Source: Stenotrophobium rhamnosiphilum
GTDB taxonomy: Bacteria > Pseudomonadota > Gammaproteobacteria > Nevskiales > Nevskiaceae
Assembly (NCBI RefSeq): GCF_003052265.1
Contig: NZ_QANS01000002.1
Location: 124,001 to 188,000 of the forward strand
Direction: 5' to 3'
DNA: 64,000 nt
Shown: positions 1-64,000 of the stretch, in pieces
Numbering within the stretch: the first letter of the stretch is position 1
How the letters are laid out: every line of letters starts with the position of its first letter
Position numbers and translations under genes: made by a program
Notes under the pieces: model-generated
Database searches by the model: none
What the model was told of the DNA's origin: nothing
What the model saw: only the letters and a program-made list of their open reading frames with translations

Positions 1-232
1 GCGCTACTTCGGCGCGACTTATGTCACTGATGACAACTCAGGGGAAGTAGCCGGCCGAGCCGTGATTAACACAGGCCTCACTTATGACTTTGAGCTGCAG
101 GGCCAGTGGTTGACGCTGACCAGCAACGTCAACAATCTGCTCAACAAAAAGTACTGGGCCAACGGCGGCTGGGGCGCAGGCAATGTTGGCGAGGCACGCA
201 ACTACGTCTTAACGCTGGCTGCAAAGTTCTAA
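1..232 (+). CDS. TonB-dependent receptor, C-terminal fragment
   Basis: The window opens inside a gene whose last 76 codons are visible and end at a TAA at 230-232. The fragment alternates hydrophobic and polar residues as in outer-membrane beta strands, contains NVNNLLNKKYW (the conserved region before the last strands of TonB-dependent receptors) and ends in a C-terminal Phe (LTLAAKF), the usual signal for outer-membrane barrel insertion. The family takes up siderophores, heme, cobalamin or other large ligands using energy from TonB-ExbBD. The ending resembles siderophore receptors, but the substrate cannot be read from this fragment. The plug domain and start lie outside the window. Confidence 0.85.
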   Translation, partial: RYFGATYVTDDNSGEVAGRAVINTGLTYDFELQGQWLTLTSNVNNLLNKKYWANGGWGAGNVGEARNYVLTLAAKF

Positions 233-241
233 AATTGAATC

Positions 242-275
242 CAGCCGCGACCCGTAGCAGGTCGCGGCTGACCTT
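242..275 (+). terminator. Hairpin terminator after the receptor gene
   Basis: An 11-bp perfect stem (242-252 with 260-270) around a 7-base loop begins ten bases after the receptor stop codon. The following tract (acctttcacc) is only weakly T-rich, so termination may be partial. Confidence 0.6.
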
Positions 276-454
276 TCACCACCCGTGCGCCGATGTAGTG
301 CAGTGGAAATTCCCTTCGTCGCACCGTCCGCCAACCAGTAGCAAGTGATAGAATATGCGCCGCGCTGCGCGGCCCCTACGGCCTTCTGTTTTTTGGATCG
401 CGGGCCAGCGTTGCGGCCGTAGCCATTTCCATCTAACTATTGGATCGCCAACTC

Positions 455-3046
455 ATGCTGCAAGCCTATCGCCAACACACTGCCGAGCGCGCCGCTCTCG
501 GAATTCCCCCGCTCGCGCTGACCGCTCAGCAAACCGCCGATCTGATCGAACTGATCAAGAACCCGCCCGCTGGCGAAGAGGCTTTCCTCGTTGACCTGCT
601 GACCCACCGCGTTCCACCCGGCGTGGATGACGCTGCCAAGGTCAAAGCTTCATTCCTGACCGTGGTTGCTGATGGCGAACTGCCTAGCAAACTGATCTCC
701 CGCGCCAAGGCCACCGAGCTGCTCGGCACGATGGTTGGCGGTTACAACGTTAAACCTCTGATCGACCTGCTGACCGATGCCGAAGTCGGCACCGTTGCTG
801 CAGAAGCACTGAAGAAAACGTTGTTGATGTTCGACTTCTTCCATGACGTCAGCGAACTTGCCAAGAAAGGCAACGCCAACGCTAAAGCCGTGATCCAGTC
901 TTGGGCCGATGCTGAGTGGTTCACCAGCCGTCCTGCAGTCGCCAAAAAGATCACCGTCTCCGTATTCAAGGTTCCTGGCGAAACCAACACCGACGACCTG
1001 TCCCCAGCACCCGATGCTTGGAGCCGTCCGGACATCCCACTTCACTACCTCGCTATGCTGAAGATGACGCGCTCCGACGCGGCCTTCAAGCCTGAAGAAG
1101 ACGGCAAGCGCGGCCCGATGCAGTTCATTGATGACTTGAAGAAGAAAGGCCATCTCGTTGCTTATGTTGGAGATGTTGTTGGTACCGGCTCTTCACGCAA
1201 GTCTGCAACCAACAGCGTGATCTGGGCCACGGGTGAAGATATCCCGTTCGTTCCGAACAAGCGCTTTGGTGGCGTGACCCTCGGCGGCAAGATCGCCCCG
1301 ATCTTCTTCAACACGCAGGAAGACTCCGGTTCGCTGCCGATTGAAGTTGATGTTTCCAAGTTTGAAATGGGCGATGTCATCGACATCTTCCCTTATGAAG
1401 GCAAGATCGAGAAGAACGGCGTTGTCGCTGAGCAGTTCCAGCTCAAGAGCGAAGTTCTACTTGATGAAGTACAAGCTGGCGGCCGTATCAACCTGATCAT
1501 CGGTCGCTCGCTGACCGGCAAGGCTCGCGAGTTCCTCGGTCTGCCTGCTTCGACGCTGTTCCGTCTGCCGCAGACCCCAGTTGCAACCAAGGCTGGCTTC
1601 ACGCTGGCGCAGAAGATGGTCGGCCGCGCTTGTGGTCTCCCAGAAGGCACGGGCATGCGCCCAGGCACCTACTGCGAACCGAAGATGACCACCGTCGGCT
1701 CACAGGACACCACCGGTCCTATGACGCGTGACGAACTGAAAGACCTCGCCTGCCTCGGCTTCTCCGCTGACCTCGTGATGCAGTCCTTCTGCCACACCGC
1801 TGCTTATCCGAAACCAGTCGACGTCAAAACCCATCGCGATCTGCCTGCGTTCATCTCGAACCGTGGCGGCGTTGCGCTGCGTCCGGGCGACGGCGTAATT
1901 CACTCCTGGCTCAACCGCTTGCTGTTGCCAGACACCGTCGGCACCGGCGGCGACTCGCACACCCGCTTCCCGATCGGCATTTCGTTCCCAGCTGGTTCAG
2001 GCCTCGTGGCTTTCGGTGCTGCTACCGGCGTGATGCCGCTGGACATGCCGGAATCCGTGCTCGTCCGCTTCAAAGGCGAAATGCAGCCTGGCGTCACGCT
2101 GCGTGATCTCGTCCACGCGATCCCGCTCTACGCAATCAAAGCGGGTCTGCTGACCGTCGCCAAAGCTGGCAAGGTCAACGTGTTCTCCGGTCGCGTACTG
2201 GAAATCGAAGGTCTGCCTAATCTGAAGGTTGAGCAGGCATTCGAACTGTCCGACGCTTCTGCAGAACGCTCAGCCGCAGGTTGCACGATCAAGCTCAACG
2301 ATGCACCGGTTATCGAGTACATGAACTCGAACATCGTGCTGATGAAGAACATGATTGCTAACGGCTATCAGGATGCACGCACACTGGAACGTCGCATCCA
2401 GAAGATGGAAGAGTGGCTCGCAAAACCGAACCTGCTCGAAGCAGACAAGGATGCTGAGTACGCTGCTGTCATCGAAATTGACCTCGCCGACATCAAGGAA
2501 CCCATCGTTTGCTGCCCGAACGATCCAGATGACGCCAAGTTCCTTTCGGAAGTTGCTGGCACCAAGATCGACGAAGCCTTCATCGGTTCGTGCATGACCA
2601 ACATCGGCCACTTCCGCGCTGCGGGCAAACTGCTCGAAGGCAAGAAGGACATCCCGGTTCGCCTGTGGATTGCTCCGCCAACGAAGATGGACGCTGCCAA
2701 GCTCACGCAGGAAGGCGTTTACAATACCTTCGGCACCGCCGGTGCACGCACCGAAATGCCGGGCTGCTCGCTGTGCATGGGCAACCAAGCGCAGATGAAG
2801 GAAGGCGCTACTGCGATCTCGACCTCGACTCGCAACTTCCCTAACCGCCTCGGCAAGAACACCAACGTGTTCCTCGGCTCGGCAGAACTCGCGGCAATCG
2901 CCTCGAAGATGGGCAAGCTGCCAACGCGCGAAGAGTATCTGGCTGAAATGGGCATCGTTAACAAAGCTTCAGATCAGATCTACCAGTACCTGAACTTCGA
3001 CAAGATCGAAGAGTACGCAGAAGCCGCGAAAACGGTCGCCGCGTAA
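455..3046 (+). CDS. acnB: Aconitate hydratase B (bifunctional, 2-methylisocitrate dehydratase)
   Basis: Full-length AcnB of 863 residues (E. coli AcnB has 865). It interconverts citrate and isocitrate in the TCA cycle and, in the family, hydrates 2-methylaconitate. An N-terminal HEAT-like helical domain opens with [11 protein letters not shown]. The 4Fe-4S ligands are visible as Cys713 (SCMTNIGH) and Cys771/Cys774 (GCSLCMGNQ), matching the C-x57-C-x2-C pattern of AcnB. The ATG at 455 gives the usual MLQAYR start; an in-frame ATG at 440 would add five residues, and neither has a strong Shine-Dalgarno sequence. It stands alone between terminators and is probably monocistronic. Apo-AcnB is known to bind mRNA under iron limitation in E. 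coli; this is family knowledge only. Confidence 0.97.
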
Positions 3047-3071
3047 GTCGCATACACGCAGTTGTAATCAA

Positions 3072-3103
3072 AGCCCGCCGGCGCAATCCGGCGGGTTTCT
3101 TGT
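3072..3103 (+). terminator. Rho-independent terminator of acnB
   Basis: An 8-bp GC stem (3074-3081 with 3088-3095) with a 6-base loop is followed by TTTCTTGTTT, 26 bases after the acnB stop. Confidence 0.85.
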
Positions 3104-3122
3104 TTGGGCGGGGCAAATACTC

Positions 3123-3155
3123 AATAAAAAGCCTCGCAATGCGAGGCTTTTTATT
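3123..3155. terminator. Bidirectional terminator
   Basis: The near-perfect palindrome with core gcctcgc-aat-gcgaggc is flanked by A-run and T-run, so it can end transcription in both directions. It is a second terminator behind acnB. No gene approaches from the right, so its leftward role is unclear. Confidence 0.8.
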
Positions 3156-3446
3156 GGCCACGATTTAAAAATTATCTGGCCGCCTTATCACTTCCAAAAC
3201 AGCCGGTTGCCTTGAGCCAAAACAGTGCTAACGCGATTGTTTTAGTTATATCCAATGACGCTACCTGCTCTCTATTCATTCTGATTTGCAGATTGATGCC
3301 AATGCCGCCTACTATGTCATCATGGCGGCAATGGTGGGCGTAGGCAGTTTAGTTGAAGCCACACACCATAAAGCTGGGCAAGGAAGTCTCGAAATAATTA
3401 AACGCCGACTGTTACGACAGTCGAAACGTAAGCGTGAAGGATCACC
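3156..3446. other. Non-coding or decayed interval before the FecR-domain gene
   Basis: About 290 bases separate the acnB terminators from the FecR-domain gene. No RNA gene or convincing promoter is seen. The right half holds an open frame from 3259 to 3447 on the plus strand that reads like protein (DANAAYYVIMAAMVGVGSLV) but has no good start, suggesting a decayed gene end or a small coupled ORF. Confidence 0.4.
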
Positions 3447-3450
3447 ATGA
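3322..3450 (+). CDS. Possible 42-residue ORF coupled to the FecR-domain gene
   Basis: ATG at 3322 opens a 42-codon frame whose TGA stop overlaps the ATG of the next gene in an ATGA arrangement. The product would begin MAAMVGVGSLVEATHH and end in a basic tail (RQSKRKREGSP). The frame is open for a further 21 codons upstream without a start. It may be a genuine small protein, the residue of a longer membrane protein, or chance. I recognise no family. Confidence 0.2.
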   Translation: MAAMVGVGSLVEATHHKAGQGSLEIIKRRLLRQSKRKREGSP

Positions 3451-4301
3451 AAAAAATGAATACTGCGGTAATGATTTTAGCGATTGGCTCCAGCTTGGCT
3501 GCGGGCACATCTTTCGCATCCGATTCTGCAGTGGGCCAACTGCTCTCAGCTAACGGTGGCGTTTTGATCCAGCGCCCAGCAAAGACTGATATCGCGAGCA
3601 CCGGCACAATCGTTGGCGTTGGTGACACCATCCTCACGACGGACACCGGCGCCACGCAGTGGCTGATGTCTGACACTTCCGTATTTTCCATGGCCGCAGA
3701 TAGCGGTTTGAAAATTAATAAGTACGCGCTGCCATCATCAACGAATGCAAATGGCGTTGCCTCTTACACGCTGCTGCAAGGCGCAGTTCGTACCGTCACT
3801 GGAAAAATCGGCAAAAACGTAGCTGCGAATGCACCACGCAATGTGTACTCAGCAGCAACCGGCCGCTTCCATCCTGAAAATCTGATTAAAGTGGCTGCGG
3901 CACCTAGCGGTCCTTACACCCTAAAGACCGCACTTGCCGTTATCACGACCCAAGGCGCTGACTTCACTGCAGCACAATCTGGCACGGTTATTAAAGTGTT
4001 GGTCACCGCAGGCTCTGCTGCAGCTTGCAACGTTGCCGGTTGTGCGACGGCCAATGCTGGCGAAGGCATAGTGATTAGTTGCGCAGGTTGCAAACCAGCC
4101 GTTGCGTCGAGCATTTCGCTAGGACTTGATGGCCTCATTGCTAGCTTGGCATTCACCGATGGCCAGTCCCCTGAAATCAGCAATCAACCGCAAGCAACAG
4201 CTGTATGCCGCACGGTTCTTGGCCGAATTATGGGTGGCGCTAATTGCCAAAATGCTGACGGTGGCAACCCTGACAATGAACCGCCTGTAAGCCCTAACTA
4301 A
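3447..4301 (+). CDS. Secreted FecR-domain protein
   Basis: A 284-residue protein with a Sec signal peptide (MKKMNTAVMILAIGSSLAAGTSFA, cleavage near residue 24). Residues 27-150 carry a FecR-like fold: VGQLLSANGGVLIQRP, then VGVGDTILTTDTGATQWLM and a GAVRTVTGKIGK segment. Here the domain is a periplasmic or exported module, not an anti-sigma factor: there is no cytoplasmic N-terminal region and no neighbouring ECF sigma factor. The C-terminal part has two Cys pairs (CNVAGCA, CAGC) plus later Cys residues that may form disulfides. AAGGA seven bases before the ATG is a good ribosome-binding site. FecR-domain proteins of this type are often found with CHASE2 cyclases or OmpA proteins, but the role here is unknown. 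Confidence 0.75.
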   Translation: MKKMNTAVMILAIGSSLAAGTSFASDSAVGQLLSANGGVLIQRPAKTDIASTGTIVGVGDTILTTDTGATQWLMSDTSVFSMAADSGLKINKYALPSSTNANGVASYTLLQGAVRTVTGKIGKNVAANAPRNVYSAATGRFHPENLIKVAAAPSGPYTLKTALAVITTQGADFTAAQSGTVIKVLVTAGSAAACNVAGCATANAGEGIVISCAGCKPAVASSISLGLDGLIASLAFTDGQSPEISNQPQATAVCRTVLGRIMGGANCQNADGGNPDNEPPVSPN

Positions 4302-4317
4302 TTACCTGACTGCTTCA

Positions 4318-4350
4318 AATAAAAAGCCCTGCACCGCGGGGCTTTTTATT
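4318..4350. terminator. Bidirectional terminator between convergent genes
   Basis: The hairpin gccctgc-acc-gcggggc is flanked by AATAAAAA and TTTTTATT. It serves the FecR-domain gene and overlaps the stop codon of the convergent membrane-anchored ORF. Confidence 0.8.
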
Positions 4351-4849
4351 ATCTGGAAGAATCATTCACGTGCTCACCGGATAAAAGTTGGTGAGCTAGT
4401 AGCGTGCGATTAAGTTGCTCAAAGTCGAGTGGCCGACTTAAACCCACATCGCAATTCGGTTTGCATTTGAATTCACGATCATTCCTCTGTAAAGCAGCCG
4501 TTACAGCAGTCGCATTGTTTTCAAATTCTATTTCGACTTGCTTCGCAACATGCTGCCAAGACTTCGTTCTAGCTTGCTCCTGACAGACCAACACCATGTA
4601 GTCGCCATCCACTTGGTCTGGGTAATAGCTCATTTGAGTTTCAGACGATGCCCACTCGTTGTTCCCCCTCGTCGACGTCATGCCCGTACGTTGGGCAATG
4701 CCTTGAAGCACCGGCATTAACTTGGTCGTCCGCGAGACTTTGAAGTTGATGCAAGTCGGCGTCTTGTTAGTGCTGATCGCATAATAAATTCCGAGGGCAC
4801 TAACAGCGATCAAACTAAGAACCGCGAAGACAGAATTCTGATTCTTCAT
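4349..4849 (-). CDS. Membrane-anchored protein of unknown function
   Basis: A 166-residue protein with one N-terminal hydrophobic segment (about residues 7-25, VFAVLSLIAVSALGIYYAI) and a soluble remainder predicted to face the periplasm. The soluble part includes three clustered Cys (VCQEQ, FKCKPNC) that could form disulfides. I recognise no family. Composition looks like a real protein, and the gene is bracketed by terminators on both sides, making it monocistronic. Its stop lies in the shared terminator with the FecR-domain gene. Confidence 0.65.
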   Translation of the reverse strand: MKNQNSVFAVLSLIAVSALGIYYAISTNKTPTCINFKVSRTTKLMPVLQGIAQRTGMTSTRGNNEWASSETQMSYYPDQVDGDYMVLVCQEQARTKSWQHVAKQVEIEFENNATAVTAALQRNDREFKCKPNCDVGLSRPLDFEQLNRTLLAHQLLSGEHVNDSSR

Positions 4850-4932
4850 TAAGCGTTCGCAAGGAATAGAAAAAGCATGCTTAGTAGTCTTCGCTCATTG
4901 TGAAAAATGTTCAACGATATTCACATCGCTAA

Positions 4933-4962
4933 TAAAAAAGCCCCGCATCGCGGGGCTTTTGT
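4933..4962 (-). terminator. Rho-independent terminator of clpX
   Basis: An 11-bp stem (aaaagccccgc with its complement, loop atc) lies 20 bases beyond the clpX stop. Read leftward it ends in a T-rich run. Confidence 0.85.
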
Positions 4963-4980
4963 TCTACAGATATTTCAATT

Positions 4981-6255
4981 TCAGCTTGCTGCAGCCAGCG
5001 GTGGCGACTCAGCATTTTCGTAAACGATGAATGGCTTCACTTCACCCTTCACGACGGCTTCATCAACAACCACTTTGCTAACGTGCTGCATCGACGGTAA
5101 GTCATACATCACATCGAGCAAAATGTTTTCGAGAATCGTACGCAGACCACGCGCGCCGGTTTTGCGGTCGCGAGCTTTGCGTGCGATCGCGCGCAGTGCG
5201 TCTTCGCGAAGTTCGAGTTGGCAGCCTTCCATCTGGAACAGCTTGGCGTACTGTTTGACCAGTGCGTTCTTCGGCTCCTTCAGGATCGCCATCAGCGCTT
5301 CTTCGTCGAGCTCTTCCAGCACAGCGCAGACCGGCAAGCGGCCAACGAATTCTGGAATCAAACCGAAGCGCACCAGATCGTCCGGTTCGATGTTGCTGAA
5401 CGTTTCGTTAATCTTGGTTGAGTCAGTCTTGCTCTTAACCTGCGCATTGAAGCCGATACCGGCAACCGAGCTACGGTTCTGAATAATTTTTTCGAGGCCA
5501 GAGAATGCGCCGCCGCAGATGAACAGAATGCCTGCGGTGTTGACCTGCAAGAATTCCTGCTGCGGATGCTTGCGACCACCTTGTGGTGGAACGCTGGCAA
5601 TCGTGCCTTCAACGAGCTTGAGCAGTGCTTGCTGCACGCCTTCGCCGCTGACGTCACGCGTGATCGAAGGGTTCTCCGACTTGCGAGCAATCTTGTCGAT
5701 TTCGTCGATGTAGATAATGCCGCGCTGTGCCTTCTCAACGTCGTAGTCGCACTTCTGCAACAAACGAGCAATGATGTTTTCGACGTCTTCACCCACATAA
5801 CCGGCTTCGGTCAACGTGGTGGCATCTGCAATCGCGAACGGCACATCCAGCATACGTGCCAGCGTTTCAGCGAGCAGCGTCTTGCCAGAGCCTGTAGGCC
5901 CGATCAGCAGAATGTTGGATTTGGACAGCTCAACGCCATCGGTCGCGCCTTTGGCGGACTGACGCTTGTAATGGTTATAGACCGCAACCGACAGCACCTT
6001 CTTGGCCTTATCTTGGCCAATCACGTACTCGTCGAGCACTGCGCGGATTTCTTGCGGTTTCGGCAGGCCCTTCGCGCCTTGCGGCTTGGCATGCACTTCT
6101 TCGCGGATGATGTCGTTGCACAGGTCAACGCATTCATCGCAAATATAAACCGACGGGCCAGCAATCAGCTTGCGAACTTCATGCTCGCTCTTGCCGCAGA
6201 ACGAGCAGTAAAGCACTCGTCCGTTATTTGCACCGCCCTTCGCTTCGCTGGTCAT
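4981..6255 (-). CDS. clpX: ATP-dependent Clp protease ATP-binding subunit ClpX
   Basis: The 424-residue AAA+ unfoldase has the same length as E. coli ClpX. It unfolds tagged substrates and feeds them to ClpP. The N-terminal zinc-binding domain shows Cys17, Cys20, Cys39 and Cys42 (CSFC, CDEC). Walker A is GPTGSGKT, Walker B is [10 protein letters not shown], and the ClpP-binding IGF-type loop appears as AGIGF. It lies 94 bases downstream of clpP on the same strand, the usual order, and is followed by a strong terminator. No lon gene follows here, unlike many gammaproteobacteria. Confidence 0.98.
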
Positions 6256-6349
6256 CTATCACCTTACGCCCCTATCTAATTAGAGGCTGACACCATGTAT
6301 ATCACAGTGTCATTTGATTGAAAAATAGAGGTAATACCTCTGTAAAACT

Positions 6350-6970
6350 TTAAGCGGCTGGGATGGCCCGCTTGTCGAGAATCTGGTCGATCAGGCCGTA
6401 TTCCTTAGCCTGTTCCGCCGTCATGAAATAGTCGCGCTCAACATCGCGTTCGATCTTCTCAATTGGCTGGCCGGTGTGCTCGGCATACAGACCATTGAGC
6501 TTCCCGCGCAGATACAGAATTTCGCGAGCCTGAATCTCGATATCGGTTGCCTGACCCTGCGCGCCGCCTGAAGGCTGGTGAATCATGACGCGTGAGTTGG
6601 GCAGGCTGTAACGCTTGCCCTTGGCGCCGGCAGACAACAGGAACGAGCCCATGCTGCAGGCCTGACCAATACACATGGTCGCCACGTCGGGCTTGATGAA
6701 CTTCATCGTGTCGTAAATCGACAGACCTGAAGTGATCACGCCGCCCGGCGAGTTGATGTAAAGGTGAATATCTTTGTCTGGATTTTCTGATTCCAGAAAC
6801 AACATCTGCGCCACAACCAGATTGGCAACATGGTCATCAATACCGCCGACCAAGAAGATGATGCGATCTTTAAGCAGACGCGAGTAAATATCGAAAGCAC
6901 GCTCGCCGCGAGCGGTTTGCTCTACCACCATCGGTACTAAACCTTGAGCGCGGGTCAAAAAGTCGGTCAT
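6350..6970 (-). CDS. clpP: ATP-dependent Clp protease proteolytic subunit ClpP
   Basis: A 206-residue serine peptidase forming the Clp proteolytic chamber with ClpX or ClpA. The catalytic triad is visible: Ser106 in ACSMGSF, His131 in MIHQPSGG and Asp180 in ERDYF. The N-terminal region [21 protein letters not shown] is the conserved processed N terminus. The ATG at 6970 is chosen because GAGG precedes it; an ATG at 6979 would add three residues, and the frame stays open to 7039 across a hairpin that is unlikely to be coding. It sits between tig and clpX. Confidence 0.97.
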
Positions 6971-7000
6971 CGTCCTCATCCTGGTGGTCGTATTTATTTG

Positions 7001-7031
7001 TGCGGATAGAGGCGCAGCGCCTCTATCCGCA
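7001..7031. repeat. Strong hairpin between tig and clpP
   Basis: A 31-base sequence is its own reverse complement except at the central base: 15-base arms, tgcggatagaggcgc and complement. It begins 13 bases after the tig stop. Neither side has a T-run (caaataaata to the left on the minus strand), so it does not look like a standard terminator. It could be an mRNA-processing or stabilising hairpin that separates tig from clpP expression. Confidence 0.75.
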
Positions 7032-7043
7032 TCATGCAAGCTC

Positions 7044-8369
7044 TTAAGCTTGGGCCTGAGCCTGAGGTTTCAAGAGGTCATCGAGCGACATCGTGACCGT
7101 GCTAGCGGCAACGCCATCAATCAGCGCAGCAACCACCTGATCTTCAAGCACCATCGCGCTCAAACCCTGCATCAGGTCCTGACGGCCGCGGTAGAACTGC
7201 TTAACCTGTTCTGGCTGTTCGTAATCAGCAGCCATGTCGGTCAGCGCCTGCTCAACCTTTGCAGCATCCAATTTGATTTCCTTGGACTTGATCACTTCGC
7301 CGATCAACAGACCGAGCGCAACGCGGCGCTGTGCCTGCGGCGCGAACACCGCATCTGGCATCAAATCCTTAAGCTTCTCAGGAGCGATCTTGGCCATGTT
7401 CATGCGAGCGCCAGCTTCTTCGCGCAGGCGAGGAATTTCTTGCTCGGTGAGCGCAGCAGGAATTTCGATTGGATTAGCTTCCAACAGCTGTTCAAGAGCC
7501 TGACCCTTCAAGCGATTGTTGATCGCCTTGTCACGCTCTTTTTCCAACGCAGCACGGCCCTTGGCGCGCAAACCGGCAACGCCGTCTGCTTCAGCAATGC
7601 TGTGTGCCTTCAGGAATTCAGCGTCGATTTCTGGCAACACAGGAGCTTTGACTTCCTTGAGCACGACATCGAACTGCGCAGTCTTACCTTTGAGGTTTTC
7701 TGCGCGATAGTCTTCAGGGAAGCTCACATCAACCGTGAATGTGTCGCCAGCCTTGTGGCCGGAGATGCCCTTTTCGAGATCTGGCAGGAACTGGCCCTGG
7801 CCGATTTCGAAGCTCACATCTTTGCCTTCGCTACCAGCGAACGGAACACCGTCGAGCTTGCCGACGAAGTCCACTTTCACGGTGTCGCCATCTTTCGAAG
7901 CGTCGGAAGAGTCAGCAAACGTGCGACGAGCCTTGCGGAGATTTTCCACCAGCTTGTCGACGTCGCCTTCGGTTACTTCAACCGCAGGCTTTTCAATCTT
8001 CAGGGTGCTGAGGTCAGCGAGTTTGATCTCGGGGTAAACCTCAAAGTTGGCAACGTATTCCAGTGCTTCGCCCGGCTTTTCGACAGTGATGTCGATCTTC
8101 GGCATGCCCGCTGGGTTTTCGCCAGCCTTGCCCAGCGCTTCTGGGTAGGTCTGCTGCACGAGATCAGACACTGCTTCTAAGCGTGCCGATTCGCCGTACT
8201 GCTGAACGATCACGCTAAACGGTGCCTTGCCCGGACGGAAGCCCGGAACCTTGGCACGCGAAGCGACGCGCTTGAGGCGCTCGTCTACAGCCTTGGTCAC
8301 GCGCTCAGCGGGAACGCGAACACGCATTTGGCGGCGCAGGCCGCCCGGGGCTTCAACATGAACTTCCAT
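7044..8369 (-). CDS. tig: Trigger factor (ribosome-associated chaperone and peptidyl-prolyl isomerase)
   Basis: A 441-residue protein (E. coli 432) that binds nascent chains at the ribosome exit. The ribosome-binding signature appears as PGFRPGKAP near residues 42-50. The central FKBP-like domain includes [19 protein letters not shown], and the C-terminal chaperone domain is helical and ends in a short Gln/Ala tail (QAQAQA). It is the first gene of tig-clpP-clpX, read leftward, with tRNA-Leu upstream on the same strand. Confidence 0.97.
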
Positions 8370-8412
8370 TGCAAGAACCTAATTAGTATGAATTTAAATG
8401 AGGAGGACTCGC

Positions 8413-8497
8413 TGGTGCGAACGGAGGGAATCGAACCCCCACGCTGTTAAGCGGCAGAACCTAAATCTGCTGCGTCTACCAATTCCGCCACGCTCGC
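8413..8497 (-). tRNA. tRNA-Leu(TAG)
   Basis: An 85-base class II tRNA with encoded CCA. The acceptor stem gcgagcg pairs with cgttcgc. The anticodon arm gcaga-tttaggt-tctgc gives anticodon TAG. A variable arm and the T-arm ggttcgattcc are present. Confidence 0.97.
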
Positions 8498-8603
8498 GCG
8501 AGTTAGTGAAGTATATCAGTCACGAAGTGTTTTCAGCCCTACTTTCATGCAATTCCGATATGCTTTCTTGCTGAAATAGTTCGATAAAAATCGACTCGTT
8601 TGT

Positions 8604-8666
8604 TGTAGGAGCGCCTCTTAGGCGCGATTGCTTTATTGGCGCTCGCGCCTAAGAGGCGCTCCTACA
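8604..8666. repeat. REP-like inverted pair (BIME-type)
   Basis: Two perfect 24-bp arms (8604-8627 and 8643-8666) in inverted orientation are separated by 15 bases. Each arm begins TGTAGGAGCG and contains its own small palindrome, gcgcct-ctt-aggcgc. This layout matches REP sequences of gammaproteobacteria that are mobilised by RAYT transposases. No RAYT gene lies in the window. Confidence 0.85.
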
Positions 8667-8719
8667 GTCTCTTCCCGTGACCACGCCTTTACCTTAGCGC
8701 CGTCGCCATAAATTACTTT

Positions 8720-8743
8720 AACAATACAACTTAATATATTGTT
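8720..8743. promoter_or_regulatory. AT-rich inverted repeat upstream of the ABC permease
   Basis: AACAATA (8720-8726) and TATTGTT (8737-8743) form a 7-bp inverted repeat spaced by 10 bases, 15 bases before the permease start. It could be a regulator site, and iron control would be natural, but it does not match the Fur box well. Confidence 0.25.
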
Positions 8744-8758
8744 TTTAATAAATTATTA

Positions 8759-9820
8759 ATGTCAAAAATAGCTTTTAAAAGCCTCTCTCGCCGGACTATA
8801 GCCGCACTGCTACTCGCAGCGCTGGCCGCGACCGCGTTGCTGGCCTTGAGCTGCGGCAGTCTCGACATTCCGTTGTCGAGAACTTGGGCGATTCTGTGGC
8901 AGGCGCTCGGTGGCACACCGGCTGTCACGCCAGATACCGCTGAGAACATCGCGATTCTGCAGCTCAGATTGCCGCGCTTAATTTTGGGCCTGATGATCGG
9001 CGGCGCGCTCGCACAGGCCGGCGCTACCATGCAGGCGGTGTTTCGCAATCCGCTGGCCGACCCGGGTCTCATCGGCGTCTCTAGCGGCGCCGCCTTGGCC
9101 GCAATTACCGTGATCGTGCTCGGCACTCACTTCGCATGGGACTTCATACCGCTGCGCTGGTTACTCCCACTCGCCAGTTTTATCGGCGGCGCGATCGTGA
9201 CTTTAATGGTCGTGCGCCTTGCGTCTGTTGATGGCGTAGCGCGTCCCAGCACCTTGCTGCTCGCAGGCCTTGCCATTAATGCAGTTGCCGGTGCAGGCAT
9301 TGGCTTTCTCACACAGATTGCCGACGCCAGCGCGCTGCGCTCACTCAGCTTTTGGATGTTTGGCTCGCTAGGCAAAGCAGGCTGGAGTGAAATTCTTGCT
9401 GGCGCACCGCTATTGCTCGCGGTGCTGATATGGCTGCCACGCGAAGCACGCTCATTGAATGCGCTGTTGCTAGGTGAAGCAGAAGCACAACATCTTGGCG
9501 TCGACGTTGAGCAACTCAAGCGTCGCGTATTGTTTTTGATGGTGCTCGCTGTCGGCGTTAGCGTTGCGCTCGCAGGCATCATTGGTTTTGTCGGACTCAT
9601 TGTGCCGCATCTGATTCGTCTAGCTTTCGGCCCCGACCATCGTTTGTTACTGCCTGCGTCAGCATTGCTCGGTGCAGTGTTGTTATCACTTGCTGATACC
9701 GCCGCACGCACGGTGCTCGCGCCTGCGGAGTTGCCCGTCGGAATTCTCACAGCACTGATCGGTGGCCCATTTTTCCTAGCGCTGCTAATGCGCTATCGCC
9801 GCAGCTCGGAGGTTCTATGA
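8759..9820 (+). CDS. hmuU: FecCD-family ABC transporter permease (heme/iron-siderophore/B12 type)
   Basis: A 353-residue polytopic protein with about ten hydrophobic segments. It carries the family signatures LRLPRLILGLMIGGALAQAG, then QAVFRNPLADPGLIGVSSGA near the N-terminal half and GFVGLIVPHLIRLAFGPDHR near the C terminus, which forms the ATPase-coupling region. It imports heme, iron-siderophore or cobalamin across the inner membrane. It overlaps the ATPase gene by four bases. No good Shine-Dalgarno sequence precedes the ATG. The name follows the neighbouring HmuV-like ATPase; substrate is inferred. No periplasmic binding protein is encoded beside it. Confidence 0.85.
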   Translation: MSKIAFKSLSRRTIAALLLAALAATALLALSCGSLDIPLSRTWAILWQALGGTPAVTPDTAENIAILQLRLPRLILGLMIGGALAQAGATMQAVFRNPLADPGLIGVSSGAALAAITVIVLGTHFAWDFIPLRWLLPLASFIGGAIVTLMVVRLASVDGVARPSTLLLAGLAINAVAGAGIGFLTQIADASALRSLSFWMFGSLGKAGWSEILAGAPLLLAVLIWLPREARSLNALLLGEAEAQHLGVDVEQLKRRVLFLMVLAVGVSVALAGIIGFVGLIVPHLIRLAFGPDHRLLLPASALLGAVLLSLADTAARTVLAPAELPVGILTALIGGPFFLALLMRYRRSSEVL

Positions 9821-10596
9821 GCTTGCGCGCCGTTGATGTCAGCAGCCGCATTGGTACGCGCACCTTGCTGAATCAAGTGTCCGTCAACGTCGAACCCGGC
9901 CGCGTACACGCAGTACTCGGCCCTAATGGCGCGGGCAAATCGACACTGTTGAAATTGCTATCGGGCGAGCAACGCGCAACGTCGGGACAAGTATTGCTAG
10001 AAGATCGCGACATCAAGGCATGGCCTGCGATGGAGCGCGCGCGACGTCGCGCAGTGTTGCCGCAATCGGAAAGCCTCAGCTTTGATTTCACCGTGCGCCA
10101 AGTCGTCAGCCTTGGGCGCATGCCTTGTCAGCTGCAAACGCCTACGCGTGAGCGCGAGATCATTTCTGCTGCGCTTGAAGCAACAGGCGTGCTGAACTTC
10201 GATGAGCGCCTCTATCCAACACTCTCTGGCGGCGAGCGCATGCGCGTGCAACTCGCACGCGTGTTGGCGCAGATTTGGGAATCCGCAGATCACCCACGCT
10301 ATCTGTTACTTGATGAGCCAACAGCCAGTCTCGATCTCGCACATCAGCACAGCTGCCTGCGATTAGCTCGGCGCTTTGCTGCTGAGGGCACCGGCGTACT
10401 CCTAGTCCTACACGACCCAAATCTGGCTCTAACGTATGCAGACGATGTGACGCTGTTATGCTGCGGACAGATCGTTGCGCAAGGCTCACCCGCACAAGTG
10501 CTGACCCAGAAACATCTGGAGCACGTATATGGCGTCAAGATCGATATCTTGCACTCCCCCACTACGCAAAAACCTTTTATTGCAGTCCATTCATGA
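9817..10596 (+). CDS. hmuV: Heme-type ABC transporter ATP-binding protein
   Basis: A 259-residue ABC ATPase. Walker A is GPNGAGKS (about residues 35-42), the signature is LSGGERMRVQLARVLAQ, Walker B is YLLLDEPTASLDLAHQH and the H-loop is LVLHDPN. The ARRRAVLPQ and DEPTASLDLAHQH stretches are characteristic of HmuV. It pairs with the upstream permease (ATGA overlap) and its own stop overlaps the start of the downstream lipoprotein gene, again ATGA, indicating a translationally coupled three-gene operon. Confidence 0.9.
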   Translation: MSLRAVDVSSRIGTRTLLNQVSVNVEPGRVHAVLGPNGAGKSTLLKLLSGEQRATSGQVLLEDRDIKAWPAMERARRRAVLPQSESLSFDFTVRQVVSLGRMPCQLQTPTREREIISAALEATGVLNFDERLYPTLSGGERMRVQLARVLAQIWESADHPRYLLLDEPTASLDLAHQHSCLRLARRFAAEGTGVLLVLHDPNLALTYADDVTLLCCGQIVAQGSPAQVLTQKHLEHVYGVKIDILHSPTTQKPFIAVHS

Positions 10597-11054
10597 ATCG
10601 CGCATCACCACAAAAAATTCTGAAGACAACTCTGCACTGGGCTCCGCCCATTGCGGCTGTCATGTTGTCTGCATGCAGTTATCTAATGCCGCAGCCACCA
10701 CCGAAGCCTGCAAAGCTTCAGCGGCCTGCAGTCGTCGTCGACACACAACAAAAAGAGCGCGCACGCCAAGCGCTGCAAAAAGCGACGTCATCGAGCAATG
10801 AATATTCTGCTTGCGTGATGTTTTCGACTTCGACGCACCGGGGCAACCACATCTCCGCAACTGAAGTTGCCGCAGCTGCCTGCGCCAACTGCGCGCCCAA
10901 GCTGGATGATTACGAAAAGGGAATGTTGGCGTATTACGAGGACAGCCCAGTCAAAACGCTCGCCAGCGCAAAAGAACGCGCACATGATCGTCGGGTGGAG
11001 TTAGAGCAGACGACGCGAGATGCTGCAATTCGGAGTTTGGCTAAGGCCAATTGA
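10593..11054 (+). CDS. Small lipoprotein coupled to the heme-type ABC transporter
   Basis: A 153-residue protein. The ATG at 10593 overlaps the hmuV stop; the open frame continues upstream but only as a shadow of hmuV. A lipobox LSAC places the lipidated Cys at residue 28. The mature part starts proline-rich (PQPPPKPAKLQRP), then has Cys residues (YSACVMF, ACANCAP) and a charged helical end. It is too short to be a periplasmic substrate-binding protein of the transporter. I recognise no family. Tight coupling suggests a role in the same process. Confidence 0.6.
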   Translation: MNRASPQKILKTTLHWAPPIAAVMLSACSYLMPQPPPKPAKLQRPAVVVDTQQKERARQALQKATSSSNEYSACVMFSTSTHRGNHISATEVAAAACANCAPKLDDYEKGMLAYYEDSPVKTLASAKERAHDRRVELEQTTRDAAIRSLAKAN

Positions 11055-11121
11055 GGGGCGCTGAACTCTTAGGCAATAGTTGCCTTGCCAGCGACCTAGG
11101 CAAAAAGGACACCCTGTAAAT

Positions 11122-11150
11122 AAAAAACCGCCTTTCGGCGGTTATTTTTA
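11122..11150. terminator. Terminator of the tRNA-Pro transcript (bidirectional)
   Basis: The stem aaccgcc-tttc-ggcggtt is flanked by an A-run on the left, which becomes a long T-run when read leftward from tRNA-Pro. The plus-strand side (attttta) could also serve the upstream lipoprotein gene. Confidence 0.85.
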
Positions 11151-11162
11151 CTTGTTTAAAAG

Positions 11163-11239
11163 TGGTCGGGGCGAAAGGATTCGAACCTTCGACCCCCTGC
11201 GCCCAAGGCAGGTGCGCTACCAAGCTGCGCTACACCCCG
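11163..11239 (-). tRNA. tRNA-Pro(TGG)
   Basis: A 77-base tRNA with encoded CCA. The acceptor stem cggggtg pairs with cgccccg, the anticodon loop is cttgggc (anticodon TGG) and the T-arm contains ggttcgaatcc. Confidence 0.97.
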
Positions 11240-11278
11240 ACACGTTTAAACACATTTACAGCGCTAGTTTACCTGAAG

Positions 11279-11354
11279 TGGTGGGTCGTGATGGATTCGA
11301 ACCATCGACCAACTAGTTAAAAGCCAGCTGCTCTACCGGCTGAGCTAACGACCC
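11279..11354 (-). tRNA. tRNA-Lys(TTT)
   Basis: A 76-base tRNA with encoded CCA. The acceptor stem gggtcgt pairs with acgaccc, the anticodon loop is cttttaa (anticodon TTT) and the T-arm is ggttcgaatcc. It lies directly downstream of queC, an arrangement also seen in Pseudomonas. Confidence 0.97.
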
Positions 11355-11445
11355 CTTCTTCAAGCAGCTGTTGCTGCCCTTCAAATCACAATAAAGTCAC
11401 TTGAAGGGCGCGCATCATACCCGATACATCTGAGGATTTAAAACA

Positions 11446-12123
11446 CTATTTGTAATGAGTTTGATCAGAAATGCCCGCATCGTCGAAACCCTGCTTACGA
11501 ATTCGGCAGGAATCACACAAACCACAGGCGCGGCCATCGACATCTGCCTGGTAGCAGGACACGGTTTCCGTGTAGTTCACGCCTAGGCGCAGGCCTTCGG
11601 CAATGATCTCGGACTTGCTCATACGGATCAACGGCGTGTGAATCTTGAAGCCCGCGCCCTCTACGCCCGCCTTGGTCGCCACTTGGGCCAAACGCTCAAA
11701 GGCTTCAACAAATTCGGGGCGGCAATCGGGATAGCCCGAATAGTCGACTGCGTTGATGCCAATGAAGATATCGCGCGCACCAATCACTTCTGCCCAACCC
11801 AGTGATAGCGACAAAAACGTGGTGTTGCGCGCAGGAACATAGGTGACTGGGATGCCAGAAGTCGGCGATTCCGGCACCGCGATATTTTTATCGGTCAGCG
11901 CAGATCCACCCAAAGCATCGAGATTGACGCTGATGACCTGATGCGCAGCGGCGCCCAGCGAAGCCACAACGCGCGTGGCGGCGTTGAGCTCAGCCACATG
12001 ACGCTGACCATAGGACACCGACAAGGCGTGGCACTCATAGCCCTGCGCACGCGCCATCGCCAGAACTGTGGCGGAATCGAGCCCGCCAGAGAGAAGCACC
12101 ACTGCTTTTTTCACTTCAGCCAT
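11446..12123 (-). CDS. queC: 7-cyano-7-deazaguanine synthase QueC
   Basis: A 225-residue enzyme that converts 7-carboxy-7-deazaguanine to preQ0 with ATP and ammonia in queuosine synthesis. The PP-loop SGGLDSAT is near residues 11-18. The C-terminal zinc site has four Cys in [17 protein letters not shown]. The ATG at 12123 ([14 protein letters not shown]) is preferred over one three codons upstream. The queE stop lies 20 bases upstream on the same strand, so both probably form one unit. Confidence 0.97.
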
Positions 12124-12143
12124 CACACACACTCGTCAAAATT

Positions 12144-12809
12144 CTATTTGCCCGCGACATTGCCCCAGAGCACCTTGTGCAGCTGCAACTGAAAGCGAAC
12201 GTTTAAACGGTCAGCAACGATCCAATCGGCCAAAGCTCGCGGATCAAGTTGATCTTGGCTGGGAGAAAACAGAATCGGGCTACGTCCTTCAATCTGATGC
12301 TCCACGATGATCTGCTTAGCCCAGTCGTAATCTTCACGCCCACAGAGCACAAACTTAATTTCATCTTGTGCGTTCAGCAGCGGCAGATTTTCCCAACGAT
12401 TGCGCGTGACTTCGCCCGAACCCGGCGTTTTGATATCCACGACTCGCGAAACACGCACATCCACTTTTGAGACATCAATCGAGCCACTGGTTTCCAGCGA
12501 AACCTGATAACCCTCATCGCACAAACGCCGCATCAGCTCTGTGCAGTTCTTTTGCGCCAACGGCTCGCCGCCAGTCACGCAGATGTGGCGCGCGCCGAGA
12601 CTGCGTACCTGATCCAAGATTTGATCAAAGGTGTGCCACTCGCCACCGTAGAAGGCATAGGCGCTATCGCAGTAGCCACAGCGCAGCGGGCAGCCGGTAA
12701 GGCGGATAAAGATCGTCGGCCAGCCCACACGAGAGGACTCGCCCTGTAAGGACAAGAAGATCTCCGTGATCTTGAGGCGTTGTGAAGGATCTGGGGCTGG
12801 AATCGACAT
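12144..12809 (-). CDS. queE: 7-carboxy-7-deazaguanine synthase QueE
   Basis: A radical SAM enzyme of about 221 residues that rearranges 6-carboxytetrahydropterin to 7-carboxy-7-deazaguanine. The cluster motif C-x3-C-x2-C is visible in TGCPLRCGYC (Cys40, 44, 47). Substrate-binding LQGES and the SAM-binding VTGGEPLAQ are present. The start is taken at MSIPAPD; an ATG nine bases upstream is possible. It precedes queC. A terminator behind cpoB separates it from the Tol-Pal genes. Confidence 0.96.
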   Translation of the reverse strand: MSIPAPDPSQRLKITEIFLSLQGESSRVGWPTIFIRLTGCPLRCGYCDSAYAFYGGEWHTFDQILDQVRSLGARHICVTGGEPLAQKNCTELMRRLCDEGYQVSLETSGSIDVSKVDVRVSRVVDIKTPGSGEVTRNRWENLPLLNAQDEIKFVLCGREDYDWAKQIIVEHQIEGRSPILFSPSQDQLDPRALADWIVADRLNVRFQLQLHKVLWGNVAGK

Positions 12810-12882
12810 GGCGCGCATTTTACGCGTGCTCGGTCGCTCGTGCGCATCTTGCGCCGACTACATACCGTTCATCCATAAACAT

Positions 12883-12915
12883 AAAAGCCCGACGTATCGA
12901 GGATACGCCGGGCCG
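12883..12915 (-). terminator. Rho-independent terminator of the tol-pal-cpoB operon
   Basis: A stem of about 11 bp with one mismatch (gcccgacgtatc against gatacgccgggc) lies 20 bases beyond the cpoB stop. Read leftward it is followed by TTTTATG. Confidence 0.8.
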
Positions 12916-12934
12916 AATGTTTGAAACTTTTAGC

Positions 12935-13846
12935 TTAGTTAGCCGACTTCAAGGACTCTAAGCGCTGCTTGGCAAGATTGGCGGCATTGGCATTCGGATA
13001 GGTCTGAATGACTTTCTGCAGCGTCGCTTTGCCTTGATCAACTTGCTTGAGCTCAACCTGAGACAGGCCAACCTTCAGCATCGCATCCGGAGCTTTCGGG
13101 CTGGTCTTGAACTTATCAAGCACAGTCTGGAAGCTGGTTTGCGCCGATTTGTAGTCACGCTTCACGTAGAACGCTTCGCCCATCCAGTAGGTTGCGTTGT
13201 CGGAATAACGACCGTTCGGCCATTTATCCAACATCGAACGGAATCCACGGATAGCGTCGTCGTACTTGCCGTTCTTGAGCAGCTCAAACGTTGCCAGATA
13301 AGCGCCCTCCTCTTCCGGCGTACCGCCGCCGCCATTGGAGATCACGACTGGCCCGCCAACAACGGCCGGTGCCGCAGCAACAGGAGCCGATGACACCGCC
13401 GGAGCAACCGGCGCCGAGACTGCTGGAGTCGATGGATACGCTGCGACAGGGGCAACCGCAGCGCCCTGAGCAATCGCAACCTGAGCTGCTTGAGCCGCCG
13501 CTACATTGGCGCTCTCAAGACGCTGCAAACGAGCATCCGTACTGGCGTACTGATCTTTGCCACGCTTGGCTTGAGTGTCGTAATCAAAACGCAGGCGCTC
13601 AACTTCACCACGCAGCGCACGAATATCATCGCGCAGCTTCATGTTGTCTTGGTCAAGGCCTGCGTAGTTGACGCCATCGAGACGGCGGCTCATTTCAGCC
13701 ATACGCGTCTCGACGGTCTGCAAACGACGCTCTTCAGGACTCAGAACATCACCCCCACCATCCACTCGTCTCGAAGTGGCGCAGCCCGCTAGGGTGCTCA
13801 GACCGACAAGAACAAAGGCGTATCTGGCGAGAGTTGAACGAGTCAT
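12935..13846 (-). CDS. cpoB: Cell division coordinator CpoB (YbgF), TPR protein with a lipobox
   Basis: A 303-residue protein. The N-terminal coiled coil spans about residues 35-115 (RRLQTVETRMAEMSRRL), then comes an Ala/Pro/Val-rich linker (about 115-170), then TPR repeats from about 180 (YLATFELLKNGKYDDAIRGF). CpoB links PBP1B and Tol to coordinate peptidoglycan synthesis with outer-membrane constriction. The signal sequence contains LAGC with Cys22, predicting a lipoprotein; the E. coli protein is soluble in the periplasm. It is the last gene of the Tol-Pal unit. Confidence 0.94.
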   Translation of the reverse strand: MTRSTLARYAFVLVGLSTLAGCATSRRVDGGGDVLSPEERRLQTVETRMAEMSRRLDGVNYAGLDQDNMKLRDDIRALRGEVERLRFDYDTQAKRGKDQYASTDARLQRLESANVAAAQAAQVAIAQGAAVAPVAAYPSTPAVSAPVAPAVSSAPVAAAPAVVGGPVVISNGGGGTPEEEGAYLATFELLKNGKYDDAIRGFRSMLDKWPNGRYSDNATYWMGEAFYVKRDYKSAQTSFQTVLDKFKTSPKAPDAMLKVGLSQVELKQVDQGKATLQKVIQTYPNANAANLAKQRLESLKSAN

Positions 13847-13865
13847 GACGCGTGGCTCCTAAAAT

Positions 13866-14402
13866 TTACTGGCGAACAATAACTGCGCGGCGATTCTGCG
13901 ACCAAGCGGATTCGTCGTGGCCCTGAGCAGCTGGGCGCTCTTCACCGTAGCTAACCACATTCAGCTGATTAGCCGAAACACCTTTGGTGCGCAGTGCAGC
14001 CAGCACAGCATTAGCGCGGCGTTCGCCGAGGCTAACGTTGTATTCGCGCGTACCGCGTTCGTCGGTGTTGCCTTCGATGCGAACCTTGGTGATCGGGTTA
14101 GCGGTCAGGTACTTGGCAAACTTGTCAGCAATGGCGAGGCCAGCGCTGTCGAGGTCGCTGCTATCCAGCGCAAAGTAAATGACGTTGGCTTTTGAGCTGG
14201 TGTCGAACAGACCTTCGCCCTGAGCTGCGGCGTTCTGGTCGCCAATCTGCACTGGCTGGCCATCGCTACCGTAACCGGCGCCTGCGCTGCTGCTGTTGCC
14301 AGCTGCCGAAGGGTTGGTGTCCTGTGCATTGTGGGCGCCTTTGGAAGCGCAACCAGCCATAGCCAGAACCGTAACGAGAGCAACGAGAGAATTCTTAAAC
14401 AT
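13866..14402 (-). CDS. pal: Peptidoglycan-associated lipoprotein Pal
   Basis: A 178-residue outer-membrane lipoprotein. Its lipobox AMAGC puts the lipidated Cys at residue 18. An OmpA-type peptidoglycan-binding domain includes YFALDSSDLDS, then EGNTDERGTREYNVSLGERRA and SQNRRAVIV. It tethers the outer membrane to the wall and binds TolB. AAGGAG eight bases upstream fixes the start at 14402; the longer frame to 14423 would include this ribosome-binding site. It lies 42 bases after tolB. Confidence 0.98.
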   Translation of the reverse strand: MFKNSLVALVTVLAMAGCASKGAHNAQDTNPSAAGNSSSAGAGYGSDGQPVQIGDQNAAAQGEGLFDTSSKANVIYFALDSSDLDSAGLAIADKFAKYLTANPITKVRIEGNTDERGTREYNVSLGERRANAVLAALRTKGVSANQLNVVSYGEERPAAQGHDESAWSQNRRAVIVRQ

Positions 14403-14444
14403 GCTTACAACTCCTTTCTTCAAATCTAAATACTGCTAAAAAAA

Positions 14445-15731
14445 TTACCGGATCTGGGGAGACCAAGCGGGTTCGCGCACATCGCCAGGCTGGCGCATAC
14501 GCTGTCTGGTGCGACCATCAATACTCGACGTTGCGAGTTCTGCACCTTGCCGTCCCTGGGTTGCATAAATAACGACCATTCCGTTGGGCGCAAAACTTGG
14601 ACTTTCATCCAAAGGTCCGTCACTAATGATCTTCATGCTACCACTGGCCAGATCAAGCAGGGCAATACGATAACGTCCGTCATCATAATTCACTACCACC
14701 AGCGACTTGCCATCAGGCGAGTAACTAGCGCGAAGATTCTGTTTGCCAACGAAGGTCACGCGTTTGGCGTCACCGCCATCAATCGGCAACTGATAGATCT
14801 GTGGCTGGCCGCCGCGGTCTGAGGTGAAGATCAAGCTCTGACCATCTGGTGCCCATGATGGTTCAGTGTCGATGCCGTAATGATCGGTCAGACGACGACG
14901 CGAACCGGTAGCAACGTTGAAGACATAAATATCTGGATTGGTTTCAAACGAAAGCACTGCTGCCATCGATTTGCCATCTGGCGACCATGCAGGCGAGCCG
15001 TTGATTCCTTTTTCGGAAACCAGCTTACGCACCTGTCCGCTAGCCAGCGTGTGAATGTAAATCGCAGTACGACCACGCTCGTAACCAACGTAAGCCAATT
15101 GCTTACGATCAGGCGACCAGCTTGGCGACATCAAAGGTTCGCGTGAAACCGCCATTGCGCGTGGCGAATAACCGTCCGCATCCGCAACGACCAACTCGAA
15201 GCGACGCGCGTTGCCAAGGCCATTGGCCGTGACGTACGCAATTTTGGTGGTGAATGCGCCTTTAATACCGGTCAACTTCTCGTAAACCAGATCAGCGATT
15301 TGATGCGAGACATAGCGCAATTGCCCAGGTGAAGCGGCCGGCATGTCATACGCCAACAATTGCGCGCCGCGCAGCGTATCGACCAGATAAAAACGAACCG
15401 AAACATTACCGGTGGCTGGGTCGCGACGGGCCTGTCCCATCACCACGTAATCCGTGTTCGCAGAACGCCAGCTGGCCTGATGCAAGCCTGCCGGGTCCGA
15501 AGGCTGCTCTGGCATGCTACCGCGCGACAGCGTGCGGAACTGGCCGGTGCGACCCAAATCCGCATCAATCACTTGCGACATGTCGACATCTTTCGCGCCG
15601 AGGCCTGCGAATGGAACGATCGCAATCGGTGTCGCTGCCGTGTCGATACCGGTAACAACAACATCCAAGTCAGCGTGTGCGGCTGATGAAATCATCAACA
15701 GTGCGAGTACGCTAAAGAATTTATTCCGCAT
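14445..15731 (-). CDS. tolB: Tol-Pal system periplasmic protein TolB
   Basis: A 428-residue periplasmic beta-propeller with a Sec signal peptide (MRNKFFSVLALLMISSAAHA). The N-terminal domain begins VVVTGIDTAATPIAIVPFAG; repeated blades read SPSWSPDRKQLAYV, GSPAWSPDGKSMAAV and TEPSWAPDGQSLIFTS. It relays between TolA and Pal. The ATG at 15731 is used; the open frame extends 15 bases to a TTG. It follows tolA by 101 bases. Confidence 0.98.
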   Translation of the reverse strand: MRNKFFSVLALLMISSAAHADLDVVVTGIDTAATPIAIVPFAGLGAKDVDMSQVIDADLGRTGQFRTLSRGSMPEQPSDPAGLHQASWRSANTDYVVMGQARRDPATGNVSVRFYLVDTLRGAQLLAYDMPAASPGQLRYVSHQIADLVYEKLTGIKGAFTTKIAYVTANGLGNARRFELVVADADGYSPRAMAVSREPLMSPSWSPDRKQLAYVGYERGRTAIYIHTLASGQVRKLVSEKGINGSPAWSPDGKSMAAVLSFETNPDIYVFNVATGSRRRLTDHYGIDTEPSWAPDGQSLIFTSDRGGQPQIYQLPIDGGDAKRVTFVGKQNLRASYSPDGKSLVVVNYDDGRYRIALLDLASGSMKIISDGPLDESPSFAPNGMVVIYATQGRQGAELATSSIDGRTRQRMRQPGDVREPAWSPQIR

Positions 15732-15832
15732 ATCCCAAACCCTCAATTTCTTAATGCAATCAAGCCGATAATAAAATGCTCAACTGCTCGTGACGCTACT
15801 TAGGCCCTATTTTTTCTTTGAAGTTCCAACGC

Positions 15833-16795
15833 TTACAGATTGAAAGTGAACTTCAAATTACGATCAAAGTCGCCCGGATTCTCGGGAGGAGGCAATGGGT
15901 CTGACTTATAGATTGCCCTGATAACGGCATCATCCAATGTTGGGTCGCCGCCAGTGCAGGGTCTTGTAATTCTCGCATCTTGCACAGTCCCATCCGGCAA
16001 GATTTTTACAAAAACACCGCAGCTAGTCCCTCTCGGAGGAGGAGATGACGACTTCACATTTGGCCGAACCTTGGCCGCAATTTTATCCATCCACGTCGCC
16101 TGGCGTCCGGCCTTAGCCGCTGCATCACGCGCATTTTGCTCAGCACCTAGCGCAGCCGCGAATTCACGTTGACGCTGTGCATCGGCCGCAGCGGCGGCAG
16201 CTGCAGCTGCAGCATCACGCGCACGTTTTTCATCAGCAATACGCTTGGCCTCAGCCTTCTGCTCAAGATCAAACTGCTTTTTAATTTCAGCTTCATCTTT
16301 CTTGCGCTGATCTTCTTCACGCTTCTGCGCGACTTCAGCTTCTTTCTTTTTCTTGTCGTCTTCTTTCTTGCGGCAAGCGTCATAGCGGTCGCTAATCAGA
16401 CCTTCCATGATCTTGCGCTGATCCGGTGGACGCGTCGCCGCATCCATCTTCATCTGCGTGAGATTTTCGCAATCAAGTTTCAACAAAACATCAGCCTTGA
16501 AACGCGCCATCTCCTTCACAGGATCTGGTTTTGGCGGTTCAGGTTTAGGTGGCTCTGTCTTGGGCTTAGGCGGTTCCGGTTCCGGCGGCACAGGTTTTGG
16601 CTTCGGCGGCTCTGGCTTGGGTTCAGCTTTTGGTGGAGGCGGCGCTGGCGTCGGCACGCTCTCAATTAGCACAGCCTCAATCGATGGAGGCGGCTGAATT
16701 TTTTGCTGGAATAAGACGCTGACAAACAGCAGCACAAAAAGCAGCGCGTGCAGGCCAAAGGCCAGCAGGAGATATCGGGGCTTGATGATCTCCAT
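15833..16795 (-). CDS. tolA: Tol-Pal system protein TolA with a proline-rich TonB-like linker
   Basis: A 320-residue inner-membrane protein. Domain I is one membrane helix (residues 8-30) with the conserved His (GLHALLF). Residues about 48-92 are dominated by Pro, Lys and Glu (PKPEPPKPKPVPPEPEPPKP), then a Lys/Glu/Ala-rich helical segment spans about 140-240 with a run of nine Ala. The C-terminal domain III (CGVFVKILPDGTVQDARIT...LDDAVIRAI) contacts TolB and Pal. It carries a Cys pair in domain III and two more Cys in the linker (LDCEN, YDACRK). The proline-rich stretch is more typical of TonB than of TolA, but context makes TolA certain. Confidence 0.95.
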   Translation of the reverse strand: MEIIKPRYLLLAFGLHALLFVLLFVSVLFQQKIQPPPSIEAVLIESVPTPAPPPPKAEPKPEPPKPKPVPPEPEPPKPKTEPPKPEPPKPDPVKEMARFKADVLLKLDCENLTQMKMDAATRPPDQRKIMEGLISDRYDACRKKEDDKKKKEAEVAQKREEDQRKKDEAEIKKQFDLEQKAEAKRIADEKRARDAAAAAAAAAADAQRQREFAAALGAEQNARDAAAKAGRQATWMDKIAAKVRPNVKSSSPPPRGTSCGVFVKILPDGTVQDARITRPCTGGDPTLDDAVIRAIYKSDPLPPPENPGDFDRNLKFTFNL

Positions 16796-16799
16796 GCTT

Positions 16800-17219
16800 T
16801 TAGTGCGTCTGCGCGTCCTGCGGTTGAGTAATAAAGCCGATCTTCTTAATGCCGGCCTGCTGTAGCAAAGTCATTGCATGCGCGACTTCGCCGTACGACA
16901 CCTTGGTGTCGCCTTGCACCAGCACCATCGTGTCTGGTGCCTTTTGCAATGTTGAAGTGATGCGTGAGATCAGTTCTTTTTCATCAACCGCCTGATCTTT
17001 GTCATCGCCTTTATTGAGGAAGAACCTGCCCTGCGCATCAACGCTCAAAATCAGCGGCTCTTGCGGCGTTGGGATCGGCTGCGAATCCGTCTTCGGCAAT
17101 TCAACATCAACACCCTGCGTAATCAGCGGCGCCGTGATCATGAAAATGATCAACAGCACCAGCATCACGTCGATATACGGAACGACGTTGATCTCAGCAG
17201 AAAGTTTGCGGCGTGCCAT
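16800..17219 (-). CDS. tolR: Tol-Pal system protein TolR (ExbD family)
   Basis: A 139-residue inner-membrane protein with one N-terminal membrane helix containing the proton-path Asp (VPYIDVMLVLLIIFMIT) and a periplasmic domain. With TolQ it forms the proton-driven motor that energises TolA. Its ATG overlaps the tolQ stop (TAATG), and tolA begins four bases after its stop. Confidence 0.97.
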   Translation of the reverse strand: MARRKLSAEINVVPYIDVMLVLLIIFMITAPLITQGVDVELPKTDSQPIPTPQEPLILSVDAQGRFFLNKGDDKDQAVDEKELISRITSTLQKAPDTMVLVQGDTKVSYGEVAHAMTLLQQAGIKKIGFITQPQDAQTH

Positions 17220-17899
17220 TAGGCTTTACCGCTTTGCCGCAGGCCGCGATCAATGATGCCGATCATTTCTTCGGAGAAAGCGTGGAAACGAGTTTCCATA
17301 CGTTCAAGACCACGGGTGAAGAAGTTGTACGCAATAACCGCTGGGATAGCAGCAAACAAACCCATTGCCGTTGCGATCAGCGCTTCAGAAATACCGGGAG
17401 CAACCATCGCCAAGCTAGCGCTCTTAACTGCGCCGATAGCGATAAACGAATTCATGATGCCCCACACCGTTCCGAACAGACCGACGTAAGGGCTGGTAGA
17501 ACCAATCGTGGCGAGCATTGCGAGGCCGCCTTCAAGGCGCTCCACTTCGCGTAGATGGCTGACACGCATCTGGCGCTGAATCGCAGCGAGTGCATCTTCT
17601 GTAGTGCCCGACGATTGTTGCTGACGAACATATTCTTCGTAGCCCGCGGTAAAGATTGCAGGCAAACCTTTTGCATCTTCACCTTTGTGAACGCTGGCAT
17701 AAAGATCAGCCAGATTGCCGCCGGACCAGAAGCGCTCTTCAAAGCGGATAGCTTCATCACGTGCGGCATTGAGCATTTTGCGCTTGGCAAAAATTACAGC
17801 CCAGGATGCGACGGAAGCGGCAACCAAGATAAGCAAAACGATCTGGGCCAATACGCTTGCCTGCGAGATCAGATGCGCCAGCGACATATTTGCAGTCAT
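17219..17899 (-). CDS. tolQ: Tol-Pal system protein TolQ (ExbB family)
   Basis: A 226-residue inner-membrane protein with three hydrophobic segments (about 10-35, 125-155, 165-195) and the conserved GLFGTVWGIMNSF motif. It surrounds the TolR dimer in the motor. It is 175 bases downstream of ybgC, a gap long enough for its own promoter; a TTGACA lies there on the minus strand (17982-17977), but I see no matching -10 element. Confidence 0.97.
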   Translation of the reverse strand: MTANMSLAHLISQASVLAQIVLLILVAASVASWAVIFAKRKMLNAARDEAIRFEERFWSGGNLADLYASVHKGEDAKGLPAIFTAGYEEYVRQQQSSGTTEDALAAIQRQMRVSHLREVERLEGGLAMLATIGSTSPYVGLFGTVWGIMNSFIAIGAVKSASLAMVAPGISEALIATAMGLFAAIPAVIAYNFFTRGLERMETRFHAFSEEMIGIIDRGLRQSGKA

Positions 17900-18041
17900 T
17901 ACCTAAAACCTCTTGTCTTGTTCTTCTAAGATCGTCAGAACATAGACCCCGTACCAACTTTTAAATGACGGGTCCATGTCAAAAGCTGCAAACATTTTAC
18001 AGTTACTTTGTCAGCAGAGTCACACTTATATACGACAAAAT

Positions 18042-18066
18042 CGCAATAAATAGGCAATTTATTGCG
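18042..18066. repeat. AT-rich hairpin downstream of ybgC
   Basis: Arms cgcaataaa and tttattgcg (9 bp, loop taggcaa) lie nine bases beyond the ybgC stop. The stem is too AT-rich for a strong terminator; it may attenuate read-through into tolQ or act as an operator. Confidence 0.45.
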
Positions 18067-18074
18067 GACTCCTC

Positions 18075-18479
18075 TCAAAATACCCCTTCAGGCAAGGCAC
18101 GCGGGCGAAAGTTAGCAATATCAACGCACCCCACCCGGGCTTTTGCACGTGCCAGAACCTGTTCTGGCGCGTCTAGACGATGCAAAGTCTGCCCGAAAAT
18201 CAAACTCGCGCGCTTACGGCTTATCAGTTCAACAGTTACGTTTAGCTGCTCGTCCAATCGGGCCGGCAGCAAAAAATCGATCTCCATATTGGCCACGGTG
18301 AACGCGATACCGTGATCCATACGCAGCGATTCTTGCGATAAGCCCTGTGCACGCAGCCACTCGGTGCGTGCACGCTCGAAATAACGCAGATAGTTGGCGT
18401 GATAGACCACGCCACTTACGTCCGTATCTTCGTAGTAGATGCGAATGGGCCAATTAAAGATGGCTGACTCCGCGGTCAT
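18075..18479 (-). CDS. ybgC: Tol-Pal-associated acyl-CoA thioesterase YbgC
   Basis: A 134-residue hotdog-fold thioesterase. The active-site motif [24 protein letters not shown] is complete, with the catalytic Asp in DTDVSG. Family members hydrolyse short-chain or long-chain acyl-CoAs and associate with phospholipid synthesis. The start overlaps the ruvB stop by four bases, linking it to the ruv genes, and tolQRAB follow. Confidence 0.96.
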
Positions 18480-19513
18480 TCTTGGAATAAATCCGGCGTG
18501 TTGAGTTTTTCAGGCATCTTGAGGCCGTAATGCTGATACGCCAGCTTGCCGGCAATACGCCCGCGCGGCGTGCGCATCAGATAGCCCTGCTGAATCAGGT
18601 AAGGCTCAATAACATCTTCAATCGTGTCTCTGGCTTCGCCAATTGCAGCGGCGAGATTCTCTACGCCTGCAGGGCCGCCATCAAAACGTTCGATCAAAGC
18701 CATCATCAACTTGCGATCCATCAAGTCAAAACCATTGGCGTCGACGTTGAGTAGCTTCAGCGCTTCGGCCGCGAGTTTTTCAGTGATGACGCCGTCGCCA
18801 CGTACTTCAGCGTAGTCACGCACGCGACGCAGCAAGCGATTAGCAATACGCGGCGTGCCACGTGAACGGCGTGCAATTTCCTCTGCGCCCTGCCCTTCTA
18901 ACGGCGCTTTGAGAATGCTGGCAGAGCGCGTGACGATACTCGTGAGATCCGGAATCGAATAAAACTCCAGACGCTGCACAATTCCAAAACGATCACGCAA
19001 CGGACTCGTTAACGCACCAGCACGAGTGGTCGCACCAACGAGCGTAAACGGTGGTAGATCAAGACGAATTGAACGCGCTGCCGGACCTTCGCCAATCATG
19101 ATGTCGAGTTGGTAATCCTCCATCGCGGGATAGAGCACTTCTTCAACGACCGGTGACAGACGATGAATTTCGTCGACGAACAGAATGTCGTTCGGTTCCA
19201 AATTAGTGAGCAGCGCTGCGAGATCGCCTGCGCGCTCAAGCACAGGGCCAGAAGTCTGGCGCAGATTAACGCCCATCTCTTCAGCAAGAATATGTGCAAG
19301 CGTTGTTTTGCCTAAGCCCGGCGGACCAAAGATCAGCACGTGATCCAAAGCTTCTTTGCGACGACGTGCGGCTTCAATCGAAATGCCGAGCTGCTCACGC
19401 ACCGCGGGCTGTCCAACGTAGTCTTCAAGGCGATGCGGACGAATCGCGCGTTCGATGCGAACTTCATCGACACCACCCGCTTTCGCTGAAATAACGCGTT
19501 CGATATCGCTCAT
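18476..19513 (-). CDS. ruvB: Holliday junction branch migration ATPase RuvB
   Basis: A 345-residue AAA+ motor. Walker A is GPPGLGKT, Walker B is [10 protein letters not shown], sensor 1 lies in [19 protein letters not shown], and the C-terminal winged helix reads [12 protein letters not shown]. It drives branch migration with RuvA. It overlaps ruvA by four bases. Confidence 0.98.
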
Positions 19514-20100
19514 CGCACGGCGCGCTTCAGCGCTTCCTGAATAATCTGTTCAGTGGTCATGCCGTCTTTATACACGGCTTCGGTAAATCTCTGGATCTCT
19601 GCCGGCTTGTAGCCCAGCGCATTCAAAGCCGCGCGCGCTTCCTGCAAAGGACCCGCCGCAATACCCAGCGCAGTGCCTGGGATGCCCGTAGATTCAGCAG
19701 CACCCGCTTTATCACGCATCTCAATCACAAGACGCTCAGCGGTTTTTTTGCCGACTCCCGGAATCTTGGTCAGACGTGCGGTATCGCCTGCACGCACCAT
19801 GCCCCAGAAATCATCAGCATTGACGCCAGACAAAATCGACAAAGCCAACTTAGGACCAACGCCAGAAATTTTGATCAGATCGCGGAAGAGTTCTTTTTCA
19901 GACGCCGTCGCAAATCCGAACAGCAGATGGGCGTCTTCGCGAACAGTCAGGTGCGTCAACAGGCTGATCGTTTCACCCACCGGTGGCAGCTTGTAGAACG
20001 TAGACATCGGCGCTTCCACTTCGTAACCAACGCCCATCACATCGACCAGCAACTGTGGTGGCTGTTTGGAAATTAGCTTGCCAGTAATGCGACCGATCAT
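19510..20100 (-). CDS. ruvA: Holliday junction DNA-binding protein RuvA
   Basis: A 196-residue protein starting MIGRITGKL, with an OB-fold domain, tandem helix-hairpin-helix motifs ([31 protein letters not shown]) and a C-terminal RuvB-contact domain ([14 protein letters not shown]). It binds four-way junctions. It is separated from ruvC by 131 bases holding a palindromic repeat. Confidence 0.98.
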
Positions 20101-20144
20101 ATTTATAGACTTTTAGTAGAGCGAATAGTTTGCATTGATTCCAC

Positions 20145-20230
20145 CCATCCATGGGGCCGAGTCCTGCCCAGCCATCCATGGTTGTGCGTTCGGCGGGATC
20201 AATGTCCACTGGACATTGATCAATTCCCGC
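20145..20230. repeat. Palindromic intergenic element between ruvC and ruvA
   Basis: A palindrome with 11-bp arms (atcaatgtcca and its complement, one central base, 20198-20220) is enclosed by outer arms gcggg and cccgc (20193-20230). Just left of it CCATCCATGG occurs twice (20145-20154 and 20172-20181). The layout looks like a dispersed structured repeat. It lies within the ruvC-ruvA transcript. Confidence 0.6.
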
Positions 20231-20231
20231 C

Positions 20232-20744
20232 TCACCCCCAAGCCTTGTTAAGTGAAATACCAGTACGCATCTTAGTGGAACGAACATGTGCGTGCGTGAG
20301 CGCAACTGCCAGCGCGTCAGAAGCATCTGCAGCCAGAGCTTCGCGCATATTCAATAAGATTTTGACCATGTGCTGCACTTGCAGCTTTTCAGCGCGACCA
20401 TTGCCAGCAATCGCGAGCTTAATCTGCGTTGCCGCGTATTCCGCAACCGGCAAACCTGTTTGCGCAGCAGCACAGATTGCAACGCCGCGCGCTTGGCCAA
20501 GAATCAGTGCGCTCGCAGCGTTTACTTTGTTGACGAACGTTTCTTCAATCGCAACTTCTTGCGGTTGATGCTCAACAATGAGTGCGGATAAACCTTGAAA
20601 AATTTTGAGCAAACGTTCGGGCATGGTGCCGACGGTTGCGTTGATGCGGCCGCTCGCAATATGACGATTCTTGTTTGAGATGGTCTCAATCACACCGTAG
20701 CCGGTGTAACGTGAACCTGGATCGATCCCAAGAATAATCGTCAA
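20232..20744 (-). CDS. ruvC: Holliday junction resolvase RuvC
   Basis: A 170-residue endonuclease. Acidic catalytic residues are visible in ILGIDPGSRYTG, VAIEETFVN and DASDALAVALTHAH. It cuts the junctions processed by RuvAB. The stop lies beside the palindromic element, and yebC is 23 bases upstream in the same direction. Confidence 0.98.
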   Translation of the reverse strand: MTIILGIDPGSRYTGYGVIETISNKNRHIASGRINATVGTMPERLLKIFQGLSALIVEHQPQEVAIEETFVNKVNAASALILGQARGVAICAAAQTGLPVAEYAATQIKLAIAGNGRAEKLQVQHMVKILLNMREALAADASDALAVALTHAHVRSTKMRTGISLNKAWG

Positions 20745-20767
20745 CGTAGTCGGCGCGATCCCTTGCG

Positions 20768-21487
20768 CTAGCCCAGATCAGCGTTGGTGTAGACGTTCTG
20801 CACGTCGTCGAGATCTTCCAGCCAATCGATCAACTTCGTGACTGCTGCGGCAGCATCGCCATCCAGTGCAACGGTGGTTGCCGGACGCATAGCGACGTCT
20901 GAGCGGAAAGGCTTGAGACCTGCTGCTTCAATCGCCTGCTTCACCGTGAGGAAAGACTCTGGCGAAGTGAGTACTTCTACGAATTCTGTTTGTGACACAA
21001 CGTCATCAGCGCCAGCTTCCAGCGCAATGTCCATGACCTTGTCTTCAAGCGATGCATCGCTGCGAATATCAATCGCGATTTCGCCACGACGCTGGAACAG
21101 ATAGCTCACCGAACCAGCGGTGCCCATATGGCCGTTGTTTTTGGTGAAAGCGTGACGAACTTCTGCCACCGTTCGCGTTGGGTTATCGGTCATGCAATCA
21201 ACCAACAGCGCTACGCCGCCAGGTGCATAACCTTCGTAACGAATTTCTTCGTAATTTTCGCCGCTAGCGGCACCAGCGCCGCGCTTGATTGCGCGCTCCA
21301 CTGTGTCCTTGGTCATGTTCGAGGACAGTGCTTTGTCCACCGTCAGACGCAGACGCGGATTAGTTTGAAGATCACCGCCGCCCTCACGAGCAGCGACGGT
21401 GATCTCACGGATCAACTTGGTGAAAAGCTTGGCGCGCTTGCTATCTTCAGCGTTCTTGCGGCCTTCAATGCTTGGACCTCTACCCAT
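20768..21487 (-). CDS. yebC: YebC/PmpR family protein
   Basis: A 239-residue protein of the TACO1/YebC family. It shows the N-terminal GRKNAEDSKRAKLFTKLIREI and the central EEIRYEGYAPGGVALLVDCMTDNPTRTVAEVRH. Members act as transcription regulators or help ribosomes through difficult stretches. It is the first gene of yebC-ruvCAB, a common arrangement. The first residues read MGRGPSIEGR instead of the usual MAGHSKW. Confidence 0.96.
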   Translation of the reverse strand: MGRGPSIEGRKNAEDSKRAKLFTKLIREITVAAREGGGDLQTNPRLRLTVDKALSSNMTKDTVERAIKRGAGAASGENYEEIRYEGYAPGGVALLVDCMTDNPTRTVAEVRHAFTKNNGHMGTAGSVSYLFQRRGEIAIDIRSDASLEDKVMDIALEAGADDVVSQTEFVEVLTSPESFLTVKQAIEAAGLKPFRSDVAMRPATTVALDGDAAAAVTKLIDWLEDLDDVQNVYTNADLG

Positions 21488-21510
21488 ACACCTTTCACCA
21501 ATTTTTCAGA

Positions 21511-22092
21511 TTAAAACTTAAGACGGAAACCGAGATTCACGCCGCTGTCGCTGCTACGGTTGGAACCACCAATGTCCTGACGAACATTGCGATAGCCAAC
21601 ATACACAGCGCCGCCGTGGATCAATTCATAATCCAGAGCAATCGCGTTTTCCCACGAACGATCGAGGCTACCCACCGAGAGAACGCTAGGTGCGTAGTAC
21701 GAAGATGCCGTGATACCAAAGCGATCATAGTTCGGAACGCGAGCTTCGATCTGGCCGCCCAGCGCCAGAGCGCCGCCATTTGCGCCGTCTCTGTACACAT
21801 ACAACAGACGACCGCCCAGACCAACGCCAACATTCACGCCCTTGAGGCCAGGATCACCGGTCAACACCACACCGCCATGAACCTGATAGAAATCATCGCT
21901 GCTACGTGGCTTGGCGATAAGGCCAACATCGAACTGACCGTTGCCAACCGTGCTTGGCAAAATGGTGTTCAGCGCATCGCTGTAAGCGCCGCGGAAACTA
22001 TTGTTGCCCAAGCCAAGATCCAAAATGCCAGCCTGTGCGCCCATAGCGCTCAAACCCAACATTGCCCCCATTACCGCTGCTACTTTTTTCAT
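21511..22092 (-). CDS. YfaZ-like outer-membrane beta-barrel protein
   Basis: A 193-residue protein with a Sec signal peptide (MKKVAAVMGAMLGLSAMGAQA) followed by glycine- and aromatic-rich amphipathic strands and a C-terminal Phe (NLGFRLKF), the outer-membrane insertion signal. It resembles the YfaZ family of small barrels of unknown function. It ends 23 bases before yebC on the same strand and may share its transcript. Confidence 0.8.
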   Translation of the reverse strand: MKKVAAVMGAMLGLSAMGAQAGILDLGLGNNSFRGAYSDALNTILPSTVGNGQFDVGLIAKPRSSDDFYQVHGGVVLTGDPGLKGVNVGVGLGGRLLYVYRDGANGGALALGGQIEARVPNYDRFGITASSYYAPSVLSVGSLDRSWENAIALDYELIHGGAVYVGYRNVRQDIGGSNRSSDSGVNLGFRLKF

Positions 22093-22136
22093 ATTATCTC
22101 CGTTGATAATCTGTAGTCATGCGGGAAGATTGTATA

Positions 22137-23576
22137 TTACTTCTTCACTTTGTTCACAGCATGAATAGCGCGGCCATCAACCGCCAAAACAGCCTCGTGG
22201 AAGGTCTCTGAGAGTGAAGGATGTGCATGCATGGTCAGGGCAATGTCTTCGCAGGTGGCGGCAAATTCCATACCCAATACGGACTCAGCCAAAAGCTCTG
22301 AAACATAGGGGCCGCACATGTGAACGCCGAGAATGCGATCGGTTTTGACATCGGCGATCACCTTGATCGTACCGGCAGCCTGCTCCATTGCCTTGGCGCG
22401 GCCAGAAGCAGCGAACGGACCGCTACCGACTTTAACCTCGTAACCCTTGGCCTTGGCAGCTTCTTCAGACAGACCGACCCATGCCACTTCTGGCGCGGTG
22501 TAGATCACTGAAGGAACCACGTTGTAGTTCACCTGCGTGTGATGGCCAGCGAGCTGCTCAGCAAGTGCAACGCCTTCTTCGATCGCCTTGTGCGCCAGCA
22601 TCGCGCCACCAATCACGTCGCCGATGGCGTAGACGCCAGCAACGTTGGTTTTGTAATGGCCATCAACTTTGACGAAGCCACGCTCATCAAGCGCAACGCC
22701 CAAACCATCGGCGTTGAGACCCTTCGTGGTCGGACGACGACCTACAGCAACGATGAGCTTGTCGAATTCTTCAGTCTTCTTCGCGCCATCAACTTCGTAT
22801 TCAACCGTGACGCCAGCCTTGCCGACCTTGGTCGAGAGCACTTTTGCTCCGAGACGAATATCGAGGCCCTGCTTGGTGAACTGACGCAAGGCGTCGCGCG
22901 AAACTGCAACGTCGACCATTGGCAGGAACGTTGGCAATGCTTCGAGGATGACGGTCTTGGCGCCCAAACGGCTCCAAACGCTGCCCAGCTCAACGCCGAT
23001 CACGCCAGCGCCGATGATGCCGAGACGCTTAGGCACTTCGGTGAAATCCAGCGCGCCCCATGAGTCGACGACTTTGTCGCCATCAAACGCAGCGATCTTG
23101 GTCAGATTGACTGGCTCGGAGCCGGTCGCAATAACGATGTGCTTGGCGCTGAGGGTTTTGGTTTCGCCGTTGTGAGCTTTGAACTCAACTTCGCCGTTGC
23201 CCAGCAATTTGCCGAAGCCTTCAAGACCAACCACGCCGTTCGCTTTGAACAGCGCCTTGATGCCTGAGGTCAGGCTGCGGCTCACGGTTTGCTTGCGGGC
23301 CTGCATCTTGGCCAGATCAACCGTTACGCCTTCGATGTTGATGCCGTGCGCCGCAAATTCGTGCTGCGCGCGATGATAATTTTCCGAGGATTCCAGCAGA
23401 GCCTTGGACGGAATACAGCCTGCGTTTAAACAGGTGCCGCCGAATGCCGGCGTGTTGTCACGATTGAGCCAGGCGTCGATACAAGCCACCTTGAAACCCA
23501 ACTGACCGGCGCGAATCGCGCATGGGTAGCCCGCAGGACCACCGCCGATAACCACTACATCGAAAACTTCGCTCAT
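22137..23576 (-). CDS. lpdA: Dihydrolipoyl dehydrogenase (E3)
   Basis: A 479-residue flavoprotein that reoxidises dihydrolipoyl groups of 2-oxoacid dehydrogenases. The FAD site is VVVIGGGPAGYPCAIRAGQLG, redox Cys appear in GGTCLNAGCIPSK, the NAD site is GIIGAGVIGVELGSVW, and the C-terminal catalytic His-Glu is in HAHPSLSETFHE. It would be the E3 for SucA-SucB, but three unrelated genes lie between them, so it probably has its own promoter. Confidence 0.97.
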   Translation of the reverse strand: MSEVFDVVVIGGGPAGYPCAIRAGQLGFKVACIDAWLNRDNTPAFGGTCLNAGCIPSKALLESSENYHRAQHEFAAHGINIEGVTVDLAKMQARKQTVSRSLTSGIKALFKANGVVGLEGFGKLLGNGEVEFKAHNGETKTLSAKHIVIATGSEPVNLTKIAAFDGDKVVDSWGALDFTEVPKRLGIIGAGVIGVELGSVWSRLGAKTVILEALPTFLPMVDVAVSRDALRQFTKQGLDIRLGAKVLSTKVGKAGVTVEYEVDGAKKTEEFDKLIVAVGRRPTTKGLNADGLGVALDERGFVKVDGHYKTNVAGVYAIGDVIGGAMLAHKAIEEGVALAEQLAGHHTQVNYNVVPSVIYTAPEVAWVGLSEEAAKAKGYEVKVGSGPFAASGRAKAMEQAAGTIKVIADVKTDRILGVHMCGPYVSELLAESVLGMEFAATCEDIALTMHAHPSLSETFHEAVLAVDGRAIHAVNKVKK

Positions 23577-23710
23577 ATCGCCCTCTCTTTTTCGTCGCTT
23601 ATTCTAGCGGCGAAATGCTCCAGAGAGAGATGCAAATTAGGTAGACGACGAGAAATATTCCTAGGGTAGGTTCTCTAGGTATTGCGCTATCAGACAAATT
23701 GGTGAAGCAA

Positions 23711-23747
23711 GAACCCCGCGCCCATCAAATGGGACACGGGGTTTTGG
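23711..23747 (-). terminator. Terminator of the metal-dependent hydrolase gene
   Basis: A stem with an internal loop (aaccccg...cccat-caa-atggg...cggggtt) lies 12 bases beyond the stop. Read leftward the tail is gttcttgcttc, only moderately T-rich. Confidence 0.6.
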
Positions 23748-23758
23748 TGCGTGCACCT

Positions 23759-24631
23759 TTATGCAGCAACGCCCACCGAAGCCATCACCGCATCGCCTGC
23801 GGCAATGGCGTCTCCATTCTTCTTGTCGAACTCAGTGACCCAAAGCTTGTAGATGTCCATATCACCAAATTTCCACGGATGGAAAAACGGCAGGAAGTAC
23901 GCGAGATAGTGCGGGATCAAACGCGGATACAGACCACCCCAGCCATACAGCCACCACAAGCCCTTGGCCCAGAGCATGGGCGTGTTCTTGACCCCATCGA
24001 TCTTGAACATATGACGCATGATCATGAACACGTGGAATGGAAACGTGAACGTCACCAGCATGAAGCTAAGAATGCGGGTGAAGTAATTTGCCTTGGCAAC
24101 TTTGGTGAGCACGTCATAGGCCACTGCCTTGTGCTCAATCTCTTCCACCGCATGCCAAGCGTACATCGCGCGAATGCGTGGATCGGCTTCTTGCATCAAA
24201 CCATCAGAGAAAAATCCGTGCGCCATTAGCGCCGTCAGATGTTCTGCTGCTGCCGTCTGCCCCAGCGTAAAGCTGCGCGAGAAGTGCTTGCGGAAGAAGC
24301 CAAACATGATGGCCTTCTGCTTCTCCAACACGCGATCGACATCAATGCCCTGCGCTTTCACGCGATTGTTGAACTGCGTGTGCACCATGCCGTGCTGGCC
24401 TTCTTGATAGATGAAGTCCTTCACCTCGGCCTGCAACTTGGGATCCGTAATTTGATCGCGGTAATCGCGTACGCAAACGATGAAGAATTTTTCGCCTTCC
24501 GGAAACAGCAAAGACATCGCATCGAAGAAGCGCGTCTTGAAAGCATCGCCGCCCAGCCAATACTTGGGAATATCGCCATCCAAACCAAAATCAGGGCTGC
24601 GGCGCGGCGTGATGGAACGTTGATCTGACAT
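23759..24631 (-). CDS. Predicted metal-dependent hydrolase (PF10118 type)
   Basis: A 290-residue protein of the COG3687/PF10118 family. Conserved His/Glu clusters likely bind metals: FIYQEGQHG, TAAAEHLTALMAHGFF and WHAVEEIEHKAVAYDV, an arrangement reminiscent of ferritin-like di-iron helices. Two hydrophobic stretches near residues 188-210 and 225-250 suggest membrane association. The reaction is unknown. It follows the MFS gene by 165 bases and may be part of an AraC-regulated group. Confidence 0.8.
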   Translation of the reverse strand: MSDQRSITPRRSPDFGLDGDIPKYWLGGDAFKTRFFDAMSLLFPEGEKFFIVCVRDYRDQITDPKLQAEVKDFIYQEGQHGMVHTQFNNRVKAQGIDVDRVLEKQKAIMFGFFRKHFSRSFTLGQTAAAEHLTALMAHGFFSDGLMQEADPRIRAMYAWHAVEEIEHKAVAYDVLTKVAKANYFTRILSFMLVTFTFPFHVFMIMRHMFKIDGVKNTPMLWAKGLWWLYGWGGLYPRLIPHYLAYFLPFFHPWKFGDMDIYKLWVTEFDKKNGDAIAAGDAVMASVGVAA

Positions 24632-24796
24632 CCTGTATCTCCTGAAGCTTTTTTGTCTGTATGCAATCTAGCGCTCTAGATGGCGCCCTTAATATGACTG
24701 ACAGCGACCCTTAGGGAACATTTAACGACAATATCAAAAAACCTTTTGATCTCAAATAGTAGGCTGATTTTTCTCGATGCCAGCCCGACCAAAACT

Positions 24797-26044
24797 TCAT
24801 GCCGTCTTTCGAGGCGCCGTAATCAGCAGCGTCATCACTGCCGAGGCTGCCGCAACACCGAGAAACACTTGGAATGGCAAGGTGTAGCCGCCAGAACTGT
24901 CATAGGCAACGCCGACATAGCTAATCGCCACCAAGCTACAGATCATATTGATGGGATTCATCAGGCCCATCACCGTGCCGAATGATCGGGAGCCAAAACG
25001 TTCAGCAATGATCGCCGCCCACACCGGCAGTTCGCCGCCAATCGCAAAGCCCGCAATGCCGCAGATCAGCAATAACAACTGGAAGTCCGGTTGCACGATC
25101 AAAGTGCAAAGCTGTGCGACGGTAAAGCCGACGACAGCGAGCAACAGCCAACGCTTGTCGACTCGCTCAGCCAAGGCACCAAACAACAGCTTGCCGAGAA
25201 TGGAGCAGACCGACAGCACTGAGATCAACAGCGCGCCGCGCTGTGCATCGATGCCCGCATCGGCGGCATAAGGCACCAGAGAGGCCAGCACGGATTGCGT
25301 CACTGCGAAGGTCAAACCGACTGATAAGCCAATGCACCAAAAATCGCGCTGCTTGAGTAACGAACCTACTGTCCACGCGGGGCCAGTCGGCAACGCAGCG
25401 GAGACCGTGCGATCGACAACATCACCATCAGCCGACAAACCCATATCCTGCGGACGATCACGCACCACCCAGATCGCCAGCGCTGCAACAATTACAAAAA
25501 TAATTCCGCCTTGAATCATCAAGGCCTGACGCCAGCCGAATGCTTCGATGTTGTAAGCCACTAGCGGCACTAGTAGCGTGCCACCTACAGAGGTACCAAC
25601 TGCCACCATGCCCAGCGCTCGTCCACGACGGCGATCAAACCAACGTGAGGCCAAAGTATTCGCTGTGAGCGGCCCAATCATCGTGGCGCCAACGGCCACC
25701 ATCAATAGAACCGCGAGCGCCATCCATTGCAGACTGGGCGCTAAGGCAACAGCGACAAATCCTAAAGCCATCCATGCCGCGCCAAACAGCATCACTCGTC
25801 GCGCAGACCGACGATCAATCAAACGACCAATCAATGGCGCTGAAAGTCCCATGCCGATGATAAATAGCGCCAAGCCTTTGTTGGCATCACCACGACTGAT
25901 GCCAAATTCCAGTTCCAGTGGCTTCACGAACAAACCAAAAGCGTAGGTCGTCGATCCAATTGCAAACATTTCGCCGACAAACACCGCGGCAATCAACCAC
26001 CAGCCGTAAAACAATTTGGGATTGCTTGCCTGGGCATTGCTCAT
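24797..26044 (-). CDS. MFS transporter
   Basis: A 415-residue carrier with twelve predicted membrane segments. The MFS loop motif between helices 2 and 3 reads GRLIDRRSARRVMLFG, and a second half motif is GALAERVDKRWLL. The N terminus (LFYGWWLIAAVFVGEMFAIGS) resembles the monocarboxylate/oxalate-formate antiporter group. Substrate unknown. It lies between the AraC regulator and the metal-dependent hydrolase, all leftward. Confidence 0.88.
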   Translation of the reverse strand: MSNAQASNPKLFYGWWLIAAVFVGEMFAIGSTTYAFGLFVKPLELEFGISRGDANKGLALFIIGMGLSAPLIGRLIDRRSARRVMLFGAAWMALGFVAVALAPSLQWMALAVLLMVAVGATMIGPLTANTLASRWFDRRRGRALGMVAVGTSVGGTLLVPLVAYNIEAFGWRQALMIQGGIIFVIVAALAIWVVRDRPQDMGLSADGDVVDRTVSAALPTGPAWTVGSLLKQRDFWCIGLSVGLTFAVTQSVLASLVPYAADAGIDAQRGALLISVLSVCSILGKLLFGALAERVDKRWLLLAVVGFTVAQLCTLIVQPDFQLLLLICGIAGFAIGGELPVWAAIIAERFGSRSFGTVMGLMNPINMICSLVAISYVGVAYDSSGGYTLPFQVFLGVAAASAVMTLLITAPRKTA

Positions 26045-26111
26045 ATCGTCCTCGTAGTTTTAATTCGCGAAAGCGTCTTAGCGCCTTCTGCGTCCGTGAT
26101 GAATATCAACT

Positions 26112-27143
26112 CTAACGTGTAGAGCCATTCTGACGGAAAATACTAGGACTAATTCCACTCCAACGCACGAATGCGCGTGTAAAGCTGCGTCGATCTGAAA
26201 AACCCAAGCGCTCGCTAATGCTTTCGATATCTTCTGTGGAGTCGCGTAAGGCTTCGGACGCTAAGCGATATCGCACACGTGCTTGAAGTTCCGCGAAGCC
26301 CTCGCCTAGTTCACGTAAGCGCCGCTGCAAAGTACGCGGGTGTAATTCTAAAGTCGCAGCAACCTGTTCAATGCCCTGACCAAGCAAGCGTGGCTGCGCA
26401 CTGAAAGCCTGCTCAATGTCCGCAATCAATCCAGCCTTTCGCGGCAACTGTGCCAAGCGTTGCTCAACTCTGTATTCCGCTTGTTGATGCAATGCGGGAA
26501 ACGCGCTATCCAAAGGACGATCTAACAACTCGCGTTTAATTTCCAGCGCGTAACGCGGCTGATTGAACAACACGGGCACACGGAAAAATTCATCGTAGGC
26601 CGCCGCGTAGCTCGGCGGCGCATGGCGCATCTGCAAGCGATAGAACGGCACGGGCTCGCCCAACAGCATGCGACCAAATTTAAGCACCGATGCAAAAATG
26701 GTTTCACGAAAGTATGGAGGGCCAAACTCGCGGCCATCGCCCGCGTTAATCAGGACCAGTGCCGCTAGATCGCCTTCTTCAAGCAACTGCACATTGATCA
26801 TCGGATTGATCAATTCACGTACCCAGTCGAAAACACGCGCAGCGTCGCGCAGTGTTGGGCTCGTCGTCAGAAACGTTTCGATATCCGGCAAATATTCGAA
26901 CGCAAAAGTTTCACCCAGCACAAAAGGAAAATGATGCTTGGGCGAACGTGCGATGCAGGCATCCATCACCTTCAACAACAACGCAGGTTCAATGGTGGCG
27001 CTCTCCAGATGAATAAGATCCATCTGAATGCCCAGATCACGAAAGATCGGTTGAATATTGAATCCACAATGCGCAGCCGCCTTCACCCAATTGGGCAAAG
27101 TGATAAATGGAATCGGCTGATTGTGTAATGGTGTTGCGGCCAT
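26112..27143 (-). CDS. AraC-family transcriptional regulator
   Basis: A 343-residue regulator. The N-terminal two thirds match the AraC-type ligand-binding domain of the OruR group; the C terminus has two helix-turn-helix motifs (IEQVAATLELHPRTLQRRL and ISERLGFSDRRSFTRAFVRW). The frame is open to 27284, but its first 47 residues overlap a repeat-like segment and lack a conserved look, so the ATG at 27143 (MAATPLHNQPIPF) is preferred. It probably controls the adjacent MFS and hydrolase genes. Confidence 0.85.
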   Translation of the reverse strand: MAATPLHNQPIPFITLPNWVKAAAHCGFNIQPIFRDLGIQMDLIHLESATIEPALLLKVMDACIARSPKHHFPFVLGETFAFEYLPDIETFLTTSPTLRDAARVFDWVRELINPMINVQLLEEGDLAALVLINAGDGREFGPPYFRETIFASVLKFGRMLLGEPVPFYRLQMRHAPPSYAAAYDEFFRVPVLFNQPRYALEIKRELLDRPLDSAFPALHQQAEYRVEQRLAQLPRKAGLIADIEQAFSAQPRLLGQGIEQVAATLELHPRTLQRRLRELGEGFAELQARVRYRLASEALRDSTEDIESISERLGFSDRRSFTRAFVRWSGISPSIFRQNGSTR

Positions 27144-27259
27144 GCACAGCAGTATGCCTAGACCCAGAAGGTGCGCAAGCGCCGTATCGACAGCAGAGCA
27201 AGATTTTTCGGCACCGTTGCCGCTCCCGCGCATTCGGCAATTGCTCCTGCATTGCTCTA

Positions 27260-27316
27260 CTTCGGGCATCCATGCCCTCACCATGCGCCCGCGGCATTAC
27301 CGTACATCCTGTACAT
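27260..27316. repeat. Intergenic repeat copy 1, ending in the terminator-linked motif
   Basis: On the minus strand ATGTACAGGATGTAC (27316-27302) directly follows the U-tract of the sucB terminator, continues CGGTA and then CGCGGGCGCATGG, the same order as in the element at 51463. The boundary on the regulator side is not clear. Confidence 0.7.
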
Positions 27317-27317
27317 A

Positions 27318-27350
27318 AAAAAAACGCCCCGGAATCCGGGGCGCTTTTAA
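27318..27350 (-). terminator. Rho-independent terminator of sucAB
   Basis: An 8-bp GC stem (27325-27332 with 27336-27343, loop aat) followed leftward by eight T lies 13 bases beyond the sucB stop. Confidence 0.9.
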
Positions 27351-27362
27351 TCACACTGAAGC

Positions 27363-28580
27363 TTAGAGCTGCAGCAACAACTTAGCTGGATCTTCCAAGC
27401 ATTCTTTGATCGTGCGCAAGCTCAACACAGCCTCGCGACCATCGATGATGCGGTGATCGTAGGTCATCGCCAGATACATCATCGGGCGAATCACGATCTC
27501 ACCGTTCACGACGACTGGACGTTCAGTGATGCCGTGCATGCCGAGAATTGCGCTCTGCGGGGGGTTCAGAATCGGCGTCGACATCATCGAACCGAAGATG
27601 CCACCGTTGGTGACGGAGAACGTACCGCCGGTGAGATCTTCCATCGTCAACTTGTTGTCTTTGGCTTTCGCGCCGTAGGCAGCAATCGACTTTTCGATAT
27701 CAGCAAACGACAGCTGATCTGCATCACGCAGAATTGGCACAACCAAACCGCGTGGTGACGACACAGCAATGCCGATGTCGTAGTAGCCGTGATAGACGAT
27801 GTCAGTACCGTCGACAGACGCATTCACTGCCGGATATTTCTTCAGCGCTTCAATCACTGCGCGAACGAAGAACGACATGAAACCGAGTTTGACGCCGTGC
27901 GCTTTCTCGAAGCCATCCTTGTACTTGGCGCGAATGTCGTTGATCGCCTTCAGATCAACTTCATTGAACGTCGTCAGCATCGCAGCCGTCGACTGTGCTT
28001 CGATCAAACGCTCCGCAATACGTTGGCGGATACGGGTCATCGGCACGCGCTGTTCTTCGCGAGCGCCCAGAGCACGTGGTGCGGCTGGCGCAGCAACAGC
28101 GGCAGCAGGCTTGGCCGCTGCGGCAGGTGCTGGTTTAGCGGCATGTGCTTTCACGTCTTCAATCGTGAGGCGACCACCTTTGCCCGTGCCGGCAATCTGC
28201 GAAGCAGACAGTCCCAACTCGGACAGCAATTTGCGTACTGCGGGGCTCTGACCGTCGTCGCTGCTCATCGCACCAGCAGCGCTTGTGGCAGGTGCAGCGG
28301 CAGCAGCTGCCTGTGCAGGCGCAGGTGCGGCAGCAGCGGCAACGCCTTCTTCAAGAATGCCGAGCACATCACCGGCTTGAACGGTTGCGCCAGCCTGCAC
28401 GCGAATTTCTTTGAGAATGCCGTCAACAGTTGAAGGCACTTCGAGCATGACCTTGTCGGTTTCGAGGTCGAGCATGTTCTGCTCACGCTTCACTGCATCA
28501 CCAGCCTTCAAGTGCCAAGTTGCAACAATGGCTGAGGACACTGATTCCGGCAGATTCGGTACTTTAATTTCTATGCTCAT
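27363..28580 (-). CDS. sucB: 2-oxoglutarate dehydrogenase E2, dihydrolipoyl succinyltransferase
   Basis: A 405-residue E2 subunit. The lipoyl domain has the lipoylated Lys in [13 protein letters not shown] (about residue 43), followed by an Ala/Pro linker, an E1/E3-binding domain ([19 protein letters not shown]) and the catalytic domain ending [16 protein letters not shown] with the active-site His. It is one operon with sucA, with a strong terminator after it. Confidence 0.97.
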
Positions 28581-28638
28581 GCTCGCTTTCCTTTTTGTCT
28601 GTCTTCTTTAACTTTTGCGAATTCGTTTACAGCAAGAA

Positions 28639-31488
28639 TCAAACCAGCTTACCGCCGGTGAGCGCTTCGTTAACCACTTCTTCCTGCTGCTTTTGGTGAA
28701 CCTTGAGGTAACCCACTGCCGTTGTCGCTGCGCCTTTGCGCGTCGAATACATCAGCTTCTGCTGCGGCTGCAGATAAACCGAGAGGCGGTGTTTGATCTG
28801 ATACCAAGCGCCTTGGTTTTCTGGCTCTTCCTGACACCACAACACTTCAGTTGCCTTGGGGAATTGTTTCAGCGCAGCTTCGTAACCCTCACGTGGGAAC
28901 GGATAGAGCTGTTCAATGCGCACCAGCGCCACATTGTCGAGCTTCTGCTTCTCACGTGCCTGCGCCAAGTCAAAGTAAACCTTGCCCGAGCAGAACACGA
29001 TGCGCGTAACTTTTTTGGCGTCGAGTTTTTCGACTTCTTGAATCACCGGCTGGAACTGACCTTTGGTCAGATCTTCCAGCGTTGACACTGACAGCGGGTG
29101 ACGCAGCAAGGACTTCGGCGTCATCACAATCAATGGCAGACGTGCACTACGCTTCATCTGACGACGCAGCATGTGGAACATCTGTGCAGGCGTCGACGGT
29201 ACGCAAACCTGCTGGTTGTTTTCCGCGCACAACTGCAGATAGCGTTCGAGACGCGCTGAAGAGTGCTCAGGTCCCTGCCCTTCGAAACCATGCGGCAAGA
29301 ACACAACGAGTCCGCAGAGACGGCCCCACTTGGCAAAGCCGCTGGAAATAAATTGATCGAACAGTACCTGTGCGCCGTTAGCGAAGTCGCCGAACTGCGC
29401 TTCCCAGATCACGAGTGAATCTGGGTCGGTGGTGCTGTAGCCGTATTCAAAACCAAGCACGCCAACTTCTGACAACAAGGTGTCATGCACAACGAAACGA
29501 TATTTTTCTGTCGACAGATGTCTCAGCGGCGTATAGCGCGTGCCGTTCTTGTAGTCATGCACAGTGGCGTGACGATGGAAGAACGTACCGCGACGAACGT
29601 CTTGGCCTGACAAACGAACGTTGAAGCCTTCGTTTGCGAGCGTGGCATAAGCCATCGTTTCAGCAAAGCCCCAATCCATCGGCAAATCGCCTGCCGACAT
29701 CTTGGCGCGATCTTCGTAAATTTTTTGTACGCGCGGATGCAGCGTGAAGCCTTCCGGCAAAGTCTGCAGTTTGGTGTTGAGCGTGCTCAACATATCGCGG
29801 CTCACCGAGGTATCGGTTGGCGTGTCCCACTCGCCCTTGAGGTAATTGCCCCAATTCACGGTGTACTTGTTGCCGACCAAGCCCAAGGTATTGCGCGCGG
29901 TGTTCTCGCCACGATCCAGGCCATCGCGATACGCGCGGACCAATGCTTCTGCATCTTCCTTGCTGACCGTGCCTTCCTGCTCCAAGCGTGCAGCGTAAAG
30001 CTGCATGGTGGTTGTTTGCTTCTTCACTACTTCGTACATCACTGGCGAAGTAACTGAAGGTTCGTCGGCTTCGTTGTGACCCCAACGACGGTAGCAGCAG
30101 ATGTCGATGATGACGTCTTTGTGGAATTCGTTACGGAAATCCATTGCGAGGCGCGTGACGAACACCACAGCTTCTGGATCATCTCCATTGACATGGAACA
30201 CCGGTGCTTCGAGCATCTTGGCCAAGTCAGTGCAGTAACGCGAGGTGCGCACTTCGTGATTCGGCGTTGCTTCGATGGGGTTCGGCGTGGTGAAACCAAT
30301 CTGGTTGTTGACGATGATATGAACCGTGCCGCCCGTTGCGTAGCCCTTGGACTGCGAGAGCTGCAGCGTTTCCATCACAACGCCCTGACCTGCGAACGCC
30401 GCGTCACCGTGAATCAACACAGGCACTACGCGCTGACCGGCTTCATCAAGGCGACGTGTTTGACGTGCCTTAACGCTGCCTTCGACAACAGGATTAACAA
30501 TTTCAAGATGCGAAGGATTGAACGCCAGCACCAAGTGCAGGCGCTTGCCCGCTACTTCGACGTCGGTCGAAAAGCCCATGTGATATTTCACGTCGCCTGC
30601 ACGGCTCAGTGAATCTGCGGAATATTTACCTTCGAACTCTGCAAACAAATCTTTTGGCGATTTGCCGAGAACATTGATCAGCACGTTGAGGCGACCGCGG
30701 TGCGCCATGCCGATCACAACTTCTTCAACGTCGCGCTCTGCGCAGGCGTGTAGCACTTCATCCATCGCTGGGATCAGTGCATCACCACCTTCCAGCGAGA
30801 AGCGCTTCTGGCCAACATATTTGTTGTGCAGGTAACGCTCAATGCCTTCAGCAGCAACGAGCTGCTTCAATACTTCGCGCTTACGCTCAGTAGCAATCTT
30901 CGGTTGGAACGCAACAGTTTCGAGGCGCTTCTGGATCCAGCGCTTCTGCGCCGTTTCCGTGATGTACATGTACTCCGCGCCGATGGTGTCGGTGTAAACC
31001 GATTTCAGAATGCGGATGATGTCTTTGAGCGGCAGACGATCAGCTGCAGCGAGCGTACCGGTGTTGAAGACGGTATCAATATCTGCAGCGGTGAGGCCGT
31101 GGAATGCAGGATCAAGATCCGGCACGTTTTGCGGCGGCGCCAAACCCAGTGGATCAAGTCTGGCGGCCTGATGACCACGCACGCGGTAATAGTTGATCAG
31201 GCGGAGAACACCGGCCTGCTTTTCTGCAGCCTGGGCATCAAAGCCAGATTCTGCAGCGACAACGAGGCGCGGTTCGCGCGCGAGTTTTTCAAAGCGTTCA
31301 ATCACTGGGCTATGCGGCACATCCGCATAACCATCCGCGCCTTGCACGCCGCGGAAGTAAGCACGCCAAACCGGATCTACTGATTCCGGATTCTCGAGAA
31401 ACTGCTCGTAGTAAGCCTCGATGTAAGGCGCATTGGCGCCGTTGATCGTCGATGACTCAATAAAGCTTTGATACTTGCTACCGCTCAT
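28639..31488 (-). CDS. sucA: 2-oxoglutarate dehydrogenase E1
   Basis: A 949-residue thiamine-diphosphate enzyme that decarboxylates 2-oxoglutarate in the TCA cycle. Visible features: FLENPESVDPVWRAYF at the N terminus, the conserved GMAHRGRLNVL and HGDAAFAGQGVV, the thiamine-diphosphate motif GDDPEAVVFVTRLA, and the C-terminal WCQEEPENQGAW. GGAAGG four bases before the ATG at 31488 fixes this start; a GTG at 31500 would include that site. It is the first gene of sucAB. Confidence 0.98.
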   Translation of the reverse strand: MSGSKYQSFIESSTINGANAPYIEAYYEQFLENPESVDPVWRAYFRGVQGADGYADVPHSPVIERFEKLAREPRLVVAAESGFDAQAAEKQAGVLRLINYYRVRGHQAARLDPLGLAPPQNVPDLDPAFHGLTAADIDTVFNTGTLAAADRLPLKDIIRILKSVYTDTIGAEYMYITETAQKRWIQKRLETVAFQPKIATERKREVLKQLVAAEGIERYLHNKYVGQKRFSLEGGDALIPAMDEVLHACAERDVEEVVIGMAHRGRLNVLINVLGKSPKDLFAEFEGKYSADSLSRAGDVKYHMGFSTDVEVAGKRLHLVLAFNPSHLEIVNPVVEGSVKARQTRRLDEAGQRVVPVLIHGDAAFAGQGVVMETLQLSQSKGYATGGTVHIIVNNQIGFTTPNPIEATPNHEVRTSRYCTDLAKMLEAPVFHVNGDDPEAVVFVTRLAMDFRNEFHKDVIIDICCYRRWGHNEADEPSVTSPVMYEVVKKQTTTMQLYAARLEQEGTVSKEDAEALVRAYRDGLDRGENTARNTLGLVGNKYTVNWGNYLKGEWDTPTDTSVSRDMLSTLNTKLQTLPEGFTLHPRVQKIYEDRAKMSAGDLPMDWGFAETMAYATLANEGFNVRLSGQDVRRGTFFHRHATVHDYKNGTRYTPLRHLSTEKYRFVVHDTLLSEVGVLGFEYGYSTTDPDSLVIWEAQFGDFANGAQVLFDQFISSGFAKWGRLCGLVVFLPHGFEGQGPEHSSARLERYLQLCAENNQQVCVPSTPAQMFHMLRRQMKRSARLPLIVMTPKSLLRHPLSVSTLEDLTKGQFQPVIQEVEKLDAKKVTRIVFCSGKVYFDLAQAREKQKLDNVALVRIEQLYPFPREGYEAALKQFPKATEVLWCQEEPENQGAWYQIKHRLSVYLQPQQKLMYSTRKGAATTAVGYLKVHQKQQEEVVNEALTGGKLV

Positions 31489-31590
31489 ATTGCCTTCCAC
31501 CCGTCCTTGCTTAATCGCACATCAGGTGGAGCAAGGCGCTCCGCCTGACTCCGTCTCTTTATGCTTCTGTGCTCAATGGCTCTACAACGT

Positions 31591-32490
31591 TCATTTCTTC
31601 GCGCTATCCGGCTTCAGCAAATCGTCCGTAAGGCCAGTCAGATATTTACGGAAATCATCCGCCAACTCAGGATGCTTGAGACCGTATTCAACATTCGCCT
31701 TGAGATAACCCAACTTGCTGCCGCAGTCGTAACGCGTGCCTTCAAATTGGTATGACAGCACGGTCTGCTCTTGCAGCAACATGCTGATTGCGTCGGTCAA
31801 CTGGATTTCGCCGCCTGCACCGCGCGGTGTGCGCTCCAGCAATTTGAAAATGCGTGGCGTCAAAATGTAACGACCGACCACAGCCAGATCGCTAGGAGCA
31901 TCTTCAGCTTTTGGTTTTTCAACAATGCGACGAATTTCGCCGATGCCTTCGCCAACCGGCTTCACATCAACCACGCCGTAGCCGCTGATCTCGGACTTAG
32001 GCACGCGCTGCGTGGCGATCACGCTGGTGCCGTATTCCTGATACACGCGCTGCATCTGCGCCAAGCAAGGGCGCAATTTTCCGTCGATAAGATCGTCAGC
32101 AAGAATCACGCAGAAATCTTCGTCGCCAACGGCTGGGGCTGCACACAGAACCGCGTGACCCAAGCCCAAAGCTTCGGCCTGACGAATGAAAATGCAGGTG
32201 ACGCCGGGAGGCAGAACTTCTTGCACCAGCTCCAGCAATTTGCCTTTGCCTTTGGCGGCAAGTTCGGCTTCAAGCTCATAGGCTTTGTCGAAGTGATCCA
32301 TGATGGAATTCTTCGAACGACCGGTGATAAAGATCAGTTCCTGTGCACCAGCGCTAACGGCTTCTTGCACGGCATACTGAATCAGCGGTTTATCAACTAC
32401 GGGAAGCATTTCCTTGGCGCTAGCCTTGGTTGCTGGCAAAAAGCGCGTGCCCATGCCGGCAACGGGAAATACAGCCTTGCGAATACGCAT
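31591..32490 (-). CDS. galU: UTP-glucose-1-phosphate uridylyltransferase
   Basis: A 299-residue nucleotidyltransferase that makes UDP-glucose for surface polysaccharides. The signature AVFPVAGMGTRFLPATKASAKEM is complete, with LVDKPLIQYAV-like VVDKPLIQYAV and the GTRYDCGSKLGYLKA end region. It lies upstream of sucA on the same strand, separated by about 100 bases that hold a small hairpin. Confidence 0.97.
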   Translation of the reverse strand: MRIRKAVFPVAGMGTRFLPATKASAKEMLPVVDKPLIQYAVQEAVSAGAQELIFITGRSKNSIMDHFDKAYELEAELAAKGKGKLLELVQEVLPPGVTCIFIRQAEALGLGHAVLCAAPAVGDEDFCVILADDLIDGKLRPCLAQMQRVYQEYGTSVIATQRVPKSEISGYGVVDVKPVGEGIGEIRRIVEKPKAEDAPSDLAVVGRYILTPRIFKLLERTPRGAGGEIQLTDAISMLLQEQTVLSYQFEGTRYDCGSKLGYLKANVEYGLKHPELADDFRKYLTGLTDDLLKPDSAKK

Positions 32491-32529
32491 TCTTATGTTC
32501 TCCTGATTGGCGTTAGTTTATCGCAGCTG

Positions 32530-33387
32530 TTAGCTCAGCGAACCGCTTAAATGCATCTTGTCGGCATTACGCGCGATGAGCGCGAAGTCGTAAGCATCGC
32601 CGTTCTTCTGGAATTTCATCGCCACCTTCCCGGGTAGGAAAAGCGGCTGCTTGAACTGCACCAGTAATTCTTTAGGCTCAGGCGCGCCTGCTTCTTGCAA
32701 CAACGCAGCGCAATGCGCCAACGACCACATGCCGTGCGCAATGGCGCGCTTGAAACCGAATAATTTGGCGCTGAAGGCAGTCAAGTGAATCGGGTTGTAA
32801 TCCTTGCCCGCAGCAGCGTAACGACGGCCCATGTCAGCCGGCACGTCGAAACTGCGGTATTCGGTGAGCTGCTGCACCGGCAATTGAGCTTTCGGCTTGG
32901 CACCACCGCCACCCTTACCTTCAGAAATGCGGTAAATCGCAGTCATTAAAGAGGTGTAAAGCACTTCGCCATCCAGCGTGTATTCGGTGACGAGGTCAAA
33001 CTCCAAACCGGCGCGAACGCGGCGCGATTCGGTGATGCGTGCAGCAACGCTATAGGTTTCGTCTGCGCGCAGCGGGCGCGTCTGACGAATGCTATTGCGA
33101 ACGTGGACGATGCCCAGCATCGGCAGCGGAAACTCTGGCTGCGCCATCAAATACATCGGCAGCGAAAACGCCATCACCTGTGGAAACGTGATCGGCAAGG
33201 TCTCAGCGCCTTTAAAGCCACAAACCTTGTTATAGGCAGCCAGCTGCGCGGCATCGGCGCGGACATTGTCCAGGCGCGTTTCCAGCAGCGGCAGCTCAAT
33301 GTTCTTACCCGGCTTGCGGCGGGCCGAGCCAGCAGCCTTGAGATACAAGGACAGAGCTGAAGGTGGGCGTTCGAGAGTTGAAGTCAT
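32530..33387 (-). CDS. MaoC-type acyl dehydratase
   Basis: A 285-residue protein with two hotdog domains. The hydratase-2 motif is clear in the C-terminal half: YAAAGKDYNPIHL, then GFKRAIAHGMWSLA, with the catalytic Asp and His. Such proteins hydrate enoyl-CoA or enoyl-ACP. It sits alone between galU and the ccm operon, preceded by about 180 AT-rich bases that may hold its promoter. Substrate unknown. Confidence 0.85.
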   Translation of the reverse strand: MTSTLERPPSALSLYLKAAGSARRKPGKNIELPLLETRLDNVRADAAQLAAYNKVCGFKGAETLPITFPQVMAFSLPMYLMAQPEFPLPMLGIVHVRNSIRQTRPLRADETYSVAARITESRRVRAGLEFDLVTEYTLDGEVLYTSLMTAIYRISEGKGGGGAKPKAQLPVQQLTEYRSFDVPADMGRRYAAAGKDYNPIHLTAFSAKLFGFKRAIAHGMWSLAHCAALLQEAGAPEPKELLVQFKQPLFLPGKVAMKFQKNGDAYDFALIARNADKMHLSGSLS

Positions 33388-33566
33388 GAATGAAAGTCCA
33401 TCATCTAGTTACGGAATTTTCGCGCGTAGTGTCCGACATGGGCCGTCGAATCACCACCCGCACATGGATGAGCAGCGCTCAAAAATGTGTTTTTATATAG
33501 ATAATTATTATTTATTAATTTACAAATAAAAACATCAGATCGCTAAATCAGTAAAAATACTGGTGT

Positions 33567-34790
33567 TTACTGGACCACTTCGGAAATAAGCAAAGTGACC
33601 GGCTTCGACGCCTCATCACGCCCTAACTCGATTTGACCCTGCAAATCCCCGGCCTGCGCCTGAGCAGTTCCGCTCGGGCTAATTCGTGCAGTGAGTATCC
33701 AACGCGGAAATTGTGACAATTTCATGGTTGGCATCATCGCCATGCTGTCATCGAGCGTCACCGTTAGCGGCAATTGGCTGGCCTCAAGCTTTTGTACGGC
33801 CAGCGGCATCGGTGGACCACCGGCGGCTTTTGCAAACACCAACAGGCTCGCGCCGGCTGGCACTTTGCTGGCAAGTGCTGGCGCAACGCTGACCTTAATT
33901 TTCAGACTGACTACGCTCGCTGCATCCGCTTTAGCCACAGCACGTTCGGGAATTTTGAGATTGCCCAGCTGAGCGAGTTCTTGCAGTCGCGCATCCAAAG
34001 CGGTGCGCAATTCCTCAGGCAATTCTTGATCACGCAATTTAAGCCAGTGCGTTAGCGAAGCTTTGTAGTTGCCAGCCTGCGCAGCAGCAAGGCCTGCGTA
34101 CCAAAGCGCTTTGCCTTGATTGGGTTCCAGCACCAATGCCTGTTCAAACAACTTGGCGGGCTCGCCTGCGACTTGCCGCTCATGCGACATCGCCAGCGAT
34201 TCGCCTTGTCCAACCAGCCAGTCAGCCGTCTGATTGCCATTCAGCAAATTGGCCTTGGCATAAGCCTGTGAGGCTTCGACGTAACGTTGCGTGATGAAAT
34301 ATGAGCGTCCCAACAGCGCCCAACCTTCAGCGTCTTCGGGCGTTTTCTTTAAGCGCTTTTCCAACCGTTGAACCATCGCTTGTACGGTCAGCTGCTGTGC
34401 CTGATCCGGATGCGCGAGCGCCTGATCAATCGTCTGCTGGGTTTCCCAGCTATCGCCATTGAAATACCAGATCGCTGCGAACACCGACAAGCTCAGTGCC
34501 ATCAGCACCGCCAAGTAAGGACGACGTTGCGCGATCTGCGGCCCGGTTGGCACCGCATCAACATCACTCAACAAACGCGCAGCCAGTTCTTGCTTGAGCG
34601 CAGCAGCAGCGCCTGCATCAACCAGTCCGCTGCTCAAATCATTTTCAATTTCTGCCAAGCGTGTGCGATAGGCCACGAGATTGGCTTGCTTGCGCTCTTG
34701 CTGCGGCGCTTCGCCACGACGCCACCACGGCCGCAATAACCAGACCAAGGAAAGCAATGCCAGCACCGCCATCGCAACATACGAAATCAT
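33567..34790 (-). CDS. ccmI: Cytochrome c biogenesis protein CcmI
   Basis: A 407-residue protein with two N-terminal membrane helices (about 3-20 and 93-110), a Leu-zipper-like cytoplasmic loop, then TPR repeats (GWALLGRSYFITQRYVEASQ) and a C-terminal beta domain. CcmI presents apocytochrome c to the heme ligation complex CcmFH. It is the last gene of the ccm operon and overlaps ccmH by four bases. Confidence 0.93.
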   Translation of the reverse strand: MISYVAMAVLALLSLVWLLRPWWRRGEAPQQERKQANLVAYRTRLAEIENDLSSGLVDAGAAAALKQELAARLLSDVDAVPTGPQIAQRRPYLAVLMALSLSVFAAIWYFNGDSWETQQTIDQALAHPDQAQQLTVQAMVQRLEKRLKKTPEDAEGWALLGRSYFITQRYVEASQAYAKANLLNGNQTADWLVGQGESLAMSHERQVAGEPAKLFEQALVLEPNQGKALWYAGLAAAQAGNYKASLTHWLKLRDQELPEELRTALDARLQELAQLGNLKIPERAVAKADAASVVSLKIKVSVAPALASKVPAGASLLVFAKAAGGPPMPLAVQKLEASQLPLTVTLDDSMAMMPTMKLSQFPRWILTARISPSGTAQAQAGDLQGQIELGRDEASKPVTLLISEVVQ

Positions 34791-35233
34791 TTGTTTTCAT
34801 CCAGAAGCTTGCGCAGCTTCTCTTCATCAAGCGCGGTGGCCGTGGATGGCTTGCGCGTGCGGCGCGTAAACAGATACGCCATGACTAAAGCCAGCAACAC
34901 CAACACTGCAGGGCCTAGCCACAGCAGCAAGGTAATCATCTTGAACGGTGGGTTGTACAAAACAAAATCACCGTAGCGCTGCGTGAGGTAATCCATGATT
35001 TCTTGATTACTCTCGCCCGCCAAAATTTGGCGACGCACTTGATGACGCAAATCGTTGGCGAGCGGCGCATCGGAATCCGCGATGTTCTGGTTCTGACAAA
35101 CCAAGCAGCGAAGTTCGTGAATCAATGTGCGATAGCGTGCTTCTTGCGAGGTATCCATGCCTGCAACATCAGCCGCCATGGTTGCGCCAGCAATGCTGGG
35201 TAACAGAGCCAAAAGAAGAAACAGCGTTCTCAT
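34787..35233 (-). CDS. ccmH: Cytochrome c maturation thioredoxin-like protein CcmH
   Basis: A 148-residue protein with a signal peptide, the redox motif LRCLVCQNQNI (Cys43, Cys46) and a C-terminal membrane anchor (about 108-130). It keeps the apocytochrome CXXCH reduced. The ATG at 35233 overlaps the ccmG stop; the frame upstream is a shadow. Confidence 0.96.
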   Translation of the reverse strand: MRTLFLLLALLPSIAGATMAADVAGMDTSQEARYRTLIHELRCLVCQNQNIADSDAPLANDLRHQVRRQILAGESNQEIMDYLTQRYGDFVLYNPPFKMITLLLWLGPAVLVLLALVMAYLFTRRTRKPSTATALDEEKLRKLLDENK

Positions 35234-35748
35234 TTCGCAGCACCTGCCATCAGCGGTGCAATTTTTTCGCGCCAAGCCGCTTCAGTCATCGGCCCAATCT
35301 GCTTGTACACAATCACGCCTTCAGCGTTCAGCACAAAAGTTTCTGGTACGCCGTAGACGCCCCAATCCAAACCGGCCGTGCCTTCGTGATCCAGAATGAC
35401 TTTGCGATAAGGACTGCCATGGCGTGCTAGCCACTGCGTCGCATCTGCTGGTTCGTCCTTGTAGTCCATGCCGATGATTTCGACATTGGATTCTTTAGCA
35501 AGCTTCAACAGAACCGGATGCTCAACCTGACAACCTTCGCACCAGCTCGCAAAAAAATTGACGAGAACGGGACGACCTTTGAGATCAGCATTGGAATACG
35601 AACCTTCCTCGCCGAGCAATTTCAGATTGAAAGCAGGCGCTGGTTTACCAATCAGCGGGCTCGGCACTTCACGCGGATCGTTCTTCAAGCCCGCAGCAAA
35701 CAAAACAACGAGGCCTGCAAGAATCAAAACCGGAATCAGATAACGCAT
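35230..35748 (-). CDS. ccmG: Thiol:disulfide interchange protein CcmG (DsbE)
   Basis: A 172-residue membrane-anchored thioredoxin fold with redox motif ASWCEGC, the conserved GVYGVPETF with cis-Pro, and an N-terminal anchor (YLIPVLILAGLVVLFAAG). It passes electrons to CcmH and apocytochrome c. The ATG at 35748 overlaps the ccmF stop (ATGA); the longer frame reads back into ccmF. Confidence 0.97.
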   Translation of the reverse strand: MRYLIPVLILAGLVVLFAAGLKNDPREVPSPLIGKPAPAFNLKLLGEEGSYSNADLKGRPVLVNFFASWCEGCQVEHPVLLKLAKESNVEIIGMDYKDEPADATQWLARHGSPYRKVILDHEGTAGLDWGVYGVPETFVLNAEGVIVYKQIGPMTEAAWREKIAPLMAGAAK

Positions 35749-37733
35749 CAGACCACCGCGCTGTTCTTGGCGAAGTTTGCTTCCGCAGCGCGAGTCAAAC
35801 GATAACGACGATCGGTTGCTGCGAGCAGTCCGCCCAATACCATGAATGCGCCACCGAGCCAGACCAAACGCATCATCGGCTTGTAGTACAAGCGCAGCGC
35901 CCAATCGCCGGTGTGTGAAGCGTCTTCAGATAGCGGCTCGCCGAGCGCAACATAGATGTCGCGCAGCGGTGTGTGATCGACAGCAGCTTCGGTCATCATC
36001 TGTTGCGTAGCGCGATACAAACGCTTTTCCGGATGAACGGTCGCAACGACTTCGCCATGATGTTCAATCGTGACCGTGCCGTAATCCGAATCGTAGTTGG
36101 GGCCGACGTGTGGCTCGACACCATCAAAACGGAATTCATAACCGGACAAGTCAATGCTTTGTCCCGGTGATAAACGCACATCTTTTTCGACGCTGTAAGA
36201 ACTAACAAACGTCACGCCCAAGGCCCAAACACCAAGGCCGAAATGCGCAAGTGACATGCCCCATACACCGCGTGGCACGCCTAACAAACCAGCTGACAGA
36301 GTTGTCTTCGCGCGCATGCGGCGCCAGATTTCTTGCGCCGCCGTCACAATCGCCCAGAAGCCAAGGAAGCCACCCGCAATCACAGCAACTGGCGCGTGAC
36401 CGTGAATATAGAGCGGCACAACAATCGCAGCAGCAATCGCAATGATCAGCGGCATACGCAGATGACGAACGATCTCACTCAACTTGGCGCGCTTCCACGG
36501 CACGGTTGCGGCCACACCAACCATCAGCACCAGCGGCGCAAACAACGGAAGGAAAACGGCGTTGAAGTACGGCGGGCCAACAGAAATTTTTCCGAGTGCG
36601 AGTGCATCAACCAACAAGGGATACAAAGTGCCGAGCAATACCGAAGCCGATGCCACGACGAGAAAAACGTTGTTGATCAGCAGCAAACCTTCACGCGAGA
36701 ACAAGGTCATCTCGCCTTCACTAGCCAGCTTGGGTGCGCGCCAAGCGTAGAGCAAGAAAGAAGCGCCGAGAATGATCGTCAAGAATCCAAGAATGAACAC
36801 GCCGCGTGCGGGATCGCTGGCGAAGGCATGCACTGAAACAATGACGCCAGAACGCACGAGGAACGTGCCGAGTAGCGAAAGTCCAAACGCGAGGATTGCC
36901 AACAACACCGTCCACGATTTGAGCAGGCCACGTTTTTCAGTAACTGCAAGCGAGTGAATTAATGCAGTGCCGACTAACCACGGCATGAACGATGCGTTCT
37001 CGACCGGATCCCAAAACCACCAGCCGCCCCAGCCCAGTACGTGATACGCCCACCACGAACCCAGCGTGATGCCGAGCGTCATGAACAGCCATGCCGTCGT
37101 CGTCCACGGACGCGTCCAACGCGCCCATGCGGAATCCAGACGACCTGATACCAATGCAGCAATCGCAAACGCAAACGCCACCGAGAATCCGACGTAACCC
37201 ATGTAGAGCATCGGCGGATGGATGACCATGCCGGGATCTTGCAGCAGCGGATTCAAATCTTTTCCGTCGAGCGGAACCGGGAACAAGCGATCAAACGGAT
37301 TCGATGTCAGCAACATAAACAGCAAGAAGCCAACACTGACCGTGCCCAACACTGCCAAAGCTGTTGCGGTGATATCTGCAGGTAGACGGCGATTGAAGAT
37401 CGATACCGCTAATGTCCAGCCGCCGAGAATTGCGACCCACAGCAGTAATGAACCTTCATGTGCGCCCCAAACCGCGGTGACGCGATACACCATCGGCAGT
37501 TCCAGATTTGAATTAGCGGCAACGTAGGCCACCGAAAAATCTGAATAGACAAAAGACCAGGTGAGGCAGCCGAAGGCGAAGAAAACCAGCAGTGCCTGCG
37601 TTTGCGCAGCAGATGTGGCGACAGCCAGCGCACGCGGATCACGCTTCCACACACCGTAGGCCGGAACAAAAACCTGAATCAGTGCAACACCCAGCGCGAG
37701 AACAAGCGCGAAATGGCCCAACTCAGGAATCAC
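35748..37733 (-). CDS. ccmF: Heme lyase subunit CcmF
   Basis: A 661-residue polytopic protein of about 14-15 membrane segments. The heme-handling WWD domain is clear in WGGWWFWDPVENASFMPWL, with conserved His residues in VWGAHEGSLLLWV and elsewhere. With CcmH and CcmI it attaches heme to apocytochrome c. Overlaps both neighbours. Confidence 0.98.
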   Translation of the reverse strand: MIPELGHFALVLALGVALIQVFVPAYGVWKRDPRALAVATSAAQTQALLVFFAFGCLTWSFVYSDFSVAYVAANSNLELPMVYRVTAVWGAHEGSLLLWVAILGGWTLAVSIFNRRLPADITATALAVLGTVSVGFLLFMLLTSNPFDRLFPVPLDGKDLNPLLQDPGMVIHPPMLYMGYVGFSVAFAFAIAALVSGRLDSAWARWTRPWTTTAWLFMTLGITLGSWWAYHVLGWGGWWFWDPVENASFMPWLVGTALIHSLAVTEKRGLLKSWTVLLAILAFGLSLLGTFLVRSGVIVSVHAFASDPARGVFILGFLTIILGASFLLYAWRAPKLASEGEMTLFSREGLLLINNVFLVVASASVLLGTLYPLLVDALALGKISVGPPYFNAVFLPLFAPLVLMVGVAATVPWKRAKLSEIVRHLRMPLIIAIAAAIVVPLYIHGHAPVAVIAGGFLGFWAIVTAAQEIWRRMRAKTTLSAGLLGVPRGVWGMSLAHFGLGVWALGVTFVSSYSVEKDVRLSPGQSIDLSGYEFRFDGVEPHVGPNYDSDYGTVTIEHHGEVVATVHPEKRLYRATQQMMTEAAVDHTPLRDIYVALGEPLSEDASHTGDWALRLYYKPMMRLVWLGGAFMVLGGLLAATDRRYRLTRAAEANFAKNSAVV

Positions 37734-38203
37734 TTTGCAGCCTCAACTTTGTTTACTGATTTAAATGGCGCGCAAGCGTGTTTGCCGTCTTGTACTTTGA
37801 GTGCATCGGCCACTTGTGGCGGCATGTAATTTTCATCGTGCTTGGCCAGCACTTCGTCAGCCTTGAACGCGCCGTTGGCTTGCATGCTGCCCGTCGCAAC
37901 AATGCCCTGCCCTTCGCGGAACAAGTCAGGAAGAATACCTTCGTAATGCACCGGCAGGCTGTGCACGCAGTCGGCCAAAATGAAATCAACGCTCAAGCCT
38001 TCACCGCGCTTGACGCTGCCACGCTCAACCAAACCGCCGAGACGAAGCTTGGCGCCAACTTTGCTTGTGCCTGCCAGCAAATCAGACGGCGTGTAGAAAT
38101 ACATCATGTTCTTGCGAAACGCGGTAAAGCCCAGTGCCGCGGCGAGGCTCAGGCCCACCAACAGTGCTGCGATTGCCGCCATGCGCTTTTGCCGCTTGGT
38201 CAT
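37730..38203 (-). CDS. ccmE: Heme chaperone CcmE
   Basis: A 157-residue periplasmic OB-fold protein with an N-terminal anchor. The covalent heme-binding His122 and Tyr126 are in LAKHDENYMPP. It carries heme from CcmABCD to CcmF. It overlaps ccmD and ccmF by four bases. Confidence 0.98.
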   Translation of the reverse strand: MTKRQKRMAAIAALLVGLSLAAALGFTAFRKNMMYFYTPSDLLAGTSKVGAKLRLGGLVERGSVKRGEGLSVDFILADCVHSLPVHYEGILPDLFREGQGIVATGSMQANGAFKADEVLAKHDENYMPPQVADALKVQDGKHACAPFKSVNKVEAAK

Positions 38204-38346
38204 TCCGTGGTGCTCAGTTCTTTCAGGATTTCGCGACGGCGTAGTCGCGGTGCGATCAAGTTCCAGGCAAACACCACGGCTGCAAAGCCATAGCTGCCCC
38301 AGACATAGACCGCGTAACCACTCATATTCAGGAAGTCGCTAGACAT
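38200..38346 (-). CDS. ccmD: Heme exporter subunit CcmD
   Basis: A 48-residue protein with one membrane helix (YAVYVWGSYGFAAVVFAWNL) and a basic cytoplasmic tail (APRLRRREILKEL). It assists release of holo-CcmE. The ATG at 38346 overlaps the ccmC end. Confidence 0.95.
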   Translation of the reverse strand: MSSDFLNMSGYAVYVWGSYGFAAVVFAWNLIAPRLRRREILKELSTTE

Positions 38347-39082
38347 TGCTGGACTCCAAACGTTCCTTAACCCAAGCCGTTCCGCGCTCACGCAGCAGCA
38401 ATTCGTTCTGCGTGCGACGCAGCAACACGTAGCCCATAAAGAAATAAACGCCGAGCAGGCAGGCGTACAAAGGCTGCGCCATGTCCGCGTTCATGCTGGG
38501 CTTACCCATCTTCAGAATGGTTGAGCCCTGATGCAGGCTGTTCCACCACTCCACCGAGTAATGAACGATTGGCACGTTGATCACACCGATCAGCGCGAGC
38601 AAACCGCAGGCGCGCGCCGCAGCACGTGGATCTTCGATGGCTTGGTTGAGACCAATCACGCCAGCGTAGAGAAATAACAGAATCAGTTCGGAAGTCAGGC
38701 GCGCGTCCCAAACCCAATAAGCGCCCCACATCGGCTTGCCCCAGAGCATGCCGGTGACCAAAGCCAAAGCGGTGAAGCTCGCGCCAATCGGCGCAGCAGA
38801 AACCAGCACGCACTCCGCCAGCTTGATACGCCAGATCACCGCAACCAACGCGGCGCTCGCCATCAGCATATAAATCGACAGCGAAAGTGCCGCAGCCGGA
38901 ACGTGGATATAGATGATGCGAAAGGCGTCGCTCTGCTGGTAATCAGCTGGGGCGAAGAACAGGCCGCCGACGATGCCATAGGCCAAGAGCCCGGTAGCGG
39001 CGATGCCGAACCAGGGCGCGAAGCGATCCGCGAGGCGGTAAAAAGTCGGCGGCGAAGCCAGCCGATGGAACCAGGTCCACAT
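38339..39082 (-). CDS. ccmC: Heme exporter protein CcmC
   Basis: A 247-residue membrane protein with six membrane segments. The WWD-type motif reads WGAYWVWDARLTSELIL, flanked by conserved His residues (YIHVPAAA, PIVHYSVEWW). It loads heme onto CcmE. Nine bases separate it from ccmB. Confidence 0.97.
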   Translation of the reverse strand: MWTWFHRLASPPTFYRLADRFAPWFGIAATGLLAYGIVGGLFFAPADYQQSDAFRIIYIHVPAAALSLSIYMLMASAALVAVIWRIKLAECVLVSAAPIGASFTALALVTGMLWGKPMWGAYWVWDARLTSELILLFLYAGVIGLNQAIEDPRAAARACGLLALIGVINVPIVHYSVEWWNSLHQGSTILKMGKPSMNADMAQPLYACLLGVYFFMGYVLLRRTQNELLLRERGTAWVKERLESSNV

Positions 39083-39091
39083 AGTGGTGTG

Positions 39092-39760
39092 CTACTCGAA
39101 TGCGTTGCGAAGCGCCGCGGCGGTAGCCCAAGGCAATAAGGTCAGCCCAAGCACCAAAATCGCGGCGAGAAAGTATAACGGAGCAGCGCCATCGAGGCCG
39201 CTTTGCGCGACACGCGCAGCACCCGCTCCAAAGATCACGACGGGCGTCACCAGCGGCAGCACCAGCAAGGGCAACAGAACGCCTGCTCGTGGCAATCCGA
39301 CCGTCAGGGCGCTGGCAAAACCGCCAATCAGCGTTAACACCGGCGTGCCGAGCGCCAAACCCGCGACCAAGGCCGGAATCGCTGCGCTCGAAAAGCCCAA
39401 TGCGGACGACAACGGTGCTGCCAGCAAGGCCAGAGGCAAACCGGTCAACAACCAGTGCGCTAATAGCTTGGCCGCAACAACTAAAGTTACCGGCTGCGTG
39501 CCGAGAAAAATTTGCTCCAGCGTGCCGTCTTCAAAATCGGCGCGGAACAGGCGCTCCAAAGTCAGCAGTGCGGCCAGCAAAGCGCCGACCCAAAGAATAG
39601 CGGGCGCGAATTCGGCGAGCTTCGGATCATTCGGCGTAGCGCCCAAACCAAATAGCGTCACCACGATCACATAGAAGAACAGCGGCATCAGCCACTCTGT
39701 CTTGGCGGTGGCGGCCAAGCGCAGTTCACGGCGCAGCACGGCGGCGAAGATCTGGATCAT
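39092..39760 (-). CDS. ccmB: Heme exporter protein CcmB
   Basis: A 222-residue ABC permease with six membrane segments. Characteristic stretches include RLFRADFEDGTLEQIFL and the C-terminal LPLLVLPLVTPVVIFG. It partners CcmA and overlaps its gene by four bases. Confidence 0.96.
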   Translation of the reverse strand: MIQIFAAVLRRELRLAATAKTEWLMPLFFYVIVVTLFGLGATPNDPKLAEFAPAILWVGALLAALLTLERLFRADFEDGTLEQIFLGTQPVTLVVAAKLLAHWLLTGLPLALLAAPLSSALGFSSAAIPALVAGLALGTPVLTLIGGFASALTVGLPRAGVLLPLLVLPLVTPVVIFGAGAARVAQSGLDGAAPLYFLAAILVLGLTLLPWATAAALRNAFE

Positions 39761-40344
39761 GAGAGTTGCAACTCGCGTACACCGGGCACGCCAGCCGGCA
39801 GCGGCTGGTGACTGGTGATGATGGCCGCACCGCCTTTATCGAGATGCGCTTTCAAAAGGCTGGCGAACAGCTCCAGACCTTGCGCGTCGAGACCATCCAA
39901 TGGTTCATCGAGCAGCCAGAGTGGCCGCTGATCCAACAATAAACGCGCCAAAGCACTACGGCGCTTTTGACCAGCAGATAGCGTACGGCAAGCACGATGA
40001 CGAACTTTAGCGACGCCAAGCTGTTCGAGCACCGGCACCAAACCGCCAGCCGCTCGACCATTAAGGCCACACCAGAATTCCAGATTTTCGATGGGAGTCA
40101 GCGCTAGATTGAGCGCGTTTTTGTGGCCCAGCCAATGCAGCCGACCACCTTCTGGCTGTGGCGTGATCGTGCCCTCAACTGGCGAACGCAAGCCGCTTAA
40201 CACTTCTAGCAAAGAGGTCTTTCCCACGCCGTTGCTGCCACGCAGGTGCAACACCTCACCCGCCGCGAGCGTAAAGCTCAGATCGCTGACCAGCGGGCGA
40301 CTGCCACGTGCAACGGTCAGGGCTTTGACTTCGAGAATGGCCAC
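39757..40344 (-). CDS. ccmA: Heme exporter ATP-binding protein CcmA
   Basis: A 195-residue ABC ATPase, slightly shorter than typical (about 205). Walker A is GSNGVGKTSLL, the signature is LSAGQKRRSALARLL, Walker B is LWLLDEPLDGLD, and an H-loop Ser-His-Gln is ITSHQPL. First gene of the operon ccmABCDEFGHI; it is divergent from folD across about 100 bases. Confidence 0.96.
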   Translation of the reverse strand: MAILEVKALTVARGSRPLVSDLSFTLAAGEVLHLRGSNGVGKTSLLEVLSGLRSPVEGTITPQPEGGRLHWLGHKNALNLALTPIENLEFWCGLNGRAAGGLVPVLEQLGVAKVRHRACRTLSAGQKRRSALARLLLDQRPLWLLDEPLDGLDAQGLELFASLLKAHLDKGGAAIITSHQPLPAGVPGVRELQLS

Positions 40345-40446
40345 AGGGAACGGGATTTAAGTGATTTTTATAAATAAGGGCGCGTAGTTTAGCGCGTGCC
40401 TATAAAATACCGGCAGTTTCCAGCCAGTTTTCTCAAAGGCAATCTC

Positions 40447-41298
40447 TTGACCGCACAATTGATTGACGGCAAAGCCGTCGCCGCACAAGTCCACGCGCGT
40501 ACGCGCGCTGCCGTTGCCGCACGCCTCGCCTCTGGGCGCCGCGCGCCAGCATTGGCCACGGTCCTCGTCGGCACCGACCCGGCTTCTGAGGTTTATGTGC
40601 GCAACAAGCGCCTCGCCTGTAATGACTTGGGCATCACGTCTCTGCCCATTCATTTTGAGGCAGACATCAGCCAAGCCGCGCTGCTGGCCGAAATTGACCG
40701 CCTCAATGCCGATCCGAGCGTTGACGGCATTCTCGTGCAGATGCCTTTGCCTTCGCACATTGATTCAACGTTGGTGATTGAAAGCATTCTCCCAACAAAA
40801 GACGTCGACGGCTTCCATCCTTACAACCTCGGCCGCCTTGCTCAACGTATGCCAGCGCTGCGTCCTTGCACGCCGTTTGGTGTGATCGAACTGCTCAAGT
40901 CAGTTAACGAGCCCTTTAAAGGTCGCACTGCAGTTGTCGTTGGCGCCAGCAATCATGTGGGTCGTCCAATGATGTTGGAGCTGATGCTCGCCGGCGCCAC
41001 CGCAACTTGCTGCCATCGCTTCACGGCCAATGTTCCAGCAGAAGTCGCACGTGCTGACATTGTGGTCGTTGCCATTGGCAAACCCGGTTTCGTTAAAGGC
41101 GAATGGATTCGTCCCGGCGCGACCGTCATCGACATCGGCATCAATCGTTTGCCGAACGGAAAACTCTGTGGCGACGTTGAATTTGAAGCGGCCGCTGAGC
41201 GCGCCAGTTTCATCACGCCAGTGCCAGGCGGCGTTGGCCCGATGACGGTTGCGATGCTGATGCACAACACATTGTTGGCTGCTGAAAACCACGGCTGA
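40447..41298 (+). CDS. folD: Methylenetetrahydrofolate dehydrogenase/cyclohydrolase FolD (probable TTG start)
   Basis: A bifunctional folate enzyme. Signatures: [14 protein letters not shown], then [13 protein letters not shown], then [13 protein letters not shown] and [18 protein letters not shown]. The TTG at 40447 preceded by AAAGG gives a 283-residue protein beginning [12 protein letters not shown], matching the family. The ATG at 40396 would add 17 residues not expected in FolD. The gene diverges from the ccm operon. Confidence 0.95.
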
Positions 41299-41391
41299 GA
41301 TCGCAAAGCACGGTTGCTAAGCGCTTGAGCGGTTTGCGCCCATGAACTGTCGTCAGCCCTGATAAGCTGCCGACAAAATCGGAGATCGCTC

Positions 41392-41991
41392 ATGCTCACG
41401 CTTTATCACGCTACTCAGTCTCGTTCGACGCGTTTCCTGTGGCTGCTTGAAGAACTCGGCGCCGATTACAAAATCATCTACTCCAGCATTACGCGACAAG
41501 ACGGCAGCAGCGGACCGGATGATGGCAATCCGCATCCGGATAAAAAAGTGCCTGCGTTGGTGCACGACGGCGCACTGATTACCGAATCCTCGGCGATCGC
41601 CTTATATCTGACGGATCTGTTTCCCAAAGCCGGTATCGGCCCACAAGTGGGCGATCCGCAGCGCGGCGCTTACTTGAGTTGGCTGGCGTATTACAGCGGC
41701 GTGATTGAGCCGGTGGTGAACTTCCAGTTCGCAGGTCTTGGTGATAACGCAGTGTTACGCCGCACATTTCGTGGCGCTGCTGAAATGCATGAACGCTTGG
41801 TCACCGCCTTGGAAAAAGGCCCTTATCTGCTTGGCGACAAATTTTCTGCCGCCGATATTCTGCTCGCCAGCCTCGGTGCTTTTGCGCGCCAGACTTTACC
41901 GGCCGGTGAGCCAGTCGATTCTTATTTGAATCGCTGCGCTGATCGTCCTGCACGCACAGCCGGTTTAGCGAAAGACGCGCCGCCAAAGTAA
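41392..41991 (+). CDS. Glutathione S-transferase family protein
   Basis: A 199-residue protein with an N-terminal thioredoxin-like domain (LTLYHATQSRSTRFLWLLEELG) and the GSH-binding VPALVHDGALITESSAIALYL, then a helical C domain (YLLGDKFSAADILLAS). The N-terminal Ser of SRST may activate glutathione. GGAG lies seven bases before the ATG. Function unknown; it converges with the CoA ligase gene. Confidence 0.88.
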   Translation: MLTLYHATQSRSTRFLWLLEELGADYKIIYSSITRQDGSSGPDDGNPHPDKKVPALVHDGALITESSAIALYLTDLFPKAGIGPQVGDPQRGAYLSWLAYYSGVIEPVVNFQFAGLGDNAVLRRTFRGAAEMHERLVTALEKGPYLLGDKFSAADILLASLGAFARQTLPAGEPVDSYLNRCADRPARTAGLAKDAPPK

Positions 41992-42016
41992 AAACTAGCG
42001 GCGCGTAACCTTCGGC

Positions 42017-43675
42017 TTATTCTTGCCAGATCACTGGCTGTCGGTGCTTATACCAAGCCTCGAGAAACGGCCCGTATGCCGCTTCAACAACATTGCGCTT
42101 GATCTTCAGCGTCGGCGTGATGAAGCCGTTTTCGACAGTCCAGTTGTCTTTCACGACAACGAGAAAATCGAGTTGCTCGTGTGGATCAAGCGTGGCATTA
42201 ACAGTCTCAAGCTGCGCTTTTAACTGTGCGGTCAACGATGCGCGATCTTGCTTGGCCGCATCAGGCGCCAACATCACCAATGCGCAAGGCTGACCATAGT
42301 TAGCGCCTGCAACACACAGCGCTTCAATTGCTGAAAGCGCACTGAGCTTGCTCTCAATTGGCGCTGGCGCAACGTATTTCCCTTTGGAGGTTTTGAAAAT
42401 TTCTTTGGCGCGGCCAGTGATACGCAAGCGCCCTGCTTCATCAAATGCGCCGAGGTCGCCGGTTTTCAACCAGCCATCTTCACTCAACACTTCGCGAGTT
42501 TTTTCTGGCTCGCGAAAATAGCCGAGCATATTGCTGGGGCTACGCACCAACACTTCGCCAATTTCACTGAGCTTGCACTCAACGCCGGGCCAAGGTTTGC
42601 CGACATAACCAACGCGACCTTCACCCGGCATAGAACCATGCGACATGCCGAAGTTTTCTGTCATGCCATAGGCCTCCAACAATTCGAGGCCCAACGATCG
42701 ATACCAGTTAATTAATGATGGCGGCATCGGTGCCGCACCGCCCATCGCAAAGCGCGTGTGTTCAAAGCCAACTGCTTTGAGAATTTTCTTTTTGAACACG
42801 CCTCCGAGCAAAGGCAAACTGAAAAGAAAATCCAACCGCTTCTTTGGCATCTTGGCAAAAACGCCCTGCTGAAACTTGGTCCACAAGCGTGGCACCGTCG
42901 CAAACACCGTGGGCTTTGCTGAACGAAGATCGCGCGCAAAAGTATCCAGCGATTCCGCAAAGAAAATACGGAAGCCGCAATAGAACGAACCTGCCTCAAT
43001 CGCCCAACGCTCCGCCACATGCGACAGCGGTAAATGCGAAAGCATGCGTTCGTTGGGTGTGATGTCGAAACTATCGGCGACGGTCGAGGCAGCAACAGAA
43101 AATGTGTTGAAACTATGCATCACACCTTTAGGCATTCCCGTGGTGCCAGAGGTGTAGATAATCGTTGCGAGTTCATCCGCTGCGCGCGTAGGATTGCCTT
43201 CAATCGGCGCCGTCTTTTTAACGATGTCATCCCAAGTCGCGTAATCGTTTTTAGGTGACGCCGGAAAAGAAATGCAGTGAACAGAGTCAGGCACGCCGGA
43301 TTTCATTTGCGGCCATTCGTCCAGCTTGCCGATGAAACAAGCCTTAGCCTCTGAATGATCCAACACCTGTCGCACACTTTCTGCTGTGAGCGTTGGATAA
43401 AGCGGAACGCTGACATAACCCGCCATCCAGATTGCAAGATCAGACATGATCCACCACGCGCAATTCTTAGAGAGAATGCCAATGCGTGTTCCCGGCTCCC
43501 AACCTTTTGCCTTGAGATACGCAGCCATGCGACGCGCTTCGCCAACAGCCTGTGCCCAGGTGTAGTCACGAACGGCACCGCCTTCCATTGGCTGCGTCAG
43601 ATAAACGTCATGCGCACGTTCATGTTCCCATTGATACACGCGCTGCAAAGGCAGACTCTGTTCTTTCGACACCAT
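42017..43675 (-). CDS. AMP-dependent acyl-CoA synthetase (long-chain type)
   Basis: A 552-residue adenylate-forming enzyme. The P-loop motif is TIIYTSGTTGMPKGVMHS, the adenine-binding A5 motif is EAYGMTENFG, the A7-A8 region is TGDLGAFDEAGRLRITGRAKE and the catalytic Lys region follows (FKTSKGKYVAPAPIE). It activates a carboxylic acid to its CoA ester. It is divergent from an acyl-CoA dehydrogenase across 115 bases with two palindromes, suggesting joint control of an acyl-CoA pathway. Confidence 0.92.
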   Translation of the reverse strand: MVSKEQSLPLQRVYQWEHERAHDVYLTQPMEGGAVRDYTWAQAVGEARRMAAYLKAKGWEPGTRIGILSKNCAWWIMSDLAIWMAGYVSVPLYPTLTAESVRQVLDHSEAKACFIGKLDEWPQMKSGVPDSVHCISFPASPKNDYATWDDIVKKTAPIEGNPTRAADELATIIYTSGTTGMPKGVMHSFNTFSVAASTVADSFDITPNERMLSHLPLSHVAERWAIEAGSFYCGFRIFFAESLDTFARDLRSAKPTVFATVPRLWTKFQQGVFAKMPKKRLDFLFSLPLLGGVFKKKILKAVGFEHTRFAMGGAAPMPPSLINWYRSLGLELLEAYGMTENFGMSHGSMPGEGRVGYVGKPWPGVECKLSEIGEVLVRSPSNMLGYFREPEKTREVLSEDGWLKTGDLGAFDEAGRLRITGRAKEIFKTSKGKYVAPAPIESKLSALSAIEALCVAGANYGQPCALVMLAPDAAKQDRASLTAQLKAQLETVNATLDPHEQLDFLVVVKDNWTVENGFITPTLKIKRNVVEAAYGPFLEAWYKHRQPVIWQE

Positions 43676-43758
43676 AAAGCCGCTCTCCTCTGGTAATTAT
43701 TTTTACTATGAACATATTGCTTGCAGTGATCGTAAGCGAGGGGATATGTTCCGACCTC

Positions 43759-43787
43759 GATGAATTCATCTCAAGATTACGGTAATC
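43759..43787. promoter_or_regulatory. Paired palindromes between CoA ligase and acyl-CoA dehydrogenase genes
   Basis: GATGAATTCATC (43759-43770) is a perfect 12-bp palindrome; five bases later (four-base gap) comes GATTAC-G-GTAATC (43775-43787), ending three bases before the dehydrogenase ATG. Either could be an operator for the divergent genes. No regulator is encoded next to them. Confidence 0.4.
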
Positions 43788-43790
43788 ATA

Positions 43791-44936
43791 ATGACTACAA
43801 AAAGCCCGTTCTACACCGAAGAGCACGAAGCATTTCGCACACAGGTTCGACGTTTTGTTGATCGTGAGTGTGCACCTTTCATTGACCAGTGGGAAAGCGC
43901 AGAAGAATTGCCGCGTGAACTACATAAGAAAGCTGCAGAAGCTGGCTTACTACAAGTTGGATTTCCCGAGGAATACGGCGGCACTGATGGCGCAGATTTG
44001 TTCTACGGCATTGTGCTTACCGAAGAACTTGCGCGCGCTGGCAGCGGTGGTTTGATTGCGAGCTTGATGTCACACGGCATCGGCACGCCGCCGATCATTC
44101 ACACCGGCACGCACGAACAGAAATTGAAATTTGCATCGCCTGTTATTGCTGGCGACAAAATCGCAGCGCTCGCGATCACAGAACCTAGTGGTGGCTCAGA
44201 CGTTGCCAATCTCAAAACGCGTGCTGTGCGCGATGGCGATCACTACGTCATCAATGGCTCAAAAACATTTATCACTTCAGGCATGCGTGCCGATTACATC
44301 ACCACTGCCGTACGTACAGGTGGCGATGGCATGGGCGGTGTATCGCTCGTGGTGATTGAAGCGGGCACGCCCGGCTTTACGCGTACGCCGCTGCAGAAAA
44401 TGGGTTGGTGGTGTTCAGATACGGCAACACTGTATTTCGATAACTGTCGCGTACCTGTTGCGAATCGCATTGGCCCAGAGAATGCAGGCTTCATGGCGAT
44501 CATGATGAATTTCAATAACGAACGCATCATGCTTGCTGCGCAGGCTTATGCCTTCGCAAAAGTTTGTTACGAGGAATCACTTGCCTACGCACGTGAACGC
44601 ACAACCTTCGGTAAACCACTTATTCGCAATCAAGTTATTCGCCACAAATTGATCGACATGCAAACACGCGTCGAAGCGATTAAAGCCAATCTTGATCTCA
44701 TGACTTGGCGTGTGACGCAAAAGCAAATGCCGATTGCAGAAGTTTGCATGCTGAAGAATTTTGCAACGACAAATCTTGAATATGTTGCGAATGAAGCAAT
44801 GCAAATTTTTGGTGGCGCGGGCTATTTGCGCGGGAGCAAAGTGGATCGCATCTATCGAGAAACAAAAGTCCTGACGATTGGCGGCGGCTCGCAAGAAATC
44901 ATGAAGGACTTAGCCGCACGCCAGCTTGGTTATTAA
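43791..44936 (+). CDS. Acyl-CoA dehydrogenase
   Basis: A 381-residue FAD enzyme. FAD/substrate-binding motif LAITEPSGGSDVANLKT, the second motif GWWCSDTATLYFDNCRVP, and the C-terminal YRETKVLTIGGGSQEIMKDL with the likely catalytic Glu. It oxidises acyl-CoA to enoyl-CoA, passing electrons to ETF. It is divergent from the CoA ligase. Confidence 0.94.
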   Translation: MTTKSPFYTEEHEAFRTQVRRFVDRECAPFIDQWESAEELPRELHKKAAEAGLLQVGFPEEYGGTDGADLFYGIVLTEELARAGSGGLIASLMSHGIGTPPIIHTGTHEQKLKFASPVIAGDKIAALAITEPSGGSDVANLKTRAVRDGDHYVINGSKTFITSGMRADYITTAVRTGGDGMGGVSLVVIEAGTPGFTRTPLQKMGWWCSDTATLYFDNCRVPVANRIGPENAGFMAIMMNFNNERIMLAAQAYAFAKVCYEESLAYARERTTFGKPLIRNQVIRHKLIDMQTRVEAIKANLDLMTWRVTQKQMPIAEVCMLKNFATTNLEYVANEAMQIFGGAGYLRGSKVDRIYRETKVLTIGGGSQEIMKDLAARQLGY

Positions 44937-45033
44937 TGCCCAGTAAGCAATCGTTTGCTCAAAGCTCGGTTATTTACATTAAAACTCTTTTCTTAAGTAC
45001 TGATTAATAAGAAAAAATACGTAAAGAATGTGT

Positions 45034-45063
45034 TTGCAGAATTGATCGAGCCAGTGTTACTAT
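45034..45063 (+). promoter_or_regulatory. Putative sigma70 promoter of the first OmpA-type gene
   Basis: TTGCAG (45034-45039) and TACTAT (45058-45063) with 18-base spacing lie about 60 bases before the start codon. Confidence 0.45.
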
Positions 45064-45090
45064 CGAACTTAATAAAAATAACAAGCTTAA

Positions 45091-45104
45091 TTACTAATTA
45101 GTAA
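45091..45104. promoter_or_regulatory. Perfect 14-bp palindrome in the leader of the first OmpA-type gene
   Basis: TTACTAATTAGTAA is a perfect palindrome located between the putative promoter and the ribosome-binding site (GGGGA). It may be an operator or a leader hairpin. Confidence 0.35.
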
Positions 45105-45125
45105 CGCGTCGCACTGGGGATACAC

Positions 45126-46841
45126 ATGACGATCAAGTTTCAAAAAGTTTTTGCTCTTGCAGCATTGGGGATGGCTGTTACCGCCTATTCAGGCGTTACA
45201 GCAGCAGCGCAAGCCGATCCGGGTTGGTATTTCGGCATCGAAGGCTTCAGCTCAAAAGTAAAAGATGCTGATGGCACTGCCACGACAACGGCTACCAACA
45301 CTGTTGCACCTGTCGGCGGCGTTTGCCCCGCTGGTAGCACCGCAGTTTTGGGTGGCTTGCTTGATCCTCTTAACGTACTGATTCCGAGTGGCCTCACTGC
45401 CCTCACCCTTTGCGTGATTGCACCAGCTGGCGGCACGCCTGGTTCGAGCACAACGCAAACGGTCACCGCGCCAACCAGCGCGACGTTCAAGAACAGTTTT
45501 GGCGGCGGCTTCTCGCTGGGCTACATGTTCAACGGCGGCTTCCGTCCTGAATTGAACTTTGCCTATACGCAGAACGACCTCAAGACGTTTGCACTGGGCG
45601 GCACCGACGTTCCAGTTAACAACACGACCATCACCGCCTATCGCGCGATGGCGAATGCTTGGTTCGACTTTGATTTCGGCATCCCTGTTACGCCTTACTT
45701 GGGCGGCGGTGTTGGCGCGCAGTTGAGCAAACTCGAAAGCGACGGCAGCAGCGCGAATGACACGACCTTCACCTATCAATTGGGTGGCGGTGTGAATTTC
45801 TGGGCAACCAGCAAGCTGGCGCTGTCACTTGACTACCGCTACGTCGTTGCAGGCCAACCAACGTTTGAAACCACCACTGTTGTCGGTGGATCAGCCACCC
45901 ATACGTCTCAGCAGAGCGATTACAAAGCACAGCAGATCGGCGTTGGCCTGAAATATCTGTTCGGCGAATTTGGCCGCGATGTTGGCGACAAAGATGGCGA
46001 CGGCGTTCCAGATCGTCTCGACAAGTGCCCGAACACGCCTAAGGGCGTGCAGGTCAATCTCGAAGGCTGCCCACTTGATACCGATGGCGACGGCGTTCCT
46101 GACTACCTCGACAAGTGCCCAGGCACGGCGAAGGGTGCAGTTGTGAATGCTGAAGGTTGCGTACTTGATTCCGATGGTGACGGCGTACCGGATTACCTCG
46201 ACAAGTGCCCGAATACACCGAAGGGCGTGCAAGTTGACGCGAATGGCTGCCCATCAGCTGATAGCGACGGCGACGGCGTTCCTGACTACCTCGACAAGTG
46301 CCCTAAGACCCCAGTGGGTCAGAAGGTTGGTCCAGATGGCTGCCCACTCGATAGCGATGGCGACGGCATTCCAGACGACCAAGACGAGTGCCCGAACACG
46401 CCAGCTGGCGCCAAGGTACTTCCAAACGGTTGCGCACTGAAAGGTGATTGCCGCCGTCCACGTCCAGGCGAACAGGTTGACGAACACGGATGCGCGGTTG
46501 AACACAGCTTCATCCTGAAAGGCGTGAAGTTTGAATTCGACTCCGACCGTCTGACTCCAGCAGCTAAGGAAATTCTGAACCAAGTTGGCGAAACGCTGAA
46601 GGCTTATCCTGAAGTTAACGTCGAAGTTCAGGGTCACACCGACTACATCGGCACCGACGCATACAACCTCGGCCTGTCTGAGAAGCGTGCGATTGCTGTG
46701 AAGGTCTATCTGAGCGGTAAAGGCGTAGACGTTAAGCGCCTCAGCCCAGTTGGCTACGGCAAGACCCGTCCAATCGACACCAACGAAACCGAAGCCGGCC
46801 GCGAAAACAACCGCCGCGTTGAGCTGAAAGTTCTTGAGTAA
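45126..46841 (+). CDS. OmpA-type outer-membrane protein with five TSP3 calcium-binding repeats
   Basis: A 571-residue protein. Signal peptide (cleavage near residue 28-30), an OmpA-like barrel (residues about 32-285) with an unusual 70-residue Ala/Thr/Gly/Val-rich insert early on (about 48-118), then five thrombospondin type 3 repeats (residues 288-438; DSDGDGVPDYLDKCP units with conserved Cys), then an OmpA_C peptidoglycan-binding domain (FEFDSDRLT, QGHTDYIGTDAYN, ENNRRVE). It links outer membrane to wall and may bind calcium through the Asp-rich repeats. A close paralogue lies at 49898. GGGGA six bases before the ATG supports the start. Confidence 0.93.
   Translation: MTIKFQKVFALAALGMAVTAYSGVTAAAQADPGWYFGIEGFSSKVKDADGTATTTATNTVAPVGGVCPAGSTAVLGGLLDPLNVLIPSGLTALTLCVIAPAGGTPGSSTTQTVTAPTSATFKNSFGGGFSLGYMFNGGFRPELNFAYTQNDLKTFALGGTDVPVNNTTITAYRAMANAWFDFDFGIPVTPYLGGGVGAQLSKLESDGSSANDTTFTYQLGGGVNFWATSKLALSLDYRYVVAGQPTFETTTVVGGSATHTSQQSDYKAQQIGVGLKYLFGEFGRDVGDKDGDGVPDRLDKCPNTPKGVQVNLEGCPLDTDGDGVPDYLDKCPGTAKGAVVNAEGCVLDSDGDGVPDYLDKCPNTPKGVQVDANGCPSADSDGDGVPDYLDKCPKTPVGQKVGPDGCPLDSDGDGIPDDQDECPNTPAGAKVLPNGCALKGDCRRPRPGEQVDEHGCAVEHSFILKGVKFEFDSDRLTPAAKEILNQVGETLKAYPEVNVEVQGHTDYIGTDAYNLGLSEKRAIAVKVYLSGKGVDVKRLSPVGYGKTRPIDTNETEAGRENNRRVELKVLE
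45987..46439 (+). repeat. Tandem TSP3-coding array, five units
   Basis: Five consecutive units of about 87-93 bases encode DxDGDGxPDxxDxCPxTxxG with a GC pair near each end. DNA units are alike enough (gatggcgacggcgttcc is recurrent) to permit slippage or unequal crossing-over. Confidence 0.9.
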
Positions 46842-46856
46842 GTAGTTTGATGTAAC

Positions 46857-46892
46857 TAAAAACCCGCCAGCTAAAACTGGCGGGTTTTTATT
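46857..46892 (+). terminator. Rho-independent terminator of the first OmpA-type gene
   Basis: Stem aacccgccag with ctggcgggtt, loop ctaaaa, followed by TTTTATTT, 16 bases after the stop. Confidence 0.9.
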
Positions 46893-46910
46893 TGCACGAC
46901 GCGATGTATC

Positions 46911-47060
46911 CCGTGGGCGCATAGATGCGCAGGAACGGGATTCTCACCCAGCTCTCAGGCCTCTCTAAATGGGAAATGCATGGAGCGACGCGGTCGGCGA
47001 ACTAAATGCTCTGCTTATGAAGCATGGACACTAGCGCGACGTTCACTCCCCCGCCCCGCA
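46911..47060. repeat. Intergenic repeat copy 2 (mosaic modules)
   Basis: Between the OmpA-type gene and the hydrolase lie modules also present at 51463-51698. A 25-base identical block covers 46925-46949 (core CGCAGGAACGGGATTCTC), and a 23-base identical block covers 46977-46999 (core TGGAGCGACGCGGTCGGC). The order of the two blocks is reversed relative to the other copy. Confidence 0.75.
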
Positions 47061-47075
47061 CAAAAACAAACAACT

Positions 47076-47903
47076 TCATTTGCTAGGGAAAACCCCAGCA
47101 AGAAACTTATCAATCTCACCATTCACAACAGCTGGCGATTCCAACGCAGCCAAATGCCCAATACGCGGCAACACAACAAACTGGCTATTAGGAATCGCAT
47201 CTGCCATCGCCTTGGTTTCAAGTACAGGAAAAGTACGATCTTCTTCGCCCGCCAACACCAGCACGGGACACTTGATAGCTTGCAACTGCGTGTGACGATC
47301 CGTTCGATATGGAACGACACTACGAATCGCCCAATGCACTGATCGCGGATCAACCTCTGAAACAGTGTCACGAATAAATTTCACAACGTCTGGTTTAGTT
47401 TTCTCAGTCGTTTCCCCAGCAAAAGCACTTACTGCACGCTGCGCCATAAACATCGGGAATTTATTGCAGCGACGAAGCACCGCAGTCATCGCTAGAAATT
47501 CCAGCTTCTGTGACCAGCCCACAGCAGACGCCGTGCAATTCATCAGAACTGCAGCGCGTGCGCGCTCGGGATAAAGCGCAGCGAAAACGCCGCCCATCAT
47601 TCCGCCCCAGGAATTGCCTAGCAAAACACAATCCTTAATTTCTAAGGCATCAAGAATCTGAACGAGGCAATGCGCGCAATCGTCCATCGTGAAATGTCGA
47701 TTCAAGGCTTCACTCGCACCGTGCCCAGGAGAATCAATCATCACCACACGATAGCGATCAGAAAAATACTCGGCCTGTGCACGCCACATTTCACCGTTCA
47801 TTAATAAGCTCGGCCAACAAAGCATTGCAGGACCGCTTCCGGACACTTGAACGTTGATAATGCCAAGCGTGGTATCAATACGATGCGTAACCATGGTCAG
47901 CAT
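47076..47903 (-). CDS. Alpha/beta hydrolase
   Basis: A 275-residue protein with catalytic triad candidates in GNSWGGMMGG (nucleophile Ser), LAGEEDRTFP (Asp) and RIGHLAALE (His). The oxyanion region is CWPSLLMNGEMWRAQ. It resembles 3-oxoadipate enol-lactonase/ester hydrolases, but substrate is unknown. It is on the opposite strand to the flanking OmpA-type genes and follows the lipoprotein gene, from which a terminator separates it. Confidence 0.85.
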   Translation of the reverse strand: MLTMVTHRIDTTLGIINVQVSGSGPAMLCWPSLLMNGEMWRAQAEYFSDRYRVVMIDSPGHGASEALNRHFTMDDCAHCLVQILDALEIKDCVLLGNSWGGMMGGVFAALYPERARAAVLMNCTASAVGWSQKLEFLAMTAVLRRCNKFPMFMAQRAVSAFAGETTEKTKPDVVKFIRDTVSEVDPRSVHWAIRSVVPYRTDRHTQLQAIKCPVLVLAGEEDRTFPVLETKAMADAIPNSQFVVLPRIGHLAALESPAVVNGEIDKFLAGVFPSK

Positions 47904-47954
47904 TGTTTACACCAAGTAAATTTTTAGTTTTGCGATTATGCCGACCAAACGCAA

Positions 47955-47982
47955 AAAAGGCGCCTTTCGGCGCCTTCTTTGT
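47955..47982 (-). terminator. Rho-independent terminator of the Ig-like lipoprotein gene
   Basis: Stem aaggcgcc-tttc-ggcgcctt followed leftward by a T6 run, about 20 bases beyond the stop. Confidence 0.88.
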
Positions 47983-48000
47983 ATTCCACTCAATTTTAAA

Positions 48001-49635
48001 TCAAGGCGTTATCTTGGTCTTGTCGACCGCAGCACACGCGGTAGTCACATTTACCGAAGACAGCGCGCTCACCAAGCCGGTGCTAAAAGTAACTCTAAGA
48101 GCATCGAAAGGCTTGGTTGTTGGAAGCGTCACATATGCACCACCGCCTGCACCTAGTCCAAGCAATGTGATGTCAAGCAACGGTGGCAACGGAATCAAGC
48201 CACCAGCTACGTAAGGAATGCTGGTTTCCTGAACCACACCACCCAACAGCGTCGTTACGCGAATTTCGGCGTTCAGAACATTTGCCGACAGCAGTGCGCC
48301 GGAAGGATCTGTAACGCGGAAACCTGCATTGCCACCAGCAGCGAACGGAGCGGCTGCGTTGCTGTTAACGGTCAACGAGATCTCGTTGGTTGGCAAGCCT
48401 ACGCCCAGGAAGGCGTTCAGCACTGCAACATTGGTCGGATCCGCATCGATAACGTTGTCTGGCGCATTCACACCGCAAATCAAGCAGAGCGGACCTGTTA
48501 CAGCCGTTGCAGTCGTTGCCGCAGGCGTGTTCTGGTTGCTCAACGGCGTGGTGCAAGCTGCATCAACAACAGTCAACGAACCGGTTGCAGAGTTCTTGGT
48601 CGGATCTGTCAGCGTTGAAGCGTCTTTCAAGGTGGCAGTGATTGTTGCCACGCCCACTTTAAGACCCGTTGCCGTTTCTTTTGTAACGTCGGTTGCATGA
48701 TCAGCGATTGAAGCGATGCCACCAGCCGAAACCGTCCAATTGATGTCTGCGTTAGGAACAGGATGAGGCAAGCCATCACCATAAATACCAATCAGCTGAA
48801 AATCCTGCGTTTGATCTTTAGCTATCGCAGCAGAAGGCGGCGTCAGCTTCGTACTCTGCAAGCTCTTCAAGGCCACATCATTATTGATAGTGAACGTGCC
48901 TGAATCAGATGCAATGTCATCGCCGTTAGCATTATCCGCCGAGTTCGCGGTGATCGCGCATGTGCCCGTCGTCGCCACAGCTTTCGCCACAGTTGAGGTG
49001 CCAGTTGTTGGCGCAATGGTTGCTACCGTATCGGCACAGACTTTCGTCCAAGTAATCGAAGCCGGAACGAGAGTAAAGGCCAAACCATCACTACCGACGC
49101 CGGCGACCGTGAATGTCACCGTGCCATTCTGTGCGACTGGAGGCGGTGACTTCGGGCTGACCACGATGTGGTCCAAAACAACTGGCGTTACGGGGATTGA
49201 GATAGTGGCAACGTTGGCCGTGCCTTCAAGACCCTGAACCGTTCCCTTAACAACAACAGTGCCAACACCCGGACCAGCGGTAAATAAGCCAGTGTTAGGA
49301 TCGATGCTGCCATTGCCGGAATTATCAACGCTCCAAACAACGCTACCGATGTCTTTATCGCAAGGCTGGAGGAGAAGTGTAGTGCCATTGACCGGCGTGC
49401 TGACTACACCTGGATCAGTAACCTTTGTTCCCGGAGGAGTAGTGCAAAGACCTGAAGCCGTAAATTGGATTTTATCGCCAACCGCAATCTGGCCACTCGA
49501 TCTTGGTTTGACCGGTACGCCTGTGATCGTAATCGTCTTCAACACCGACGAAAAATCAGGGCTTTGAGTGCTGCAGCCGGTCAGCATGATCAGGACAAGT
49601 GCGATCACGCCTGTGAGTAAACGAAACATTTTCAT
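48001..49635 (-). CDS. Surface lipoprotein with Ig-like repeats
   Basis: A 544-residue lipoprotein. Lipobox MLTGC places the lipidated Cys at residue 21. The mature region has at least three bacterial Ig-like segments built on the same pattern (KTITITGVPV...GDKIQFTASG; LDHIVVSPKS...GTVTFTVAGVGSDG; LKSLQSTKLTPP...QDFQLIGIYGDG), followed by a C-terminal domain with CLICGVNAPDNVIDAD and a hydrophobic LPPLLDITLLGLGAGGGAY stretch. Paired Cys within domains may be disulfides. GAGGA eight bases upstream supports the start. It is divergent from the second OmpA-type gene across 262 bases. Adhesin or structural role is possible, not proven. Confidence 0.82.
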   Translation of the reverse strand: MKMFRLLTGVIALVLIMLTGCSTQSPDFSSVLKTITITGVPVKPRSSGQIAVGDKIQFTASGLCTTPPGTKVTDPGVVSTPVNGTTLLLQPCDKDIGSVVWSVDNSGNGSIDPNTGLFTAGPGVGTVVVKGTVQGLEGTANVATISIPVTPVVLDHIVVSPKSPPPVAQNGTVTFTVAGVGSDGLAFTLVPASITWTKVCADTVATIAPTTGTSTVAKAVATTGTCAITANSADNANGDDIASDSGTFTINNDVALKSLQSTKLTPPSAAIAKDQTQDFQLIGIYGDGLPHPVPNADINWTVSAGGIASIADHATDVTKETATGLKVGVATITATLKDASTLTDPTKNSATGSLTVVDAACTTPLSNQNTPAATTATAVTGPLCLICGVNAPDNVIDADPTNVAVLNAFLGVGLPTNEISLTVNSNAAAPFAAGGNAGFRVTDPSGALLSANVLNAEIRVTTLLGGVVQETSIPYVAGGLIPLPPLLDITLLGLGAGGGAYVTLPTTKPFDALRVTFSTGLVSALSSVNVTTACAAVDKTKITP

Positions 49636-49897
49636 TTGTGTGTTCCTCGAGAAACTTTTTTTGAATTGCCGCGTAAGACAACCAGCTTTAAGGGCTTGTG
49701 TGAGTATATCGACATTGTTTGAGCAATGGTATTCTAATCCAGTGGGTATGTAGAAGAATATTTTGTATCATGGCCCATCGGCCGGTTATGATCCTGCCAC
49801 GATTCCGTTGTGCATCTTTGCGATGTCCGTCACGGTATGTAGCGGTGTTGGTTTGATCGAATACGCTGTAACGTCTACGCTCAAGGGGAACCTGCAA

Positions 49898-51406
49898 ATG
49901 ATAAGAAGTAAAATACTGGCCGCATTTTTTGCGCTGTGGGCCGTCACTACCGTTGCACATGCGGGTGATGATTACGACAAGCGTTGGTATATCTCACCTA
50001 CGATCGGCGCCGTACTGTCCGACCAGAGCGATCTAGATAGCGGCCCAATGGGTCAGATTTCGGTGGGTCGCTCACTGGCGAACTACCAGGGTTTTGAATT
50101 CGAAGGTGGCTATAGCAGCCTGACCGTGGGTCATCTGCCTGCCAAGAACAAGTACAACCGCGTCGTAGGCGGTGTGAACTTGATCCAATACCTTGCTCCG
50201 GAATCTTGGACGTTCCGTCCATACTTGCTTGGCAATCTTAACTATCACTCGATTAGCTTCCTTGGCGAACGCCAAGGTGGCGTGGGCTATGGCTTAGGTG
50301 CAGGTGCATTTGTGCGTCTGTCGCAGGCCATTGATCTGCGCTTTGACGCCCGCTACAACACCGATATGATTCGTGATCGCGGCGGCGTTCTGCAGAAGAC
50401 CAACTTCTACGTTGTGACCGCAGGCGTTGGCGCACGCATCAAGTTTGGCGCTGACCCATCGGATAGCGATGGCGACGGCGTTCCAAATGACCGCGATAAA
50501 TGCCCTAACACGCCTAAAGGTGTTGCCGTCAATGCTGATGGCTGCCCACCGGATAGCGATGGCGACGGCGTTCCTGACTACCTCGACAAGTGCCCACGTA
50601 CGGCTCCTGGCGTAGTGGTTAATGCCGATGGTTGCCCAGCTGATAGCGATGGCGACGGCGTTCCTGATTACCTCGACAAGTGCCCGAACACCGCTAGAGG
50701 CGTTCAGGTTGGCGCTGACGGTTGCCCATTGGATTCCGATGGCGACGGCGTTCCTGACTACCTCGACAAGTGCCCGAACACGCCACGCGGTACGCCAGTA
50801 AATGGCGACGGCTGCCCGTTCACGGATAGCGATGGTGACGGCATTCCTGACTACCTCGACAAGTGCCCTAATACGGCCAAGGGCCAGAAGGTTGGTCCAG
50901 ATGGTTGCCCACTCGACAGCGATGGCGACGGCATCCCAGATGATCAGGACGAGTGCCCGAACACGCCAGCTGGCGCCAAGGTACTTCCAAACGGTTGCGC
51001 ACTGAAAGGTGATTGCCGCCGTCCACGTCCAGGTGAACAGGTTGACGAACACGGATGCGCGCTTGAGCACAACTTCATCCTTAAGGGTGTGAAGTTTGAG
51101 TTCGACTCCGACCGTCTGACCGCAGCTGCTAAGGAAATCCTGAATCAGGTTGCCGAAACGCTGAAGGCCTATCCAGAAGTTAACGTCGAAGTTCAGGGGC
51201 ACACCGACTACATCGGTACCGACGCCTACAACCTCGGCCTGTCTGAGAAGCGTGCGATTGCTGTGAAGGTCTATCTGGGTGGCAAGGGCGTTCAAACCCA
51301 GCGCCTCAGCCCAGTTGGCTACGGCAAGACCCGCCCAATCGACACCAACGAAACCGAAGCCGGCCGCGAAAACAACCGCCGCGTTGAGCTGAAAGTTCTC
51401 GAGTAA
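49898..51406 (+). CDS. OmpA-type outer-membrane protein with six TSP3 calcium-binding repeats
   Basis: A 502-residue paralogue of the gene at 45126. Signal peptide ends at AHA (residue 22), then an OmpA-like barrel (23-188), six TSP3 units (189-369) and an OmpA_C domain. The barrel differs strongly from that of the first copy, whereas the last repeats and OmpA_C are nearly identical in DNA. The ATG at 49898 with AGGGG upstream is used; the frame is open to 49763 but the extra residues are unlikely to be translated. Confidence 0.93.
   Translation: MIRSKILAAFFALWAVTTVAHAGDDYDKRWYISPTIGAVLSDQSDLDSGPMGQISVGRSLANYQGFEFEGGYSSLTVGHLPAKNKYNRVVGGVNLIQYLAPESWTFRPYLLGNLNYHSISFLGERQGGVGYGLGAGAFVRLSQAIDLRFDARYNTDMIRDRGGVLQKTNFYVVTAGVGARIKFGADPSDSDGDGVPNDRDKCPNTPKGVAVNADGCPPDSDGDGVPDYLDKCPRTAPGVVVNADGCPADSDGDGVPDYLDKCPNTARGVQVGADGCPLDSDGDGVPDYLDKCPNTPRGTPVNGDGCPFTDSDGDGIPDYLDKCPNTAKGQKVGPDGCPLDSDGDGIPDDQDECPNTPAGAKVLPNGCALKGDCRRPRPGEQVDEHGCALEHNFILKGVKFEFDSDRLTAAAKEILNQVAETLKAYPEVNVEVQGHTDYIGTDAYNLGLSEKRAIAVKVYLGGKGVQTQRLSPVGYGKTRPIDTNETEAGRENNRRVELKVLE
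50462..51004 (+). repeat. Tandem TSP3-coding array, six units
   Basis: Six units of about 87-93 bases. The last unit shares 86 identical bases with the other array and the region after it (50948-51033 equals 46383-46468). Confidence 0.9.
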
Positions 51407-51422
51407 TTAGTACGTAGTAACT

Positions 51423-51462
51423 AAAAGCCCCGCTGGAGCAATCCAGCGGGGCTTTTCTTTTT
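51423..51462 (+). terminator. Rho-independent terminator of the second OmpA-type gene
   Basis: A 15-bp stem (51423-51437 with 51442-51456, loop gcaa), followed by CTTTTTAT that runs straight into the repeat motif at 51463. Confidence 0.92.
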
Positions 51463-51698
51463 ATGTACAGGATGTACGGTACCTACGCGGGCACATGGAT
51501 GCGCAGGAGCGGAGGTGTTTGTGCAGAGATGCTCTGCCCATATGCGCGTGCATGGAGCGACGCGGTCGGCGGATTAGATGAACTCCGACAACAGCATGCG
51601 CAGGAACGGGATTCTCACCCCGTTCTCAGGTCTCGCTAGTTGGCGAGAACCCCACTCCTGCGCATCCTGCGCCCGTGGAGTACGTCCATCCTGTACAT
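51463..51698. repeat. 236-bp intergenic element with inverted ends (repeat copy 3)
   Basis: The element fills nearly all the space between two convergent genes. Left end ATGTACAGGATGTAC (51463-51477); right end GTCCATCCTGTACAT (51684-51698), its inverted near-copy. Inside are modules shared with 46925-46999 and several ATGCGCAGG/CATGGATGCGC motifs. No ORF is convincing. Confidence 0.8.
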
Positions 51699-51699
51699 A

Positions 51700-51738
51700 A
51701 AAAAGCGGCGCATGCCTACGCATACGCCGCTTTTTATT
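51700..51738 (-). terminator. Rho-independent terminator of the carboxylase alpha gene
   Basis: Stem aaaagcggcg-atgc with gcat-cgccgctttt around ctac. Read leftward from the alpha-subunit stop it ends in a T-run, directly followed by the inverted repeat end. Confidence 0.88.
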
Positions 51739-51756
51739 AACTTCTAGCGAAGAGCT

Positions 51757-53754
51757 TTAAGCGTCCGGCTTAACCTGTACCAGCAACTGACGCCCCTTCA
51801 CCTGATCACCAGCCTTCACGCTAACTGTTTCAATAACGCCCGATACAGGTGTCGTCAGCTGGAATTCCATCTTCATCGCTTCCAACACCACCAGCGTCGT
51901 GCCCTTCTCGACTTTCTGACCCGCTTCCACGTGCACTGCAACAATCTTGCCGTCGCTGTTAGCGAGGATGCGTCCATCAGCGCCTGCGGCCACCGCTTGC
52001 GCAGGAGCGAGTGAGGTGTCGGTATAGCAATGCGTTGTGCCTTCTGCGGTCAACCAGACTGCATCGCCGTGATGCGCGATGACTGCTTTGCCCTGCACGC
52101 CTTCTACGATGTAATGGAATTCATGTGGCAACGAACGTGCGACATTGATCTCAATCTTGCTACCTGCAATCTCGATCGAGAACTGATGTCCATCATGAAC
52201 CAAAACTTCTAGATCATATTCCTGATCGCGCCACTTCAATTTGAATTCGGCTGGCGCTTCATGCGAGCTGTGCCAACCAATAAATTCTGACGATAGATTA
52301 TTTTCTTCTGCGAGTTTCTGCGCGTCATCGAGATACAGCGCAACTACCGCGAGCGCAACGTGACGTGACGATGGCTTCGCCGCAGAGACCTGTTCCTGTG
52401 GAAAGTACTTGCCGATAAATGCGGTACTGAAATCGCCTGAAGCGAACGCTTCGTTTGCCAGAATTGCCGACAAATAATCTTTGTTATTGACCACGCCAAG
52501 GAAGCTGGTTTGTTCCAGCGCCTTGAGCAAACGCGTGCGCGCGGTTTCACGATCTTCGCCCCAAGCAATCACCTTGGCCTGCATCGAATCGTAGAACGGG
52601 CTAATCGTTGCGCCGGTAGTCAGATAGGTATCGACACGCACGCCGTCGCCCTGCGGCGCGCTCCACGAGAGAACAGGCCCAGTCTGCGGCATGTAGTTGT
52701 CGCGTGGATCTTCGGCGCAAAGGCGAACTTCAATCGCCCAACCCTTGCGCTTGGCTGATACCTGCTCCTGCGTCAGCGGCAAAGGTTCGCCTTGCGCAAC
52801 ACGAAGCTGCCATTCAACAAGATCGACGCCGTAAACCAATTCAGTAACAGGATGCTCAACCTGCAAGCGCGTGTTCATTTCTAGAAAATAGAACTGGCCA
52901 TCGCGTGCAAGCATGAACTCAACCGTGCCAGCACCAACGTAGTTCACCGCCTTAGCGGCGGCAACCGCAGCAGCACCCATTTTCACGCGCAGCGCTTCAT
53001 CAACCGCAGGTGATGGTGCTTCTTCAACAACCTTTTGGTTGCGACGTTGCACGGAGCAATCACGCTCACCAAAGTGAATGACGTTGCCATGACGATCGCC
53101 AAAGATCTGGATTTCGACGTGACGTGCATCCATCACTGCCTTTTCAATCAGCAACTGACCAGAACCGAAAGCGTTGGTCGCTTCTGAACGTGCAGACTGA
53201 ATGTTGGCAAGTAGTTCGTTCGCTTCATAAACCAAGCGCATACCGCGACCACCACCGCCAGCAGCGGCTTTCACCATCACTGGCAAGCCGGCTTTCTTGG
53301 ATTCAGCAACCAATGTTTCATCAGCCTGATCATCGCCCTGATAGCCCGGCACGCAAGGCACATTCGCCGCAATCATGCGGATCTTGGACGCGCTCTTGTT
53401 GCCCATCGCTTCAATCGAATGCGGATCTGGACCAATGAAAATCAGGCCAGCGTCCTGCACTGCTTTAGCAAAGGCTTCGCGTTCAGACAAAAAACCGTAG
53501 CCAGGGTGAATAGCCTGTGCGCCGGAAAGCTTGGCCGCCGCAAGAATGTTCTCAATCAACAAGTAAGAATCTTTGGCAGGAGATGGGCCAATACGAACAG
53601 CTTCGTCTGCCTCGAGCACGTGCATGCTGTCTTTATCGGCGTCGCTGTACACAGCAACGGTTTGATAACCCGCCTTCTTAGCGCCGCGAATAACGCGGAC
53701 AGCGATTTCGCCACGGTTGGCGACCAGAACTTTAGTAAAACGCTTGCTCATCAT
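51757..53754 (-). CDS. atuF: Biotin-dependent acyl-CoA carboxylase alpha subunit (AtuF-like)
   Basis: A 665-residue subunit with a biotin carboxylase domain (KVLVANRGEIAVRVIR; ATP-grasp GGGGRGMRLV; EMNTRLQVEHPVTE), a BT linker domain and a C-terminal biotinyl domain with the biotinylated Lys in EAMKMEF. With the beta subunit it carboxylates a branched enoyl-CoA. Methylcrotonyl-CoA (LiuD) and geranyl-CoA (AtuF) alpha subunits look similar; the name follows cluster order and the beta subunit. The second codon is also ATG. Last gene of the operon, 41 bases after the hydratase. Confidence 0.85.
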   Translation of the reverse strand: MMSKRFTKVLVANRGEIAVRVIRGAKKAGYQTVAVYSDADKDSMHVLEADEAVRIGPSPAKDSYLLIENILAAAKLSGAQAIHPGYGFLSEREAFAKAVQDAGLIFIGPDPHSIEAMGNKSASKIRMIAANVPCVPGYQGDDQADETLVAESKKAGLPVMVKAAAGGGGRGMRLVYEANELLANIQSARSEATNAFGSGQLLIEKAVMDARHVEIQIFGDRHGNVIHFGERDCSVQRRNQKVVEEAPSPAVDEALRVKMGAAAVAAAKAVNYVGAGTVEFMLARDGQFYFLEMNTRLQVEHPVTELVYGVDLVEWQLRVAQGEPLPLTQEQVSAKRKGWAIEVRLCAEDPRDNYMPQTGPVLSWSAPQGDGVRVDTYLTTGATISPFYDSMQAKVIAWGEDRETARTRLLKALEQTSFLGVVNNKDYLSAILANEAFASGDFSTAFIGKYFPQEQVSAAKPSSRHVALAVVALYLDDAQKLAEENNLSSEFIGWHSSHEAPAEFKLKWRDQEYDLEVLVHDGHQFSIEIAGSKIEINVARSLPHEFHYIVEGVQGKAVIAHHGDAVWLTAEGTTHCYTDTSLAPAQAVAAGADGRILANSDGKIVAVHVEAGQKVEKGTTLVVLEAMKMEFQLTTPVSGVIETVSVKAGDQVKGRQLLVQVKPDA

Positions 53755-53795
53755 GATTTCTCGATTAATCGTTTGAACTGTTCGCTATCGCGAAA

Positions 53796-54611
53796 CTAGT
53801 TTCCGCCCGCCCATTTAGGCGCACGTTTCTGCATGAATGCTGTAATACCTTCTGGCGCCTCTGTTCCACGTACGCATGCCGCAAATTTCTGTGCGGCGTC
53901 GTCAAGTACAAATTCCATATCTTGATGCGCAACGTTAAGGATGATTTCCTTCGTCACAGCATTAGCATTTGGTGCGCAGTTCAGAATCTGCTTGAGTGTT
54001 TCAGCAAGCTTGGTCTGCAATTCTTCTTCCGAAGAAAATGCTTCATGCACGATGCCAAGACGCTGTGCCTCCAAACCACGGAACTGTGCACCTGTTAGAC
54101 AAAGCTTGCGCGCTTGCGTAAGGCCAATTCGCTCAACAACGAACGGTGCAATTTGCGCAGGTGGCAAACCGCGAGTGGTTTCTGGCAGACCAAATTTGGC
54201 ATCGACGTGCGCAAAAGCAATGTCCGATACGCAGGCAAAACCGAAACCACCACCCAGCACCGCACCTTCACAGATCGCAATCACGACCGCAGGGAGTTTT
54301 GTGACCTTGCGTAGCAAGCTTCCGAAGCTGCGACTAAAACCAACAATCGGATCGATCTCGCCCGGCACCGGCGGCTTCATTCCACCAGCCATCATTTGTT
54401 TCAAATCAGCGCCCGCGCAAAAGTGACCGCCAGCACCGCGCAAGATCACCACGCGAATCGCACGCTCATCAGCCATGGCATCGAACACAGCGTTGAGATC
54501 AGCCACCATCGCCAAGCTCATCGCATTGCGCGATTCAGGCCGATTCAAAGTCACCTCGAGCACACCGCGCTCGAGTTTCAACAACAGATTTTCGACTTCA
54601 GGCAATGTCAT
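53796..54611 (-). CDS. atuE: Enoyl-CoA hydratase/isomerase family protein (AtuE-like)
   Basis: A 271-residue crotonase-fold protein. Signature features: VTLNRPESRNAMSLAMV, the oxyanion segment GAGGHFCAGADLKQM and GAVLGGGFGFACVSDIAFA. It would hydrate the carboxylated enoyl-CoA. The ATG at 54611, 13 bases after the dehydrogenase stop, is chosen; the frame extends to 54806 only as a shadow of that gene. Confidence 0.85.
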   Translation of the reverse strand: MTLPEVENLLLKLERGVLEVTLNRPESRNAMSLAMVADLNAVFDAMADERAIRVVILRGAGGHFCAGADLKQMMAGGMKPPVPGEIDPIVGFSRSFGSLLRKVTKLPAVVIAICEGAVLGGGFGFACVSDIAFAHVDAKFGLPETTRGLPPAQIAPFVVERIGLTQARKLCLTGAQFRGLEAQRLGIVHEAFSSEEELQTKLAETLKQILNCAPNANAVTKEIILNVAHQDMEFVLDDAAQKFAACVRGTEAPEGITAFMQKRAPKWAGGN

Positions 54612-54624
54612 TTGAGTAATCGCC

Positions 54625-55791
54625 TCAGGCTTTCTTCTTGCCGCCAAAACCAAGGCGCTTGGAGATAATGCCGAGCATGATTTCGTCAGCGCCGCCGCCA
54701 ATCGCGTGCAAGCGCAGATCGCGATACATCTGCGCGACAAAGTTGTCCCACATGAAGCCCTGACCGCCCCAGAACTGCAGGCAAGCATCAGGCACTTCGC
54801 GACCAAGCTTGCCAGCCTTGAGCTTGGCCATTGACGCCATCAACGTCACGTCTTGCCCAGCAAGCATGTCATCAGCAGCGCGATAGATCAGTGCTCGCAA
54901 CGCTTCAACTTCAGTCTTTAATTCCGACAAACGGAACTGCACGAATTGGTTATCAAGAATGCTTTGACCAAAGGCGTTGCGTTGACGCGTATACGTCGCA
55001 GTTTCGCTGATGCAATTGTCCATCGCCTGCACAATGCTGGCCGACAGGAACAAACGCTCTTCTTGGAATTGCTGCATCTGATACGTGAAACCCTTGCCTT
55101 CAGAGCCAATCAGATTGCGCGCAGGCACGCGCACGTCATCAAAGAAAATAATCGCTGTGTCGCTGGAGCGCTGGCCCAGTTTGTCGAGCTTGGTGCGACG
55201 ATCAACTCCCTTGGTGTCGAGAGGCACAACGATCAAACTCTTGTTGCCGTGACGGCCACCCTCAGGTGAATCGCCAGTGTTGCAAAGCACGCAAGCCCAA
55301 TCAGCCTGTGTACCGTTGGTGATCCACATCTTCTGACCGCTGATCACGTATTCATCGCCTTCGCGACGAGCGGTGGTCTTGATGCCTGCAACGTCTGAAC
55401 CTGCGCCAGGTTCGCTCACGGCGATCGCAGCAACCATGTCACCGGCGACTGCAGGCTTGAGGAAGTTTTCTTTCAGATAGTCAGAACCGAAACGCGCCAA
55501 CGCTGGCGTCGCCATATCGGTCTGCACACCAATTGCCATCGGAATACCGCCAACGTTGCAGTGGCCCAAGGCCTCCGCAAACATCAACTGATAACCGTAA
55601 TCGAGGCCGAGACCGCCGACGCTCTCTGGCTTAGCAATACCGAGCAGACCGAGGTCGCCCATTTTCTTGAACACTTCGCGCGCAGGGAAAATGCCATCGC
55701 GTTCCCATTCTTTGGAGTTGGGATTGATCTGTTCTTCGATAAAACGTTTGGTGGTGTCGTAGAGCGACTGATGTTCGTGCGTAATTTGCAT
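54625..55791 (-). CDS. atuD: Acyl-CoA dehydrogenase (AtuD-like)
   Basis: A 388-residue FAD enzyme. Motifs: IAVSEPGAGSDVAGIKT, LGQRSSDTAIIFFDDVRVP and the C-terminal FWGGQGF and IGGGADEIMLGIISKRLG. In atu clusters this enzyme desaturates citronellyl-CoA; in liu clusters the position is isovaleryl-CoA dehydrogenase. Lies between beta subunit and hydratase in one operon. Substrate inferred only. Confidence 0.85.
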   Translation of the reverse strand: MQITHEHQSLYDTTKRFIEEQINPNSKEWERDGIFPAREVFKKMGDLGLLGIAKPESVGGLGLDYGYQLMFAEALGHCNVGGIPMAIGVQTDMATPALARFGSDYLKENFLKPAVAGDMVAAIAVSEPGAGSDVAGIKTTARREGDEYVISGQKMWITNGTQADWACVLCNTGDSPEGGRHGNKSLIVVPLDTKGVDRRTKLDKLGQRSSDTAIIFFDDVRVPARNLIGSEGKGFTYQMQQFQEERLFLSASIVQAMDNCISETATYTRQRNAFGQSILDNQFVQFRLSELKTEVEALRALIYRAADDMLAGQDVTLMASMAKLKAGKLGREVPDACLQFWGGQGFMWDNFVAQMYRDLRLHAIGGGADEIMLGIISKRLGFGGKKKA

Positions 55792-55812
55792 AGAGATTCT
55801 CTTGCTCAGCTT

Positions 55813-57438
55813 TTAGAGGCGAGCAACGCCAAAGCTATTAGGGAAGGTTTGACGCGATTTAGCTTCGCGACAAACGGACAGGCACAAGCCCAAAACTTTG
55901 CGCGTATCACGCGGGTCGATGAGGCCGTCGTCGAACAGGCGTGCGGTAGCAGCGAAAGAGTGACTTTCCTTGTCGAACTGGGTGACCACCTGATTGCGTA
56001 GCGCAGCGAGCATCTTCTCGTCCGTCTCGCTCATCACTTTGCCTTCGGCTTCCCACTTTTGACGCGTGATGATTTCCATCACGCCAGCAGCCTGTTCGCC
56101 ACCCATTACGGATGTGCGGCTGTTAGGCCAAGCGAAGATGAAGTGCGGACCGAAACCACGTCCACACATGCCGTAGTTACCAGCACCGAAGCTGCCGCCC
56201 ATGACGATGGTGATCTGCGGAACCGTTGCGTTGGCAACAGCCTGAATCATCTTCGAACCATGCTTGACGATACCGCCCTGCTCGCTCTCCGTGCCCACCA
56301 TGTAACCGGTGGTGTTCATCAGATAGACGATCGGAATATTCGATTGGCAGCACTGCTGAATAAACTGGCCAGCCTTGGTCGCGCCCTTGGTGGTGATCGG
56401 ACCGTTGTTGGAAATGATGCCGATCTGGTGACCGTGAATCACAGCGCGTCCGCAGATCGTCTGCTGATCGTATTCGCTCTTGAACTCAAGGAACTCTGAA
56501 CCGTCAGCGAGACGCGCAATCACTTCACGGCAGTCAACCGGTTTGCGGTAATCCGCAGGAAAAACGCCGCAGATTTCGTCGATGTCGTAGTTCGGCGCAC
56601 GCACAGGAAGCAGATCAAGTTTGGGACGCGAGGCATTCCAGTTGAGGTTCTTCATGATGTCGCGAGCGATACGAATACCGTCGGCATCGTTCTCAGCGAG
56701 GAACTCCGAAGTACCTGCAATCTGCGAGTGCATTTCTGCGCCGCCCAGATCTTCGTCATTCGCTACTTCACCCGTTGCTGCCTTCAACAAAGGAGGGCCA
56801 GCCAAAAACACTTTGGCGCGCTTACGGATCATCACCACGAAATCCGACAGGCCCGGCATGTATGCACCACCTGCCGTCGACGAACCGTGCACGATGGTGA
56901 TCTGCGGAATACCAGCTGCCGAGAGACGGCACTGGTTGGCGAAAGTCTTGCCGCCAGGGATAAACACTTCAGCCTGATACAAGAGGTTCGCGCCGCCGGA
57001 TTCAATCATCGCGACGATTGGCAGTTTCTGCTGAAGCGCGATCTCTTGGATGCGCAGACCTTTCTGCACGCCCCAAGGCGTCATCGTGCCGCCTTTGATC
57101 GCGGAGTTGGAGGCGCTGATGATGCAGCGCACGCCAGAGACATAGCCGATACCGATGATGTTGTTACCGCCAGCCAGCGAGCCGTCCTTGTCGTCGTGCA
57201 TTTTGTAGCCGCACAAGGTCGACAGCTCCAACCATGGCGAACCACGATCGAGCATCAAGTGAACGCGTTCACGCGGCAGTAACTGCTTGCGCTTATGGAA
57301 GCGCTCACGCTTGGATTCTTCCTCAGCACGGCCCTTGGCTTCGACCGCGCGCCAGTCCGCGATGTGCTTGAGCATGCCCTCACGGTTTTGCTGGAACTGT
57401 GGGCTGTTGGTATCTACCTTAGACTCGAAGACAGGCAT
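55813..57438 (-). CDS. atuC: Acyl-CoA carboxylase beta subunit (carboxyltransferase, AtuC-like)
   Basis: A 541-residue carboxyltransferase. It has ERVHLMLDRGSPWLELS, then ESGGANLLYQAEVFIPGG, HGSSTAGGAYMPGLSD and GGSFGAGNYGMCGRGF. As I recall these families, the acyl-CoA-side sequence (GSSTAGGAYMPGLSD, with GGKTFANQ before it) looks like geranyl-CoA-type carboxylases, while methylcrotonyl-CoA beta subunits usually read FGRIFYNQA and GSCTAGGAYVPAMSD. First gene of the leftward operon, divergent from the TetR gene. Confidence 0.85.
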   Translation of the reverse strand: MPVFESKVDTNSPQFQQNREGMLKHIADWRAVEAKGRAEEESKRERFHKRKQLLPRERVHLMLDRGSPWLELSTLCGYKMHDDKDGSLAGGNNIIGIGYVSGVRCIISASNSAIKGGTMTPWGVQKGLRIQEIALQQKLPIVAMIESGGANLLYQAEVFIPGGKTFANQCRLSAAGIPQITIVHGSSTAGGAYMPGLSDFVVMIRKRAKVFLAGPPLLKAATGEVANDEDLGGAEMHSQIAGTSEFLAENDADGIRIARDIMKNLNWNASRPKLDLLPVRAPNYDIDEICGVFPADYRKPVDCREVIARLADGSEFLEFKSEYDQQTICGRAVIHGHQIGIISNNGPITTKGATKAGQFIQQCCQSNIPIVYLMNTTGYMVGTESEQGGIVKHGSKMIQAVANATVPQITIVMGGSFGAGNYGMCGRGFGPHFIFAWPNSRTSVMGGEQAAGVMEIITRQKWEAEGKVMSETDEKMLAALRNQVVTQFDKESHSFAATARLFDDGLIDPRDTRKVLGLCLSVCREAKSRQTFPNSFGVARL

Positions 57439-57490
57439 GGTTTCCTTGCCGCTGACGGCGATGGATGACAGATTGAGACCTTCATCCTAC

Positions 57491-57519
57491 TTCGAAAATC
57501 ACAAGAAGTGAAGTACAAT
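57491..57519 (+). promoter_or_regulatory. Putative promoter of the TetR gene
   Basis: TTCGAA (57491-57496) and TACAAT (57514-57519) with 17-base spacing, 26 bases before the ATG. GAAGTGAAG overlaps the -10 region and related GAAGT/ACTTC half-sites recur between the divergent starts, possible operator parts. Confidence 0.5.
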
Positions 57520-57545
57520 TCATTCCTTGAACCGAGACTCACTTC

Positions 57546-58175
57546 ATGGCCTACCGCCGTTCAGCACTGATGGAGGAACGACTTGCGAGCAATCGCGAGC
57601 GCATCCTTGCGGCCGCGCGCCGCTTGATTGCTGAAGGTGGTTATCGTGAGGCGCAGATTGCGGCAGTAGCCGCAGAAGCGGGCATGTCTACCGGCATGAT
57701 TTACCGGTATTTTCGTTCTAAGGCCGACCTCTTCATTGAGGTCATGACAGCGGCCATCGCGCGTGAGCTTGAGCTTCTGAACGAGATCGCCGAGGGCCCC
57801 GGCACTGCCAAGGCGCGGCTGTACGCCGCCGTGGAATCCTTCACCCGGCGCGCACTAACTGGCCCCAACCTCGCCTACGCCTTTATCGCTGAGCCAGCTG
57901 AGCCCGAAGTCGATATCGCGCGTATCCGTGTGCGTCAGCAGTTGGGCAACGTTTTCAAAGCCATCCTTAAGGAAGGCATCACGGGCGGTGAATTCCCTGC
58001 GCAAGACATGGATGCCAGCGCGGCCTGCATCGTCGGCGCCTACACCGAAGCGCTGGTAGGGCCGATTGCCCCGAAGGGCCAACGGGTGAAGGACCAGGAG
58101 CGTCTCATCCAGTCCATCTGTGACTTCTGCGTACGTGCAGTGAGTCAGCCCATCAACCCTTCAGGCAAGCGCTAA
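57546..58175 (+). CDS. TetR-family regulator of the acyl-CoA carboxylase cluster
   Basis: A 209-residue regulator with an N-terminal helix-turn-helix (ILAAARRLIAEGGYREAQ, then AGMSTGMIYRYFRSKADLF at about residues 46-64) and a helical ligand-binding domain. It is divergent from the carboxylase operon and likely represses it, as AtuR (TetR) does for atu genes; LiuR of the leucine cluster is MerR-type. Its stop overlaps the convergent SDR stop by four bases. Confidence 0.9.
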   Translation: MAYRRSALMEERLASNRERILAAARRLIAEGGYREAQIAAVAAEAGMSTGMIYRYFRSKADLFIEVMTAAIARELELLNEIAEGPGTAKARLYAAVESFTRRALTGPNLAYAFIAEPAEPEVDIARIRVRQQLGNVFKAILKEGITGGEFPAQDMDASAACIVGAYTEALVGPIAPKGQRVKDQERLIQSICDFCVRAVSQPINPSGKR

Positions 58176-59041
58176 CTGTCCTTGACAGCCTTCGGCTTAA
58201 AGGCGCGATGAAAGCCTTCGAAGGGCTTGGACTTCTTGTGATCCAACAACGGGAACACACGTGCGTTACGAGAAGACGCGCCATCAATATTGACGCAAGT
58301 GCCACTGATGTAAGCCGCGCCCGGTGACAGCAAGAACACAATCGCCGCACTGACTTCCGCCTCTTCACCCATGCGCTTGGCTGGCGATGCGCCTGCAAGC
58401 TTGGGAATCACTTCCGTCGCAAAAGAAGGATCGTAATGATCCATGCCGCTACTGGCGATCCAGCCCGGCGCCACTGCATTCACGCGCACGCCCGCAGAGC
58501 CCCACTCCACCGACGCGGTCTCAGTGAAGTTGAGCATGCCCGCACGTGCTGCGCCGCTATGGCCCATGCCCGGCATACCGCCCCACATATCCGCAACCAT
58601 ATTCACGATCGAGCCGCCTTGCTTCTTCATGCACTGCGTGAACACTTCACGCGCCATCAAGAAACCGCCGGTGAGGTTGTTGGCGACTACAGCCTCCCAA
58701 CCCTTCTTGGAAATCATCGACAGCGGCGAAGGAAACTGCCCGCCTGCATTGTTGACCAAGCCGTGGATCTGCCCATGATCAGCCAACATCTGCTTCACCG
58801 ACGCCTTCACGACGTCTTCTTCGCGAATATCGAAGGCATAGCCAAATGCCTGACCACCGTCTTCGTGAATCTCAGCAATGACCTTGTCGAGTTTCTCCTG
58901 CTTGCGCCCCGTGATCAGCACCTTGGCGCCCAAGCTTGCCAACTCATGCGCAGTGCAACGACCAATACCCGACCCGCCACCCGTCACAACAATGGTCTGC
59001 CCTTCAAAAAGTTTGTCTCTAAACACAGAGCGGTAAGTCAT
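58172..59041 (-). CDS. SDR-family oxidoreductase, enoyl-CoA reductase type
   Basis: A 289-residue Rossmann protein with the cofactor motif VVTGGGSGIGR and NNAGG. At the usual YxxxK position it reads GHSGAARAG, so both catalytic Tyr and Lys appear missing. The same HSGAARAG segment occurs, to my knowledge, in peroxisomal trans-2-enoyl-CoA reductase-type SDRs. AtuB and AtuG of atu clusters are also SDRs. Convergent with the TetR gene; possibly part of the same pathway. Confidence 0.85.
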   Translation of the reverse strand: MTYRSVFRDKLFEGQTIVVTGGGSGIGRCTAHELASLGAKVLITGRKQEKLDKVIAEIHEDGGQAFGYAFDIREEDVVKASVKQMLADHGQIHGLVNNAGGQFPSPLSMISKKGWEAVVANNLTGGFLMAREVFTQCMKKQGGSIVNMVADMWGGMPGMGHSGAARAGMLNFTETASVEWGSAGVRVNAVAPGWIASSGMDHYDPSFATEVIPKLAGASPAKRMGEEAEVSAAIVFLLSPGAAYISGTCVNIDGASSRNARVFPLLDHKKSKPFEGFHRAFKPKAVKDS

Positions 59042-59191
59042 ACGGATATTTCCTTGTAGTAAGTTCGCTAATTGAAATTAGTTACGGGTATTGCGATTAT
59101 CGAGCGTCAGCGCAGTGCCATAAAAAAGCGAGTGTTTTTAGCACTTGATCAAAAGGCACGCAATTTTCGTATGGATCACGCAAGGAACGAA

Positions 59192-60301
59192 ATGTCCGAT
59201 AGCAAGCAGGATTTTGCCGCGCTCACCACATTCAGAGCCATAGGCGCGCTGTGCGTGATCCAATTTCATGCTTGGGCCATGGTTTCACCAGCGTGGTCTG
59301 AAAGCTGGCTGTTTATGGGCTTTGTGCTATGGCCCGATTATTTTTTTGCGCTCAGCGGCTTCATTCTGATGCACGTCTACGGCAAAACGCTGTTTAAGCG
59401 CAAAGACAGTCTGTACAACTTTTTCGTCCATCGCATTGCCCGCATTTATCCGTTGCATGTTTTCGTATTGCTGGCGTTGATTGTGTTTGAATCGCTGCGA
59501 TGGCTGGCAAAACATAATGGCGTCGATGTCAGCATCGGTGGAGAGCCATTCCTACACGGCACTCATCCCAAATACATCATCACCAACCTCTTGCTGATTC
59601 AGGCATGGGGTGTTCAGCACATGAACTCCTGGAACGTCCCAGCGTGGAGCATCAGCGCAGAATTTGCCTGCTATTTGGTGTTCCCAATATTCATTCGCTA
59701 CAACCTGATCGGACGCAAAGTCACCGCGTCACTGCTGGTTCTTTTGGCGATTGGCGGACTGATCCTTATACAAGCAACGCGTCGCGATTTCGATGTGACT
59801 TATAGCTTGGGCGCCGTTCGCGCACTCAGCTCGTTCACGCTGGGCTGTGTGCTGTATCAGTATCTGCCGACGCTATTGAAGGGTCTGTCATTTATCCCGC
59901 CAGCGCTCTTGCAAGGCATCACGCTGATTGCTGTCGTAGTGGCATACAAGGTCAACGCTTTACCGCTGATCTACATTCCACTCTGGCTGCTGCTGATCGC
60001 AAGTTTTACCTACGAAAACACTTGGATCGCACGCTCGCTATCGTGGGGGCCAATGGTGCAGTTGGGCGAAATGTCATATTCGCTTTACATGGTTCACGTG
60101 CTTGTTCTTGTAAACGTCATCCTCGCAAAAACTGCTACGCCCAATCTATTCAATGCCTTTATCGCGTGGCCTCCCGTTCTGATCTTGTTTGCGCTGTGGG
60201 GCGCAACAATTTTCATCTCGATATTCACTTACAAATACATAGAAAAACCGGGACGCGCCTTTGTGCGTAGAAAATTTGATCGCAAGGCCAAAGCCTCATA
60301 A
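59192..60301 (+). CDS. Acyltransferase-3 family membrane protein
   Basis: A 369-residue protein with about ten membrane segments. The N-terminal TTFRAIGALCVIQFHAWAM has the catalytic His of the family; FFALSGFILMHVYG and RIARIYPLHVFVL follow. Members acylate sugars of O-antigen, capsule or other carbohydrates. ATG 59192 has AAGGA five bases upstream and matches the start of the paralogue at 61862 (MSxxKQDFAALT); the frame extends to 59072. Its end overlaps the convergent acyltransferase by six bases. Confidence 0.88.
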   Translation: MSDSKQDFAALTTFRAIGALCVIQFHAWAMVSPAWSESWLFMGFVLWPDYFFALSGFILMHVYGKTLFKRKDSLYNFFVHRIARIYPLHVFVLLALIVFESLRWLAKHNGVDVSIGGEPFLHGTHPKYIITNLLLIQAWGVQHMNSWNVPAWSISAEFACYLVFPIFIRYNLIGRKVTASLLVLLAIGGLILIQATRRDFDVTYSLGAVRALSSFTLGCVLYQYLPTLLKGLSFIPPALLQGITLIAVVVAYKVNALPLIYIPLWLLLIASFTYENTWIARSLSWGPMVQLGEMSYSLYMVHVLVLVNVILAKTATPNLFNAFIAWPPVLILFALWGATIFISIFTYKYIEKPGRAFVRRKFDRKAKAS

Positions 60302-61414
60302 ACGAGGCTTTGGCGTGTTTGAAAAAACCGGATAGCGATCTTTGTACGCGTTAAAGCGATCCTCGATCAGAATCTTGGATAGCGCTGCGAGACTAAGAAT
60401 CACGATCCAGTAAATGACATTGATCGACAGGCTGTCTTCGCTTAAATGTCGCCCGCGCGAGGTAGCGATCATCCCTTCGACTGGCACATGAATCATGTAA
60501 AGGCCGTAGCTGATGCCACCTAGATAGACCAGCACCGGCGTCGACAACATCCGTGCAAACATGCCCTTCGGAAATGCCACGACAAAACCGACGATGGCAA
60601 AATAAATCAGCGCCATTCCTAAAGTGCCCTTCAGCACAAAATTTTTAATTATGTCGGACTCGACCACCACGCCATTCCAAAGAACCGGAAATATCTGCAT
60701 GAAAAGCGGCACCATCGTGCAGAGTCCAATTGCAAAAGACACTGCTAGGATGAGAAGAACCAATGACCGGCGTTTAGCTTGGATATTGCCGTCAGCTTGA
60801 TGCAGCCATTGCGACAAGGGCACTAGCAACAAACCCAGCGCAAGTCCTTGCATACGCGTCCCTAACAGATTCGGGACAAAGTCTGCGTAGAGCAAAAACT
60901 GGCTCAGTGCCAGTGCGGCAATCACAATCAGAAAAATGCCGCGCGCACGTGTACCGAACATCCAAAGCAGTATGGGTAGCAGCAGATAAAACTGTTCTTC
61001 AACGGCAATCGACCAGCTGTGACTGAACCATGGGATGTAATGCCACATCATGTTGTTCCAGCTCACACCCGGATGAATATATCCCCCTGTGAATTGCAAA
61101 AACACAAGCGATTGCATGAACGATTTGAACGACATATGCAATTCAGGCGACAGCAGCGTCCATAGGGTCACGACCGCGAGCATCAGGTAATAGACCGGCC
61201 AGATACGCAATATGCGTCGTATCCAGAAATTCTTTAGCGACAATGTGCCTTCTGAAATTCCACGATAGAGAATCGTGCCAATCAGGAAACCCGAAAGCAC
61301 AAAGAACATGTCGACGAAGGTCCAGGCCCAGAACATAAAGGGTGACGTCGGATTAACGTGGAAAGCCGTAACACCGACCGCCGCAATGCCACGCATGCCA
61401 TCAAACGGCAGCAT
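60296..61414 (-). CDS. Acyltransferase-3 family membrane protein (second type)
   Basis: A 372-residue protein with the same overall fold: LPFDGMRGIAAVGVTAFHV near the start, MFFVLSGFLIGTILYRG and RRILRIWPVYYLML, then WSIAVEEQFYLLLP. It differs in sequence from the two flanking, mutually similar acyltransferases. The frame is open to 61621; the extra 69 residues do not look conserved and the shorter form equals the paralogues in length, so ATG 61414 is preferred, with moderate confidence. Confidence 0.82.
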   Translation of the reverse strand: MLPFDGMRGIAAVGVTAFHVNPTSPFMFWAWTFVDMFFVLSGFLIGTILYRGISEGTLSLKNFWIRRILRIWPVYYLMLAVVTLWTLLSPELHMSFKSFMQSLVFLQFTGGYIHPGVSWNNMMWHYIPWFSHSWSIAVEEQFYLLLPILLWMFGTRARGIFLIVIAALALSQFLLYADFVPNLLGTRMQGLALGLLLVPLSQWLHQADGNIQAKRRSLVLLILAVSFAIGLCTMVPLFMQIFPVLWNGVVVESDIIKNFVLKGTLGMALIYFAIVGFVVAFPKGMFARMLSTPVLVYLGGISYGLYMIHVPVEGMIATSRGRHLSEDSLSINVIYWIVILSLAALSKILIEDRFNAYKDRYPVFSNTPKPRL

Positions 61415-61861
61415 CCGCCGCCCGGGAGAGGTAGACCCTTTGTTCAACACAGAAGCGCTCCAGAAATAAGGCCAAATGACGAACACGCAAACACTGCGTA
61501 CTCGTCCCTGAGCGCCGCCTAGAGACTTGATTATCCCGTAATTTTTGGCGTTGGTCGTTAATGCATGATCCACTACGAGCAGTGCACAACTACTAAAATC
61601 TCTTCGGGTTTTCACTTCCATTTATGAGGCTTTCCAGAGGTGATCACACTGGCGGTGCTCACCCCGATCCCCCACATGCCTCTTCAATAAATTGCCTAGC
61701 TATTTGTACGAATTTTCTCTGTCTTCCTTGCGCCAATTGATAGTTGAAGCAGGCCATGCAAGCATAGGCAAACGACGCAAGATCATAGAAGCAGGACGCC
61801 CTTCAGAGGCCCTCTTCAACTAGCGCCAATTAATTCAATAGCCAAGTGCGCCAGGGAAGGA

Positions 61862-62989
61862 ATGTCAGCCGCGAAACAGGATTTTGCCGCACTCACATCG
61901 ATGAGAGGCATTGGCGCCATTTGCGTCGTTCAGCTCCACGCTTGGTATTGGACTATTCCAGCATGGCCTAGAAGTTGGCTGTACGAAGACTTCGTAATGT
62001 GGCCCGACTACTTCTTTATCCTTAGCGGCTTCATTTTGATGCACGTCTATGGCAAGAGCCTGCTTGCAAAAGAAGGCAGCCTCTACAAGTTTTTCGTCCA
62101 CCGCATGGCGCGAATTTATCCGCTGCATGTTTTTGTACTACTACTTCTTATCGGCATCGAAGGCATCCGATGGGCCGCTTTTCATCTAGGCGCGGGCCCT
62201 GACGATCGCATCTTCCAAGGGCCGACCAATCCCAAGTACATCATCACCAATCTGTTGCTGATCCAAGCTTGGGGCGTCCAGAGCATCAACTCTTGGAATA
62301 TTTCTGCTTGGAGCATCAGCGCGGAATTTGCGTGCTATCTGATATTCCCTGTCTTCATCCGCTATCAACTCGTCCAACGCAAGCTGCCGCTCGCTTTGCT
62401 CCTCCTCGCCTCCGTTGCCGGACTGATCTGGATCCAAATCATTTGCTATAGCTTTGACGTCACCCACGATTACGGCGTCATACGTGCATTTTGCTCGTTC
62501 ACCATCGGCTGCGCCTTGTATCAGTACCGCGCGGCGATACTCCGGCGCTTGGCCTTTATTCCGCCGACGCTACTGCAAGGCGGCGTCATCGCTGCGGTGA
62601 TCGCTTCATATGCCATCAACATCACCCCAGTGTTCTACATTCCGCTATGGATTCTGCTGATTCTCAGCCTGACCTATGAGGAAACCCCAATCGCCAAGGC
62701 CATGGCGTGGAAGCCACTGGTCGAGCTGGGGGAAATGTCGTATTCGATCTACATGATGCACATCGTCATCCTGTACCAGTTGGTCCTAGCAAAAGCGCTG
62801 GCACCCGATATGTTCGAGGCCTTCCTTTCCTGGCCGCCGGTACTTATGCTGCTTGCTATCGAAGCTGCGGTAATCGGGGTGTCCGTGCTGACTTACCGTT
62901 ACGTCGAGAAACCGGGTCGCAGCTATATGCGTAAGCGATTTACTCCTAGCAAGCGGACCACAGAAAAAGTTGCGGATGCCTACTCCTAA
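61862..62989 (+). CDS. Acyltransferase-3 family membrane protein (paralogue of 59192)
   Basis: A 375-residue protein clearly paralogous to the one at 59192: MSAAKQDFAALTSMRGIGAICV, LQLHAW-like VQLHAWYWTIPAW, and FFILSGFILMHVYGKSLL. Catalytic His conserved. GGGAAGGA immediately precedes the ATG. It overlaps the next gene by 14 bases, suggesting translation coupling with the HAD-UbiA protein. Confidence 0.88.
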   Translation: MSAAKQDFAALTSMRGIGAICVVQLHAWYWTIPAWPRSWLYEDFVMWPDYFFILSGFILMHVYGKSLLAKEGSLYKFFVHRMARIYPLHVFVLLLLIGIEGIRWAAFHLGAGPDDRIFQGPTNPKYIITNLLLIQAWGVQSINSWNISAWSISAEFACYLIFPVFIRYQLVQRKLPLALLLLASVAGLIWIQIICYSFDVTHDYGVIRAFCSFTIGCALYQYRAAILRRLAFIPPTLLQGGVIAAVIASYAINITPVFYIPLWILLILSLTYEETPIAKAMAWKPLVELGEMSYSIYMMHIVILYQLVLAKALAPDMFEAFLSWPPVLMLLAIEAAVIGVSVLTYRYVEKPGRSYMRKRFTPSKRTTEKVADAYS

Positions 62990-64000
62990 CAGCAAATCTT
63001 CCTTAGTACTGGCTGTTGATCTAGACGGTTCTCTGATCAAAACCGATCTACTTTGGGAATCAGCAACGCGGTATTTAGCTTCGAATCCATTGCGAGCATT
63101 TTTGCTGCCAGGGATGCTTCGTAGCGGACGTGCGCAACTAAAATCCACGCTCGTTGAAAACACTCAGCTTGATGTCACCACGCTGCCCTATCGTCAGGAT
63201 GTTTTGGATTGGCTGCGCGCTGAAAAAGCAAAAGGCCGCCGTCTCGTATTGGCAACGGCATCTGATCACCGCTTGGCCACAGCGATCTCTGAGCACTTGG
63301 GAATCTTCGACGAAGTGCTCGCCACCAATGGCACGATCAACCTCAGCGGAGAAGCCAAACGCGAAGCCTTGGTCAGCCGTTACGGGGAACGTGGCTTTGA
63401 TTATGTTGGCAACGATCACATCGATCTCAAGGTCTGGAAAAGCGCGCAAAACGCAATCATCGTTTCGCCGCCAAAAGGTCTCGCCGAGAAAGCCGCAAAG
63501 ATCGCGACTGTTGAGCACATCTTTGAAGACGTAAAACCGAATACGTTTGCACTGTGGGCACGTGCATTACGCTTGCATCAATGGTTGAAGAATTTACTGG
63601 TCTTCATTCCACTGGCCGCCGCGCATCGCTTCAGTGAAATTGATCTGATATCGCAAAGCTTATTAGCGTTCATCGCGTTTGGTCTTTGCGCATCCAGCGT
63701 CTATCTCTTGAACGATCTCATCGATTCGCAAGACGACCGACAGCATCGCAGCAAACGCAATCGTCCTTTTGCCAGCGGCGATCTTTCGATATTGCATGGT
63801 TGGTTCGCAGTGCCCATCCCGTTATTGATCGCGGTGGCAATCACCTTAACGTCCTTGTCTGAACACTTTGCCTTGGCCTTGCTGTGTTACTACGGTCTTA
63901 CGCTGGCTTACACCTTCAAACTAAAGCGAGTACTGCTACTTGATGTCGTGACACTTGCCGGGCTTTATACGCTCAGAATCATTGCAGGCGCTTTTGCAAT
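62976..64000 (+). CDS. HAD phosphatase-UbiA prenyltransferase fusion (3' end outside window)
   Basis: No stop codon occurs before the window edge; 341 complete codons are visible. Residues 1-190 form a HAD domain (AVDLDGSLIKTDLL, LATASDHR, YVGNDHIDLKVW). From about 195 a UbiA membrane domain begins, with the polyprenyl-diphosphate-binding motif YLLNDLIDSQDDRQHRSKRN followed by RPFASG. Such fusions occur in loci making lipid-linked sugars, for example polyprenyl-phosphoribose-type intermediates. Overlaps the upstream acyltransferase gene. Full function cannot be judged from the fragment. Confidence 0.88.
   Translation, partial: MPTPNSKSSLVLAVDLDGSLIKTDLLWESATRYLASNPLRAFLLPGMLRSGRAQLKSTLVENTQLDVTTLPYRQDVLDWLRAEKAKGRRLVLATASDHRLATAISEHLGIFDEVLATNGTINLSGEAKREALVSRYGERGFDYVGNDHIDLKVWKSAQNAIIVSPPKGLAEKAAKIATVEHIFEDVKPNTFALWARALRLHQWLKNLLVFIPLAAAHRFSEIDLISQSLLAFIAFGLCASSVYLLNDLIDSQDDRQHRSKRNRPFASGDLSILHGWFAVPIPLLIAVAITLTSLSEHFALALLCYYGLTLAYTFKLKRVLLLDVVTLAGLYTLRIIAGAFA

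Follow-up and report, generated by a model that had tools for sequence, protein, structure and literature searches.

A dispersed two-hairpin repeat directly behind intrinsic terminators of Stenotrophobium rhamnosiphilum, with candidate CsrA-binding loops

The motif ATGTACAGGATGTAC, which had been noticed behind three terminators in a 64,000-nucleotide stretch of the S. rhamnosiphilum genome (contig NZ_QANS01000002.1; here called the window), proved upon alignment of its copies to be the 5′ hairpin, i.e., the first 15 nt, of a structured repeat of ~52 nt. The repeat family, its structure, and its specificity for terminators are solid observations. We consider it probable that the repeat is a non-autonomous, REP-like mobile element that targets terminators, carries CsrA-type hairpins, and possibly serves as a distributed decoy. 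A repeat combining a post-terminator position with CsrA-type loops is undescribed in Rfam and in the literature searched, which included few subscription journals.

A structured repeat and its position behind terminators

When the genome (3.96 Mb, 21 contigs) was searched for the motif with up to two mismatches, 42 matches were obtained, relative to 3 for a reversed control pattern; in the window, five matches with up to three mismatches were found, relative to 0.60 ± 0.74 expected. The covariance model R1 identified 53 genomic copies at E ≤ 0.002, with E-values reaching 4e-15, and the family total is ~54; genome-wide statistics were computed over the loci extracted from the genome. The consensus starts ATGTAC(A)GGATGTAC and forms two hairpins, the order of the unit being ATGTACAGGATGTAC GGTA, a variable outer stem, GG, GCGC-ATGGAT-GCGC, AGGA, and the other arm of the outer stem. 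Each unit contains two to three GGA triplets, the third of which sits in an internal loop. The count is higher in tandems and in an insert variant (about seven genomic copies) that carries ~48 nt inside loop 2. The top strand of this variant forms four hairpins, compared with two in the basic ~52-nt unit, the insert bringing two additional GGA hairpins. Copies were found in tandem, head-to-head, and nested arrangements.

The window carries five of the ~54 copies, as follows.

51423..51462, plus strand: intrinsic terminator of the second OmpA-type gene, with a perfect 15-bp stem and a T-rich tail whose last T adjoins the element
51463..51515, plus strand: element copy behind this gene (model R2, 59.1 bits, E = 4e-12)
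51465-51477, plus strand: hairpin 1 of this copy, GUAC-AGGAU-GUAC
around 51492-51505, plus strand: hairpin 2 of this copy, loop AUGGAU, one stem mismatch, with the third GGA immediately 3′
51649..51698, minus strand: element copy behind the biotin-carboxylase alpha gene (58.2 bits); hairpin 1 has one stem mismatch, and hairpin 2 is GCGC-AGGAU-GCGC
51699..51735, minus strand: terminator and T-run of the carboxylase gene
27217..27316, minus strand: long insert-variant copy behind sucB, with extra hairpins GGGC-AUGGAU-GCCC and GCAGGAGC
27317..27348, minus strand: sucB terminator (14-nt arms 27320-27333 and 27335-27348) and T-run
46859..46889, plus strand: terminator of the first OmpA-type gene, ending one base before the next copy
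46890..46941, plus strand: decayed copy behind this gene (48.4 bits)
12831..12882, minus strand: decayed copy behind a ybgF/cpoB-like gene (37.2 bits)
12883..12914, minus strand: terminator of the ybgF/cpoB-like gene, with the copy immediately behind it

The earlier note had placed the motif at 27302-27316 (minus strand), 51463-51477 (plus strand), and 51684-51698 (minus strand, one mismatch). All three were located, each beginning with the first base past a T-run and oriented, as had been claimed, away from the gene, such that the element has the same sense as the gene whose terminator precedes it. They did not, however, represent the full extent of the repeat, given that the unit spans ~52 nt and that two further, decayed copies lie in the window. 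The copies that begin at 51463 and at 51684-51698 face each other, with convergent genes on either side. GGA is missing from one or both loops in two of the five window copies: at 46890 every stem is intact and GGA is gone from both loops (ACGAC and AUAGAU), while at 12831..12882 loop 1 is an intact AUGGAU and loop 2 is AAGAU.

The two OmpA-type genes (45126-46841 and 49763-51406) have near-identical C termini and different terminators, with an element copy behind each; one of these copies has kept its GGA loops, and the other has not. In the sucB region (27363-28580 and 26112-27284), the gene has its own terminator and is followed by a same-strand AraC-type regulator frame rather than by sucC.

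Genome-wide, the first base of the element lay 0 to 3 nt behind the U-tract in 42 of 54 copies when a relaxed terminator detector was used, whereas this detector scored 92 of 4,965 positions (1.9%) at matched distances from other stop codons. A strict detector placed a terminator directly 5′ of 36 of the 54 copies, relative to 198 of 6,000 random positions (P = 5e-39, Fisher test). The association was one-sided, since an opposite-strand terminator met the 3′ end of the element in only 2 of 54 copies. These counts uphold the earlier note's view that the positional link exceeds that of a random dispersed repeat; a genome-wide search of the motif against terminators had been named beforehand as the test, and the preference for sites just behind terminators was found. 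The 12 copies without a terminator include two that form the second unit of a tandem and three that are embedded in a different dispersed repeat. This repeat, GTCATTCCGAACGCAGTGAGGAATCTT...AAGATCCCTCGC, surrounds the copies in L011, L039, and L049 (at about 1460-1500, immediately upstream of the element) and has at least four other genomic copies.

The called left-hand gene had the same sense as the element in 38 of 50 copies, as judged with a simple open reading frame caller, and was often 45 to 60 nt away. The terminators preceding the element vary in sequence from copy to copy, and the genes upstream of them are diverse (sucB, citrate synthase, bacterioferritin, secG, glmU, an RhlB-like helicase, ybgF, an amidase, RNase P RNA, and others), with no shared functional class seen among them. 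A second terminator was detected downstream of 41 of 54 copies and 198 of 353 controls, although the detector used was noisy.

Covarying hairpins and their likeness to CsrA sites

In alignments that were fitted to the model, which favors a covariation signal, 98.1% of stem cells among 52 distinct rows from the genome itself held standard pairs, and 73 stem cells were doubly changed, compared with 11.6 ± 2.8 in shuffles (none of 500 reached this number). Among 99 distinct rows from other genomes, fitted in the same way, 98.6% of stem cells held standard pairs and 99 were doubly changed, compared with 9.7 in shuffles (none of 500). Sliding the pairing partner by 1 to 3 columns destroyed the covariation signal, and double changes in the stems are visible by eye (GTAC/GTAC, GTTC/GAAC, GGTC/GACC, GCCC/GGGC, and GTGC/GCAC).

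The loops are as constrained as their stems are variable. An A(N)GGA(N) loop was found in 48 of 52 hairpin 1 parses and 42 of 45 hairpin 2 parses in the genome itself, and in most copies elsewhere, although the exact GGA-loop fraction is biased upward because R1 was trained on GGA loops. These loops were kept across 14 hairpin 1 and 6 hairpin 2 stem sequences. The base after the first A can be any letter or missing, which yields loops of 5 or 6 nt; nearly all copies have a C-G closing pair. In the RNA sense, G-U pairs were not clearly favored over A-C pairs (16 versus 9 over both alignments).

This loop resembles the sites bound by proteins of the CsrA/RsmA family. The SELEX consensus for CsrA, RUACARGGAUGU, presents GGA in a mostly 6-nt loop with AC/GU pairing, in hairpins usually of four or fewer base pairs (PMC7652899), and in an RsmZ hairpin it is the ANGGAN loop that RsmN binds (PMC3791407). 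Hairpin 1 of the element, GUAC-A(N)GGAU-GUAC, comes near the SELEX consensus, which is present exactly in some copies (the second unit of L022, L121, and L123), and the element hairpins have the A(N)GGA(N) loop, short stem, and C-G closing pair of CsrA/RsmA hairpins. A single csrA is present in the genome; 51 residues of its product can be aligned with E. coli CsrA, the VHREEI stretch among them. Among genomes of the class sample that were ≥90% complete and ≤5% contaminated, the family was present in 70 of 280 with csrA and in 1 of 34 without it (P = 0.002, Fisher test), statistics that ignore phylogeny and an association that is confounded by phylogeny and genome reduction.

Based on the loop and stem sequences, we infer with good support that CsrA would bind the element hairpins. 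Two observations call for caution, namely, the unclear G-U strand bias and the copy at 46890, which has kept its stems and lost both GGAs, as though the importance of the hairpins did not depend on CsrA binding.

Insertion, spread, and known systems

In the congener G001, orthologous terminators lack the element at several sites. This points to the terminators being older and the repeat being an insertion rather than a terminator part. The broader model R2 gave seven matches in this congener, and at two sites (L137/L097, and L057 with G001:C20:215005) an element is present in G000 as well as in G001, with stems that differ but are compensated. The interval between gap and pgk contains an element in G001 and G010, which belong to two genera, and none in G000 and G021, a pattern that fits repeated insertion or repeated loss. 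We considered the conserved gap-pgk site as proof of function and rejected it, given that G000 and G021 are empty there. In L099 and L100 (G010 and G001), the element precedes the start of pgk by ~20 to 30 nt, a placement from which bound CsrA could affect this glycolytic gene.

The family was present, in patchy bursts, in 84 of 369 genomes evenly sampled from the same class, and in the phylum sample all matches outside the class fell in one family, f211. Cores exactly matching the query pattern were found in Marinobacterium, Nitrincola, Neptunomonas, an Alteromonadaceae bacterium, and several MAGs; the cores in other genera lie mostly behind terminators, with the same T-run junction. The ~54 copies, the varied terminators, the empty sites in the congener, and the bursts in other genera support one of the two readings offered by the earlier note, that of an element inserting behind terminators. 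Phages and plasmids searched with a 51-mer gave no match. A search of nested copies for clean target-site duplications gave no clear boundary because the loop of the host repeat varies. In L098 (~1501-1551, minus strand), a 51-nt copy lies in frame within a long open reading frame, to which it adds 17 codons and no stop.

A 42-nt segment of the insert variant that includes an ANGGAN hairpin recurs in Pseudoalteromonas at 90 to 93% identity, in the context of an apparent inverted-repeat element of a different type, which suggests that the module is mobile between carriers. On Pseudoalteromonas megaplasmids (L317 and L318, ~1420-1630), a ~210-nt repeat with the ends ATACCAATCCGC.../...GCGAATTGGTAT shares the ATGGAT hairpin and the GCAATGCAGGAGCAATTGC module with the insert variant.

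The overall pattern is that of a mobile, non-autonomous repeat, presumably moved by some enzyme. No transposase could be linked to it in this genome, whose one Y1 transposase (Y1_Tnp, C16:92652) has no copies nearby, the nearest element being at C16:104610; mobilization by a RAYT was not supported, since no RAYT is flanked by copies. In Marinobacterium rhizophilum, a RAYT-like transposase frame (L073, 913-1437) lies near a tandem of the element and is bordered by a different repeat.

The element resembles the RAYT-mobilized REP, BIME, and REPIN repeats in being short, extragenic, hairpin forming, present in high copy number and in bursts per genome, and arranged both in tandem and head-to-head; the ~54 copies with covarying hairpins are high-copy, short extragenic palindromes, as in REP/RAYT systems. 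The REPs listed in PMC2817692, however, begin with a GTAG/GTGG-type head followed by one palindrome, whereas the element has no such head, carries two A(N)GGA(N) hairpins, occupies a strict post-terminator position, and has no cognate RAYT flanked by copies.

The repeated GGA loops, matching CsrA/RsmA sites, recall the Csr/Rsm decoy small RNAs (CsrB, CsrC, RsmX/Y/Z, and Pf1 of Pseudoalteromonas [PMC9927453]). These are single genes with their own promoter and terminator, in contrast to ~54 loci mostly behind another gene's terminator, and the Rfam models for Csr/Rsm RNAs did not match the element. In the E. coli RNAs RrA, RrB, and RrF, CsrA-binding GGA motifs lie just behind a first terminator and are made by read-through (PMC8144298). 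Those RNAs are limited to positions behind three rRNA operons, where they lie between dual terminators, and do not form a dispersed mobile repeat. The element loop ATGGAT also fits the AYGGAY of the TwoAYGGAY RNA motif (RF01731), which has paired AYGGAY loops and has been proposed to bind CsrA (PMC4333381), but RF01731 gave no match at the gathering threshold in the window nor at E-values up to 10 in seven loci that carry the element. No Rfam family matched the element, whether the threshold was gathering or permissive.

Group IIC introns are ribozymes of far greater size that come with a reverse transcriptase, whereas the element, at 52 nt, is non-coding and too short to code, and no Rfam intron matched it. 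The likeness lies in the target, since these introns insert after intrinsic terminators (Robart et al. 2007, as cited in PMC7161350), and the element likewise inserts directly behind them. The literature, searched with few subscription journals, gave no description of the repeat family, which may nevertheless have an existing name; a literal search for its sequence did not find the core and gave one 12-mer match, in a Pseudomonas FleQ paper. As judged from Rfam and this literature, the motif is not one arm of a known repeat, the possibility raised by the earlier note, but belongs to a larger, undescribed one.

Proposed role and competing readings

We propose that the element inserts at the T-tract directly behind a terminator hairpin, its top strand being co-oriented with the gene that terminates there, and that insertion would be tolerated there because the element stays outside the mRNA. 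Most transcripts would stop before it, and the read-through fraction would carry CsrA/RsmA sites; its hairpins, together with the third GGA, have the layout expected for an RNA that binds the CsrA/RsmA dimer, and its top strand would offer at least two such sites ~25 nt apart. Summed over ~54 loci, the copies could constitute a diffuse, transcription-coupled CsrA decoy, or they may at least be harmless. A position past the U-tract may make RNA of the element scarce. Transcription of the element and a sponge effect are presumptive, and a sponge role is hypothetical. The strongest form of the proposal, in which a mobile family, mainly of one Pseudomonadota class, inserts decoy hairpins behind terminators and so forms a transposon-built, genome-wide CsrA sponge, strikes us as possible rather than probable.

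If this sponge were real, read-through of dozens of unrelated genes would feed back on a global regulator. Palindromic repeats are usually viewed as selfish or as nucleoid or mRNA stability sites, and Csr decoys are usually viewed as a few dedicated small RNAs; binding by CsrA would join dispersed palindromic repeats with Csr/Rsm regulation, two fields that have been kept apart. It would also offer a route to the quick origin of Csr decoys or CsrA targets and explain why post-terminator insertion is tolerated. Even without CsrA, precise recognition of terminators would be a new insertion specificity, one testable in culturable genera such as Marinobacterium.

The main rival holds that the repeat is a purely selfish, REP/MITE-like DNA element whose single-stranded hairpins and GGA loops are recognized by a transposase or another mobility enzyme that prefers T-tracts behind hairpins, with CsrA irrelevant. 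The patchy bursts, the tandem and head-to-head copies, the terminator targeting, the empty sites, and the in-frame coding copy all agree with it, as do the REP/RAYT systems, which are built on hairpins (PMC2817692); covarying stems fit DNA hairpins equally well, and the copy at 46890 has stems without GGA. It leaves unexplained, however, the common A(N)GGA(N) degeneracy of two hairpins whose stems are unrelated, their 5- or 6-nt loops, and their C-G closing pair, all matching CsrA/RsmA sites. Given also that the family is rare in genomes without csrA and that the candidate enzyme was not found, we regard this reading as rather unlikely, albeit a serious competitor.

A less likely reading, and one that we doubt, is that the copies are individual regulatory RNAs, each of which, as a read-through tail at the 3′ end or a leader at the 5′ end, places the neighboring gene under CsrA control. 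The two sites occupied in both G000 and G001 with compensated stems speak for it, as do the position shortly before pgk in two genera and the precedent of the CsrA-binding read-through RNAs between dual terminators of E. coli (PMC8144298). Against this stand the diverse functions of the upstream genes, the several empty sites in the congener, the absence of the element from gap-pgk in G000 and G021, and a downstream second terminator that was only mildly commoner than in controls with the noisy detector.

The second reading in the earlier note, a functional tail of the terminator or RNA 3′ end (for processing, exonuclease blocking, or prevention of read-through), agrees with the exact abutment to the U-tract and with the sense orientation but fares poorly otherwise. 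Terminated transcripts should already have ended upstream of the element, relatives keep orthologous terminators without it, several copies (second tandem units and nested copies) follow no terminator, and the conserved features are CsrA-type loops rather than processing signals, so that we judge it very improbable. Chance recurrence of a dispersed word or low-complexity similarity, for which only the short length of the original motif argued, has practically no standing, having already been refuted by the reversed-pattern control, the E-values, and the near-exact copies in other genera.

Beside this family, the intergenic stretches preceding the terminator in L038 (~1390-1500) and L057 (~1430-1500), both on contig C16 of G000, look unusually conserved relative to the congener G001 and are rich in CTCC/CTCCC. 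They had no Rfam match and might be unannotated small RNAs.
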